The notes below the pieces were generated by a model. It was not told the origin of the DNA. It did not search any database and saw nothing but the letters and a program-made list of their open reading frames with translations. Positions 1 through 64,000 of a stretch of 64,000 nt of DNA are shown piece by piece; positions within the stretch are counted from its first letter, which is position 1, and each line of letters starts with the position of its first letter. Source of the stretch: Candida dubliniensis CD36 (lineage: Eukaryota > Ascomycota > Pichiomycetes > Serinales > Debaryomycetaceae); NCBI RefSeq assembly GCF_000026945.1, contig NC_012863.1, positions 248,001 to 312,000 of the forward strand, in the 5' to 3' direction. The position numbers were made by a program, and so were the translations under genes.

Positions 1-1281
1 TTTGCTTAAAGTTGATAATAAAGTTCCAGAAAATTAATTTTATGAAGTATTCCTAGGTTTTATTAATTAGATATTACGACGGATAATATAGGTTGCTCTA
101 ACTTTCTATAGATTCGAAGCTAATTATCAGTATGTAATAATTGAAAGTAATAAAAAAATATGAATTGTTTTTTTTTACAAAGAGAAGTAGTATATAATAG
201 AGAATAATAAAATAACAATTATAAAGGATTCGTTCAACTCCCTGGAGTTGAATTCAAAAGGACTGCACATAAAATATTGCAGATCCTGTTTTACAACATG
301 GTTTAGTGGTTTAGTGGTTTAGTGGTGGTGATGGTGATGGTGATAAGAAAAGTTTTCATTGTTAATAGAATAAAGAGATCGACCATTTTATCCATTCTCT
401 CTAACAAAAAGGAATGATTAATCTATTCATACATGTACATACATACATACATACATACATAAATATCAAACCTCCACAATTTAGGAATTCAAGTGTATAT
501 ATATTCATTGTTGATCGTTGATAAGAAACTATCTATATGGGTAAAACTATTCCATATTCCAAGCAGTTTAATGAAATCTATAATATAAATTCATATAAAT
601 TCAATTCTAATTATGTCTTAATTCTTAATTCTTATAATCAGTGCTGCCAGATTCACCTTTTAAATACTTATTAGTTAACTCAACCAAAGAATATAAATTT
701 TTCTTTGAGTTATTATTCTCTACTCTTCCTCCTTTTATTATTATTATTGTTAATCATTAATTATTGATAAATTTCATCTATAATAATACAATGGAACTTA
801 ACTCATTATATTCACTTTATCAACTTTATCAACTATATCAAAAATACCTACATGTATTAGTATTAGTATTAGTATTATTATAGCATTCTTGATCATTAAG
901 GTCACGTGCAAGCAAGTTTTTTGGAAATTTCCTTGAACTTTCCTTGAACTTTCCCTACTAAAACAAAAGATCTCTCTTTCTCTCTCTCTCTCACTCTCTC
1001 TCAAAAAAAAAAAAAGCAAAACTATACCCCATTTACCACTTATCTTGTAAATAGAATTTTTGTATAATAAAGCATTATCACCAATATTATTTCATTAAAC
1101 CAAAAAAAGCCAAAAAAAAAAGGCTTAATTGCAATTGCAATTGCAAATGAATCTTTATTCAAGATATAAAGTTGTTGTTGTTGACGACCGTTATTTTGTT
1201 TTTTTTTTTTTTTCTTTTCTTTTCTTTTTTCTTTATGGGAAGTAAGTAATTACAAACCTTCCTTCCTTCCCCCTCCCCGCA

Positions 1282-1291
1282 GTCACGTGAC
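1282..1291. promoter_or_regulatory. Palindromic E-box GTCACGTGAC
   Basis: This is a perfect 10-base palindrome with a CACGTG core, the site type bound by bHLH factors such as Cbf1 in yeasts. A second CACGTG lies at 903-908. Both are more than 3 kb upstream of CAS5, so the target gene is uncertain and could lie to the left of the window. Confidence 0.3.
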
Positions 1292-2866
1292 ATGATGACA
1301 ATATCTATTCAATTTTAAATGCCGATAAATAATTATTATTAATGTATTGCATGTATGTATAAATGGGGGGGATTAGATGGAATTATGTTTCAAAGAGCTG
1401 TGGTGGTGCGGGTAGAGAGAGAGAGAGAGAAACATGAAATTTGCCAATGTTTTTGAGACGCGTCTCGAAACAAACAAAGATCGACACAAGAAAAGAAATT
1501 GTTCTAGACCTTTACTCTACCGAGGAATATATTGTATTGTATGGTGAACTTCTTCATATGAGTTGATAAATCCGCCTTTAGTACATATAGGGGCGGCAAA
1601 TGAAAATTTAGCCAAAAAAAAAAAAAAAAAAACTAAAGATTATATACAAGAAACCGCTAATACAATTACAATTACTACTATTACTACTACTTCTATAAAT
1701 ATCGGGTATTGTTCTATATTTAGTTACTCCTATTGTTATTATTGTTGTTGTTGTTGTTGCTGTGGTGGTGGTGATTAGTTGCAGTTTTAACTTCTTCGTC
1801 TTCTTCTTCTCCTTTAATCCGCGTGATCTGATAATGTCTTGTCTTGTGTTTGGTACACGACATTTGCCTATTGGGTAGAGAGAAAGAAACTGGGCTGAGT
1901 TTGTTAATAGATCAGAATAATCCATTAATTCTTTCTTTTTCTTAGTTGAGAATATTCTCTCTTTTTTTTTCTTTCTTTTTTTTTTACCTAATTAGGTTAA
2001 ATTAAGTTAAGTTAAGTTAAGGTATATATTAGTTGATTAATTGAGTGTGTGTAATTTATGAGAATTTCTTGAAATGAAAGATATACGCTTAAGGTTCTTT
2101 CAGAATTAGGGTGTAAAATGGAATGTAAAAATAATTCCATTGCAAGTTGTTCAAGTGCAGTTAACTATGTATAAGTATAAGTATATGTATGCGTGTGTCT
2201 GTGTCTGTGTCTGTGTCAAAAAAAAGAAAGAAAGAAAGAAAGAATAAAAGATTGTGTTGATGTGTTGTGTATGTGTTGAGACGTGTGTGTGTGCCTAGTA
2301 TGTAATAAACGCGTCTCTCTCTCTTTCTTTCTCCTGCATAATGAAACTTGTATTTTTCTTTTTCTTTCTTTTCTTTCTTGCTGTGATTTTGTTTCATCAA
2401 TTGGGGGCGGAAAGTGTTTTAGTTTTTAAATTGTTTTTCCATGCTTCAAATATTCTTATTCTTATTATCTATTGTTATTATCTTATAATAGGATACAATA
2501 GATTAAACCACATCACATACTCTCTCTTTCTCTTTCTTACACACAAACAATTAATTGTTGTTATTGTTGTTATTGTTGTTGTTTTTTTTGGGTTCTTTGC
2601 TGGTTGGAGCTGGATTCGTTTCTCTTAATTGTTTGATATTGTGATTTGATCAAATAATTTCGGGTATTTTATCCATCCGTAATACAATAGAATAAAACTG
2701 TAGCAACAGTTAAAAAAAAAAAAGAATTCTGTAAGATCTAAATAGGTTGTTGTTGTTCTTGTTCTTGTTGTTACTTGCTGGAATTCTCAAACATGAAAAG
2801 TTGTGAACTGAGACTTGGTTTTGATTTTGAATGTAAAAACTCGCCCTTTCCCTCCCCCTCTCCCCC

Positions 2867-2904
2867 AATCAAATCAAATCAAATCAAATCAAATCAAATC
2901 AAAT
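2867..2904. repeat. AATCA pentanucleotide microsatellite
   Basis: Seven to eight perfect tandem copies of a 5-base unit lie in the CAS5 upstream region. It is non-coding and likely length-polymorphic. Confidence 0.85.
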
Positions 2905-4450
2905 TAAAAAAGGTCTAGTAAATTAATATAACTTATAAATTCAAAACTAAGAATATATATTTACAAAAAGAGAATAGAAGAAGAAGAAGAGAATAAATAA
3001 CTAAATATAGTGGAAATATGTAAGAATAATTAAAAAAAAAAAAGAGAGATATTGCAAACTAAAATAGATAGTAATAATAATAATAATAGATAATAATGGT
3101 ACGAGTGAAGAATTGGTTTTTAAAATAAAGAAAGAAAGAAAAAGTGGGCTGAAATTGTATTATAGTACTAGTTCAATACCTAACCACCCATCCACCCACT
3201 CACCACTACCACCACTCACCAGCAATACTGGTAAAAGAAGTAAGAGTAATAACACAAAATTAACTAAACCCATTTAAAACTTCTTTCAATTTTTCAATCT
3301 TCAACTTTTCAATGTTTTAGGCATCACACACACAACACATACACAACACATACATTTCTCATTTCATTACATACAAAATAATTAAAACACGAACTTGAAA
3401 TTTTTTATTTTTATTTTCAATTTTCAACTACTATTTCTTTCTTTCTAATCTTTCTTTTTAATCTTTCTTTAACTTAGTTTGATTAATTTCAATTATTGAT
3501 ATCTTTTCCATTTATCTACCATTTTACCCACCATCAATAACATCACATCACATCACATCATCTTAATCTAAATTCTTTTTTTTTTTAACTTTTTTTCTTT
3601 CTTTTACAAACTATCCATTGGAGAAAAGAAGAAGAAGAAGAAAATCATCAACAATTTTTTACCACCCAAACAACTCAACTCAACTCAACTCCAATCTAAT
3701 CTAATCTAACACCACTCACCCACTCACCCACTCACTCACTCACCCTCCCAACCCATTCAATATTAACTTATAAAGGATATTCTTCTCTTTTTTTTTTTTG
3801 AGTGGTGATTTTCTTGGTTTTTTACTTGTTGATTTATTGGATCTAAGTTTGCTTGTTTTTTCATTAATTGATTTAATTAGTACTTGTTTCCATTTACTTT
3901 TTGCTTGGATTTCTTAACCAATCAATTCTATTATTATTTGTCTATCTATCTATATAGTTAGCTAGTTTGGTTAGAAATTTTGACAGAAAACAACTACATT
4001 AACAACAACAAACAATCCAAGAAAAAAAAAAAAAAAATTTTTTCTTTTTTAAACAAACCCCAAGAACATTCCTATATAAGGTTTTCATTATTCATTATAA
4101 GCGGGTTATCAAGAATCAGACGAATCGTTTTTATTTTGTTGATTGTTTAAACTAGTCTCCCTTTAGTGAATTATTAATTAAACAAAGAGTTAGATACTAC
4201 AAAGTTATTTTTTTTTTGTTTCACTATCAATAACTCAAGAACATTTACACTTGATTAGATTTCACCTTTTTTTTTTGTTTTTGTTTTGATTTTACTGAAT
4301 GGTATTTTATTGTTGAAAATAATAGATACTATCAATCTTGCTATTTTTATTCCTATCCTATTTCAACAAAAAACAATCTATTTTGCTTTTCATTCATTCC
4401 TCCCTCCCTCCCTCCCTTTTAGTTGGTATATATAGACAATAACATATAAT

Positions 4451-7051
4451 ATGGAGAATTATTTATTAAGTTCGCCGACACAACTATCACAACCATATGA
4501 TGATGGTACAAATAGTTTACTATTTATGGATAATTACGAACTATCACAAAACTTGTCTCAACCTTTAGATCAACATTTACAATCACTACAACAACTGCAA
4601 CTGCAACTGCAAGCACAAGTACAAGTACAACAAGAACCACAACTGTTGAATCAACACCAACAATTACCTCAAATACAATCATTTCAACCGATGGTAAATA
4701 ACCAACAATATGTTCAAGAGACTTTCCAACAATTAAGTCAACAACAACAGCAACAACAACAGCAACAGCAACAGTTCCCACCATTTCAACAACCACAACT
4801 ACAACAACAATTTCAGTATCAGTATAGCCAACAACAACAACAACAACCAGGAACTATTGAAGAAGAAATGGTACCCATTAGTAACAATACTAATATTCAA
4901 ATAAGTAAATTTTTTGATGATAACAAGGATGATGAGGACAATGTCAATTCAGGTGGATTAAATGATTTCAATCATTCAAGAAATATATCACTTGATGACA
5001 CCACTATTACTGATTTGCATCGACGTGAAAATTCTATAAATCCACCTACAGGTTTACCTCATTCAATTTCCTCAAATACTATTTATTCATATTCTTCATT
5101 TGAATCGCCACAATCCCATATTCAATCACAACCACTGTATTCTCAAGGTTATTATAATCAAAACAGTTTATCAACCCCATTACGAAGAAATAAATCATAT
5201 TCCATATCATCAGTAACTTTCAATCAATCACCAGTCAATTTGGCAACAACAGCAATGAATAAAATTATGAAAACTCCTCTTCGAGGTCATTCACGATCGA
5301 GATCAAAAGTTGATACTAATACAGCCATTACTACTGCTATGAATTTAGGTCAAGCTACCAAATCTAATTCCACATCATCATATAATTCCACTTTGAATCC
5401 ATTTTATACTCCTTCACAACAATTATCTTCTACTGATGATGATGATATTACTACTCCATTACTTACTCCAGCAACAAAATTACGTACTTCAAAATCAACA
5501 TTTTTCAGTCCATTTAATAAGGATGATGTTGAAGATCAAGATGATGATGCTGTTAAACAATTGCGTAAAGCGAAATCTTATACTAGTTTGTTACGGAAAA
5601 AGAAAAGAGAAGATGGAACTCCTCTGAAGCAACAACAACTGCAACAACAACTGCAACAACAACAACAACAACAGCAGCAACAACAACAATCCCAACAAGG
5701 TCAACAATCATATAATGGTCAAATTCAAAATCTTTCATTTCCAAATTCATCATCACAACCTAAAATTGATTTATTAGCATATGATCAAAATCCAATGACA
5801 TCATATCCACCAATGGATAAAAATGTATTGAAAAATTTAAATCAATCAATTTCACCATTTAATAAATCAAAATTATCACCACCTCCAATTAATTTCCCTT
5901 CAATATCTATTGATTTAACTACTATTGCCACCAATAAATCAAATCCAACTTTACATAATAATTATAATGAAAATACTCCATTTAATTCTATCAATTCAAC
6001 TTCTGGTGGGTTATTACCTCCTATGGCCACTTTTACTGTTCCAACAATAATCAAAGAAGAAGTACAACAACAAGTACAACAACAAGTACAACAAGTACAA
6101 CAAGAAGAAGAAGAAGAAGAACAAATGGAGATAGATTCAATTGAATTGAATGAAAAGAATTCTGAATCATTATCATTATCATCATCAGCATCATTGGTGA
6201 GATCAATGAAAATGACTAATTTGGGAATACCTAATGATGAAAAAAAATCATTAAATGAAAATAAAAATGTTATAATTGATGATATTACTATTAATCAAGA
6301 GAAAAAGAGGAATTTAGTTATTAATGATGGTAATAAGAATGGGAATAAAAATAATAAAAAGATTAAAAAGAAAAACAAAAATAAGACTAAAGATAATAGC
6401 AATAAGAAGGGGAAAGTGATGATTGAGAGTGTTAATGTTAATGATAAAGATAAACATAAACATAAACATAAAGATAAAGATATAAATAACAAGAATGAAT
6501 GTCCTGTTAGTAGTAGTAGTAATGGTGATAAAACTAAAAACCATGTTAGAAGTAAAGTTGGCCATGATAATAGCAACAATGGCAATGGCAATGGCAACAA
6601 TGTACATAATGACGATAATTATGATGAAGACGGCGAAGACGGAGAAGATGGTGAAGATGGTGAAGACGACGATAATAATGATAATGATGATAATGATAAT
6701 GATGATGTTGTTGATGTTGATAATGATAATGATGATGATGATGATGATGATACAGTGACAATACCAATACCAGAAGATTTAAATGTCACAAAAGTCAAAG
6801 TTCGTAATAATCGATCGAAATCAAATGATAAATCAGATCCAAAGAAAAAACATAAATGTCCAATTTGTGAATCTAGATTTCAAAGACCAGAACATGTTAA
6901 ACGTCATCTTAAAAGTCATTCATCAGAAAAACCATTTGAATGTCAAATATTTAATTGTGGTAAACGATTTAATAGGAAAGATAATTTAAAAGCTCATTTG
7001 AAAAAAATTCATAAACTTTCAAAAGAACATGAAGAATTTACCAAAATATGA
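4451..7051 (+). CDS. CAS5: C2H2 zinc-finger transcription factor, cell-wall damage response
   Basis: An 866-codon ORF. Two C-terminal C2H2 fingers are visible: C803-x2-C806-x12-H819-x3-H823 and C831-x4-C836-x12-H849-x4-H854, joined by a linker close to the classical TGEKP type (SSEKPF). The rest is low complexity: glutamine tracts near residues 50-135 and 395-420, a Ser/Thr/Asn-rich middle, a Lys-rich stretch near 620-690 and a long acidic run near 725-770 just before the fingers. Finger position and gene order (next to AAT22) match C. albicans CAS5, a regulator of the transcriptional response to cell-wall stress such as echinocandins. The Gln tract near residue 50 contains CTG codons that the CUG clade would read as Ser. 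MSN4/MNL1-type factors have similar C-terminal finger pairs and are the main alternative. The symbol is from memory of synteny. Confidence 0.8.
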
Positions 7052-7459
7052 AATATGAAATATGAAATTAAAAAAAAAAAAAAAGAAATTTATCAATCAA
7101 ACATATATACACACACACATATATATATGTATATATAAACATTATATAGACTATGCATTAAAAAGACAATATATATATATTTTTGTCAAGAAGAAGAAGA
7201 AGAAGAAGTACTAGTAGCTCATATATTACAATCAATTGTGATATGTTTTATTACAAACCAGATTGTCATTCACTTGTTATATTAATACTCCATAGTTATA
7301 CCATAATTTCATTAGGTATAAAAATAATTTTTTTTTTGATTTTTCCTTTTCCTTTTCCTTTGATATATCTTATTTATTATTTGTTTACCATATATTATTA
7401 TTTGATGTGTAAAAAAATATTTATATATTTATATATATATATATATATAAGTTAATATT
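7052..7459. other. Convergent intergenic region CAS5/AAT22
   Basis: This is the 3' region of two convergent genes. It holds AT and AC/TA dinucleotide runs (7105-7135, 7425-7450) and a GAA run near 7190. I see no RNA gene or credible ORF; the 90-codon frame at 7183 is a translation of these repeats. Confidence 0.6.
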
Positions 7460-8680
7460 TTAATCATAATTATATCTAACCACTTCATCAATTGCTTTAC
7501 AAAAATATTCGACATTTTGTTCATTTAAACCAGCAATATTAACTCTTCCAATACTAGTTGAATAAACATTATGATGAGAAATTAATCTTTGATTTTGTTG
7601 AGGAGTTAATCCACTATACCAAAATAATCCATTTTGTTGAATCACGGTTTGCCAATTACCTGGAGTTTTTAAATTAATTAAATTTTTATAAATTAATTGA
7701 CGTAAATTTTTTAATCTTTTTGTAACTTGATTAATTTCTTTAATCCATTGTAAATATAATTTTTCATTTTCAAAAATAATTTGTGCTAATCTTGCTGGAA
7801 ATGAAGGAGCAAATGAACATTCTTGACGGAAATTATTTATTAAAGTAGATTGAATATGATCAATATAATTTTCATCTTGAATTATAACATGTAAAGCACC
7901 TAATCTTTCACCATATAATCCCATATTTTTCAGAAATGATTGAGCAACAACAAATTCAATTTGATTATCATACATATATCTAAGTATCCAAGAATCTTTA
8001 ATTAAATCACCACTAGAAAATCCTAAATATGCTGTATCCATTAATATTAAATGATCATATTGTTTAATTAATTTAATAATTTCAATCCATTGTTGTTGAT
8101 TAAAATCTGCTCCAGTTGGATTATGACAACATGTTTGAAATATAAATACTGAATTTTTTGGAGCTTTTTCTAATGTTTGTTTAATTTCATTAAAATTGAT
8201 TCCTCCATCATTATCATTATTATTATTATAATATTCATAAGTATTAATTTCCCCATTAATTTGTTTAATCATTGGAATATAATTCAGCCATGTTGGTAAA
8301 CCTACATAAAAATTTTTATATCCTGCTTCTTTAAAAAATAATAATCCCATATGAATAGCTCCTGTACCAGCAATAGTTTGAATAGAAGCAATATTTTTTT
8401 TATAAATTTCACCAAATAATAATTGTTTTGATCCATTAATAAATTCTTTAATACCACTCATAGTAGTATAATTATGACCATAATTTTTTTCATTATGATA
8501 AATTTCTTTAGCTTGATTTATTGATGGGAATGTATATAATGATCCATCAGATGATTTATAAATCCCAATACTAACATCAAGTTTATTAGGTGATTGATCT
8601 TGTTGATATTGAGTTAATGTTTTAATAATTGGATCGGGTTCTTCTTTAGTTAAATGAGTGAATTTGGATTTAATTGTCAT
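7460..8680 (-). CDS. AAT22: Aspartate aminotransferase (PLP fold type I)
   Basis: A 406-residue ORF, the usual length of a cytosolic or peroxisomal aspartate aminotransferase. It catalyses reversible amino transfer between aspartate/2-oxoglutarate and oxaloacetate/glutamate. Key residues sit at the family spacing: N187 in CHNPTG, D215 and Y218 in MDTAY, the PLP-binding K251 in SFLKNMGLYGER, R259, and the substrate-carboxylate Arg R379 in SIGRVNIAGL. There is no obvious N-terminal mitochondrial presequence, so a non-mitochondrial isozyme is likely. The last three residues (NYD) are not a standard PTS1. The gene lies convergent to CAS5, as I recall for AAT22 in C. albicans. Enzyme family is certain; the exact paralogue name is from memory. 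Confidence 0.85.
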   Translation of the reverse strand: MTIKSKFTHLTKEEPDPIIKTLTQYQQDQSPNKLDVSIGIYKSSDGSLYTFPSINQAKEIYHNEKNYGHNYTTMSGIKEFINGSKQLLFGEIYKKNIASIQTIAGTGAIHMGLLFFKEAGYKNFYVGLPTWLNYIPMIKQINGEINTYEYYNNNNDNDGGINFNEIKQTLEKAPKNSVFIFQTCCHNPTGADFNQQQWIEIIKLIKQYDHLILMDTAYLGFSSGDLIKDSWILRYMYDNQIEFVVAQSFLKNMGLYGERLGALHVIIQDENYIDHIQSTLINNFRQECSFAPSFPARLAQIIFENEKLYLQWIKEINQVTKRLKNLRQLIYKNLINLKTPGNWQTVIQQNGLFWYSGLTPQQNQRLISHHNVYSTSIGRVNIAGLNEQNVEYFCKAIDEVVRYNYD

Positions 8681-9023
8681 TTTTCTTTTTATTTTTTGAT
8701 ACTAGAAGAGGGGGGGGAGGGCAGGGGTTTGATTGTTGTTATTCCAGGAAGAAAAAAAAAAGAAAAAAAAAATGTGTCAACTGAGTTATGGAATTTTAAA
8801 TCCACTTTATATAATTGTTGGAAATAGTAGTTTTAAAACTGTTGATCTTTTTTTTTTTTTGGGGGGGAGGGGGGAGAAGTGGTGGTGGAGGATGCACGAG
8901 AGGAGAAAAAAAAAAATTTTTTCAACCGGTGCGGCGTGATTTTTCAATAACCGCTTATTCCCGAGAATCAACAACAGCAACATAATGTTGAAAAATAAAT
9001 TAAATTCAAAAAAAAAAATTAAC
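8681..9023. other. AAT22 upstream region
   Basis: The stretch contains G-runs (8710-8718, 8861-8875) and several A/T homopolymers, with no credible ORF. It serves as the AAT22 promoter on the minus strand and as 3' flank of the tRNA gene. Confidence 0.5.
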
Positions 9024-9104
9024 GACAACTGCAGGACTCGAACCTGCGCGGGCAAAGCCCAAAAGATTTCAAGTCTTTCTCCTTAACCGCTCGGACAAGT
9101 TGCC
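9024..9104 (-). tRNA. tRNA-Ser (anticodon UGA)
   Basis: On the minus strand the 5' end GGCAACT pairs with AGTTGTC at the 3' end, with one G-U pair. The anticodon stem AAAGA/TCTTT encloses the loop CTTGAAA, giving anticodon TGA (reads UCA, Ser). A GGGCTTTGCCC variable arm, typical of class II tRNAs, and a T arm with GGTTCGAGTCC follow. No intron and no encoded CCA are seen. It is not the CUG-decoding tRNA-Ser(CAG), whose anticodon would be CAG. LTR-like sequence starts 14 bases beyond the tRNA 5' end, the position preferred by Ty1/Ty3-type integration. Confidence 0.93.
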
Positions 9105-9269
9105 AAATTCGTAAATTTTGTTGTATAATGAGCCTCCCTCCGTCGCACTGACAATAGCATTATCATGTTATTGTGTAAGGACGATCTCTGATCGTCTAAG
9201 GTATTTACTTATTCACACTTTCGGTGGAAACTCGTCAACGAGTTTCTGATATTATTATTTTGGTTGTTT

Positions 9270-9300
9270 CAGAGTGATCTGATGACTCCTCGTCACTCTG
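9270..9300. repeat. LTR module inverted repeat, copy 1
   Basis: CAGAGTGA at 9270-9277 pairs with TCACTCTG at 9293-9300. The diverged copy at about 10272-10300 keeps the arms, and both are followed by the same TTTTCGGTCTAT sequence, as expected for related LTR promoters. Confidence 0.6.
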
Positions 9301-10457
9301 CTTTTCGGTCTATATAAGGGTTCTAATTTCCCTTATCTTTTTATATATATATTTTGGATTTAGTTAGTTAGTGAATCAGTCAAGTTTAAGTTTAGTTTAG
9401 TTTTAGTTTGAATAATAAGGATCACAGTTAGAAGTTACGTTAGTGGTTCCCCATTCTAGATTCCCAGTATTTATCAATATCAATAACCCACATCACATTC
9501 TAGGCAGGAAACACATTAAAATTTTTTTTTGTATATTCAACCCTTCCTGAGTATTCTGATTTGGTTTATATTAGTTTTATTAATATCGTTTGTTTATTGG
9601 TTTGACGATTCGTCGTTTATATTATTTATCTATTTCTATTTTCGGTGGTTTTTGTTGAATAGAATGATGCTCGCCATTAGTAACCGTCGAGTTATCAGCA
9701 GATTGATTAGGTAAAGACATCTCCAATTGATAATATATTCGTTGATTCTTCTATAAACTTTTCTCTACAAATGACAGACCATTTGTCCTCTTTATATATT
9801 CAGCTTTCTCGTCAAAAGCTTTTACTTCGTCTAATCCTTTATATGTTCGAAAACAGGCTGTGTAACAGACAATAGGTAAAGCTTATTCTATTGTTTGTTT
9901 CACCTTGGTGTTTTGAGATTACTGAAAAAGGAAATATTCTACTAATACGGTTCTCGTCAATGATATTACGACGAACCATCGTCAGTGGAATTCTACTATA
10001 AATATATGGTAGAATCCTCATTAGATAGATTTTATATATTTCTTTGTAAGCTAAGCTTTAATACTATAAGACACCTTTCACCTACGCAGGTATCGCTACT
10101 GACTTCTTTATAATTATATCATATTTCATTTGTTATACTCGTCAATTCATTGTTATACTTTGTACTAGATTTGATTACACGATGAGGATTACTCTCATAT
10201 TTCAACAGTTTTGTCAAGAAGCTCGTTTCCCGACTTCTTGATGTTAATTAATTAATTAGTTAGTTAGTTTTCAGAGTGGTGTGACCTATCTCGTCACTCT
10301 AATTTTCGGTCTATTTAAAGGGTCCTAATTTCCTTTAAACTTTTAATTAATTAAAAAAAAAAAAAAAAGAAATGTTTTAAAAAGGTATTGTCCCTCACCT
10401 TTTTTACTTGTTTGTATGCTTACTACTATTCCAAATCTATAAGAAAAGGAATAGACG

Positions 10458-10487
10458 AGGAATTCTACTATATATAGGAGAATTCCT
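10458..10487. repeat. Perfect inverted repeat around a TATA core
   Basis: AGGAATTCT at 10458-10466 and AGAATTCCT at 10479-10487 flank a TATATA core. A related copy with imperfect arms lies at 9987-10017. Confidence 0.6.
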
Positions 10488-10690
10488 GCTACAAGTCAAA
10501 GGCGATACCCACTATCGGTGGTTGAGTATGTGGTACTATCTTGATTTAAGGGTTCCATCTTCCTCGCGGAGGTCAAAACTGTTGTTTTAAAGATATCCTT
10601 TTAATTACAGCACCCAAAATAAGTTTTTGTTAGTCCTGATAACCTCATTAACATATAGAAGAAGACGAAAGTCTTTTTTACTAACCCAAC

Positions 10691-11149
10691 TAAGAATATA
10701 GCTATTAATTAAGTTTATACAGAAATATATGTACACACAATTTAGTTATTATTTATTATCTATTAATTAATTACTTATTCATCTCTCTTAAGAATAACTA
10801 TATGATACTACATACATTCTAACAGTTAAATCCCTTTAACCATCGACATGACATTCTTCCTGATCAACCAAAGTGTTGTCCAAATTGTCACCAGTGTGTA
10901 ATGAAAAATTGCTGATTTTTATATCATCACAATTTATATTTCTTCATTTTCCAAATCTTATCAATTAAAATAATACAATAAATATAAATGCACTTGCGTA
11001 TTTAAAAAAATATATAGTTTGTAGTTGTAGTTTGTTCTTTATACGTATTAGAGAATTGCAAGAGTTTTATACAAATTTAGTTTGGTTTTTTGAACCAAAT
11101 AATTTTTCTTTTTTTTTTTTTTTTTCTGTATATTCTAACCCACCTCTTT
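10691..11149. other. Downstream flank of the GH17 gene
   Basis: AT-rich sequence with TAAT/TATT runs and a poly(T) near 11110-11125. No gene or RNA is seen. Sequence near 10810-10900 has fewer simple repeats and may be more LTR debris. Confidence 0.4.
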
Positions 11150-13309
11150 TTACACACATCCTATATTTTGTAAAGCAAATTTTGGCAGTCTATCGTCTTG
11201 AAATACCCCCCATTGAGTTTCCCATCTTCGATTACCTTCCCAAAAAATTTCTTTCCATGGTTCATCAAACGCTTCAAAATAATAATATTCAACTGGCAAA
11301 TCTCGAAATGTACACAAAAAATCATTAGCAAAATATTCCAGATTCGATAAACTGGCAATTGAAGAACCAAATGTACCACCACCACTTGGCCATCCTATTT
11401 CTGTAAGTACAATTTTGGTATTATAATCATTGTATGGTTGAACTTGTAGATTAAGAAATTCTAAAGACCAAATGGTTGCAAATTCCACTGGAACTCCAGC
11501 GAAAAAAGGATGAATATTAGCACCAACAATCTCACAAGCTTGTAAAAGAGGCAGATCTACCAAAGAACCAATTTCAGATGTCCCTACAGGGATATCATCT
11601 ATTCCTCTTGATTGTAAAAATGTCTTAGCATCTTGAATATACTCTATTAATTCATCTCTAGTCTTATCTTCTCGAAATAATACTTCATTACCAATATATA
11701 TCGAGTTGATTAATTCCAGTGGGTTTGGGTATTTAGAAATAATCTTTTTCATCAAATCCATTTGTTCTTGGTTTACAGTATCATTAGACCCAATCCAAAC
11801 CCCCATTGCTAATGTCATATTTAAATTCATATATTCAATTGCATCCAAAATAAACTCACTTTGATCACATTGCATGCCATAATTTCTTATTCTCGTGGTA
11901 ATAGTCGATAACCTGGCCAAATCTAACATTGCATCTCGTCTAGTGAATCCACATTGTGGTTCTAATGCATTACTTGGAGAATATGCTACTCCAGAAAACA
12001 ATGCATTAGTAACAATACTCATTAATGAAACAACCTCATTATCTTGTTGCAACTCTTCACTAAGACCTTCAATCGAATTAGGTTTATGGATTATTGGTTC
12101 ACGGACCTCTTCTACTTTGGTCAAGTATTTCAGTGATAGCAAATATAACATGGGTAAATTCTTGGGGTCACTGAAAAATTTCCCTACTGACGTCTTAGTT
12201 CCTTTCCCCAAAATAAATACCGCAGGAGCAAACCCTCCAATTAGAATTATAATTACACATAATAAGATCACAATGATCCACCAAAACCCTCTTCTGGTTA
12301 TATTTGAAAACAATCCAGTTGACACCGGTGAAGTGTAAGAATCATTATCACCAACACTTTTATTAGGGAGGTCATTATTAAAACTAATGGGCGTCTCCAA
12401 AATATTCTTTTGCTTTATTTCTATGCTACTATTGTTATCATCATCACTCTTTGCCATCACTATTTCCAAGTCTGGCGACAAATTTTTATTTTTTTCCATT
12501 ATCAAATCATTGCTTGACGTAGGTGCTTCCAATTTAGAATTGACAGAAAATTTGCTTTGTCTTTTAACCACTCTGAGTGAATTAGTATCATAAGATATTG
12601 GTGATATTTCATTCAAATTATAATCCAACTCTGGCGTATTTTTCTTGCGGTAAATCACAGTTGTATTGCGAATTCCACTACCAGGACTTTTGGTGGCTCC
12701 TGCTGGGTAATTAGAAGTAGCCACACTTTCTTGACAATAATTAAGCAAATTGGAAGAATAAGACAATGAAGTTTGAGCATTATCGTCATCAATGGTGTTA
12801 CTAATGAATGGTGATGGATGAATTGGAGGTGGTGGTGGTGGTGGTGGTGGTGGAGACTGTTGTAGCGGCGGCTCCTCTAATGCAACTGCAATAGATGTGG
12901 AAGCATGTGGTTGATTTGGGATTGGTGAGATTATTGGAGGAGTTGGTTGCAAAGGTGTAACTTCCTTTTTTAATAACTTCTTTGGTTGTGGCAGATTTAT
13001 TTGCGACGATTTAATTGATGAGTTCATTAACGGAGAACCAACAAACCCTTTCCCATATTCTTGAAATGCATGAACAGACTTGGATCTAGTAACTTTATAA
13101 GGGAGGACTTTGGTTAATTTGGGTTGACATTGATTACGTTTTTGTTGATTATGCTGCAGCTGCAATTGATCTTGTTTTAATTGTTGCAGATGTTGCAGCA
13201 GCAGCAGCACATTTGCGTCTGTATTTTCTCCAGTAATAAATCGAAATTCTGAAATTGTCGCTGAACGCTTTTGATTCAAAGTTGATCTTCGATTCATGAT
13301 TAATATCAA
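11150..13309 (-). CDS. Type II membrane-anchored GH17 beta-1,3-glucanase-like protein
   Basis: A 719-residue ORF. Residues 1-340 are low complexity and presumably cytosolic (Leu/Gln-rich near 34-58, a 10-Pro run near 153-162, Ser/Asn-rich after). A strong transmembrane segment spans about 343-368 with Arg-Arg just before it, giving a type II topology. Residues 430-719 form a glycoside hydrolase family 17 domain: YIGNEV with the acid/base E542 and LTEIGWPSGG with the nucleophile E637, plus the FDEPWK and W/GVF features near the C terminus. The domain would face the cell wall. The layout resembles Aspergillus BtgC-type transmembrane GH17 proteins rather than secreted Bgl2 or Scw4. Met5 (start at 13297) is an equally good start. 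Wall beta-glucan remodelling is inferred from family. Confidence 0.85.
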   Translation of the reverse strand: MILIMNRRSTLNQKRSATISEFRFITGENTDANVLLLLQHLQQLKQDQLQLQHNQQKRNQCQPKLTKVLPYKVTRSKSVHAFQEYGKGFVGSPLMNSSIKSSQINLPQPKKLLKKEVTPLQPTPPIISPIPNQPHASTSIAVALEEPPLQQSPPPPPPPPPPIHPSPFISNTIDDDNAQTSLSYSSNLLNYCQESVATSNYPAGATKSPGSGIRNTTVIYRKKNTPELDYNLNEISPISYDTNSLRVVKRQSKFSVNSKLEAPTSSNDLIMEKNKNLSPDLEIVMAKSDDDNNSSIEIKQKNILETPISFNNDLPNKSVGDNDSYTSPVSTGLFSNITRRGFWWIIVILLCVIIILIGGFAPAVFILGKGTKTSVGKFFSDPKNLPMLYLLSLKYLTKVEEVREPIIHKPNSIEGLSEELQQDNEVVSLMSIVTNALFSGVAYSPSNALEPQCGFTRRDAMLDLARLSTITTRIRNYGMQCDQSEFILDAIEYMNLNMTLAMGVWIGSNDTVNQEQMDLMKKIISKYPNPLELINSIYIGNEVLFREDKTRDELIEYIQDAKTFLQSRGIDDIPVGTSEIGSLVDLPLLQACEIVGANIHPFFAGVPVEFATIWSLEFLNLQVQPYNDYNTKIVLTEIGWPSGGGTFGSSIASLSNLEYFANDFLCTFRDLPVEYYYFEAFDEPWKEIFWEGNRRWETQWGVFQDDRLPKFALQNIGCV

Positions 13310-13865
13310 AAAACAGCAACTTATAAGGAAAAGATGGTTTTTAAAGTTACTATAAGTTGATTTCCAATTAGCCGCTCAAATCGGCCATACACCATTGAAA
13401 AAGAGAGAGGGAAAAAACAAAAAAAAGAGACAACCACCCCCCCTGGACCTCCCCCAAATACAGATCTAAATTTAAGGTAGTTGCAAGAAAACATTTCACA
13501 CAATATCAGTTTTCTTATCTTGGTATACTACTTTCTCTTACGGAAATCATCTTATTACTGATTTGCTTGACTTCTTTCTTCCCATATATTATAAAACATT
13601 CATTTTTTTGTGATATCGTTGGGAAAAAAAAAGATCTGATAAGAAAATACCAACATTGAACACAAACTAAGTTGACATTGCAAATTATAAGGGAAATACA
13701 ATAAAAATAATCAAAAAATACATTTCACCAAAGATCTATAAATTCTATACTTTTTCCCAAGTATATATGTTCGAAATTCAACCATCCCCACAAAAAAAAA
13801 AAAAGACATGAAAAAGCAAATGCAAAATTGGAAACAATCCATATTGATACCATAATCTAACCCGA
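13310..13865. other. Promoter of GH17 gene and 3' flank of Cys-rich gene
   Basis: Both neighbours are on the minus strand. No ORF is credible; the 60-codon frame at 13321-13503 spans a C/G-run. Nothing else is recognisable. Confidence 0.5.
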
Positions 13866-14294
13866 TTAGCATTTGCAGCAAGCAAAAAGCATATTACCAA
13901 TAAATGTGGCCGTGTTGGTGACACACCCTTCACCATTGTTTGGACAACAATTAAGAACACCAAAACAAGTACAACATTCAATACAGAATTCAGTACATTC
14001 ATTTGATTCTCTTTGGTAACCACTAGTGGCAGTAAAATGAGAATTAACATCATCATCACTATCTGAATCTGAGTCTGAATCTGAATCTGAACCAGAACTA
14101 GATGATGGATTATCTGAGTTGCTCGATTCTTTTGATTTTAGATTTTGTGAATTTTCATTATTTGATTGTGGTTCTTGTTTCATAGCTGGTGAAGCCTTTG
14201 GTTCATCTGTAATGGGTTTATCATTGATGTTTATTTGTGGTCTTTGATCTAAATCTTCTAATGGAATACCTTGTTGTTTCAGGGCCATTATCAA
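13866..14294 (-). CDS. Small protein with acidic SD repeats and Cys-rich C-terminal tail
   Basis: A 142-residue ORF of unknown function. The N-terminal 70 residues are polar (ALKQQGIPLEDLDQRPQ at the start). They are followed by a Ser-Asp repeat near 86-100, then a tail of about 40 residues with 10 cysteines in pairs and singles (CIECC, CFG, NCCP, GC, ACCKC at the extreme C terminus). There is no signal peptide. The Cys-rich hydrophobic C terminus recalls fungal CYSTM-like or palmitoylated tail-anchored proteins, but the pattern is not a clear family match. Met3 (14288) is an alternative start. It could bind metal or be S-acylated; neither is shown by sequence alone. Confidence 0.7.
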   Translation of the reverse strand: MIMALKQQGIPLEDLDQRPQININDKPITDEPKASPAMKQEPQSNNENSQNLKSKESSNSDNPSSSSGSDSDSDSDSDSDDDVNSHFTATSGYQRESNECTEFCIECCTCFGVLNCCPNNGEGCVTNTATFIGNMLFACCKC

Positions 14295-15022
14295 TATGTG
14301 TTGGAGAAAACGACTTTGGGGGTATAAATTAAGGGAGGAAAAAAACGAAAGTAAAAATGAATAGCTGTAATAGTCTATAGATAGATCAAAATAATCCGAA
14401 TCAACGAATATATAATTATAAAAAAAAGAAGAGAAAGGGTAAATATAATAAATGAAAAAGATTTCAAGTATTTTTTTTTTTTTTCAACGAAATATATCAA
14501 CTAATAGTTGTTTCATCTTCATCGATTCAAATCAAAACCAAACTAAATTCCTTTTTTTTCGTGTAACGATTCACAAGTTTTTTTTTTTTTTTTTTTTTCA
14601 ATCTGACACGCCTCATACGTCATTATTAAAATTTCCCATACTTTATTTCTCATGTACAAGGGGTTGAATGATTCTTCAACGGTGAGGCTAACAAAAACCA
14701 CACTCACACGCACAAACACACAAATGTAATATACTCTTAATTCTAAAGTTACATATATACTATCAATCACATGAACATATACACTAGATACTGAATTACA
14801 ATCCCTCACTTTACATTCCTGGCTTTATTCAAAAAATCGTACTGCGGTAGTAATATCAACAGTTCACACTCTTGACCACCTATAGTCTAGCTTCTGGCGA
14901 TTTCAAAATATGAACCTATCTTAGAATACACTTTGATCCATATCTTCTAATCCAAAATAAAACTTTCGTATATATATCCCACCAATTCTTCTAGGTTAAA
15001 AATACTACAACACTCTTCCACA
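14295..15022. other. Intergenic between two minus-strand genes
   Basis: Contains poly(T) runs at about 14471-14484 and 14579-14598, which probably belong to the promoter of the Cys-rich gene. The frames at 14452-14667 and 14543-14809 cover these runs and are not credible genes. Confidence 0.5.
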
Positions 15023-15625
15023 TCAACTCATCGTTTTGTCTTCAATTTCCAAACTCTGTATCATATCAATCAAATCAGCATCTTCTTCCCATTCACGTTC
15101 TTCAGCCTCTTCTTCATAATGTTGTAACCACACTTGAGTATCAGTATTTTCTTGTTCATCCTCAATCAATCTATCAATATCCAAACCATCAGTTACATGT
15201 TCATACTCTTTTTCATATTGATCATTGATATCTCGTTTAAATTGTTGATCATTGATTTTTTCTCGACTTATCATTAATTTATCATGACGATGTTGATTTC
15301 TTACTTGACGGATTTTATCGTGTTTATTTCGAAGATTGAAATTTTGACTTCTCAGCGATTCAACTGGATGATGATAATATTTGCCTCTACCTTTATTGGG
15401 TCTCAGTGGCAGTAAATCATCAGATTCACTATTAGGCGGAGACGAAGAAGATGAAAATGGTTTCATAAGTTTTGTAGAACGTGCTTGTTGGTGTTTCATA
15501 AGTTGATTTAACACACTCATGGGAGGGGAAGAGGGTATGTCGTTGTGGGTGATATTAGGGGATTCTTCTTGATACGTGTAATTCACAGAACTGTTTTTTG
15601 AGTTTGGTGTAGTTGGAGTTTCCAT
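15023..15625 (-). CDS. Hypothetical acidic, coiled-coil-prone protein
   Basis: A 200-residue ORF. The N-terminal half is Ser/Pro/Asn-rich (TPTTP, SSSSSPP). The middle (about 85-130) is basic with alternating His/Arg/Lys. The C-terminal 75 residues are strongly acidic and helical (QVWLQHYEEEAEEREWEEDA at about 164-183, then LIDMIQSLEIE). There is no signal peptide or membrane segment. I do not recognise a family. It is divergently transcribed from NAT4 across 232 bases. Biased codons and composition match neighbouring genes, so it is likely a real gene. Confidence 0.7.
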   Translation of the reverse strand: METPTTPNSKNSSVNYTYQEESPNITHNDIPSSPPMSVLNQLMKHQQARSTKLMKPFSSSSSPPNSESDDLLPLRPNKGRGKYYHHPVESLRSQNFNLRNKHDKIRQVRNQHRHDKLMISREKINDQQFKRDINDQYEKEYEHVTDGLDIDRLIEDEQENTDTQVWLQHYEEEAEEREWEEDADLIDMIQSLEIEDKTMS

Positions 15626-15857
15626 TGATAAGGATTTGATAAGATATGTAGGATGTGATGATTATGATAGACAAGATAGGAAGTCACGACTCTTCGTATT
15701 TATTTATTTATTTATATGAGCGGATTCTTTTTACTTTGAGTGTTTTTTTTTAGGACGCGACTTTTTCTTTTTTTTTTTTTTTTTTTTTTTTTCAAATTTA
15801 TCAATCATCATTATTGACACCTTAGTCCTTACTTAATCCAACCAATGCAAAACAACA
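15626..15857. promoter_or_regulatory. Divergent promoter with long poly(T)
   Basis: A 232-base gap between the hypothetical gene and NAT4. It carries an uninterrupted T run of about 23 (around 15770-15792) preceded by another short T run. Such homopolymers exclude nucleosomes in yeast promoters, so a shared bidirectional promoter is likely. Confidence 0.45.
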
Positions 15858-16532
15858 ATGAGAGTAAGATTTGAATTAAATGGCCAAAAATACAATAAAT
15901 TTTCTGAAGATGATCCATTTTTAATGGAAGAAATTGCTGAAGATTTGGTATTGAATCACTTGACCACCAATACATTTAGTTTACCGAATTATAGAACCCA
16001 TATCGAAACGACTCACAATATACAAGAAAACCAATTACACGACTTCATACAACTAATAGATGATAATCTTGGTGATCTATATGTTAAGAGCCAAGAACAA
16101 AACTGGAAAGATAATAAACAAGAGGAAATGTCAGAGCCAGGTCTCATATATGTATGGTTCACTGAAACTACCACAGATGACGACGACGAACTAGTAGGTT
16201 TTGTATCATTCAAATTATGCGAAGACGATGATGGGATCTTTGTGTTATACTTGTTTGAGATTCATTTGACTGAAAAATACCAAGGTCAAAAATTAGGACA
16301 ATTGTTAATTGATCAGTTTCACGAATTTGCTAAAAGTTTGCAAAATTCATCTAATAAATTATATCTGATGTTAGAAGGCACAGCATTGACAGTTTTTACA
16401 AAGAATACCAAAGCTCTTAATTGGTATAAGAAAATGAATTACGAATTGACTGAAAGATCTCCTATGGATAAAAAATTAAGAAATGGTACTGTGATTAAAC
16501 CTGTTTTATACTTAATGCGAAGGAAATTGTAA
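15858..16532 (+). CDS. NAT4: Histone H4/H2A N-alpha-acetyltransferase (Naa40/Nat4 type)
   Basis: A 224-residue GNAT-fold protein. Nat4 acetylates the N-terminal Ser of histones H4 and H2A. The acetyl-CoA-binding motif A lies at about 134-150, with beta4 FEIHLTEKYQGQKLG and the pyrophosphate loop around Q142-G147. A LMLEGTALTVFTKNTKALNWYKKMNYE block (about 171-197) matches the family's beta5-helix-beta6 region, followed by an SPMDK motif resembling the Naa40 signature. Length fits the family. There is no targeting signal; nuclear or cytosolic action is expected. An acidic DDDDE insertion sits near residue 107-111. Confidence 0.8.
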   Translation: MRVRFELNGQKYNKFSEDDPFLMEEIAEDLVLNHLTTNTFSLPNYRTHIETTHNIQENQLHDFIQLIDDNLGDLYVKSQEQNWKDNKQEEMSEPGLIYVWFTETTTDDDDELVGFVSFKLCEDDDGIFVLYLFEIHLTEKYQGQKLGQLLIDQFHEFAKSLQNSSNKLYLMLEGTALTVFTKNTKALNWYKKMNYELTERSPMDKKLRNGTVIKPVLYLMRRKL

Positions 16533-17931
16533 ATATATATATTATAGAACAGTCACCACACAAAGAACTATACAGTATAGATGGAATAGACGTAGCTTTT
16601 CTCCCAATTAATTAACGAAACAAGTTCTGAAGATTAAACCGTAAAGATATCCGATGGGTTATGTAATCTTTCAGGACTTATGAAGGATGTGATATAATAA
16701 GCATACTTGTTTGATTCGTTCTTTTCGGTACTATTTCTCCCATATTGAGTGACCGAACAATAATGAAAAAGAAATCACCTGGTTTACTAATATAATCCAT
16801 GCGGTCCGATTAACCAACATTCAATAAGATGGAGGAGAATCAATGGTTTAGTAAAGAACAATGCAAATAATTGAAACTAAACAATAACAAAAAGTTTCTA
16901 TTTTTAGAAACAGAAAATCAGATCCATCAAAAATATAGGACAACACTATTTCATTGACTATCCTCTTCTCTGCCATAACATCTGTTGAATTGATAAAACT
17001 ACTTGTTATTTATTCTAATTAAAGTGGATAGACATTAGTTAGGTATATAAATGAATTCCATCAATTACTTTTTCTATCAGAATTGCTGTTGCATATTTGG
17101 TGATCTTTTAATGCCGCGCCATGTATCTTATTCTTTTTTTAGTAAGGACCCCTAATAGTGTTAAAAATAATTTCTTAGCATCAAACAACATGTTTAATAA
17201 TTTCTTTTAAAAGACCATTGCACACAATTCTAGAGCAATTAATAAAGTCAGAAAATTACATGAAATTACATTTTGGTGCTGTATGATTATTTACTAGCAG
17301 CTTGAACAACCAGGTGTCTCAATTTTAAGCTGAGTTGCATCTTGCCAGTAATCTTACCAGCTCTTTATCTGAACCTCTCATTGTTAAAGTACCTTTAAAC
17401 TCCTCATCTATCTCTCCTTATAGCATGTTTTAGACAGGCACATCTACTCTCAAACCAATATAGACAAAGACGCAAGGGAAGAATAGGAGTAGGCAAGACT
17501 TTTTCGTTTGTCAAGGCAAACAGATTTATGTAAATGATACACTCACAAATAGTGATACCAGAACTCTTAAGTAATCAAAATCCCAAGTTGGACAAGATAT
17601 CCATTCTGACTTGAATAATTTGGTGGGGCAAAATGTCTAAGATTGCCTTACGTAAATCAAAAAAATACCACATATCATGTACATGATCATCACCCATTAA
17701 CGTTCATGGATTTATTTTTTAAGGGAGCATGGAATGGAATAGCGAGAGAAAAAGGAGAAACAAAAACAAGACAAAAAAAAAAATATAACACATCTGAACA
17801 AGAAAAATCAAGCGCCTTCTTCCCACCACCCCTCTAACATCATCTGTTTTTTTTTTTTTTTTTTTTTTTATATATATTAACATTTCAAACAACATTATCG
17901 GATTGCCACAACCACAGGTACCAAACAAAAA
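16533..17931. other. RLM1 upstream region with low-repeat, possibly decayed sequence
   Basis: About 1.4 kb with no credible gene. Unlike most gaps in this window, 16560-17640 is nearly free of microsatellites and has more mixed composition, as ageing coding or transposon sequence would. I could not find a conserved protein fragment in it. The last 120 bases hold a poly(A) and a poly(T) run (17844-17869) just before the RLM1 start. Confidence 0.4.
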
Positions 17932-19662
17932 ATGGGTAGAAGAAAGATTGAAATAGAACCATTGACAGACGATAGAAACCGTACGGTGACTTTTGTGAAG
18001 CGTAAGGCAGGGTTATTTAAAAAAGCTCATGAATTAGCAGTACTTTGCCAAGTTGATTTAACCGTTATCATTGTTGGAAGTAATAATAAAGTATATGAAT
18101 ATTCTACTGTGGAGGCAAATGAGATTTTTAATGCCTACAATAAAACCCTTAAAGTCAGAAAGCAATTACATGAATCAAAATCTCCAGAAAACTATTCGAA
18201 ATTCAGAAAGAAACGACATTTACATGAACCACTAACTAACAAATCAGGTTCTATAGTTGGCACTAATACACATTTAAATGATGAAGACTATGATCACAAT
18301 GTTCATGAAGCAGGAGACGAAGATTCGGAATATGACAGTGATGATAATTCTCCACAACCCAAACGACACAAAAGATCAGAATCGCTTAAAAAAGATCAAA
18401 ACCCCAAAGTGTTTAATAGTACCCAACCCCCACCACCGCCTCCACCACCTCATATATCTCTTAATAATGTCCCAACATTTACCAATCCCAAAAAATACAA
18501 AAAACTGATTGATGAAACAAATAATAATTTGGCACCGCCCCCTATTGGGACAAAAGACGAACTAACGGTACAACGACCAGTATTGAGAGTACAAATACCG
18601 ATTGATGCCAAAAGCAACAAGAATAATCCCCATAGTGGTGTTAATAATAGTGATGGCAAAGACACAGCAAGAACAGTGACGGCAATCGAGAATAGTGCAA
18701 CCAATCAAAACACCCAATCAAGCAATACAACATCAGGTACAGGAGTTGCTGATACGAATTCATCACATGTAAGTTCAAATGGTAATAGTAATTTAGTTCC
18801 AGGAAATGTTCCAAATACTAGGTTTTCCGGATATTCGTCATTTCGATCACCAGATTCTCGAAGACCAACTCTACCGTTACCTTTACAAACGAAATCACAA
18901 ACATCATCTCCAGCTAGTGCTGCTGCACCGGGACTACCGTTAACAGGGGGAAGCAATGCATATTTTGCTGGAATGCAACAATCACCTCTGGGCAGTTCCT
19001 ATGCCAACTATCCTGCGCAAGTGTACCAACAGTATCAACAGTTCCAAAATCAGCTTCAAGAACAGCAGCAACAACATCAACATCAACAACAGCAACAGCA
19101 ACAGCAACAGCAACGACAACCACCACAACCAGTCGGAACCCAAAATTCACAATTGGAATCAGCTGTACGATTCCGTTCTGGTTTACCAACGGGGGTACAA
19201 TTTAACGGAGAACAAACTCCAATTTCAGGATTACCATCACGATACGTTAACGATATGTTCCCCTTCCCATCACCTTCAAACTTTCTTGCTCCTCAAGATT
19301 GGCCATCTGGTATAACACCAACTACTCATATACCACAGTATTTTGTGAATATGCCCTTGAGTGGTATTGGACCACAGCAGCAGCAGCCACAGCAAGCTCA
19401 ACAGCAACAACAAGTACCTGTTGTGGCCACACCAACACAAACACAAACAGGACAACAGATGGCTTCAGTAACCAATTACAAATCAGCTAATCCTCCAATA
19501 CCAGGGTTTTTCCAAAACCCAACACAAGCCACTACAACTAGCAATGCCACAAATGTCTCTAGATTGAGTGACGTTGGTGATGGCACTAATCCAACCACAG
19601 CAGGAAGTGGAGGTTCAACAGATGTCAATAACCTCAACAATGGACCTAATAAGAATACATAA
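17932..19662 (+). CDS. RLM1: MADS-box transcription factor of the cell-wall integrity pathway
   Basis: A 576-residue protein starting with a full MEF2-type MADS domain (MGRRKIEIEPL..., KRKAGLFKKAHELAVLCQVD, then VIIVGSNNKVYEYS) over residues 1-60. MEF2/Rlm1-type factors bind CTA(A/T)4TAG and Rlm1 acts downstream of the Mkc1/Slt2 MAP kinase. After it come an acidic patch with HKRS-type basic residues near 120-150, an 8-Pro run near 166-173, and Ser/Asn- and Gln-rich activation-type regions, with a Gln/His tract near 373-395 and a second near 480-500. SP/TP sites are frequent, as expected of a MAPK target. Gene order next to RPS6A matches my memory of RLM1. CTG codons within the tail should be read as Ser. 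Confidence 0.9.
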   Translation: MGRRKIEIEPLTDDRNRTVTFVKRKAGLFKKAHELAVLCQVDLTVIIVGSNNKVYEYSTVEANEIFNAYNKTLKVRKQLHESKSPENYSKFRKKRHLHEPLTNKSGSIVGTNTHLNDEDYDHNVHEAGDEDSEYDSDDNSPQPKRHKRSESLKKDQNPKVFNSTQPPPPPPPPHISLNNVPTFTNPKKYKKLIDETNNNLAPPPIGTKDELTVQRPVLRVQIPIDAKSNKNNPHSGVNNSDGKDTARTVTAIENSATNQNTQSSNTTSGTGVADTNSSHVSSNGNSNLVPGNVPNTRFSGYSSFRSPDSRRPTLPLPLQTKSQTSSPASAAAPGLPLTGGSNAYFAGMQQSPLGSSYANYPAQVYQQYQQFQNQLQEQQQQHQHQQQQQQQQQQRQPPQPVGTQNSQLESAVRFRSGLPTGVQFNGEQTPISGLPSRYVNDMFPFPSPSNFLAPQDWPSGITPTTHIPQYFVNMPLSGIGPQQQQPQQAQQQQQVPVVATPTQTQTGQQMASVTNYKSANPPIPGFFQNPTQATTTSNATNVSRLSDVGDGTNPTTAGSGGSTDVNNLNNGPNKNT

Positions 19663-19679
19663 TTTGATCGTGTATAAAA

Positions 19680-19731
19680 AGAGAAACAAGAAACAAGAAA
19701 CAAGAAACAAGAAACAAGAAACAAGAAACAA
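19680..19731. repeat. GAAACAA heptanucleotide tandem repeat in RLM1 3' region
   Basis: About seven perfect copies of a 7-base unit start within 20 bases of the RLM1 stop codon, so they are likely transcribed in its 3' UTR. Confidence 0.85.
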
Positions 19732-20080
19732 GAATCACGTTGTCATTTTTGATTAAGTTTCATTATTTATTATAATTAAGAGAAAGATTTTAAAATATTT
19801 ATTGAATAAAAACATCAGTTTGATATGCTGAATGTCATTGAAAAATAAGAAAGAACAACAAAAAAAGATAACTGGATTACAAAACTGAGGAAAGAACTAT
19901 TATGACTAGTTTAGTTCCATTGTAATATAGATTGTATTTGTAATTGTATATGTATATGTATTTTTATTTTTATTTTTATTTTTATATAGGAATTTTAAAC
20001 ATGTTTATGAATAATGGTAAGATTACACCAGAAGTTAGATAGTCAACCAAGTTTTATTATTTGCAACCAATGTGCGTGAC

Positions 20081-20098
20081 TTAGGGCTATAGCCCTAA
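20081..20098. promoter_or_regulatory. Tbf1-type ribosomal-protein promoter palindrome
   Basis: TTAGGGCTATAGCCCTAA is a perfect 18-base palindrome with two inverted TTAGGG halves. In C. albicans, ribosomal protein promoters are known to carry this motif, bound by Tbf1, in place of the Rap1 sites used in S. cerevisiae. It lies 348 bases upstream of the RPS6A start codon. A GCGTGAC sequence directly before it could be a weak Cbf1-like site. Confidence 0.8.
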
Positions 20099-20445
20099 TC
20101 TTGGTAATACAATACTGCATATTTTGTTGTTTGCGAACAATCCAATGCCATTAGCTATATTTTTTTTTTTTTTAGTGCGTGTGTACGGTTTTTCTTAGTC
20201 TTGTTTCTCTTCGCACACCATTATACTAATACTAACAGTCTTTTTGTATAGTGTGAGACTTTTACTAACACAAAGTTTCTCAATACTTAATATTTTCCGC
20301 ACTGTGAAGGAAGGAAACCTACACACTACACACACCAAACGAAAAAAATTATCAAATTTTCAACCTTGAGGAAAAAAAAAAGTGGAAAAAAAAATTCTTC
20401 TTACATTCAGTTAATCTTCAGACAGGCACAAAGGAATTAATCACC

Positions 20446-21566
20446 ATGAAGGTATGTGATTGAATATAACCTATAGTAGTGATTATAACTAGGGTCGTTA
20501 TTTTGGATATTAGAACATTTATAAGAGGGAGGGAGTTTTAAACAGGATAATTGGATTCAATGAAAGAAAATTTTTTTCCATCTTCATCAATTTAGCAAAT
20601 TCAAAGAAGTTAAACAATCAAGTAATGTAAGAGCAATGAAAATAGCAGTTTATCAAGGGGAATAGTTTGAATTATAGTTAAAAGTAAAGTCAAATCAAAG
20701 GGAAATATAGTATTCAAAAATGCAACTACAAATCAATCCAAGAATCAAATATTGACAATAATTATAATCACTGAAAAAAAAAAAATAAAACATGCGAACA
20801 AGCAATAGAGATCAAGCTTTATATTTGAATCAATTAATACTAACAATATCCACTCGTTTAGTTAAACATCTCATATCCAGCCAACGGTACTCAAAAATCT
20901 ATTGATATCGATGATGAACACAAATTACGTGTTTTCTACGAAAAAAGAATGGGTCAAGAAGTTGAAGGTGACTCAGTTGGAGATGAATTCAAAGGTTACA
21001 TCTTCAAAATCACTGGTGGTAACGATAAACAAGGTTTCCCAATGAAACAAGGTGTTATGCACCCAACCAGAGTTAGATTATTATTAGCTAAAGGTCACTC
21101 TTGTTACAGACCAAGAAGAACTGGTGAAAGAAAAAGAAAATCTGTTAGAGGTTGTATTGTTGCTCAAGATTTATCTGTTTTGGCTTTATCTATTGTTAAA
21201 CAAGGTGATAATGAAATTGAAGGATTAACTGACACCACTGTTCCAAAAAGATTAGGTCCAAAGAGAGCTAATCACATTAGAAAATTCTTTGGTTTAACTA
21301 AAGAAGATGATGTTAGAGATTTCGTTGTTAGAAGAGAAGTTACTAAAGGTGACAAAACTTATACTAAAGCTCCAAAGATTCAAAGATTAGTTACTCCACA
21401 AACTTTACAAAGAAAGAGAGCTTTGAAAGCTAAAAAAGTCAAGAATGCTCAACAACAAAGAGATGCTGCTGCTGAATACGCTCAATTGTTGGCCAAGAGA
21501 TTGCATGAAAGAAAAGAAGAAAGAGCTGAAATCAGAAAGAAGAGAGCTGAATCTTTGAAAAACTAA
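20446..21566 (+). CDS. RPS6A: 40S ribosomal protein S6 (eS6), one intron
   Basis: The CDS is join(20446..20451, 20862..21566): ATG AAG, then a 410-base intron with GTATGT at 20452, TACTAAC at 20838-20844 and AG at 20860-20861. The product is 236 residues (711 bases with stop), the exact usual eS6 length. It starts [20 protein letters not shown] and ends in the basic helix with RRxS-like C terminus ([12 protein letters not shown]). It is a small-subunit protein of the cytosolic ribosome and a target of TOR-dependent phosphorylation at C-terminal serines. Codon use is strongly biased (AGA, TTA/TTG, GGT, no CTG), as in highly expressed genes. The single-codon-pair first exon is typical of yeast ribosomal protein genes. 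Confidence 0.96.
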
Positions 21567-21832
21567 ATTTGAGGTTTCTCTTTTTCTGTATGTTTTGCTT
21601 GAAGAAGGAAAGAAAAGTAAATAGAGATTATTAATATTAATTATTTTTTTTTTTTGAATGAAAGAAAGAAAAAAAGGAAGAAAGAAAGAATAATGAACTA
21701 GTAATTCAAGTCCACCATCCCCATATCATTACTATACATAACACTTGTTTTATAGTACATCTGTGTTTTTAGTATTTTAATAAAAAAAAAAGAAAAATAT
21801 ATATATGTATTTGTATATTTATATTACTACTT

Positions 21833-23134
21833 CTACTTGTGGACTTTTTTTTTCTTTGTCAGGTTTTCATCTTCGATATTAGTCCTTTTCTTGACAAATC
21901 GTTTGATATTTTCATACACTTGATCAGTGGTAATATTGGATGCATAACTGAAATTCTTCCGTATATAATTCTCTTGTTCTTTTTTATACCTTGGATCACG
22001 TAACAAAGTTTTGATATGAGTGTCGAATTCATTTTCTGGAATTAGTTTCCCAGTGATAGGACATTTAATGGTGTTTTTCGTAGTCATTGTTGTGTTTGTT
22101 TCCAGTGGTTTTTTCAATCTAGAAGTCCCAGCAGCTCTAATTTTCATACCTTTGATTGGTGGCGCAGATGGGACTGGAGTACCATTATCAGCTTCAGAAC
22201 TAGATTGTTTCTCATCTTGAGTTTGAACTTGGTCTTTGGTGTTAATTACTTCTGGTGTGGTTGTTGCCACCACTGCTGCTGCTGCTGCTGCTGCCACTTT
22301 TGGCAATTCAATATCTTTACTTCTGGCATCCAATGATCGTTTAATCAAATCATCTCGTTTCAACGGTATACTCAATTCTTTAACTGCATCAATCGCATTA
22401 AAATCAACTTTAGCAATTAATGAAAAATCTTGCCAATCTATCAGTGCATAATGCAATTGTCGAGCTTTTGATTCTTCTTGTTCTCTTTTTTCTATCACCT
22501 TATTTTGTTTTATATATTGTGCCCGATTATAAGCTTGGGTTAAAATATCATATTCTCCTCGTGGGCTCTGGATTAGTTGTCGTAACAAATGATATTCTTC
22601 GTCATTTTCTTCTGGAGAGTTTTTGTATAAAGCAATTACCGTTTTATATTGTTGAATATACTTTTGAAATAACCCATGTAATGAATGAGATTCATTTAAA
22701 AATTCAAATTGAGCTCGATTATTCAATTTTGTTTCATGTTGTAATAATTTTGGGATTTTTTGTTTACCATTTTGAGCAATGTATAATGCCGTTGCTTTAA
22801 TGACATCTAGATCACGTTGTGAAATAATGGGTAAATCAATTAAAAAGGGTAAATCTGGTGGTTTTGCAATTCTTATATTCTCTTCATCTTGTAATTGATC
22901 TTCAGTGAATGGTTCAGTTAGTTCTTGAGTTTTCTTTAATGAGTCTAATTTCCATTTATAATAAGGATAATACTCATTATCTTGTTTGATGAAAGTGAAT
23001 TTATCATTTTTATTATTTGTCAATAATCGTTCTTCAAAAGATTTTCCATTCTTAAGAACATAGCCTACTGTTTTATCAATGGTTTGTTTAATATCAGATG
23101 GCGGTAGTTTTATATCAGACGGTATAGAAGTCAT
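21833..23134 (-). CDS. PRP21: U2 snRNP SF3a subunit with two SURP domains (Prp21/SF3A1)
   Basis: Taken from the Met at 23134 the product is 433 residues. SURP1 covers about 10-65 (IKQTIDKTVGYVLKNGKSFE), SURP2 about 112-167 (VIKATALYIAQNGK ... FEFL), and the C-terminal segment CPITGKLIPENEFDTHIKTL resembles the SF3A1 region after the charged linker. The protein joins Prp9 and Prp11 in SF3a and helps U2 snRNP bind the branch site. The frame is open upstream to a Met at 23284 (483 residues). I prefer the inner start because SURP1 then lies close to the N terminus as in yeast Prp21, but the longer form cannot be excluded. A seven-Ala run lies near residue 284. Nuclear. Confidence 0.82.
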   Translation of the reverse strand: MTSIPSDIKLPPSDIKQTIDKTVGYVLKNGKSFEERLLTNNKNDKFTFIKQDNEYYPYYKWKLDSLKKTQELTEPFTEDQLQDEENIRIAKPPDLPFLIDLPIISQRDLDVIKATALYIAQNGKQKIPKLLQHETKLNNRAQFEFLNESHSLHGLFQKYIQQYKTVIALYKNSPEENDEEYHLLRQLIQSPRGEYDILTQAYNRAQYIKQNKVIEKREQEESKARQLHYALIDWQDFSLIAKVDFNAIDAVKELSIPLKRDDLIKRSLDARSKDIELPKVAAAAAAAVVATTTPEVINTKDQVQTQDEKQSSSEADNGTPVPSAPPIKGMKIRAAGTSRLKKPLETNTTMTTKNTIKCPITGKLIPENEFDTHIKTLLRDPRYKKEQENYIRKNFSYASNITTDQVYENIKRFVKKRTNIEDENLTKKKKVHK

Positions 23135-23802
23135 TATAATAAAGGAATTAGGAGTAAGTATAACCTGATTGTTTTGCCAACGATGAGTGATTATTATTTT
23201 ATTTTTCGCGGGTGGTGTTGCGTTTTTTGATAAAAGTTTGTTGAGATGAAGTTCGGAGATATAATGGGTGGTGGTGAAATCCATGGCGAGAGTGGTGGCG
23301 GAAATAAAAAAAAATTGGGGGGGGGGGTGAGAATACGACTACCAGCCCAACACGAACAAGAACAATGGCCCCAAAAAAAAAAAAATGAAAAGCTCAAAGT
23401 TAAACGAATGAGAGAATAGAGTGAGACACCACATATAATATTATGCGATATGGCCACTACCAACAGGAAAAATATTTTTTTTTTAGTTAGTCTTTGCAGA
23501 GGAAGAGGGATCACATTTACAACCAATAACTTCAATACGTTTCTTCTTCCTTCCTTCCTTCCCATCACCAGCACCACCATTTTTCTTTGGACCAGAATTA
23601 TTCATTGATTTGATAACTTTATTCATTTCCAATTTCCGATCCGGTATCGTTTTATCGTTCCATTTTTTATTTTCAATAATTCTGAATATAATACAATCTT
23701 TCCTGCTAATAGGTTTTCTTTATTGCCACCTCTTCCATACGAGACACACAACACACACACATACATACATACATAATCGTATAAATTCCGTGCTTATCTA
23801 TA
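23135..23802. other. Divergent region PRP21 / CHY-RING gene
   Basis: The region holds a G-run at 23317-23327, a T-run, CACA and CATA microsatellites near 23745-23775, and one small minus-strand ORF (listed separately). The longer 128-codon minus frame at 23194-23580 crosses homopolymers and is not credible. Confidence 0.45.
23483..23605 (-). CDS. Possible 40-residue basic peptide
   Basis: A short ORF from ATG at 23605 to TAA at 23483. The N-terminal half is Gly/Asn/Lys-rich, followed by a basic GRKKKR stretch, then IEVIGCKCDPSSSAKTN with a CxC motif. It lies upstream of PRP21 on the same strand and divergent from the CHY/RING gene. Some features look protein-like rather than repeat-derived, but length alone makes it doubtful, and it could be part of a leader or an exon of a spliced gene. 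I recognise no family. Confidence 0.25.
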   Translation of the reverse strand: MNNSGPKKNGGAGDGKEGRKKKRIEVIGCKCDPSSSAKTN

Positions 23803-26097
23803 ATGACTCCATTACCCGATACGACGACGACAACAACAACAAAAACACCTCATCAATATAATGATAGTGATTCAGATATTAATGATATGTCTCGTGATTT
23901 AGATGAAATTGGATTACTTAACTTGAATAATTTGACTTCATATTTTTCAACAGATCGGTTTTTCTCCCAAATGCCTAGTTTTGAAATGAAGAATTTCCCA
24001 TTAGAATTCACTAAATACGTAACCAAATATAAGAATTATTATCAAGATCAATATAAGAAATATAATAAAAGTTTTGGCACTAGTACGAGTACTACTACTA
24101 CCACTACAGAAGCCGATGAAATGAAGGATATACTGGATGATAGTAATATTTTAGATTCTATAAAAACAGTTTTATCAACTAGAATTCAAATGGACAAGTT
24201 TTTAAATGATTTAAAATTAGGTGTCAATATCACTACTGCTATTGATCGATTACAACCTTTGACTGATGTGATTAATGAAACGATTTTTTTACCAACAGAT
24301 GATTTCAGTGATATTGAAAATGATGAAATAGAACCGGAAATTGAGAAAGAAGAAATCACTGAACCAGTAGGAATTGCAGAAATTGTTAATAAATGTCAAC
24401 CATTAATAAATGAAATTGTCAAACCTCGAGTAGGAATTAGAAATGAATTAAAAAGAGATACCCGAAGGAAAAGAAAAAGAAAACAATATAAAAATAATAT
24501 TTATAGTAATAATGACAGTATGACATCACAAACTAGTGATATTGATGGATTAACTATTGATGAAGTTAATGAATTGACTGAATTGAATTCTTTAGATGAT
24601 TTTGTCAAACAAGATCTTTTAAGAAGTAAGATCAAAAAAATCCATAATTTATCAATAAGTCAAGATTCAAAGAATAAATTAGTGACAAAATTAATGATGG
24701 GGAATTATTATAAATATGTTGATGAAAAATTATCAAATAATGATAAACAGTTATTGCGACCATTAAAGAATCAGAAATTGGTCATAGAAAAGGATGATTT
24801 TGAAGAAGAAGAACCGGTAGAAGAAACACAATCAAAACTGTCATTAGATCTAGTAGATGAGGTTATTAATGAAAATGATGATATTGAAGAAATTCAATCA
24901 GAATCTGAATCACTTGAAGGATCCGACGATGAAGGAGAAGATGAAGTAATGTTGACTGAAGAAGATTTACAACCAACATATCATGATTCATTAGATACTA
25001 TATTGGGGTGTTCTCATTATCAAACAAATTGTAAAATTGAATGTCCAACATGTTTTAAATGGTATACATGTCGATTTTGTCATGATTCACAAACTACTGA
25101 TCATAAATTAATAAGAAATGAAGTTAAACATATATTATGTATGTATTGTCATACTCCACAAATTCCTGATTCCAATTTTTGCGTTAATTGTGAACAAGAA
25201 TTAGCCAATTATTTTTGTGGTAAATGTATTTTATATGATAATGATCAAACTAAAGATATTTATCATTGTGATAAATGTGGGATTTGTCGATTAGGGTTAG
25301 GATTAGAAAAAGATTATTTCCATTGTGATACTTGTAATACTTGTTTATCAATTGATTTAAAAGGTCATCATAAATGTTTATCTGATGTTACTCATTCAAA
25401 TTGTTGTATATGTAATGAAGATCTTTTTTCCCTGATTCATAAAGTGGTATTTATGAAATGTGGTCATTCTATTCATGAACAATGTTATAGTAAATTTACT
25501 AAATTTTCATCAAAATGTCCAATTTGTAAAAAAACTATAACTAATGTTGAAAGTCAATATCGAATATTGGATGTGGAAATTGCTCAAAGTCCATTGCCCG
25601 AACCTTATGATAAATGGAGGTGTATTATTTCCTGTAATGATTGTGGTGGGAAAAGTAATACAATGTATCATGTATTGGGGTTGAAATGTAAGTATTGCAA
25701 GAGTTATAATACCAATCAATTGAAATTAATCAAACCTGAAGAAGAAGAAGACGAGGAGGAGGTAGAGATATTGGAAGGTGAAGAAAGAGGAAAATTGAGT
25801 AATAATTCTAGAAGCAAGAATTCCATTACTCAATTTGATGCAAATGTGATGAAATTGGTGAAAACAAATTTACTGAATAATTTTGGCATTGATGAAGAAA
25901 TAAGTGGATATGAAGATGATATTGATGTAGAAGATGAGGAAGAAGAGGAAGATGACGATGATGATCAAATGGGTAATTTAATCAATATTAAAAAATTATC
26001 TGAAAATGGTTCTAATAATGTATCATATATTACTTCAATGCTTCAAAATTTTGTCAATAACGCTACCAAGTTATCATCGAAAGAGGAAGGTAAATGA
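23803..26097 (+). CDS. CHY-type/CTCHY/RING E3 ubiquitin ligase (RCHY1/Pirh2-like)
   Basis: A 764-residue ORF. Residues 1-395 are mostly charged, with acidic and basic tracts and no known fold. A CHY zinc finger follows at about 402-475 (GCSHYQTNCKIECPTC, CRFCHD, CMYCHTPQ), then a CTCHY zinc finger at about 478-525 (YHCDKCGICR, FHCDTCNTC), a C3H2C3 RING at about 534-575 (CCICNEDLF, MKCGHSIHEQC, CPIC) and a C-terminal zinc ribbon at about 606-640 (CNDCGG, CKYC). This order is diagnostic of the Pirh2/RCHY1 family of RING E3 ligases. The acidic C terminus (about 700-725) is extra. Substrates in fungi are unknown to me. The adjacent minus-strand gene is PRP21. Confidence 0.88.
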   Translation: MTPLPDTTTTTTTKTPHQYNDSDSDINDMSRDLDEIGLLNLNNLTSYFSTDRFFSQMPSFEMKNFPLEFTKYVTKYKNYYQDQYKKYNKSFGTSTSTTTTTTEADEMKDILDDSNILDSIKTVLSTRIQMDKFLNDLKLGVNITTAIDRLQPLTDVINETIFLPTDDFSDIENDEIEPEIEKEEITEPVGIAEIVNKCQPLINEIVKPRVGIRNELKRDTRRKRKRKQYKNNIYSNNDSMTSQTSDIDGLTIDEVNELTELNSLDDFVKQDLLRSKIKKIHNLSISQDSKNKLVTKLMMGNYYKYVDEKLSNNDKQLLRPLKNQKLVIEKDDFEEEEPVEETQSKLSLDLVDEVINENDDIEEIQSESESLEGSDDEGEDEVMLTEEDLQPTYHDSLDTILGCSHYQTNCKIECPTCFKWYTCRFCHDSQTTDHKLIRNEVKHILCMYCHTPQIPDSNFCVNCEQELANYFCGKCILYDNDQTKDIYHCDKCGICRLGLGLEKDYFHCDTCNTCLSIDLKGHHKCLSDVTHSNCCICNEDLFSLIHKVVFMKCGHSIHEQCYSKFTKFSSKCPICKKTITNVESQYRILDVEIAQSPLPEPYDKWRCIISCNDCGGKSNTMYHVLGLKCKYCKSYNTNQLKLIKPEEEEDEEEVEILEGEERGKLSNNSRSKNSITQFDANVMKLVKTNLLNNFGIDEEISGYEDDIDVEDEEEEEDDDDDQMGNLINIKKLSENGSNNVSYITSMLQNFVNNATKLSSKEEGK

Positions 26098-28480
26098 AAT
26101 AATGATAAAGAATTTTTAAAATTCAAAATATAATGAAAGAGAGTATATAGAAATAATAGCAATAGCAATAACATTAATGATAATGGTAATGATTTAGGAA
26201 GTTATTTGTAACCACCCAACGCAACTAAAAAAAGGGAACAACATTTCTTTGTGTATGATGAAACAGTTAGTTTTCTTTTCTTTTTTTTTTTTTTTGGGTA
26301 AAGTGACATATTATTATTTTTTTGTTGGTGAATATTTAATACAATTCATGCAACAATCAAACAATGCCTATTGAAAAAGTAGGAATAAGGTAAGGATGAG
26401 GCTTTCTATCAAATTCAACAAGAATTAAATAATAAAATCAATATAACAATAAGAAGAAGATGTCATCAAAGAATGTGGTAGTTGTTGACTTGTTTTTCGC
26501 TTTTGTGGTATTCTATTCTATGGTTTAGTCATGATAGTTTTGTTGGCCCCCCACCCTCTTGTACCTTGATCCTTGGTATTACACCTGTTGGTCCTGTTGT
26601 ACTATCAGAAACTGCAAAACAAAACAAGAAAGAAAAGAAAAGTAGAGTGAAAATGAAGTAATGCATATACAATATTGATACTTCATGTTCTATGATAGAT
26701 CTCTAATTCAAATCAATTAGAATATACCTACCTATTTGTCTATATATAGATTGAAGTAGATGTTATGAAATGATTTATAGAAAGATTGTTAAGTTGAACA
26801 TTAGCCACGTTTATTATTTTCCTTTTTCTTCTTCCTTCTGATTCTAGAATTCAATAGGAATACACATGGCCTCAAAGAGAGAGATGATTATGTACGTAAC
26901 CAATAACCCCACGTTTTCAACTTTTTAGGTTTCACGTTTCTTGTTAAACCGTTGACAAGAGGTAGTAGTTAAATGTAGTATAGTTTGTCAGAGACATTTG
27001 TCAGTAGGTAGTTGTAGGATACTGTGTTGTTGTTGTTGTTGTCGTTGTTGCAAGGTGTGTTACCTCTGTTTATTGCTTTTGATTCACATTAGAACCCGTT
27101 GATATATAACGGATAAGTCTATAATCTACAACCAGAGTTTTTACCGGTGCAACAATACTACCACCGTAACGGAAATTAACAATGAAAGAAAGAAATTACA
27201 ACAACTAAAACATCACCAAATTGTAGTAGTAGCAGATGATGATGATGATGATGTTACTTTAAAACCAACAAATTGAAAATTTTTGGGGCAACAAAAAAAG
27301 AAATCCCAAAATTGGGCCAATGAATGACGTATGGGGGAGAAAGATTCTATCCGCCCCGCTTTGGACTCAGTCATTTATTTCTCTCGCCGGAATGATTGAA
27401 ATTTCAGGCGATCGTACTTTCATTTTCTATGTCGTTCCCCCCTCCCCCCTCCCCCATTGTTTGTGTTTCCTTTGCTTGCTTGCTTTTTTGCTTTTGTCTC
27501 GGTTCATTATTAATTAATTGCGCCCTCCCCAACAAAACCGGAAATAAAACAAACTAATTTAGTTGATGATCATAAAACTTAAAGGAATACTTGTTTCACC
27601 TCTATTGAACATATGACTTTTATTGTTTTTATGGGGGGGGAGTCATATAGTTAACCTGATTGTAGAGAGTAGATTATTAGAAGTAGCTCAACAATAACTA
27701 ACTAGTGGATAGGTTGGTTGGTAGATTGTTGATGTAGGTAGCAATCAATCTAATTATTATTATTGTCGTCGTTTATTCTTTTACATTGTACGACATTCTC
27801 TCAACTCTAGATGGTTCTTCTTGTTGTTGTTTATTGTTAGAGTATTAGGAATGAGGTTAAGTTTGAGAAGCATCAATCTAAAAATGGGAAAAAATACACA
27901 CGCACACGCACACACACACTCATTCACACAGGCAACAGTCTAAATGATGCAAGATGTAATTTTTAATTATATATATATTAATATCCACCCCATTTACTCA
28001 ACACCCATTCTTCACCAATTGACACATACCATAGAGTTCTTTTTTTTTTGTTTTCACTATTTGCATTCATTTCATTTCATTTCATTTCCTAACAACTACC
28101 TTTCCAATTGCATTTCATTCTCTTCTATTTATTATACACACAGCTTATTGAATCATAAGTCAACTGATTAGAATCTACTCACCAGATTACTACCCACTAG
28201 AGCAAAATCAAAAACTTCTTTCCATTTTTTCCCCCTTTCTTTCTTCCAACTAATTCAAGATATCTTCAACACATATATATATATATATTACTAAGTTAAT
28301 TACTGGGTTTAATAATATTGATAGGAAACACAAGAGGAACGAATTTAAGAATCAAAAAGGAAAGACCAAACACAAAGAATATTAAACCAGATTTACTTTA
28401 TACAATATTCAACACGTTGTTTCCCATTTGATATACTTTTAAAAATTACATCTTATTTATGACTTATTGAACAAATCATC
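26098..28480. other. 2.4-kb intergenic region upstream of NEM1
   Basis: No credible ORF. It contains a poly(T) near 26280-26295, GAT (27235-27252) and TTG (27026-27040) triplet runs, C-runs near 27436-27456, a G-run at 27632-27640, CACA near 27895-27920, and a TA run near 28267-28288. I see no tRNA or snRNA hallmark. It may contain an untranslated RNA, but nothing in the sequence shows one. Confidence 0.5.
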
Positions 28481-29166
28481 ATGAATTCAATCAAATCATT
28501 AGTCAATTCTTTTGACAAATTCTATCCCAATAGTAGTACTTTTGATGGTTCAGTGATACCGCAAATAAATGATATACCAGAAGAACAAGAAGAAGAAGAA
28601 CTAGAAGATGATAGGCAAACATCTTTACTACCAATACAATTACAATCTGACAAGTCTACAGTTGACTCCAAAGATTCACTACTGGAAACATATACGCAAC
28701 AAATGGAAATAGAAGAAAAAGGAGGCGTTGATAATGACGAAGAAGATGAAGAAGAAGACGACGACGACGACGAAGAAGAAGAAGAGGAAGATTCAATAAA
28801 CTTAATTGAAGAAAAGAAAAAGCAAGATATTGATTCAGTAAAGTCACACCAAGATGAACAGTTTCGACTGCAAAAGCAAGCTCAACAATCAATCCTATTT
28901 ACCATTATTATTTTCATACTACGGTGTGTGATTTTTCTCCCTAACAATTTAATTATAAAACCGATTTTGTATGCATATTATATAATCACTTTCCCCATTA
29001 GATACACCACTCAACAATTTGGATCCACTAGTTATAGTTCAAAAAATGAAGATGAATCACAAATATCTCCAGCAATTATACCTGAAGAAATAAATGATCC
29101 ATTTGTTACCCGGGCAAACAATTCACAATTTGCTAGCACCACTAAGCCAACACCTGAATCAGAACT

Positions 29167-29200
<34 letters not shown>

Positions 29201-30007
29201 GCGGAATTGCCTATTCTTGATGAATGTTACGATAAAAAAACTGAACAAATAAAACATAATAATTTCATATCCAATACAATGAAATCACCAACATCATTTT
29301 CTAAATATATGATTCCTCCACCACAACGATTATTCCCATTATCTAGAAATCCTGAGAAAAGACGAAGAAAGAAAATTTTAATACTTGATTTAGATGAAAC
29401 TTTAATTCATTCATTATCTAGAGGATCACCTCGATCATTTAATCCAGCAACGGCATCAAAAATGATAGAAATAAAATTAAATAATATATCATCGTTATAT
29501 TATGTTTATAAACGACCTTATTGTGATTATTTCTTACAAGAAACATCTCAATGGTTTGAATTACAAATTTTCACTGCTAGTGTTAAAGAATATGCTGATC
29601 CAATAATAGATTGGTTAGAAATGGAAATTCTTGATCGAAAAAATAAACGTAGTTCAAATGGTTCTGCTACAACCACCACCACTACTACCACCATAACTAC
29701 CAATCAGACGAAAATTTTCACTAAACGATATTATAGAAATGATTGTACTTATAGATCAGGAGTTGGATATATTAAAGATCTTTCGAAATTTATTAAAGAT
29801 GAAGATTTAAAACATGTAATGATATTAGATAATTCACCAATTAGTTATGCTTTACATGAAGAAAATGCCATATCTATTGAAGGTTGGATTAATGATCAAA
29901 GTGATAAAGATTTATTGAATTTATTACCATTATTGAAAAGTTTAAGTCTTGCTATTGATGTAAGATATATATTAGGTTTAAAAAATGGTGAAAAATTTAT
30001 AGAATAA
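28481..30007 (+). CDS. NEM1: Nem1-type FCP1-family membrane phosphatase
   Basis: A 508-residue ORF. The N terminus is acidic (a long Glu/Asp run near 86-104). A hydrophobic segment of about 138-173 is the membrane anchor, a Glu-Pro repeat follows near 229-240, and the catalytic FCP1/CPD domain covers about 296-490. It opens with KKILILDLDETLIHSLSRG, with D303 and D305 as the DxDxT-type nucleophile and acid/base, and contains RPYCDYFL, FTASVKEYADP and ILDNSPISY motifs. Nem1 with Spo7 dephosphorylates the lipin Pah1 at the ER/nuclear envelope, controlling phospholipid versus triacylglycerol synthesis. The HSLSRG sequence after the catalytic motif favours Nem1 over Psr1. A Thr run near 396-405 interrupts the domain in a loop. 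Confidence 0.85.
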
Positions 30008-30619
30008 AAAAAAAAACTACAAAAAGCTAAAAAAGGTTTTGATTACATTTTTTGATTTTTTTAAATAAAAAAAATAAAGACTTGGAAAAATGGATAAGTT
30101 ATGTTATGTTATGGTTATAGATTTAGATTTAAAATGATTTAATGTATATTTTGTTATTTGTTACCATTAATGTACTTTGACAATAGACACATTCAAGAAG
30201 TAGCTTGCTGGTGCTGGTGTTGATGTTCATCTGAGAGAATGTTCATTGATATAAAGGAACTATGAAACTAATAAAAACTTCTTATAATAATATACCAAGA
30301 TATTTGTTGCTCTACCACCACAACAACTCAAATAGTTATTCGTAACTTGGTAAATTAATACCATATTATTAAATATAATCAAAAAAGACTACCCTAAGTG
30401 ATATCCCTTAAATTTCAAGTTTCAAAATCAGCTGGACATATGTCCCCATTCTAGACTGTATGCTTTAAATGGTGCAAATCCTCTTGTCGTGTAAGAGTAT
30501 CACAAATCCCCAAACACCATTGGTAAGTTTTTTTTTTTTTTTTATTTTTTTGGTGATACTTGATCGATCTCAAACATACTTGATAATTCAATGAAGAAGA
30601 CATTGAAATACCAAATACC
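30008..30619. other. Intergenic NEM1/BEM4
   Basis: AT-rich, with a poly(T) at 30527-30550 just before the next gene, consistent with a promoter. The minus-strand frame at 30451-30744 overlaps the BEM4 start and is not credible. Confidence 0.5.
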
Positions 30620-32509
30620 ATGAATGAACTAATCGAAAATCTAGTAACAACAACATCATCATCATCATCAATATCCCAAAATACTATAAATGTTTTACAT
30701 GAATTAGGAGATTTATTAAGAGATGATACAAATAGAATTGCCATTCATGATAAATTATCTATACTTTTACCTCAATTCAATAAATTTTTATCAATATCAA
30801 TATCAACAACATCAACAAATGAGTCATTAACTGATGAATTAAAATTTGAAACATTAAGAGTCGTTATTAATATATTAGCTAATAATGATTTGAATCGAGA
30901 TTTTTTCACTAATTCAATTCAAGTTCCAAAATTATTAGAAATAGACATCAAAGAAACTATAAATGAAGATCAAGAAAGTCTTATAATTATGATTAATGAA
31001 TTTTGGTCAATTATAAAAATTCATTTAGATAAGAATGAAAAATTTCAATTGATAAAATTTATATTTATATTATTAAATCAATTCATATATGATACTAATC
31101 ATAAATCTCAATATTTGGAATTTTTCAATTCATTAAAAATTCAATGGGGATTATATCCTTTGATTAATAAAGATACTATAGATGATATTGGTGAATTTTT
31201 ATATGAATTATTAGCGTCAAAATCATTATCATTGACTGATATTGATAGAATATTTTTAAGTGGAAAAATATTAGATAATATTTCTATCAAAGATCTAGAA
31301 GATGAAGAAACAGGGTTAATTATGATTGATTTATTATCATTAAATGAACCATCAAATGAATTATATAAAACGATTTTGCAACAAATTTCATTATGTGATA
31401 CAAATGTTTCAGGATTAATTAAACGGAAATTATTAGTTCTTGCTAGTGATTTAGCTCCAGTTTATAACGATAGTAACAACAACAACAACAGCAGCAGCAG
31501 CAGCACTATTGATGAACAAGAAAAGGCATTAAATATTTCAATAGATCAATTACAATCAACTAATGATCCTTATGTATTTGCTTGTTGTTGTATAACTATT
31601 GGGAATTTTATTCATGATAAATCATCAATGGAAAAAGCATTAACTATTTTGTTTAATGAATCAAATATATCTGAAGAAGGGGAGTTATTAACGATAGATA
31701 AATTGATTTCATTATATTTTGAAAAGAATATAATCACTGATGTTATTCAAATTCAATCAATTCATATGTGGAATAATTTAATGAATGAAACAATAGCTAA
31801 TAAAATATTAACAAATATTTTGGAAGATGATTTATTAAAAATTACGAAAATTATTATTGATAATGAGAAATATTATCAAGAAATATTAATTTTATATTTA
31901 AAATTTATTAAAAAATTAATTAAATTATCCAATAAATCTTTAGTACCATTTAAAGTGATTGAATATATTTTACAAAATCTTGATAATAATAATAATGGTA
32001 CTATTTTAGATATTAAATATTTACTTTTACAAAAGCAACAACAACAACAAGAATATGGGGGGAAATATACTGAGGAAATGTTTATGGAATTATTGAAAAG
32101 TTTAGTAAATACAATTAATACCACCAATGTTCTTGAACAATTGAAAACTATTGCTATAATTAATCAACAAATCTTAAATGGAGAATTAGAAATAATAATT
32201 TCTAGTAATATTAACATGGAACAATTATTGGAAAATTATTTCCATCCATTAGAACATTTATTAAATCAATTCATATCATTATTATCAGAATCAAAATCAA
32301 AATTAAAATTAAAATCAAAATCAAAATCAAAATCAAAATCAAATAACAATATAGTTAATCCTAATTGGGAGATTAAAATTTTCCAAAATAATCTTAAATT
32401 TGTTGCTATATCAATTATTAAAATCATTGAAAAAAATTCAAATGAATTATTATCAACAAAAACAAATTTATTAAAGATTTGTCATGATATTATTAATGAA
32501 AAAGAATAA
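30620..32509 (+). CDS. BEM4: Bem4-like armadillo/SmgGDS-type Rho regulator
   Basis: A 629-residue, almost entirely helical and leucine/isoleucine-rich protein without signal peptide or membrane segment. It fits a repeat-solenoid (armadillo-like) fold. The stretch SDLAP at about 275-279 and NDPYVFACCCITIGNFIHDK near 314-333 resembles the SmgGDS/Bem4 type repeat with a conserved ALGN/AIGN core. Length is close to yeast Bem4 (about 630). Bem4 binds Rho-type GTPases, including Rho1, and supports polarity and MAPK signalling. Low-complexity insertions are an Asn/Ser run near 284-294 and a Lys-Ser repeat (KSKSKSKS) near 560-573. Assignment rests on length, fold type and my memory of gene order, so other solenoid proteins remain possible. 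Confidence 0.55.
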   Translation: MNELIENLVTTTSSSSSISQNTINVLHELGDLLRDDTNRIAIHDKLSILLPQFNKFLSISISTTSTNESLTDELKFETLRVVINILANNDLNRDFFTNSIQVPKLLEIDIKETINEDQESLIIMINEFWSIIKIHLDKNEKFQLIKFIFILLNQFIYDTNHKSQYLEFFNSLKIQWGLYPLINKDTIDDIGEFLYELLASKSLSLTDIDRIFLSGKILDNISIKDLEDEETGLIMIDLLSLNEPSNELYKTILQQISLCDTNVSGLIKRKLLVLASDLAPVYNDSNNNNNSSSSSTIDEQEKALNISIDQLQSTNDPYVFACCCITIGNFIHDKSSMEKALTILFNESNISEEGELLTIDKLISLYFEKNIITDVIQIQSIHMWNNLMNETIANKILTNILEDDLLKITKIIIDNEKYYQEILILYLKFIKKLIKLSNKSLVPFKVIEYILQNLDNNNNGTILDIKYLLLQKQQQQQEYGGKYTEEMFMELLKSLVNTINTTNVLEQLKTIAIINQQILNGELEIIISSNINMEQLLENYFHPLEHLLNQFISLLSESKSKLKLKSKSKSKSKSNNNIVNPNWEIKIFQNNLKFVAISIIKIIEKNSNELLSTKTNLLKICHDIINEKE

Positions 32510-32587
32510 CCGCCGCCGCCGCCGCCCCCCATATTAGCTTCTATGGTTTTGGGTGAGGCGCCGGTTTTGGAGAAGGGGGGAAGGGGT
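32510..32587. other. GC-rich spacer between convergent genes
   Basis: Only 78 bases separate the stop codons of BEM4 and OPT6. The spacer carries (CCG)5 directly after the BEM4 stop, then GGCGCCGG and G-runs, strongly out of line with the AT-rich surroundings. The 3' UTRs of the two genes must overlap. Confidence 0.7.
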
Positions 32588-35500
32588 CTATGGGAAATGA
32601 CCTTTTCTTAACCCAATATAACCATCAGGAGCAGTATCAATATTTTTCCAAATTGGTGAAATTTCTCCACCTTCAATACCTTGTTGACCAATTGAATTCC
32701 CCCACCATTTTAATGGATAAGGATGATATTGAACTGTGAAAAAAATTATTAAAGTACTAAAAGCAACTCCAGCAGATAATCCACTAGTTAAAATATAATT
32801 ATATTTTTCCCACCAAAGTAAATAATTTTTTTTAATATAAAACATGAAAATAAAAGAAATATATAATCCTCCAGTGAAATACAGTAAATTATAAGGAGCA
32901 AAATCTAACATACCACCAATTATAATTGTTGGTTGAAAATATTTTTGAATAATTTTATTAGGAAATTTACGTTTTAACCAAACACAAGGGAAAACTAATA
33001 ATATTCCTAAAAGGAAACACCATTTTAAAATTGGATATAATTTCCCGAAAACTTTTGTTGGACCAATTTCTCCATATTGAATACTTGAATAAAAATAAGT
33101 ATTTGCTCCAGGACATTTAAATTGATTTTTTTGATGAGGATCACAAATATTTTCAATATTATTTAATTGCCAATTAGTTATAATTAATGATATTATAATA
33201 TTTAATAAAGTTGATAATAATTGACCTTTAAAAATTGCTCGAGGTGGGATTTTAGTATAATGAGCTAATTTTTGATCAGTAATATAATTACTGGCTTGAC
33301 TATCAATATTATATCCATAAGCTTTTAAAGTAATTAAAGCAATACCAGAATTAGGTATAGCATATCCAACAATTAATTCAACAAGAACATTTAATCCAAA
33401 TGAAAATCCTGTGACTGAAGCAATTGATGTTAAAGGGATTAAAAAAATAAAATTAATGATAATAGTGAAAAAAATCCCCCAAATTGGTGTTTCAACAGGG
33501 TAAAACCATACCGCAGCTATAGCAAACAGAGTACTAATTAATAATATTGTTATAAACCACCAATCAGGTACATCAGGATAATGAGCCATCATTTTACAAT
33601 GAGGATCATTAGCATATCTCCCATATTGGCGATATAATCCAAAGTTGTTGTTGTTGTTGTTGTTGTCGTCGTCATTATTTGATTCAATCCCGAAATCAAT
33701 CTCTTGTTCCAGTTTAAATGCATCAACTATTGAACTCCAAACATTAATAAAACTTGTTTTCATAGAATTCCATTCAGTTAATCCATGATATAATATAGCA
33801 AAAGGATAAAGACAAAAATAAGCACCATAAATCACTAAATTTGCTGCAGAAAAATATGGTGGACCAATTTTTTGATATTTTTCATTATCAAATAATTTAT
33901 TGGTATCATTAAGTATATCATGAACATTATATAATTGAGCTTTATTATTATATAATCGATTTGAATTAATTGGTAAATAAGCTGTCCAATTATTATTAGT
34001 ATAATAAACCATTAAAATAATAATAAATCCTAAAAATGTTCCTAAATAACGATTAAAAAATGTATAAAATGGAATTATCATACTTGAACCATTACCAATA
34101 ATATTCCAATCAAATGATGGGATTGGATTAAATCCTAATCCAATATTTGATCCAGTAATATTAACTAAATGAATCAGTTTAGGATTAAACCAAGTTGGCC
34201 AATTAAATAATGATAATGCTTTGAAAAAATAATTTGGAATCCAATTATATATGAAACTAATAGTAAAAGTCACTAAAAAAAATGAATAAGGAGATATTTT
34301 CCAACCATGAACAATACTACTAGTAGTACTACTACTAGTAGTAGTAGTAGGATTATTTTGATTCATTAAAGCTTTATTTAAAGCTATTGTTGGTAAAATT
34401 GTTGGCCAAATTGCTTTATTTGGATAAACACAAACTTTTTTCATAATCATAGCAAAACTAAATCCAAGTAATTGAGTTGATATTGTTAATAAAATTTGGA
34501 AAATCCAATTAACCCAATTTAATCCATAAAATCGATTTAATTTCATTACAAAAATATTATTTATCAGATAAGGAGTTGAAGCTGAACACAGATAAATTAT
34601 TGTACTTAACATCATTTCTTTAAAATTCCATGGACCAGGATTTAAATTAATTTTCCAATTATTATTAATCTTAATGAATTTATTTTTAGGAATTAATTTT
34701 TCCCAAATTTTCCCACTAAGTAATAATAAAATTTGTATAGTATGAGTACTTAATGATATACCAGGCATTCTTTGATAAAAAAAACTATTAATTAATGATC
34801 CAATAAGTGTCCAAAATAATGCAATAAAATAAGCTCTAAATGTTTCAACAGGAATAGTTGGATCATCAAATGGATCAGTAATGGCTCGTATTTCTGGATA
34901 TGGTGAATGATAATGAATTAATGCTGCTTCTAATCGAATTTGTAATGACCAATCAATTATAGTTAAATAAGTCTTGTTCTTAAAGGGTGATGATGATTGA
35001 ATTGGATATTTTATATCAGAAAATTCATCAAGATTATTGTCATTTTTAATTGTGGTAGTAGTAGTAGTAATTTCTTGATCTTGACATTCAATATTGTTGG
35101 GGATTTGACTAATTAATCTTTCTAATAATTGATAATCTTCAATTAAAAAATTAACATCTCCTTTATGATCTACTAATGCTTCACGAATAATTTCAGTTGC
35201 TTCTGTTATAGATAATTGTTCAATTTTATCAATAATATATTCTGTTTGTTTAGAAATATGAATATCAGATTCCAATAATGAAAAATTATGATTATGATTA
35301 TGATAAACTTCATCACTAATTACACCTAATCGTAAAAGTACAAATGTTAATTGTGAATCTGTAAGTTTCCCTTGATATAGCTTTGGTGGTGGTCCAGGGG
35401 ATGTTGTTGAACTTGATTCGGGTTCTTGTTCTTGTTCGTGTTCTTGTTCGTGTTGTGGAAATGTTGATAATTGAATGTATTCGTGTCCTTTTTTCGTCAT
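32588..35500 (-). CDS. OPT6: Oligopeptide transporter, OPT family
   Basis: A 970-residue polytopic membrane protein. The N-terminal 190 residues are cytosolic and hydrophilic. OPT hallmarks follow: SPYPEIRAITDPFDDPTIP at about 199-217, then NPGPWNFKE at 287-295 (the NPG motif), and near the C terminus KIPPRAIFKGQ before a long hydrophobic pair of helices and the ICDPHQ...FKCPGANTYFYSS segment. About a dozen or more membrane segments are evident. The family takes up tri- to octapeptides by proton symport at the plasma membrane, and Candida has expanded it (OPT1-OPT9). The name is from memory of gene order. Short Asn (about 614-620) and Thr/Ser (about 385-397) runs lie in loops. Convergent with BEM4. 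Confidence 0.85.
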   Translation of the reverse strand: MTKKGHEYIQLSTFPQHEQEHEQEQEPESSSTTSPGPPPKLYQGKLTDSQLTFVLLRLGVISDEVYHNHNHNFSLLESDIHISKQTEYIIDKIEQLSITEATEIIREALVDHKGDVNFLIEDYQLLERLISQIPNNIECQDQEITTTTTTIKNDNNLDEFSDIKYPIQSSSPFKNKTYLTIIDWSLQIRLEAALIHYHSPYPEIRAITDPFDDPTIPVETFRAYFIALFWTLIGSLINSFFYQRMPGISLSTHTIQILLLLSGKIWEKLIPKNKFIKINNNWKINLNPGPWNFKEMMLSTIIYLCSASTPYLINNIFVMKLNRFYGLNWVNWIFQILLTISTQLLGFSFAMIMKKVCVYPNKAIWPTILPTIALNKALMNQNNPTTTTSSSTTSSIVHGWKISPYSFFLVTFTISFIYNWIPNYFFKALSLFNWPTWFNPKLIHLVNITGSNIGLGFNPIPSFDWNIIGNGSSMIIPFYTFFNRYLGTFLGFIIILMVYYTNNNWTAYLPINSNRLYNNKAQLYNVHDILNDTNKLFDNEKYQKIGPPYFSAANLVIYGAYFCLYPFAILYHGLTEWNSMKTSFINVWSSIVDAFKLEQEIDFGIESNNDDDNNNNNNNFGLYRQYGRYANDPHCKMMAHYPDVPDWWFITILLISTLFAIAAVWFYPVETPIWGIFFTIIINFIFLIPLTSIASVTGFSFGLNVLVELIVGYAIPNSGIALITLKAYGYNIDSQASNYITDQKLAHYTKIPPRAIFKGQLLSTLLNIIISLIITNWQLNNIENICDPHQKNQFKCPGANTYFYSSIQYGEIGPTKVFGKLYPILKWCFLLGILLVFPCVWLKRKFPNKIIQKYFQPTIIIGGMLDFAPYNLLYFTGGLYISFIFMFYIKKNYLLWWEKYNYILTSGLSAGVAFSTLIIFFTVQYHPYPLKWWGNSIGQQGIEGGEISPIWKNIDTAPDGYIGLRKGHFP

Positions 35501-36515
35501 GATTGGCTTGAGGGGTGGGGGAAGGAGGGGGGAAGTAAGGGGAGGGATTTTAAGTGAAGGGAAATGTAGAAGTGACCAAGTATATAGTTATCATAGAAAG
35601 CCCTATATCGTTAATATATATTCTTCTGAATATGTGTAGATAGATGAAAAATTGAAGGGTCTAAGGTTCTGGATCTTGAAAGTTGGTTAATATTTGATAA
35701 ACAAAAGAAAAATAAAATTTATCGAGGCGAGTGGGAGAGGCAGGCAGGCAGGGAGGGAGTGTGTCCCCCCCCCCTGTCTATTTTTGGATTGCATTAAAGT
35801 TGATTACATAATCATGCCAGATTTGGGGTTCCAAATTTTTGACATATTTATTTTACCAACTAATAACAGATGTTACTACTACCACCACCACCACCAAAGC
35901 ACATTAAGCATTGGGTTATAATGTGGAAATATAACAAACGTATAATGATTTTTTATTGGTGACGAGGGAATTAAAATCATCATTTCATTTACGAAATCCC
36001 GATTACTATATGTTAGAAATAAATAAACTCTGTCCTCCTCTTCCTCATGGTAATAATTCTTTTGTAAATACTAACACAATTGATAATTCATATTGTTTAC
36101 AAATTTGATATTACTTACTATTGTTATTGATATTCTAGTTTAGAAAGAAGGGGGAGGGGGGAGGGGGGGGGGGCAATTGATCACAAAAGTTTCGACCTTG
36201 TGTATATAGAGGAAATAGAAAATGATAGGGATAATCCCCCCAAAAAAAAAGATAATCAGTTTATTCCAAGTTGGAGAAGTTTTATATTTATCAACCAATT
36301 GGAATACCTCGCTAGTTGCATATTTTGCCACCGAAATGGTTATGTGCAATTATAATCCACCCCACCCAAAAGTAAACTAATACTTATATATATATGTATA
36401 ACCCTCCCAATTCACTCTTTTTTTTTTTTTTTTAAATTTTCAAATTTTCAATCGTTATCCAATCATAAAGAAAGAATATTAGATCAAGTTCTTTAAAATA
36501 ATAAAAAAAAAAAAA
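35501..36515. other. Divergent region upstream of OPT6 and the first secreted ORF
   Basis: About 1 kb without a gene. It has purine/G runs beside the OPT6 start (35508-35550), a C-run at 35766-35774, ACC repeats at 35880-35895, an interrupted G-run at 36149-36172 and a T-run at 36418-36433 near the downstream start. Confidence 0.5.
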
Positions 36516-36878
36516 ATGAAGACAGTTACAATTATTACTATTTTACAATTATTATTTATTCAAATCAATGCTATTACAATTGAAGAAAAAGGTGTTGTTA
36601 TTGCTAATAATAATAATGATGATGAACAACAACAACAAGAAAAACAACAAAAACAACCTAAAGGTGCACCAATTGGTGCTACATCTCAATTCGATCCTTA
36701 TTCTAATATATCCCCATTATCAAGAAGTCTTGAAATATCATCAACCACCAAATCTTCAATGGCAATTGCTAATACTATTATTGGTATTATTGGTAGTACT
36801 AATAATAATAATAATATTCAATGGAAATTATTATTAAGTTGTGTTTTATTTGCAATTACAAGTTTATGTATAATGTAA
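36516..36878 (+). CDS. Small secreted/GPI-like or single-pass membrane protein
   Basis: A 120-residue ORF. Residues 1-19 form a signal peptide (MKTVTIITILQLLFIQINA). The middle is polar with Asn/Asp and Gln runs and a Ser-rich part. The end is a hydrophobic segment WKLLLSCVLFAITSLCI preceded by an Asn run, acceptable as a GPI signal or a transmembrane helix. A GTAAGT overlaps the stop codon (36875-36880), and splicing to the AG at 37005-37006 would extend the frame to a TAA at 37071-37073. That adds IGGGGGGG, a YKKK basic patch and PPTSSRGN after the helix (see findings). No family recognised. First of a cluster of small surface-type ORFs. Confidence 0.6.
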   Translation: MKTVTIITILQLLFIQINAITIEEKGVVIANNNNDDEQQQQEKQQKQPKGAPIGATSQFDPYSNISPLSRSLEISSTTKSSMAIANTIIGIIGSTNNNNNIQWKLLLSCVLFAITSLCIM

Positions 36879-37073
36879 GTGTTTATGTCTATACATTAAA
36901 TTATATTTATATTTAATTGAATAATTCAAATGTTATAAATTCCAAATATAATATCAATTGAATTAGAAATACTTTTTAATTAATACTTTTTTTTTTTTTT
37001 TGGTAGTGGTGGTGGTGGTGGTGGTGGTTATAAGAAGAAAATTTTGCCACCAACATCATCAAGAGGAAACTAA

Positions 37074-37959
37074 ATACTATAGAGTGAATCGGTAAAATCG
37101 GTAAAATCGGACCAAAACTTAAGACCAAAAAAAAAAAAACAATAGGTAAAGTCTAGAATAATTTTGATATTTGAATTAGTATTAGTATTATCATACGGCA
37201 CAAATTTATCAAATTTATCAAATTTATCAAAGTTGGAAGAATTAAGAATAAAAAGTATTATACACGGCTTTAGCTTTTAACGGCCGGAATTAAGCCAAAG
37301 AAAAAAACCGCCCTTCCTAATTCGGATAAATCTCCGATTTATGTGCCTTCCATCTTATTTGTTTTTTTTTTTGTGGCCTCCCCACCTCCTTCCCTTTCCC
37401 TTCCCCTTTGTCATGATTTTGTTTACTAAAAAAATACCACCATTATGACTAAATAAGAATAAGAATGGAAATTAAATTATTGTTAGATCTTATTGAAATG
37501 GAAATAGGAGTTTTTTTTTTTTTATTACTCTTGTAAAACTAATTAAATTGAATTGAAAATGGGATTTTTTTTTGTTTATTGGCCATCTATGCTTGTTTTG
37601 TTTTGTTTTGTTTTGTTTATATTTTTCGTAAACACCGTTTGGTCAATGACTAATATTATTATTATTATTATTATTATTATTATCAATAACTATGTAAGTC
37701 AAAAAAAAAAAGGGTATTTTGTTTTGCTGCTTTTATTCGTAAGTGACATTTATATCAAACCCATATTTTATTTTCAAATCAATAATAATAATAATACTGT
37801 TTTCAAGATGAATATAAATATGTCCAAAATAATCAAACTTTCAAATCAATTTCTTTTTTTTTTTGGAAGAAGTAGAAGAAGTAGAAGAAGAAGATTCTTT
37901 CAATTAAAAAACAAAACTATACAATTACATATTTCATATTTCATATCATAATAATAATA
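37074..37959. other. Intergenic within the surface-protein cluster
   Basis: It has CGGTAAAAT and TTTATCAAA short tandem repeats (37090-37110, 37205-37230), TTTTG near 37595-37617, and ATT repeats near 37651-37683. The plus-strand frame at 37553-37951 is repeat-derived; I reject it as a gene. Confidence 0.45.
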
Positions 37960-38376
37960 ATGCAATTTACAAGAAAGTTTTTGTCATCATCATCATTGTT
38001 GTTGCTGTTGATCACTTTATTATTATTATTAAGTGAATCTATCAATGGGTTAATTATCCAAAAAAGTTTGAAAGTTAATGGTATTGGTAATGGTATTGGT
38101 ATTGGTATTGGTATTGGTAATATCAAAAGAAATCGAGTAACTGTTGATAATGATCCAATGGATAGGACTATAGCAATAACTCATAATAATCCAATTCCAA
38201 CTGATAATGCCTCAAATTCTCAATCTCAATCATCATCATTATCATCACTGATTGCTGAAACTACTACTAGTAGTGTTACTAGTAGTGTTACTAGTAGTGT
38301 CCATAATAATGGTAATCAACTTCAAATTATCACTAGTGTACCAATTATAGCTGTTATGATATTAGGTTTATTATAA
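37960..38376 (+). CDS. Small GPI-like surface protein
   Basis: A 138-residue ORF with a long Leu/Ser-rich signal peptide (residues 1-30, FLSSSSLLLLLITLLLLLSE core). A Gly-Ile/Asn repeat follows near 41-54 (GIGNGIGIGIGIGN), then a Ser/Thr-rich region with three SSVT repeats near 104-114. The end is a short hydrophobic stretch (SVPIIAVMILGLL) reaching the C terminus, as in GPI-anchored proteins. There are no Cys residues and no recognised domain. Expected location is plasma membrane or wall. The GI repeat reflects a GGTATT microsatellite and may vary between alleles. Confidence 0.65.
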   Translation: MQFTRKFLSSSSLLLLLITLLLLLSESINGLIIQKSLKVNGIGNGIGIGIGIGNIKRNRVTVDNDPMDRTIAITHNNPIPTDNASNSQSQSSSLSSLIAETTTSSVTSSVTSSVHNNGNQLQIITSVPIIAVMILGLL

Positions 38377-38656
38377 TGAATGAGAAATTTCTTTCCTTTC
38401 ATTTCATTTCTTTTCCTTTCCATTTTTATTTCAGAAATGATCTAATTTCTTACTTTACAATAATCTGATTTATTCCTTCATCCATCCATCCATCCATCCA
38501 TCCATCGATATATTTATTTTTTTTTCAATTATAATTCTTAAGAACTATACATTTATTGTTTATTTATTTATTTATTTCTTTTATTAGTTAGTTAATTAGT
38601 TAGTTAGTTAGTTAATTCTAAATACATAATAATAAAAAACCCAAACCCCTTTTTAT

Positions 38657-39070
38657 TTATAAAAACAAACTATTATATTTTTCATTCAATTGAATTCCAA
38701 TTTCATCACGACTTAAAACTTCAATTATATCATTATCATTATCATCATCAGCAGCAGCATAATAATAATAATAATAACTATTATTATTGTGATGGTTTTG
38801 AATTAGATTTTGATTTTGATTTTGATTTTGATTTTGATTGATAAAATATATACCATTAAAAGAATCATAATAATAATTTACATTAGTTTTATAAGGTCCA
38901 CCAATAACTTTAAATTCATACATTGATTTATCATTTCGAACATTATTAATATTTATACCTTGATAAGTTATATTATATATTGATTTAGGAATTATTAATG
39001 CTTTTATGGTGGGTTGAGGTTGTAAATAAATATATATATATATAATAATAATTAAATCAAAAATGGTCAT
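38657..39070 (-). CDS. Small putative secreted protein, unknown
   Basis: Taken from the inner Met at 39070, the product is 137 residues and begins with a hydrophobic segment (TIFDLIIIIYIYIYL) suited to a signal peptide or anchor. The frame is open to an upstream Met at 39118, but that start sits in a poly(A)-derived run. The mature part, IIPKSIYNITYQGININ through VIGGPYKTNVNYYYD, reads like genuine protein, followed by (NQ)n, Tyr6, Ala3 and Asp/Asn runs and a charged C terminus IIEVLSRDEIGIQLNEKY. No family recognised. Confidence 0.5.
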   Translation of the reverse strand: MTIFDLIIIIYIYIYLQPQPTIKALIIPKSIYNITYQGININNVRNDKSMYEFKVIGGPYKTNVNYYYDSFNGIYFINQNQNQNQNQNLIQNHHNNNSYYYYYYAAADDDNDNDIIEVLSRDEIGIQLNEKYNSLFL

Positions 39071-39593
39071 TAGAGAATTAATGATTGAATTAATCTTAGT
39101 TTCAAAAAAAAAAACCAAAAAGAGTCCTCTGTGTATTTGTTAGTAAGTAGGAGTGGGTTTGGTTGGGTTGGGTTTGGGTTGGGTTGGGTGATCTCTTAAA
39201 ATAAAATAGTATTACTTTGATTAAAACAATATTGTATACTCTTTTTTTTTTGTTATGTTATGCTATGTTATGTTATGTGATGTTTTGACAATCTCGTAAA
39301 GTAAAGTTGTTTTCATATTAACATTGATATTGATATTGACATTGACAGTTTCTTTTTCTTTTTTTGCGCCCATTTATCAATTGCGGAACCAATTACCCAT
39401 TTGGGAAGAATACCGGACTTATTAATTGCGGAATTTGTTTTCCCTTTGACTTGTAGAAGAAGAAGAAGAAGAAGAAAAAAAGTAAATCCCGATCGGAGAA
39501 TTCAGGAGAATTTGAGAATCTTTTTTTGGAACAAAAGTAAAGTAAGTCAAATAAACGATCATAATATCTATAAACCCTCCCCCGCAACCTCCA

Positions 39594-39632
<39 letters not shown>

Positions 39633-39737
39633 AAAAAAAAATATTCCTATTTCCTTCTTACGGTTTATGACTTGCCCTTTACTTTACCGATGAATAATAT
39701 TAATAGGATTACTTCAATATAGATAATAAAACAATTC

Positions 39738-39773
<36 letters not shown>

Positions 39774-41509
39774 CATAGTAGTAGTAGTAGTAGTAGTAGT
39801 TATTCTTCTTCTTATTATTATCGCCCAATTAGGATGGAAATTATCCTAATTCAAATTATTATTATTATTATTACTATTATTATTATTACTATTAAGATTG
39901 TCGTGGGATTGCGTACAATAATAGCACTACCAACATGGTCATTATACTGCTACTACTACTACTAATAATAATAATAATAATAATAATATGATCAAATTAA
40001 ATACTTAACTAGAAGTTGGGTTATTATTTAAACTTTGATTATTGTTATAGACTTTATATACATTTTTAACTTCATAGGTAAAAGAACATTTAATTTGAAA
40101 ATAAATTAAGAAGAAGAAAACGAAGAAGAAAAATTTTTCTTAGCACAAATTAAAAGTCACACGACCTTTAACTAAAAATAAAAAAATAAAAAAAAAACAG
40201 AAAAACAGAAACAAACTATAAAACTTACTCTTCACACATTTGTAAAATCTAGATCTTGAAATTATAGATATTTCTAATCAATAATATTGATAAGAGTTAT
40301 ATTTATATACATATAGAGGAATCTATAGTATCTACAATATCATCATCTTATTTTGTAGTGTTGAAAAATTGAATATAATTAAAAGTAATTTGTTTGGTAG
40401 TACCTTTTCCTTCTCCTTTATATTTTGAATTGAAGTAGGATTGAAAACACTATTACTTGAATAATCGTGACCTCTCCTCTCCTCTTCTTCTTACCCAAGA
40501 CAATGCTACTACTACTACTGCAACCACACTGTATTAACATTAAAAAAGTTTAATCAATAAACTAATAAACTTATTTGAATTGTGATGCGTATCTGTATTA
40601 GAAGAGGAAAAAAGATATATATTATGTGTATTGTTCTTTGGTGGGAGTGGGGGGTGGGTGGGTTATGTTACTTTTAGAAAACCAAAAAAAAAAAAAAAAA
40701 AAAAATAACAAACTATATAACCACACCCAAATGTTAATAAGACAGTCCAAATAAATGGGTGAAGGGGTGGAAGGGGGTGGGAGGGGCATAAACTAATTAA
40801 TATAATATAATAAAAAAAAAAAAAAGTCCATACATATCATATGGTACATCTGTAAATATTATTGGTTATTAATAATATAGTTTCAAGTATTATAATTATT
40901 ATGCTTTTTAACCGTCAATAAAAAATTACTTATTTATTTAGTCTATTTAGTCTATTCTTTTGGTTTGAAGTTTAGACTTAATATATTGATAAAAGTTTAT
41001 TGGGATTAAATAATAAATTGGTGGTACTATCGTGAAAGAGAGAAGAGAAATAAAAGTCAATTTGAAATTTATTTTAATCTTGATTCAACCCAACTACTAT
41101 AGTATCGGCTTCTTCAATTTTGTAACTTTGAGTTTTCCTTTTTTTTATTATTATTATTATTAGTATTATTATTAGTATTATTATTATAAACCCAGTTTGA
41201 ACAAGAAGAAATTATTAATATTAATATTAATATTAATATTAAATTAACTATTTTTAATTTTAATTCTACACAATTTTTCTTTTTTTTTTTTTTTTTTTTT
41301 TTTAACTTAGAAAATTTTCACTATATATATACATACATATATATTCATATATTAATTTATATATAATTTATTTCAAATCCTTTAAATATCTTTTCTATTC
41401 ATCTCAATTGGAATTTTTTTTTTCTTTCTTTTCTTCTTTTCTTTTCTTTTCTTTTCTTTCTTTTCTTTTCTTTTCTTGTTAATTAAAATCAATTCAATTT
41501 ATTTTTATA
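39071..41509. other. 2.4-kb intergenic region upstream of PGA53-like gene
   Basis: No credible gene. Very rich in simple repeats: GGTTGGG near 39155-39190, TTATG near 39250-39280, CAA at 39596-39632, AT at 39740-39768, TAG at 39777-39800, ATT at 39855-39895, TAC/TAA at 39950-39988, poly(A) at 40683-40705, G-rich runs at 40755-40790, AATATT at 41213-41242, poly(T) at 41279-41303 and TTTTC at 41430-41476. The last probably belongs to the promoter and leader of the next gene. Confidence 0.55.
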
Positions 41510-41959
41510 ATGAAATTTCAATTATTAACTTTAATTTCAATTGCTACTACTACTACTTTAGCTATCAATTTAGAACAAGTTAGATTAATCAATGATGATG
41601 AATTAATTGTTCAAGATGGTCAATTTGGTTATCCAGCAATTATTAATTTGAAAGATGAAGATGCTGAAATTGCTAAAAAGACCACCACCACCACTTCTTC
41701 TTCTTCTTCTTCAGCTACTACTACTACTACTACTGCTAAGAAAGATAAAAAGACTACTTCTAGTGCTTCTACTACTATCTCCACTTCAACTACCAAATCT
41801 AAATCTAAATCTAATTCCACTTCAACTTCAACTTCATCTTCATCTAAGAAACATAAATCTGAAACTGCTTCTATTACTAAAACTGGTGGTGCTGATTCTG
41901 TTGCTGCTGTTGGTGCTGTTGGTGGTCCAATCTTGGCTGCTTTAGCTTTATTATTGTAA
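41510..41959 (+). CDS. PGA53: GPI-anchored Ser/Thr-rich cell-surface protein
   Basis: A 149-residue ORF with the classical GPI-protein plan: signal peptide MKFQLLTLISIATTTTLA (1-18), a short unique region (INLEQVRLINDDELIVQDGQ), a long Thr/Ser/Lys region suited to O-mannosylation, then a GGADSVAAVGAVGGP omega region and the terminal hydrophobic ILAALALLL. Expected to be attached to the plasma membrane or wall glucan. Lys-rich islands among the Ser/Thr runs are a mild peculiarity. The symbol is from memory of a PGA gene next to ILV6 in C. albicans; the transposase gene now lies between them. Confidence 0.6.
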   Translation: MKFQLLTLISIATTTTLAINLEQVRLINDDELIVQDGQFGYPAIINLKDEDAEIAKKTTTTTSSSSSSATTTTTTAKKDKKTTSSASTTISTSTTKSKSKSNSTSTSTSSSSKKHKSETASITKTGGADSVAAVGAVGGPILAALALLL

Positions 41960-43122
41960 ATCTAATATTACTAACTGTTGATAATATAAATCATTAATTA
42001 ATTACGTTACATCTAATCTAATCGAATCGTTTTATTTTATTTTATTTTATTTTATTTTATTCTTTAATTACAATAAACAAACATATCATCAGTACTTATT
42101 CTTTTACACCTGTTTATTGATCGTCAATGTCTACAAAATTACTTCCCACTACTACTGGTAATTCTCTTTTTTCTTTTTCTTTTTTTTTTTTTTTTTTTTT
42201 CATATCTGACCAGTAATCAATCAACAGTCATAGTATATATGCTTACAAGAATTGAATTGACTTAAATTGAATTGACTTGAATTGAACTGAGTTGAACTGA
42301 GTTATGTTGTAATAAGTTTTGTGTTGGTTGGTTGGTTGGTTGCTATTATTCCCACGTTCTCTCCCTTCTTTTTTCCATTTATGTGTATTAAATCGCGTCT
42401 TTTTGTCAAACTATTACTACTTACTACTTACTATTACTACTTACTACTACTAACCCTGACCAATTGTGACTAATAATTTACTAGAACTTGGAAATTTCTT
42501 CTGTTACTTCTGGTGTAGTAATCTTTGATAATAGGTAACTCCTCCTCCCCTTGAACTAAAGAGGGAACCAGTTGCATTGGTACGATGACAAACAACAACG
42601 GCTACCACGGAGATAAACCAAAAAAAAAAAAAAAAGAGAAAAAAAAAAAAGAAGTAGAACAAAAACTTCAAATCCCTTTTTGTCATTGTTGCTGTTGTTG
42701 CTACTGCTGCTGTTGGTGCTGCCGTGCCATTAATTGTTTTTTCTTTTGTGTGTGTGTATGTGTGTGTGTGTGTGTTTCAGTTTGCACGTGATACAAAAAA
42801 AGTATACACTCTCGCAGAAAAAAAAAAAAAAAAAAAAAAAAGATGCCAAAAGTTTTAAATTTTTTTTTGGTATCACTTTCCATGCACTCCTGCACATATA
42901 ATATTTTTGTTAGCCGCCTCACATGAATCTATTTTTGGCCAATAATAAAATTTAACTAGAATTCGCGGTGGATGAAGTATAAACAAAACAAAACAAAACA
43001 AAAGAAAAAAAATTCAACAAATTTTTTTTTTTTTTCCCTCTACCCACCACTCTTTTTCCTAAAACCTTCATTCAACAATCTTTTATATAGGCTATACAAA
43101 GAGATGATTAACCCTATTTATA
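41960..43122. other. Flank upstream of the transposase gene
   Basis: No gene seen. It has TTTTA repeats at 42033-42061, a poly(T) at 42181-42200, GTTGG repeats near 42330, TACT repeats near 42415-42450, TG repeats near 42749-42776, poly(A) at 42820-42841 and AAAAC repeats at 42984-43002. CACGTG at 42785-42790. No terminal inverted repeat of a transposon could be matched by eye to the sequence after 45654. Confidence 0.5.
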
Positions 43123-44683
43123 ATGGCTAAAAGGTATAAATTGATCAAAAAAGGACTGAATAATCCCGTTGATGACAATAAGACGCTTCAAGCTGCTTTT
43201 AAAGAAGCATCTTCAACACCAGAGAAGTTTATGTTTAATGGTTTATCTAATGAATTTGAAGACAATGTTGATTTAATAATTGGTTATTTCAAAGATGATG
43301 AATTTGAAAGATGGTTTAAACTGATTAGTTTGAATTATAATTGGTCAAGAAAGAGTTCTTTTGAATCACCAGAAGAGAATAACAATGATAACAAAATTAG
43401 AAAACTGCTTTATTCCAAAGAAGAATATTTTGGTTGTTCTCTGAGAGGAAAATTTAAGTCAAAATCAAAAAAAAGCAACGATGATATTGTTAACCAGACA
43501 ATATCATCAATAAAATCTAATTGTCCGGCAAGACTTTACGTTAAACAACAAAAAGGTATTCCTGGTTATAAATTAATTGGGTTTGTACCAACTCATAATC
43601 ACGCTCCACAAGAGAATGGACCTTTAAATGTTGTGGCAAGAGATTGGCTAGTTGATATGATTGGAAAAGGTTACACCAGGAGTCAAATTGAAAAAATATT
43701 ATTTAACCTTCATGGTCAAAAAAATAAAAATCAAATTCCAATGAATTACAAACCATTTTTAAGAATTCAAAAATATCATATTAATTACTGGATCAAACAA
43801 TATTATGATAATAAAAAATTCAAATTAGATCAAGATAATAAAATAAATTTGCTTAAATGGGGTGAAAAGATTTCGTCTGATGGTTCTTTCAATTACATTG
43901 ATTTAAAAGGAAATGTTGCCACCACTACAGGAAAACCGGGTTGGTGTTGTTTTTTTTTTGATTCTTGGCAAAAGGAGGAAATATTGAAGAAGAAGAAGAA
44001 GAAGAATCAGCTGATTTATTATTTGGATTGTACTCATAATATTTGCCAGGATTTTAACCAACCACATAAGTTAGGTTGGACCTATTTATATACTATAATG
44101 GTCCGAGATGATGTCACCGGAATGGATACCCCTGGTGCTTATATGTTAACCAATTGCTTAGATGAAGAGCCATTAATTGAGTTTTTAAAATTTATTAAGA
44201 GTCATTCATTGTCGCCAGACCAATTTATGATTGATTGCTCCTTTGTTGAAATAAACTCAATTAAACAAGTGTTTCCAAAGTCGATGATTATCATATGTAA
44301 GTGGCATATATTAAGAAATGTTAAACTCAAGGTCAAATCGAAAATTGCAAATGTAAAACTTCAAGAGGAAGCCATTAACGATTTTATAAATTTATTTGAA
44401 AATAAATCTCCACAAGATGCTCAAATGAAGATTGACGCCTTTAAGAACAAATATAAAGAGAATACTGAGTGGTTAGAGTATTTTTGTTATTATGAGAAAT
44501 TAAAAGGACATTGGATGAATAACCTGGTTGTGTCATTTAACCAAAAGAATGTTACAAATAATTACATTGAAAGTTATCATCGTTTTTTGGAACAAAAGTT
44601 TATAAGAGTATTTAAAAAGCGACAAGCGGATGATCTTGTTTGTGTGTTATACCATGATATTACTCCTTTTTATAGGAAACGTC

Positions 44684-44752
<69 letters not shown>

Positions 44753-45654
44753 CTACTAGTGGTAAAAGACAAGGAAAAATTGACAAAGTTGAAACTTCTA
44801 ATAAAAGATTTGCGTCTTGTTTAACCAAGGAACAGTTGCAGACATTGGTTGTGATTCAGGGAGATGGTGCCTTTGTTAGAATTTCTGAAAAAGATGAAGA
44901 ATATGTTGCTATATTACATTCAGATGGACTGGGTACATGTACATGTGATTTAAAACAGACGGGTTATTCGTGGTGTAAACACCTTTATATGTATGAAAGA
45001 TTGAAGCAATTGGTATTTGACACTGAGTCCGTTGAGGCAACAGATCTTATCAATGGAGTTAGTGACGGAAATCAATGTAACCCAGAAATTACTGAAGAAA
45101 ATGGAATTTTTTATCCGTTGATGGATTTCGATACAACTATAACACCACAAACTATAGAAAATGGAAGCAAAATTAGAATTAGAATTAGAAATACAAATAC
45201 AAATACAAATACAACAAAGGAAAAAAATCCAGTATATGATAAACAACAAACTGAAATGGTTGATCTTTCAGTATTTGATGACTCTGGAGATTTTGATGAT
45301 AATCTTGTTATTTCACATCTGATTGAATCACCAGAAATAACTAGTGAATATGAAAATCAAGATCTTATTCATCAGTTTATGAAAACAAAATCAAGAATAG
45401 TCAATTTCCAACCAGCATTTCCAACAAATTGTTTACCAGAATTACCTGAAATAACAGATGAAGAAAAAGAACATCAAGGACTAATTGATTTAAACTTAAT
45501 AATGAAAAGATTTAATGAAGTTAGTGAAAAGTCACCTGAAAAACTTGATAATTTTTTATTGAATATAAAAAATTGGAAGGATTTTGCTGATCAAATAGTC
45601 ACTAATCAAGATAATTTGGCTTATAATATAAAACGAAGAAAAATAAACAAATGA
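43123..45654 (+). CDS. Mutator-like (MULE) transposase, all motifs intact
   Basis: An 843-residue uninterrupted ORF with the MULE plan. The N-terminal FLYWCH/FAR1/WRKY-GCM1-type zinc module has C105 (FGCS), C134 (CPARLYV), H158 and H160 (THNH). The transposase core has D302 in YLDCTHN, D371 in MIDCSFVE, C392/H395 in IICKWHI, and E483 in TNNYIESYHRFLEQKF, matching the family's TNNxxES signature. The SWIM zinc finger has C606, C608, C618 and H620 (CTCD...WCKHL). A 22-Asp run (522-543) sits between core and SWIM. The C-terminal 220 residues are charged and not conserved to my eye. No frameshift or stop. The family excises and inserts DNA elements; host-domesticated derivatives act as transcription factors. 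Which applies here is open, as no terminal inverted repeats are visible. CTG codons (e.g. near 44012) would be Ser. Confidence 0.85.
44686..44751 (+). repeat. (GAT)22 coding microsatellite, 22 Asp
   Basis: An uninterrupted triplet run inside the transposase gene, between the catalytic core and the SWIM finger. The purity of the run suggests recent expansion and allele length variation. Confidence 0.95.
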
Positions 45655-45821
45655 TCGGATTTATAAAATTATTAAATAAAATCGATTAAAAATGTATTAT
45701 ATCTTACTGATAAATTTTTTGGTAGATTAACTGCTATTAACTGCAATTAATGCAATTAATGCAATTAATTGCATTAAAGAATTGGTAAAAGAATTACCAT
45801 AGGATTGGTAAAAACCACTTG

Positions 45822-45857
<36 letters not shown>

Positions 45858-46244
45858 AACGGGTTACTATCACTGAGTCGTGGCATTCAACTCAAATGGA
45901 GAACAGACTACATTACCAATTTGGTTTGAGTTAGTTAATTAGTCCAGTCCAGTCCATGAAGCTAACTATATAATATTGAAATGACAATGTTTGGAGTAAA
46001 TGGTAAAGTGACTAATTAGGATATATTGTCGGCAATGGCATTTTTTTTTTTTTTTTTATATCATTTCATTTGTCTTAAATGGAGTAAATCATATATTTCA
46101 CCAGATGTTGTGAAATTAGTCCCAATAGCCTTTAAAAGCTAGACTTTATGGACAAAACTTATTGTATCTAATAAAACTCTTTATTTTCCCATAATTAAGA
46201 TAAATATATATATATAACTATATATAACTATATATAAAATATTT
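45655..46244. other. 3' flank of the transposase gene
   Basis: It holds GCAATTAAT short direct repeats (45740-45775), an ATTGGTAAAA pair (45780-45812), and poly(T) runs at 45827-45855 and 46040-46057. No gene and no inverted repeat matching the 5' side is visible. Confidence 0.45.
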
Positions 46245-46466
46245 TTACGATTCTACCATTCCTATTCTTTTTATTACCAAAAACTCTTGATTTATGTCCA
46301 ACCTCCATATGTTTTCATTTTTAGGATATTTTGTATTTAATTGTATGGAAACACTTTTGTCGTGCAAAGTAGCATAAATGCCAACGATTGTGGAAAGATT
46401 TGTTGCTATTTCAGCGACAACTAACAATAATATATAATATAATAATATATGATTATTCTCCATCAA
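46245..46466 (-). CDS. Possible 73-residue secreted or membrane peptide
   Basis: The N terminus is hydrophobic (HILLYYILLLVVAEIA), signal-like. The rest (YATLHDKSVSIQLNTKYPKN, then WRLDINQEFLVIKRIG) is of normal, non-repetitive composition. No family recognised. It lies alone between the transposase gene and ILV6. It may be a real small gene or a fragment. Confidence 0.35.
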   Translation of the reverse strand: MMENNHILLYYILLLVVAEIATNLSTIVGIYATLHDKSVSIQLNTKYPKNENIWRLDINQEFLVIKRIGMVES

Positions 46467-46769
46467 CTGATTGATTAATTAATTGATATTCATGGCATTT
46501 TACTAATAATAAAAAAAATGTCTGTTCTCCTATTCAGGGCCGGAAAAATGTCGTGTCCCCACCATTAATGAACTTTTTTTTTTTTTTTTTTTTCGTTCCA
46601 TTAGTCCAGAAACAACAAAAAAAAAAAGTGAAAAATAGAAAACGAATAAAGGTTGTTGATTTCTCTCTCTCTTTCTCTCTGGCAATATTTTCCTTCATCT
46701 TCTTTTTTCACTTTTTAATAAACTCCACCCCACCCAACCACCACCACCATCACTATCACTATCACTACC

Positions 46770-47690
46770 ATGTTGAGGAGATCTCCTTGTATGATTAGAC
46801 AAATCACTAGAACTAGTATTAGAAATAGTAGTAATAACAGCAGTTCTGGTTCAACTTCAGCATTAGCATATAAAACTTTACATCGTAATCAAAAACGTCC
46901 ACCATTACCAACATTAGAAACTCCAAATTGGTCAGCTGATGCTGCTGTTTCATCAATTTTATATGAAACTCCTGTTCCATCAAAAGCTCCTCCAAAACAA
47001 CATGTATTAAATTGTTTAGTTCAAAATGAACCTGGGGTATTATCAGGAGTTTCTGGTACATTAGCTGCTCGAGGTTTTAATATTGATTCATTAGTAGTTT
47101 GTAATACTGAAGTTAAAGATTTATCAAGAATGACAATTGTTTTAAAAGGTCAAGATGGAGTTGTTGAACAAGCTCGTAGACAAATTGAAGATTTAGTACC
47201 AGTTTATGCTGTATTAGATTATACCAATGCAGAAATTATTAAACGAGAATTATTATTAGCTAGAATATCATTATTAGGACCAGAATATTTTCAAGAATTA
47301 ATTGCTACTCATCAATTACATATTGATGATGGTTCATCAATTCCTAATATAGATGCTTGTGAATCAGCTTATCATCCAAATAATTTACCTCCTTCAGAAG
47401 CTTTAAGACAAAAACATATTCATTTGGATCATATATCTACTTTAACTAAACAATTTGGTGGTAAAGTTGTTGATATTTCTGATAGAAATGTTGTTGTTGA
47501 ATTAAGTGCTAAACCTTCAAGAATAACTTCATTTATTAGTTTATTACATCCTTTTGGAATTTTGGAATTGGCAAGATCAGGTATGATGGCATTACCAAGA
47601 ACTCCATTAAATAATTTTTCTGATATAGAAGAAGAAGATTCAATTGATGCTGCTGATATTGTTGATGCATCTCAATTACCACCAGGTTAA
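46770..47690 (+). CDS. ILV6: Acetolactate synthase regulatory subunit
   Basis: A 306-residue protein. The basic, Ser-rich N terminus (MLRRSPCMIRQITRTSIRN) is a mitochondrial presequence. An ACT domain follows at about 77-152 (HVLNCLVQNEPGVLSGVSGT, AARGFNIDSLVVCNTE), then the family's C-terminal ALS small-subunit domain (about 160-290, with RELLLARISLLGPEYFQ and FGGKVVDISDRNVVVELS). Ilv6 binds the catalytic subunit Ilv2 in mitochondria, activates it and confers valine feedback inhibition on the first common step of valine/isoleucine/leucine synthesis. Length matches the yeast protein. A CT-rich tract near 46660-46680 precedes the start. Confidence 0.95.
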   Translation: MLRRSPCMIRQITRTSIRNSSNNSSSGSTSALAYKTLHRNQKRPPLPTLETPNWSADAAVSSILYETPVPSKAPPKQHVLNCLVQNEPGVLSGVSGTLAARGFNIDSLVVCNTEVKDLSRMTIVLKGQDGVVEQARRQIEDLVPVYAVLDYTNAEIIKRELLLARISLLGPEYFQELIATHQLHIDDGSSIPNIDACESAYHPNNLPPSEALRQKHIHLDHISTLTKQFGGKVVDISDRNVVVELSAKPSRITSFISLLHPFGILELARSGMMALPRTPLNNFSDIEEEDSIDAADIVDASQLPPG

Positions 47691-49371
47691 ATGATGGATA
47701 TATATAATGTACTCTTTCTTTCTTTTTTGTTTTGTCTTGTTTTCTTGTCTTGTATAAAGAGAAATAACCAATAAACATATTAATAATAATTACAATTTAC
47801 TATTTTCAAAAAAGATTTAGTTCTGTTTAAAAGTTTTTACAATAAATTAATTACGAAAATCTTGTCAAAAAAAAAAGGAGTAATACAGTTTGGAGGTTAA
47901 AATCACTAATAATATATATTGAAAGTAACAAATATTACTCCCTCGGAACAATAATAATAATAATGGTTAACAAAGAGAATAATATATTGCTTATATATTT
48001 TGCAATTTTAGGTTCATACATTGGAGTGGAATGGGTTAGCGGGGGGTTTAAACAACAACACCACTACCACCCATAACTTTCCTTCCTAACCATTAACAAT
48101 CAATTCCTATTTCTTATTCAAATAAATGTTCGTTAAATGTTACTAATCTTTAAGAACTACTTTTGTGATTCGCCACTACTACTACCACCATTTCCGAATA
48201 AAGCCTAAAAAATACTCAATTCATCGGTTAATGAGGGGGGGGTGGTGGTTTACTATCAGGTGATAAACATCATTGGTGTTTAACCAAATGGAATATAACT
48301 TTGGTTCAAAACCTCAACAGCAATTACTGTAGAGAGTTTAGTATATTATGTGGTATGAAATCACCAGTTCTTTTAAAAAGAGAAAGGATTATGATGATGG
48401 TGATGAGTCAAATCCAATGAAATTGCCGTAGTATTGTAATTGTTGTCGACATATAATATACGTTGCAAAACAAAGAGACTTTGATGATGATTTTTTTTTG
48501 ATTGTTTTTTTTTGTTTTTTTTTGTTAATATTGTAACATTTTAGAATGCCTTAAGGGGAGAGGAAGCAAATACACAACAACAATAACAACAATAACAACA
48601 ACATCATCATCATCACGAGACAAAGCCGTGCAACCATATCTTTGTAAAAGGTGTGAGTTTAAATGATATCTATTAAGTTATTTAAGCCTTGATTGTAAGG
48701 GGGGGTAAGTAGGGACAAGGAAGAGTAATGGTTGGTGTTGAGATATCGCAACTGAATTGGATAGAAGAATTATGCATCGTTTCGTAACCAATATTTAGTG
48801 GAAGGAAAGAGATAGTAGAAGCGAAATGGAACTGACTCTTACTATTTGGTTATTATTATTATTATTATTGTTGTTGTTGTTGTTGTTGTTTAATGCAACC
48901 TAAAAAACCCAAGAAAAAGAAAATATTCTGTGTGTATTGAATTTTGCTTCCACTTTCTTCTTCTTCTTCTTATTGGTGTTGATGTTGATAGTGGATGAAA
49001 ATTTTTTATTTTAAAGATTTGTTTCTTATATCACAAATTAAAGACTAATTACTATTTATATTAAACTAGACTAACTTATAAAATTGTTATTTATTTATTT
49101 GGTTTTTTTTTTTTTTTTTTTTTTTAAAAAAAAATTTGAATTGTATTTTCCAATTTTTTTCATTGATGAACTCATTTTAATATTATTATATACTATTATT
49201 ATTATATAAAACCACTGTTGAGAGTTGTTTTATAATTTTTAATTCCAAGAACCAAAAACCAAAAACCACCAACCGATTGTAACAGCCAAGCATTTCAAAA
49301 CAGAATAGATTCAAGTGAAAAAGTAATCATACTTATTTTTTATTCAATTCCTCCATCCTCCCGAATCCTTC

Positions 49372-49407
<36 letters not shown>

Positions 49408-49454
49408 AATAATATATAATCAACAACCAACAGCAATCAACATAAAAGAAAATA
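47691..49454. other. 1.8-kb intergenic region upstream of ZCF27
   Basis: No credible gene. It has G-runs at 48041-48048 and 48234-48242, ACA/ATC triplet repeats (48578-48616), ATT/GTT triplets (48853-48890), poly(T) at 49103-49125 and CAA repeats at 49369-49406 just before the ZCF27 start. This is likely the promoter and leader of the transcription factor gene. Confidence 0.5.
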
Positions 49455-52400
49455 ATGAGTACGCCGGTGAAAAATGAACCCATAACTACTACTACTTCTT
49501 CTTCTACTTCTTCTAGTACACCAAACCAACCTTCGATGCAGAATAATTTGTCATATCCTGTGCAGCATATACCCCAACCGCCACCATCATCTCAGCAGCA
49601 ACAGGGACAACAGGTACAACAAGGGCAACAAGGGCAACAACTGCGAATATCACATTTACCACAACCAATACCACCGATTCCTATTCAAATCATACCGCAA
49701 CCACCACAGCAACAACAACAACAACAACAAATACCACCTCAATATGCTGGAAATTATTACCAACAAGTTCCTACTCCTGGTTACTATACTCCTCCTCCTC
49801 ATACTTCAGGGTTTTATTCAGTTGGACCACAACGGGGAAATAGTGTTCTGTTTCAACCCACTCAAGGATCTCCATTACAACATCAACAACATACCCCTGG
49901 TAATCCAACACAATTACCACTTCCTCAACCACCTCACCCACCACCACCACCACCACAACAACAACAACAACATGTAGCGATGCATCAATCAACACCTCCA
50001 CCACCTCCACAACATCAACATTCATCTACAACAGTTGCAACTCAAGAATCTTGGAAAGAAAATAATAGAAAAAGAACTCATTCTCTGATGCAACAAACTT
50101 CTCGAATGGCAGCTACATATCCTAGAAAACGAGCTTTAACAGCATGTGATACTTGTCGATTGAAAAAAATTAAATGTGATAATGTTCGTCCTCGATGTGG
50201 TTCATGTATTAAAAATGGGAATTTAAATTGTCATTATCGTACAGATGATCAACAAAAAGATTATTCTAGTTATGATCCAGCATCTTTGAATATTTTAAGT
50301 AAATTAGATATTATTTTAAAAGATTTAAAAGAAATTAAAAATGGTAATTCTGGTTCTATATCAACTAATACTACAGATAAAGCATCACCTGGTGAACCAT
50401 CATCATCATCATCAGCAACAACAGCAACAACAACATTTTCACCAGCACCACAACAACAACAACAACAACAACCAGCACCACAACCACAACAACAAGAACA
50501 ACCACAAACATTAACAAAAGGTCGAGGGAAAAAATTCACTTTTGATAAATGTGTTTGGGATATGTCAGTTATATCAATATTCAAATGGGATTATTTCAAA
50601 AATACTTTTAATTTATCAACAAAAGATATAGAAAATATTGAAAAAACTTTGAAAAATAATTATGATAATGATAATAGTAAAAATAATGATATAATTAATT
50701 CTAATTCCAATTGTCATACTCATTCTCATTCTCATTGTAATAAATCATTAATTGAATCTATAAAACAATATGAAATTCTTGAAAAATTAATAAATAATAA
50801 TTTTACTACAATAATGAATTCATTTTTCATTAATTCTTATACAAAAGTTCCAATTTTAGAAAGATTTGAATTTTTCGATATTATAGAAACTTATCAACTT
50901 TTAATACAAAAATCATCAAATATATCATTTTCTAAACTTCTTGAATTATATATTGATGATTATACTATTCCACAAGAGATACAAAATTTATTTTGTAATA
51001 ATGATGATTTTACAAATACTAGTGAAAATGAAAATGAAAATAAAAATGGCAACAAGAACATGAATATGAATATGAATATGAATATGAATATGAATATGAA
51101 AAAAAGTATTACTGTGAAACAATTTATTCGATTAATTAAATCAATTCCTTTAATACTTATAATTTGTGCATTAGGAATTATTAGTGTACCAGTCCAATTT
51201 GATAATCTTGATAAATTTGAGAATTCTTTAGAAGAAGCTAAATCAATATCAATTGGTTGTTTATCTGGTGATAATGTATTTGATAATATTCCAATTAATT
51301 TCCCTAGACAAAGAAATATAATTGCCTTTATGTTGAAAGATTATTCTGAAATACTTTGTAATATATTTTCATTTAATTTATCAAAAAATTATAATAATAC
51401 TATTAATTCAGTACAATATTATTTATTTTTAAGTCAATTATATTTACAACAAAATTGTATAATCCTTGCTCAAAGATCAAGTTTAATGGCTAGTCAACAT
51501 ATAATGTATTTAATTGAAAAAACTATTAAATTTGATAATTCATCTTCATCTTTATCTTTATCTAAATCGAAATCGAATTTGAAATTAGAAATTATTAATC
51601 GATTATATTGGACTTGTTTAAAATTAGAATGTGAATTAAATGTTGAATTATCTCCATTTGTTCCATTATCAGGTATAACTAAAATTGAACCACCATCAGG
51701 ATTTCCTAAAATACCTATGACTCCAAATTTACAAGAATTAAATTATAAATATAGTTCAAGTGTTATAAAATTAGGACAATTTTATAATGATCAATATTCT
51801 TGGTATTATTTTTTAACAGAAATTGTTGTACGTAAAATAGATAATGTTATGTTTGATGAATTATATTCATTAGAAAATAGTATTAATCATTTATGGGATG
51901 ATGAAAAATTTATTGAACAAACTATTTGGTCATCATTTATTGATTATTTAAATCAATATAATGGAATTATTAATTTATTAATTCCAGAAATTCGTAATTT
52001 TGTATTACAAGAAGTTAATGTTGAACAAATTTTCCGTCGATTGAAAAAAAAATATGAAAAAAAACATCAACAACAACAACAACAACAACAAAAACAACAA
52101 CAAAAACATAAATTGAAGGGTAATAATTCAATTATAAATAATAATAATAATAATGATGATTATGATTATGATGATGATGATGTTGATTATGATATTTTTG
52201 ATGGATTAGATGATTTTTTAATTGATGATGATTTATTAGCTAGAGTTCAATCAGAAAATATCATGTTTATTAAAACTAGAATATTAGTATCAAAATTACT
52301 TTTATTTCGTCCATTAGTTTATTTATTTTTACAAGATAAAATCCCATTTATTGAAATTATTCAAGCAGTAATTTCTGTAATGAATGATTCAATGAATACA

Positions 52401-52494
52401 ACAACAAATAATTCATCATCTTCATCATCATCATCTTCATTAGCTTTTGGGATTGATAATTTTAATCCTATGGATTCTCCAAATTCATCAATTA

Positions 52495-52559
<65 letters not shown>

Positions 52560-53300
52560 AGTTCAACAATATTTAATTTAATTAATGAAAATGAATATAA
52601 CCATAATAATAATCATAATAATCATGATCATGATTATCATGATGATGATTATTTAGAAATTGATTATTTTAATTTAATCAATGCTCCATTATTTTATCAA
52701 AAACAATTTCCTGATGAAGATTTTTCTAAATTCATTGAATATGATAATAATAAACAAGCCACAACAACAACAACAACGATGAATGGTTATGATCAAGAAA
52801 TTAATGAAGAATCAACAATTACAATCAAAGATTTATCATTAGTTAAACAAAGAATTTTACGAATTTTTATATCAAATTTAATTTCAATACCAAAATTAAA
52901 TATACCTAAATTAGGTACTCATAGACATCCAGGACTGTGGTATTATATAAGAAATTTATTTATTGGTAATATATTTCAATATTTGATTTATAAAAAAATT
53001 CAATCAATGATAAATAAAGCTACTACTGATATTAAATTCCAATCAATATTAAAATCACAACTTGAACAACTTGAACAACTTGAACAACAACTGAAAAAGG
53101 AAAATGGTTCATTTTCAATAAAATCTATGGAAGAAATTATTGAATTAATAAATATGGTGATTAATATAAAAGGTATAATTGCATCTTTAGAACATTCAAT
53201 AATTTTAATGGAATATTGGAAATTAGAAATTAAAGATTGTCAAATTTATCAAGATTTTATTAAAAAAATATTAAATGATTTACAAAAATCAACAAGATAA
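49455..53300 (+). CDS. ZCF27: Zn(II)2Cys6 transcription factor
   Basis: A 1281-residue protein. Residues 1-200 are Gln/Pro/His-rich. The binuclear zinc cluster is C231-x2-C234-x6-C241-x6-C248-x2-C251-x7-C259 (ACDTCRLKKIKCDN, RCGSCIKNG), preceded by a basic KRTHS and PRKRALT region. After a Gln/Pro linker a large middle region (about 500-900) is helical, with LNPRQRN-like IINRLYWTCLKLECELN typical of the fungal-specific TF domain. Low-complexity insertions are an NM repeat (about 535-548), Gln/Lys near 870-885, Asp/Tyr near 900-925 and a Gly-Ser repeat near 1015-1035. The C terminus is helical. The symbol is from memory of ILV6 neighbours in C. albicans; target genes are unknown to me. Confidence 0.85.
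52496..52558 (+). repeat. (TCTGGT)n hexanucleotide coding repeat, Ser-Gly
   Basis: About ten perfect copies of a 6-base unit encode an SG repeat inside ZCF27, between the fungal TF domain and the C-terminal helices. Likely length-variable. Confidence 0.9.
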
Positions 53301-54184
53301 TTCAATTCAACTCAACTCAAATATAACTAACCAAAATGATGATGGTATATTATTATAATGAAAAGATAAGAGAAAGATTCTTAAAAAAAATTTTTTTTTT
53401 TTGGGGGTGGGGGGGGGGGGGGGCGATAAATGAATTAATCATTACATAGATGTGTGTATAGGTAGGTAGAAATAGAAATGAGATTAAACGACAATTCAAA
53501 TGTGATTATTATTTCTATTGATTTAAAGAATGGAAGTTGGAGACATGAGATTGTAATATATTACTTAAATCCATCATAGAATTGATATTTCATAAATATG
53601 AAAGAAAATAGTAGTAGTAGCAGTGGTGGTGGTGGTGATGGGTGCTTTTTTTTGTTGTGTTTGTATTAAACGGCGTTATACATTTCACACATTTTTAATT
53701 TTAATTGGTGTCTCCTTTTATTTATTAATTTGCTGCTAAAAAAAAAAAAGAAAAAGGATTACCTTCCTTCCTTCCTTCCTTCCCCACCGCCAATAACTTT
53801 GCAGCAACAATACAATTAATAAGAACCAAATCTTATACGTTCTAGTTTAGAAATGGTTGACATTTAACTGCAAAAAACAAAAAAAAAAAAATAAACAAAG
53901 TGAAATTGGGAGGGATGAATGAAGGAAGATGGAGGAAGGGTGGAAAGCCGAATCTCGAAAATGGGTTCCTCAAACCGATGATCGCAAAAAAAAAAAAGAA
54001 AAAAGGTTAACACATAAACAAAACGAAACAAACAGGTATATATATATATATAAATAAAGACTAAAAGAATTCAATTCTTGTTGTTTTATAAATATTAATA
54101 TTTCAAATGGAAACTTACAACTAATCCTAAAAAAAAGTGACTTATTTATTTTTTTATTTATATATATATATATATATAAACAAA
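53301..54184. other. Intergenic ZCF27/HAP32
   Basis: It contains A/T runs and an interrupted G-run at 53402-53423, CTTC repeats at 53763-53783, a CCAAT box at 53790-53794 and AT repeats at 54037-54051 and 54159-54177. No credible gene. Confidence 0.5.
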
Positions 54185-55407
54185 ATGTCAAGAATTAATA
54201 ATAATAAAGATTCAATAGATCAAAATTGGCAAAATAATGATTATGAAATCAAAGAACAAGATCGATTTCTACCTATTGCCAATGGTATGTATATAGTATA
54301 CTTCCTTCTCTTCTATTGCCCTTTTATTTTACTAACTAATCATTCATTCATCTTCCCTTAATTTAATGGGGGGGGGGGAAGTGTCTTTTTTTTTTTTTTT
54401 CTAAAGTTGGAAGAGTGATGAAAAAGGCATTACCAGAACATGCAAAATTATCAAAAGAATCAAAAGAATGTATTCAAGAATGTGTATCGGAATTTATATC
54501 ATTTATAACTAGTCAAGCTGCTGATCGATGTTTAGTAGAAAAACGGAAAACTTTAAATGGTGAAGATATATTATGGGCAATGTATACTTTAGGTTTTGAA
54601 AATTATTCAGAAACTTTGAAAATTTATCTTGCTAAATATCGTCAAGTATGTAATATACTTCCCCTTATACTGGGTTACAATCTTGTTGTTGTTTTTTTTT
54701 TTTTTTATGGAATATTCTACTAACTTATTATCAAATTATAATAGTATGAACAAGAACAATTGACTCTTAAACCACCAAGAAAGAAAATACGGAAAAAGAA
54801 GAAGACTAATGATAACTCGTCATCATCATCAAAGTTGCAAAACAAGGAGGAACAAGACCAAAACTTACAACAGAATCAACAATATGATTATGATGAGGAA
54901 GAAGAAGAAGAAGAGGCAGATATATCAGATATACAACTGAATTTAATATTACAAAATTTACCTGAATATTCTGATGATTATTTTGAAGATGAAGATGAAG
55001 ATGATAAAGACAGGCAACAATCAGATGAAAATAGTGATAATAATGATCCTCAACTGATTAATTTGCAACAACAACAACATCAACAATTTAATAATATTGA
55101 TTCTGATCCAATTACTGAATCAAATCAACAAGAATCTTTTTTCACTAATAGTAGTAATGCACAATATTATCCTCATCAATCACAATATGTAAATACAACA
55201 TTACCTTCTTCTTCATCTTCATCAATAATAAATATTGATAATAATAGATCTATACAATCACAATTATTATCAACTCATCCACAACCTAGACAATATCAAG
55301 ATCAACAACAAAGTCATAATGATAAACAACAACAACAACAACAACAACGTATTATTCCTGATTTACTCAATATTACTAATTCATATTCCGAAGATGAATT
55401 TATTTGA
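54185..55407 (+). CDS. HAP32: CCAAT-binding factor subunit, HAP3/NF-YB type, two introns
   Basis: The CDS is join(54185..54284, 54407..54645, 54745..55407), 333 residues. Intron 1: GTATGT at 54285, TACTAAC at 54330-54336, AG at 54405-54406. Intron 2: GTATGT at 54646, TACTAAC at 54718-54724, AG at 54743-54744. Splicing restores [20 protein letters not shown] and [14 protein letters not shown], giving a complete NF-YB histone fold (about 26-114) with [17 protein letters not shown] and [15 protein letters not shown]. It pairs with HAP5 and binds CCAAT with HAP2; in C. albicans the complex with HAP43 represses iron-using genes under low iron. A long acidic, Gln/Asn-rich C-terminal tail (115-333), absent from short Hap3, identifies the HAP32 form. 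Frames read through the introns are artefacts. Confidence 0.92.
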
Positions 55408-58378
55408 AGTTGGGTGGTTGGTTTTTTTTTTTTTTTTTTGAATATTGGCGTATTTTTTGTTATAAAGTAAGGAAATCTAATCCATTATAATAATATATAT
55501 ATATATGTTATGTTATGTATCGTAATAAAGTTGTAATTTAAGATCTTCTTTTATTGAATATCTTTATGAGTATGTGAGTGTATTTATTTGTATGTCTTAA
55601 GATTTGAAGTTGATTAATTATTGACAACACAAACAAGAAGAAGAAAGGTTTCCTTTTTTTTTTTTTTGACACACCAACCAACAATTAAAACCACTTTCTT
55701 CCTTGTTTCTTTCATGTGTTCATTTCCATTTTTATAAGATGTTGTTCTGTTCAACATAAAAATAACTACAATGGTTTTTGATATCAAGGAGGGTTGTATA
55801 AATTAGTAATACATAAAATAATTCATGTTGCAACAAAAAAAAACCTGCCTACTGCCAATAAACTATGATGGTGTTGTATACTGAAAATTGTTTAATCAAC
55901 TACATCGTGTCCTTATTGACAAATGAAAACTTTGTAGTAGTAGATTTGGGAATGGATTTACAACTACGTACAATCAAAACCACAACCTTTATGGATTATA
56001 AAACTACCACAATGATAATTAGTTAATATTAATCTTATTTATACGCGTATTTTTGCCCCCCCTCCTCCCCCTTTCATCAAGTAGGACAAACTACTACAAC
56101 AACAACAACATCTCATAGTAATGAATGACTTTTTATTTTGATTCCCAAACTCTCTCTGGCATTAATAGGAGAGAGAGGTGGTTACTAACAATGAGAATTG
56201 GCCACAATTACCCATTCAAAACACAATATGGATAGAATTTTTGTTTTTGTGTGCTACAAACTTTCATTATAAATAATCTGGCAAATATCAAAAGCTAATA
56301 TCCTTTCCTCATCCATACTAAATTACAACAACTCAATCTAATCATTTCAAGATGTAATTACATAAACGTTGGAGTTAACATGTCATTTATGTATGTACGT
56401 GTATGCAAAGCAAACACCATATTATTATTAACATCGCAAATCTTTCCCTTTAGCCTGTTTGTTTTGACAAATAGAGGCGAAACATCACCTAAAATAGATT
56501 AAAAAATGAAATAAAGAAGGAAAGAAAAGAAAGAAAAGAAAGAAAAGAAAGAAAAAAAAAGAAAGTGAATTATTTGTGTAATAAAGAATGAAAATTTGAA
56601 TTAATTAATTCACTCCTTTGGGTTATTGGAAATTTTAAATATCGGACGACTATTTTCACTTCCTCCTCCTTCTCCTCCTCCTATCTTACAAGATGCATAA
56701 TACATTAATCCTTTTTGAAATTTACCATTAACATAGACGATTAATTGATGATGATGTTGTATGCCGGTATTGAAAGGATCATCATAATATTAGTAAGGCA
56801 ATGTGTCATATATTCACATACATATATATATTATCTTTTCAAGTTTAACCGAATGAAAATGAAATTCCGTTTTCATTCATTCATTCGTGTTTGTGTTTGT
56901 GTTTGTGTAATTTTGATTTTCCTAAAATTTTTGTAACAGAAATAAATTTTAACAACCAAATGAAAGACAAGTAAGAAGAAGAAAAAGATCATCATCATCA
57001 TCATCATTACCAATTCCAAAACAACAACAACAACAACAACAACAAACCTGGATTAATTTCCTTTGTCCAATTTCATTTTTTTTTTCTAGGAATTTGAAAT
57101 TCAATAATATTATATTATACTGTTTCATTAAGAACAAGTAATAGGTTAATGTCGTTCTATAATTTGTTTCTAGAACCAAAAAAATTCTTAACCATTTAAT
57201 CACAATAAACTTCGATCCCATTATATCCCTCACTACTAACAAGATTTTGACTTTAATTGTGTTTCAAATCTGTCTCAGAAAAATGTTTTTCGTTGTTTGG
57301 TTATCTCTCTCTCTCCCCCTTTATCTTTAGTACCTTGATTAAAGTTTCAGCAATTTCAGAAATTTCAAGATTACTCAATTACTATCGCTAATCCCCCTTT
57401 CCTTAGTGCTTAAATGTCTTGGATTACCTTCAAAGAAGTAGTAAAGAAATGAAACCACCTACCTAACAAACAGAAAAGAAACCACAGGATCTTTAATTCT
57501 AGTTCTATATATTGTACTCTTAGTAGTAGTAGTGGTAGTAGGTGATGCTAAATAAAGACAATTATTAAGTCATTTGACATATAAAAGTGTATGCTTCATG
57601 CTTTATGCCTTATGTTCATTTATGTATGCATGTGTAGTAAGTAAGTAAGTAATGTATTGTTGTTGTTGTTGTTGTTGTTGCCCCCTGTCTTTTATTTATC
57701 CCGTCGCACGTTAAATTAAATGTGTATACCTGCATATAGGACATACATTTTTTCCTTTCAATTTTTTTTTTTTACCACCACCACCACAATTTGTTTTCTT
57801 AATGCAATACGCTCTCCTCCTCCTCCTCCTCCTCCTCCTCCTAATAAAAATTTTTCCATTCCTTTAAACATACATAGAAACAGAAAGAGAACAGGAAAGA
57901 AAAAAACAACAACAACAACAATCCTATACACTCAGACAGCCACCAGACAACCATCAAGGATACACATTGATATTACTGTTTTATTCTATTAAACAACCTT
58001 CTCTTGTTCCACCATTTCATCATTTGCTTTTGAATAAAACCCAATTTAGCAACAACTTTTTTGTTTAGTAGTAATATATTGTTTACAACACAATTCACAC
58101 ATCTACCCACATAGATACACTTCATTTACTATCTATTTGATATATTTCAATAACAATCAAGACCTTCAACCTACAACTGATATATACCTATCTCACATTC
58201 CAATTTTTTTTTTGGTCCATTATTGTTAGTACAAACCTGTTATTGATTACATTTTAGACGGGATAAGCAACAAAAGAAAATCCAGCTGCCCCCTAGAACT
58301 ATCCACATCCATATCTATATCTATATCTAAAATCTATTAGTTTATTACCTTTATTAGTCACAACAACCCTTTTTACCC
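55408..58378. other. 3-kb intergenic region upstream of BEM1
   Basis: No credible gene. Features include poly(T) at 55423-55439, C-runs near 56055-56070, AAAGA repeats near 56518-56562, ATC/ACA triplets near 56988-57042, TTG repeats at 57658-57679, a (TCC) run at 57813-57841 and TATATC repeats near 58310-58330. The stretch close to BEM1 is pyrimidine-rich and probably its promoter and leader. The minus frame at 56949-57242 spans triplet repeats and is rejected. Confidence 0.55.
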
Positions 58379-60277
58379 ATGATTAAAACGTTTCGGAAAA
58401 GTAAAAGACTGTCGAGTAATTCAAGTTCACCCAAGAAAACAATATCTCGAGTATCATCAACTTCTAGTAATCAAACTTCTCATGATGGAATGTTACAATC
58501 ACCTAAAAAAGTCATTAAAGCTCTTTATGATTATGAACCTCAAGGTCCTGGAGAATTGAAATTTTCTAAAGGGGATTTTTTCCATGTATTAGATGATGTG
58601 GATGATGAATTACATAAAGAAGCTGAAGCCAATGGATGGATAGAAGCAACAAACCCAATGACTCAACTCAAGGGGATGGTCCCTCTTAGTTATTTTGAAG
58701 TATTTGATCGATCTCGTCCTATAATGGGCACAAATTTCATTGATAATCAACATCATCATCAACAACAACAACAACAACAGCAGGGAACAATTAACAATGG
58801 AGCAGGACATCGAAATTTACAACAAACATTATATGCAGTTACATTATATGAATTTACTGCTGAACGAGAAGATGAATTAGATGTAATGCCTAATGAAAAT
58901 TTAATTATTTGTGCTCATCATGATTATGAATGGTTTATTGCTAAACCAATAAATCGATTAGGTGGTCCAGGTTTAGTTCCAGTATCTTATGTTAAAATTA
59001 TTGATCTTTTAAATCCCAATTCTCATTATACTTCAATTGATACATCAAGGCGATCACAAGTTGTTGAAGTGATTAATGCATTTAATATACCGACAGTGGA
59101 ACAATGGAAAAATCAAACTGCTAAATATCAAGCTTCAACTATCCCTCTTGGATCAATATCAGGAAGTGGTACCCCACCAACATCTGCCAATTCACAATAT
59201 TTTGATAATCATACTATGACTTCCAATCGATCATCTCTGGGTTCATCAATTTCTATTATTGAAGCTAGTGTTGATTCATATCAATTAGATCATGGTCGAT
59301 ATCAATATTCCATTACGGCTCGATTAAGTAATGGGAGAATAAGATATTTATATCGATATTATCAAGATTTTTATGATTTACAAGTTAAATTATTAGAATT
59401 ATTCCCTTATGAAGCGGGAAGAATTGAAAATTCTAAAAGAATAATTCCATCTATACCAGGACCTTTGATTAATGTAAATGATTCAATATCAAAATTAAGA
59501 AGAGAAAAATTGGATTATTATTTATCAAATTTAATTGCATTACCTAATCATATATCTCGATCGGAAGAAGTATTAAAATTATTTGATGTTTTAGATAATG
59601 GATTTGATCGAGAAACTGATTCTATTAATAAACGATTTTCTAAACCAATTAGTCAAAAATCAAATTCTCATCAAGATAGATTATCTCAATATTCCAATTT
59701 CAATGTTTTGCAACAACAACAACAACAACAACAATTAGCTAATCATTCACGAGGTTCTGATAATTCACCTACTAATGAATCATCAGGTTCAAATTTAGTT
59801 AATTCTTCTCATAATGATTCATCATTATCATCATCACCACCACCACCGTCACAAACAGCAACTGCAACCAGTACAATTGGAGGCGAATCTTCAGCAAAAC
59901 AACCAAAAGTTAAAGTGAAATTTTATTTTGATGATGATATATTTGTATTATTAATTCCAACTAATTTACGATTACAAGATTTAAAAACAAAATTATTTAA
60001 ACGATTAGAATTAGATATTAATTATAAATATGAAAAAAAATTGGATAATAAAAAACTTTCATCAGAATCAATTCATTTATTTTTGAAAAATGATTTTGAA
60101 GATTTTTTAATTGAAAATAATAGTGATAGTAATGGTAATGGTAATGGTAATGATAATGAAATTGATTTAGAAGATGAAATTAATAAAGAAAAATTAGGAG
60201 AATTTGAAGTTAATGATGATGAAAAATTCCAAAGTGTTTTATTTGATAAATGTAAATTAATGGTTTTAGTATATTAA
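58379..60277 (+). CDS. BEM1: Polarity scaffold protein with two SH3, PX and PB1 domains
   Basis: A 632-residue protein with the full Bem1 plan: SH3-1 at about 44-110 (KALYDYEPQGPGELKFSKGD), SH3-2 at about 151-208 (LYEFTAEREDELDVMPNE, GLVPVSYVKI), PX at about 293-405 (ASVDSYQLDHGRYQYSITAR, RYYQDFYDLQ, IPSIPGP) and C-terminal PB1 at about 505-632 (VKVKFYFDDDIFVLLIP). Bem1 binds Cdc24 through PB1, Cla4/Ste20-type PAKs through SH3-2 and phosphoinositides through PX, concentrating Cdc42-GTP at sites of growth. Gln tracts lie near 127-135 and 445-452. An Asn/Gly/Asp-rich insertion (NSDSNGNGNGND, about 582-593) interrupts the PB1 domain. CTG in KRLSSN near the N terminus would be Ser. Confidence 0.95.
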   Translation: MIKTFRKSKRLSSNSSSPKKTISRVSSTSSNQTSHDGMLQSPKKVIKALYDYEPQGPGELKFSKGDFFHVLDDVDDELHKEAEANGWIEATNPMTQLKGMVPLSYFEVFDRSRPIMGTNFIDNQHHHQQQQQQQQGTINNGAGHRNLQQTLYAVTLYEFTAEREDELDVMPNENLIICAHHDYEWFIAKPINRLGGPGLVPVSYVKIIDLLNPNSHYTSIDTSRRSQVVEVINAFNIPTVEQWKNQTAKYQASTIPLGSISGSGTPPTSANSQYFDNHTMTSNRSSLGSSISIIEASVDSYQLDHGRYQYSITARLSNGRIRYLYRYYQDFYDLQVKLLELFPYEAGRIENSKRIIPSIPGPLINVNDSISKLRREKLDYYLSNLIALPNHISRSEEVLKLFDVLDNGFDRETDSINKRFSKPISQKSNSHQDRLSQYSNFNVLQQQQQQQQLANHSRGSDNSPTNESSGSNLVNSSHNDSSLSSSPPPPSQTATATSTIGGESSAKQPKVKVKFYFDDDIFVLLIPTNLRLQDLKTKLFKRLELDINYKYEKKLDNKKLSSESIHLFLKNDFEDFLIENNSDSNGNGNGNDNEIDLEDEINKEKLGEFEVNDDEKFQSVLFDKCKLMVLVY

Positions 60278-60977
60278 AAAAAGGGGGTGGGGAATTATTT
60301 TACCTTGTATTATATTATATATTTTTTTTTTTCATTTGGAAAGAAAGAAAGAAAAATTAGTTTATAAGAGATAAAGAGAGAGAGAGTTATACAGTGAGTA
60401 TAAGATCATTTGAAGAAAAAGTAAGAGGAGAAGATTTATGAATGAGGTTCAATCATAAATTTGTTTTGTATTATATTATAATATTTGAATATTCTATTCC
60501 GTTTATATATATATATGTATCTGTTGTATATGAAAAAAAGAGAATATACAAATAAAATGTCATTATCAAAAAATATAGGTTTCAACAACTCTGAATGATT
60601 AGGACTAAGGTATAAGATATTTATTACATTATTATCATTAGTTTATTACTTGATTTCAGAGTTAACCCCCTAGCTGGTGGTAACACCCATCCCCCCATTC
60701 AATACCAACGCGTGTGCACGTCAATTGGTGTTGTCAAAGGGGTTTAACAACAGGAATAATAGGATACTCATTTTATTGGTTTCGTGTACAAATGCTCAAT
60801 AAATATTCTTCTCTCTTCTTCTACAACTTTAATCACACACACTTTATTTATTTATTTACATTTTTAATCAACTACTTCAAATCATTCATACAACTTCCCC
60901 CTTCCCCCTTTTTGTTTCTATCTGATCCTAGAATCTTCACAATCAAAAGACAGATTTTTTTTTTTTTTTTTTTGACA
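60278..60977. other. Intergenic BEM1 / last gene
   Basis: BEM1 3' region with AT, GAAA and GA runs, then pyrimidine-rich sequence and a poly(T) at 60955-60973 directly before the next start codon. No other gene is seen. Confidence 0.5.

Positions 60978-64000
<3,023 letters not shown>

What the first reader, a model, noticed from the sequence alone, without database searches (positions are those of the whole stretch)
43123..45654. Full-length MULE transposase with every catalytic and zinc residue intact
The ORF has the N-terminal zinc module (C105, C134, H158, H160), DDE acids (D302, D371, E483 in TNNYIES), the C392/H395 pair and the SWIM finger (C606, C608, C618, H620), without stop or frameshift over 843 codons. 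Most old transposons in yeast genomes are broken. Intact motifs imply recent activity or purifying selection for a host role, as in plant FAR1/FHY3 regulators.
Basis: partly seen in the sequence, partly recalled or inferred. Interest (0 to 1): 0.75.

Follow-up and report, generated by a model that had tools for sequence, protein, structure and literature searches.

The report
Intact but stranded yeast transposase gene
A yeast carries a whole, apparently selected gene for a jumping-gene enzyme, but the element around it seems to have lost one of its two ends, so it probably can no longer move and may be a leftover or a gene kept for another use.

Summary
In detail: window 43123-45654 (+) is an 843-codon ORF (CTG=Ser) with every listed residue in place. 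It is a Mutator-like (MULE) transposase with an N-terminal FAR1 zinc module; both Pfam hits lie just below Pfam's cut-offs, and the SWIM finger is a motif without a profile hit. The genome is Candida dubliniensis CD36. The one close copy, on contig C7, is a 1.66-kb internally deleted derivative with short imperfect terminal repeats and a 9-bp target duplication. Compared with it, the window element keeps a left end but lacks the right end, so it is probably immobile. Its frame was nevertheless selected for: dN/dS against the deleted copy is 0.27, or about 0.4-0.6 with the mutation spectrum allowed for, with no stop where about 5-13 were expected. Whether selection acted on a transposon or for the host is not resolved. 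The genome holds two more full-length open MULE ORFs and two core-less zinc-domain ORFs, one with a C. albicans counterpart. New member of a known kind; the host-role reading stays open.

The parts
43123..45654 (+). MULE transposase ORF, 843 codons (P0001)
43393..43605 (+). FAR1-type zinc module, residues 91-161 (C105, C134, H158, H160)
   Evidence: Pfam FAR1 2.4e-5, below cut-off; ligands checked
44008..44670 (+). Catalytic core, residues about 296-516, with D302, D371, E483 and C392/H395
   Evidence: Pfam MULE 330-399; residues; 80% identity to P0002 over 296-516
44684..44752 (+). Triplet array of 23 copies, in frame, encoding 22 Asp (residues 522-543)
44938..44982 (+). SWIM-like finger, residues 606-620 (CxCx9CxH)
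   Evidence: motif; no Pfam SWIM hit at E<=1
42839..42855 (+). Left terminal repeat, inner 17 bases; the same 17-mer, inverted, stands at the right end of the C7 copy. Positions outside it are an A-run
42842..43122 (+). 5' non-coding part of the element, shared with the C7 copy (79% identity)
45655..45826 (+). 3' non-coding part shared with the C7 copy (78% identity); homology stops at the following T-tract, where the C7 copy goes on for about 235-245 bp to its right terminal repeat
43892..45450 (+). Stretch missing from the C7 deletion derivative (codons about 257-776)

Best explanation
The ORF is the transposase gene of a nearly extinct, low-copy MULE family of C. dubliniensis. Shown: intact protein, conserved catalytic and zinc residues, a deleted sister copy with terminal repeats and a 9-bp target duplication, and selection on the reading frame over the divergence of the two copies. 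Inferred from the family: the FAR1 module binds the element ends, the DDE core cuts and rejoins DNA, and insertion makes a 9-bp duplication. Because no right terminal repeat was found for this copy, it most likely cannot move itself; its protein, if made, could act only on other DNA in trans or as a DNA-binding protein. I read it as a stranded transposase gene whose frame was kept by selection for much of its divergence from the sister copy.
For: MULE and FAR1 matches and all residues. Residues 296-400 are 86% identical to P0002 while 641-775 are 55%. C7 copy: inverted exact 17-mer; 21 of 28 end positions match and an exact in-register 9-bp repeat flanks it, a pattern seen in 103 of 100,000 random pairs and 22 of 21,389 composition-matched pairs. 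Window copy: no right-end similarity downstream (35 of 200 shuffles score as high); the 17-mer occurs in the genome twice exactly and twice with one mismatch, none of them on the window element's right side. dN/dS 0.27 over 302 codons; spectrum-aware 0.44 or 0.59 by starting copy, with 0 and 54 of 5,000 neutral simulations as low; context-stratified odds ratio 0.27, p=2.5e-4, adjusted omega 0.40; chance of no stop in the ORF if neutral about 1.6e-5 with all AT-ward change on this branch, 0.029 to 7.5e-7 for a quarter to all of the change in the simpler estimate.
Against: Silent changes cannot be assigned to a branch, so selection is shown for the pair and only indirectly for this copy. Among amino-acid differences polarised with P0002, this copy changed at 15 sites and the deleted copy at 8, 5 undecided, so it is not the slower one. 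Selection may have acted while the element still moved. dN/dS covers 302 of 843 codons, none in the core. Loss of the right end rests on one comparison copy. A longer gapped alignment of the C7 copy's right end with its own left end was no better than shuffles (96 of 200; with the window's left end 166 of 200), so the terminal-repeat claim rests on the 17-mer, its position and the 9-bp repeat. The window copy's own best inverted pair (42818-42879 with 45788-45849, 71%) could be read as its two ends; outside the A/T tract it matches 20 of 38, and the best such pair in these flanks (23) is no better than in 12 shuffles (21-24).
Confidence: 0.68

Rival explanations
1. Host-domesticated gene: the protein is kept by the yeast as a DNA-binding regulator or nuclease, like plant FAR1/FHY3 or K. 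lactis alpha3. (It overlaps the best explanation, so the two odds need not sum to one.)
For: Intact frame with a missing end, and a selection signature; PMC6446971 (passages) makes the same argument for Ghost elements; the related core-less ORF P0003 has a counterpart named from C. albicans (P0006, 61%, cluster of 218 sequences).
Against: No protein named from C. albicans was returned for P0001; the family left a copy with a target duplication, so it moved; no expression, synteny or phenotype data.
Confidence: 0.28
2. Recently active autonomous element.
For: All listed catalytic residues intact; a deleted sister copy with target duplication exists.
Against: Right end not found; the only close copy is 84% identical and broken; the two flanks match nothing else in the genome at length (the longest other match is 34 bases at C7:821149, in an AAACA-repeat part).
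Confidence: 0.06
3. Neutral relic that is intact by chance.
For: Low copy number; more polarised amino-acid change than the deleted copy (15 against 8).
Against: Omega 0.27 to 0.6 and no stop where 5.4 (302 codons) or about 13 (whole ORF) were expected.
Confidence: 0.04

Closest known systems
Phantom-Ca, the C. albicans MULE (group 2 of PMC6446971, passages read)
   Same: Candida MULE, one ORF, 9-bp target duplication (seen here in the C7 copy)
   Different: The table gives a 34-bp terminal repeat and no zinc-finger type; here about 28 bp, imperfect, with FAR1 and SWIM-like motifs. Sequences could not be compared
Plant FAR1/FHY3 (PMC6000157, passages read)
   Same: Same order: FAR1 zinc domain, MULE core, SWIM finger; there domesticated
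   Different: No evidence here of expression, binding or regulation
K. lactis alpha3 (PMC5499181, passages read)
   Same: Yeast protein related to MULE transposases
   Different: alpha3 lies next to MATalpha and acts in mating-type switching; this ORF lies beside ILV6 (name recalled)
Plant FRF1-FRF4, truncated FAR1-domain proteins (PMC6000157, passages read)
   Same: Like P0003/P0006: FAR1 domain without core or SWIM
   Different: P0003/P0006 also keep the C-terminal end of the transposase

Membership tests
MULE (Mutator-like) transposons | MULE DDE transposase domain | tested here: met
   E=2e-5, 25.3 bits, under the 27.6 cut-off; 29.3 bits in the six-frame search; D302, D371, E483
MULE (Mutator-like) transposons | Terminal inverted repeats at both ends of the window copy | tested here: not met
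   left end only; no right end found. Some MULEs lack terminal repeats (PMC6446971, passages)
MULE (Mutator-like) transposons | 8-11 bp target duplication | tested here: met
   9 bp in the C7 sister copy only; not determined for the window copy, whose right end is missing
MULE (Mutator-like) transposons | FAR1 and SWIM zinc modules (present in part of the family) | tested here: inconclusive
   FAR1 below cut-off, SWIM motif only
Phantom-Ca | Sequence relationship to the C. albicans element | not testable with these tools
   Repbase not held
FAR1/FHY3-like domesticated regulators | Reading frame under purifying selection | tested here: met
   does not tell host from transposon selection
FAR1/FHY3-like domesticated regulators | Single copy retained at one place across species | tested here: inconclusive
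   one relative of unknown host; no synteny data
FAR1/FHY3-like domesticated regulators | Expression and gene regulation | not testable with these tools
   no RNA or binding data
K. lactis alpha3 | Located at the mating-type locus | tested here: not met
   17 ORFs of 150 aa or more in the window, none of which I recognised as a mating-type gene (judged by recall, no database call)

The most novel reading that the evidence does not exclude
C. dubliniensis has taken over MULE proteins for its own use more than once: an intact catalytic transposase stranded beside ILV6, and core-less FAR1-domain proteins, one with a C. albicans counterpart, that together form a yeast parallel to the plant FRS/FRF system.
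Probability: 0.25. Interest if true: 0.65.

Novelty: new member of a known kind. Interest (0 to 1): 0.4.

Why it matters
PMC7175516 (passages) says that the DNA transposons of C. albicans, MULEs included, have not been characterised in detail. A selected, immobile transposase, and a core-less relative found in two species, would make the route from transposon to host gene testable in a tractable yeast.

Tried and rejected
Structure prediction from a two-row alignment gave mean pLDDT 32 and was not used; no fold search was run. The PDB sequence search gave no credible relative (best E 0.13). Scans of bacterial/archaeal genome contigs and of viral contigs with the P0001/P0002 alignment found none. 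Searches used all three protein searches, so P0004 and P0005 were not searched for relatives outside this genome. The Candida Gene Order Browser paper (PMC2880306, passages) holds no word beginning with 'transpos'.

My note, that the deleted P0005 form had itself moved, is withdrawn: its two copies share a block of at least 4,075 bp at 99.6% identity, so a segmental duplication explains them. A RIP-like process was considered and rejected: silent C-to-T type change is rare in CpA (2 of 22) and common in CpT, CpC and CpG (21 of 45). The stop-codon estimates ignored context and were replaced. From I dropped two rows (C2:1988876 and C7:337857) as poly-Asp matches. The 17-mer search gave 19 hits at up to 2 mismatches against 13 for the reversed control, so I used only its 0-1 mismatch hits. 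In one search the window's left end was compared one base out of register (13 matches); one search repeats it in register (21 of 27, the same as the C7 copy's own left end).

Full report
Observation. The opposite strand in register has many stops. Pfam gives MULE and FAR1 at about 2e-5 each, slightly under the curated cut-offs, and no SWIM at E<=1. The six-frame genome search puts the same place over the MULE cut-off.

Organism. A related protein, P0003, is listed by NCBI for C. dubliniensis CD36, on a contig of 3,214,061 bp, the length of contig C2 of this genome.

Copies. Only one close DNA copy was found, on C7 at about 535.4-537.1 kb. It keeps about codons 1-256 and 777-843, has lost about 1.56 kb between them, and carries a tandem insertion near the start (40 bases in the alignment) plus 2- and 15-base losses. 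About 235 bp beyond the shared part stands an inverted exact copy of the 17-mer at the window element's left end. In register, 21 of 28 end positions match and a perfect 9-bp repeat flanks the element, as in MULEs (8-11 bp, PMC6446971, passages). Chance in-register repeats of 9 bp were seen in 103 of 100,000 random pairs. Against this, a longer gapped alignment of the two C7 ends is no better than shuffles (96 of 200), so the repeats are short.

The window copy seems to lack that right end. Homology stops at a T-tract (45826-45855) while the C7 copy continues for about 235-245 bp. The missing piece has no similarity in the window's downstream stretch (score reached by 35 of 200 shuffles; 47 of 200 for the other strand), and the 17-mer has no hit there even at two mismatches. 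The window's left end matches the C7 right end at 21 of 27 positions, its outer part being an A-run. The window copy's own inverted pair (71% over 62 nt) is mostly A/T tract and, without it, no better than shuffles.

Selection. Over 302 aligned codons dN=0.054, dS=0.199, ratio 0.27. The changes are strongly transition- and AT-biased, which inflates dS, so I re-placed the observed changes at random: the ratio becomes 0.44 or 0.59 by starting copy, and 0 or 54 of 5,000 simulations reach the observed value. For C/G-to-T/A transitions from the C7 to the window copy, 23 of 68 silent, 27 of 198 replacement and 0 of 26 stop-making opportunities were used. Stratified by neighbouring base the odds ratio is 0.27, p=2.5e-4; in CpA context alone replacement (6 of 73) and silent (2 of 22) rates do not differ, and the signal comes from the other contexts. 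No stop has probability 8e-4 in the aligned part and about 1.6e-5 in the whole ORF. The whole-ORF figure assumes that the change lies on this branch; with a quarter to all of it there, the simpler estimate runs from 0.029 to 7.5e-7. Against strong constraint on this copy, 15 polarised replacements fall on it, 8 on the dead one, 5 undecided.

A puzzle. The window copy is AT-shifted: 50 C/G-to-T/A differences against 6 the other way (p=1e-9), and silent ones 23 of 68 against 0 of 45 (p=1.7e-6). Two copies of equal age under one mutation process should not differ so. Either the C7 family came later from a GC-richer source, or the window copy mutated in an unusual way. Silent sites could not be polarised; among replacements, 14 of 17 base changes assigned to the window copy are G>A or C>T. 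The C7 copy is then not a simple deletion product of this one.

Relatives. The only database relative of P0001 returned is P0002, 66% identical, of unknown host. No protein named from C. albicans was returned, although for P0003 one was (P0006, named from C. albicans P57072, in a cluster of 218 sequences whose other hosts are not shown).

The wider family. Searches of the genome with P0001, P0003, P0004 and P0005 show at least 14 MULE-related places, two poly-Asp rows left out. Full-length and open: P0001, P0004 (1,059 aa, C3) and P0005 (1,005 aa, C7), the latter two 23-24% identical to P0001, with the same motifs. Open but core-less: P0003 (392 aa, C2) and a 556-aa ORF on C7 whose N-terminal and zinc region resembles P0004 (1e-32; no Pfam hit at E<=0.1). 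The other nine are deleted or carry stops. P0003 and P0006 share the zinc ligands and the C-terminal end of the transposase (P0003: 0 of 1,000 shuffles as good); residues 101-170 are 76% identical and 233-320 53%. The 556-aa ORF's C-terminus is not convincingly related to P0004's (5 of 500 shuffles as good).

Mechanism and verdict. The anatomy fits a cut-and-paste transposase: zinc module to find ends, RNase H-like core to cut and join, finger of unclear role (inferred from the family). The copy itself is probably stuck. I put most weight on a stranded gene under past, perhaps continuing, selection, and about 0.28 on a host role; the two overlap, so these odds need not sum to one. MULEs in Candida are already reported (PMC7175516, PMC6446971, passages). 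Paper searches combining Candida dubliniensis with Mutator/transposase (1 paper), MULE (3 papers) and transposase or genome comparison (12 of 2,386 listed) showed none whose title or start of abstract describes this element; most subscription papers are not in that library.

Noticed in passing
L015:3304-4482 (C2:1744803-1745978): 392-aa core-less FAR1-domain ORF derived from a MULE, with a 61% identical counterpart named from C. albicans (P0006, cluster of 218); perhaps a stronger exaptation candidate than the finding itself. It has 10 CTG codons in 392.
   Followed up: partly
L017:2409-5588 and L018:1510-4527 (-): Two further full-length open MULE ORFs (1,059 and 1,005 aa) of other families; no convincing terminal repeats found.
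   Followed up: partly
L021:1507-3177 (-): 556-aa ORF with an N-terminal and zinc region like P0004 and no catalytic core motifs.
   Followed up: partly
L019:90-4164 and L020:1-4075: Block of at least 4,075 bp, 99.6% identical on two contigs, holding broken P0005 pieces whose match to P0005 starts exactly at its ATG. May be the RB2 part of the major repeat, home of the FGR6 genes in C. albicans (PMC3737206, passages; the link is my guess).
   Followed up: partly
window 43123-45654 against L012: Strong AT-ward asymmetry between the two copies, with silent C-to-T type change rare in CpA context; cause unknown.
   Followed up: partly
L014:6217-7313: Retrotransposon polymerase-like ORFs beside the broken MULE on C1 (identity recalled).
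   Followed up: no
window 62933-63466 (-): ORF with a long poly-Cys run, probably one reading of a simple repeat.
   Followed up: no
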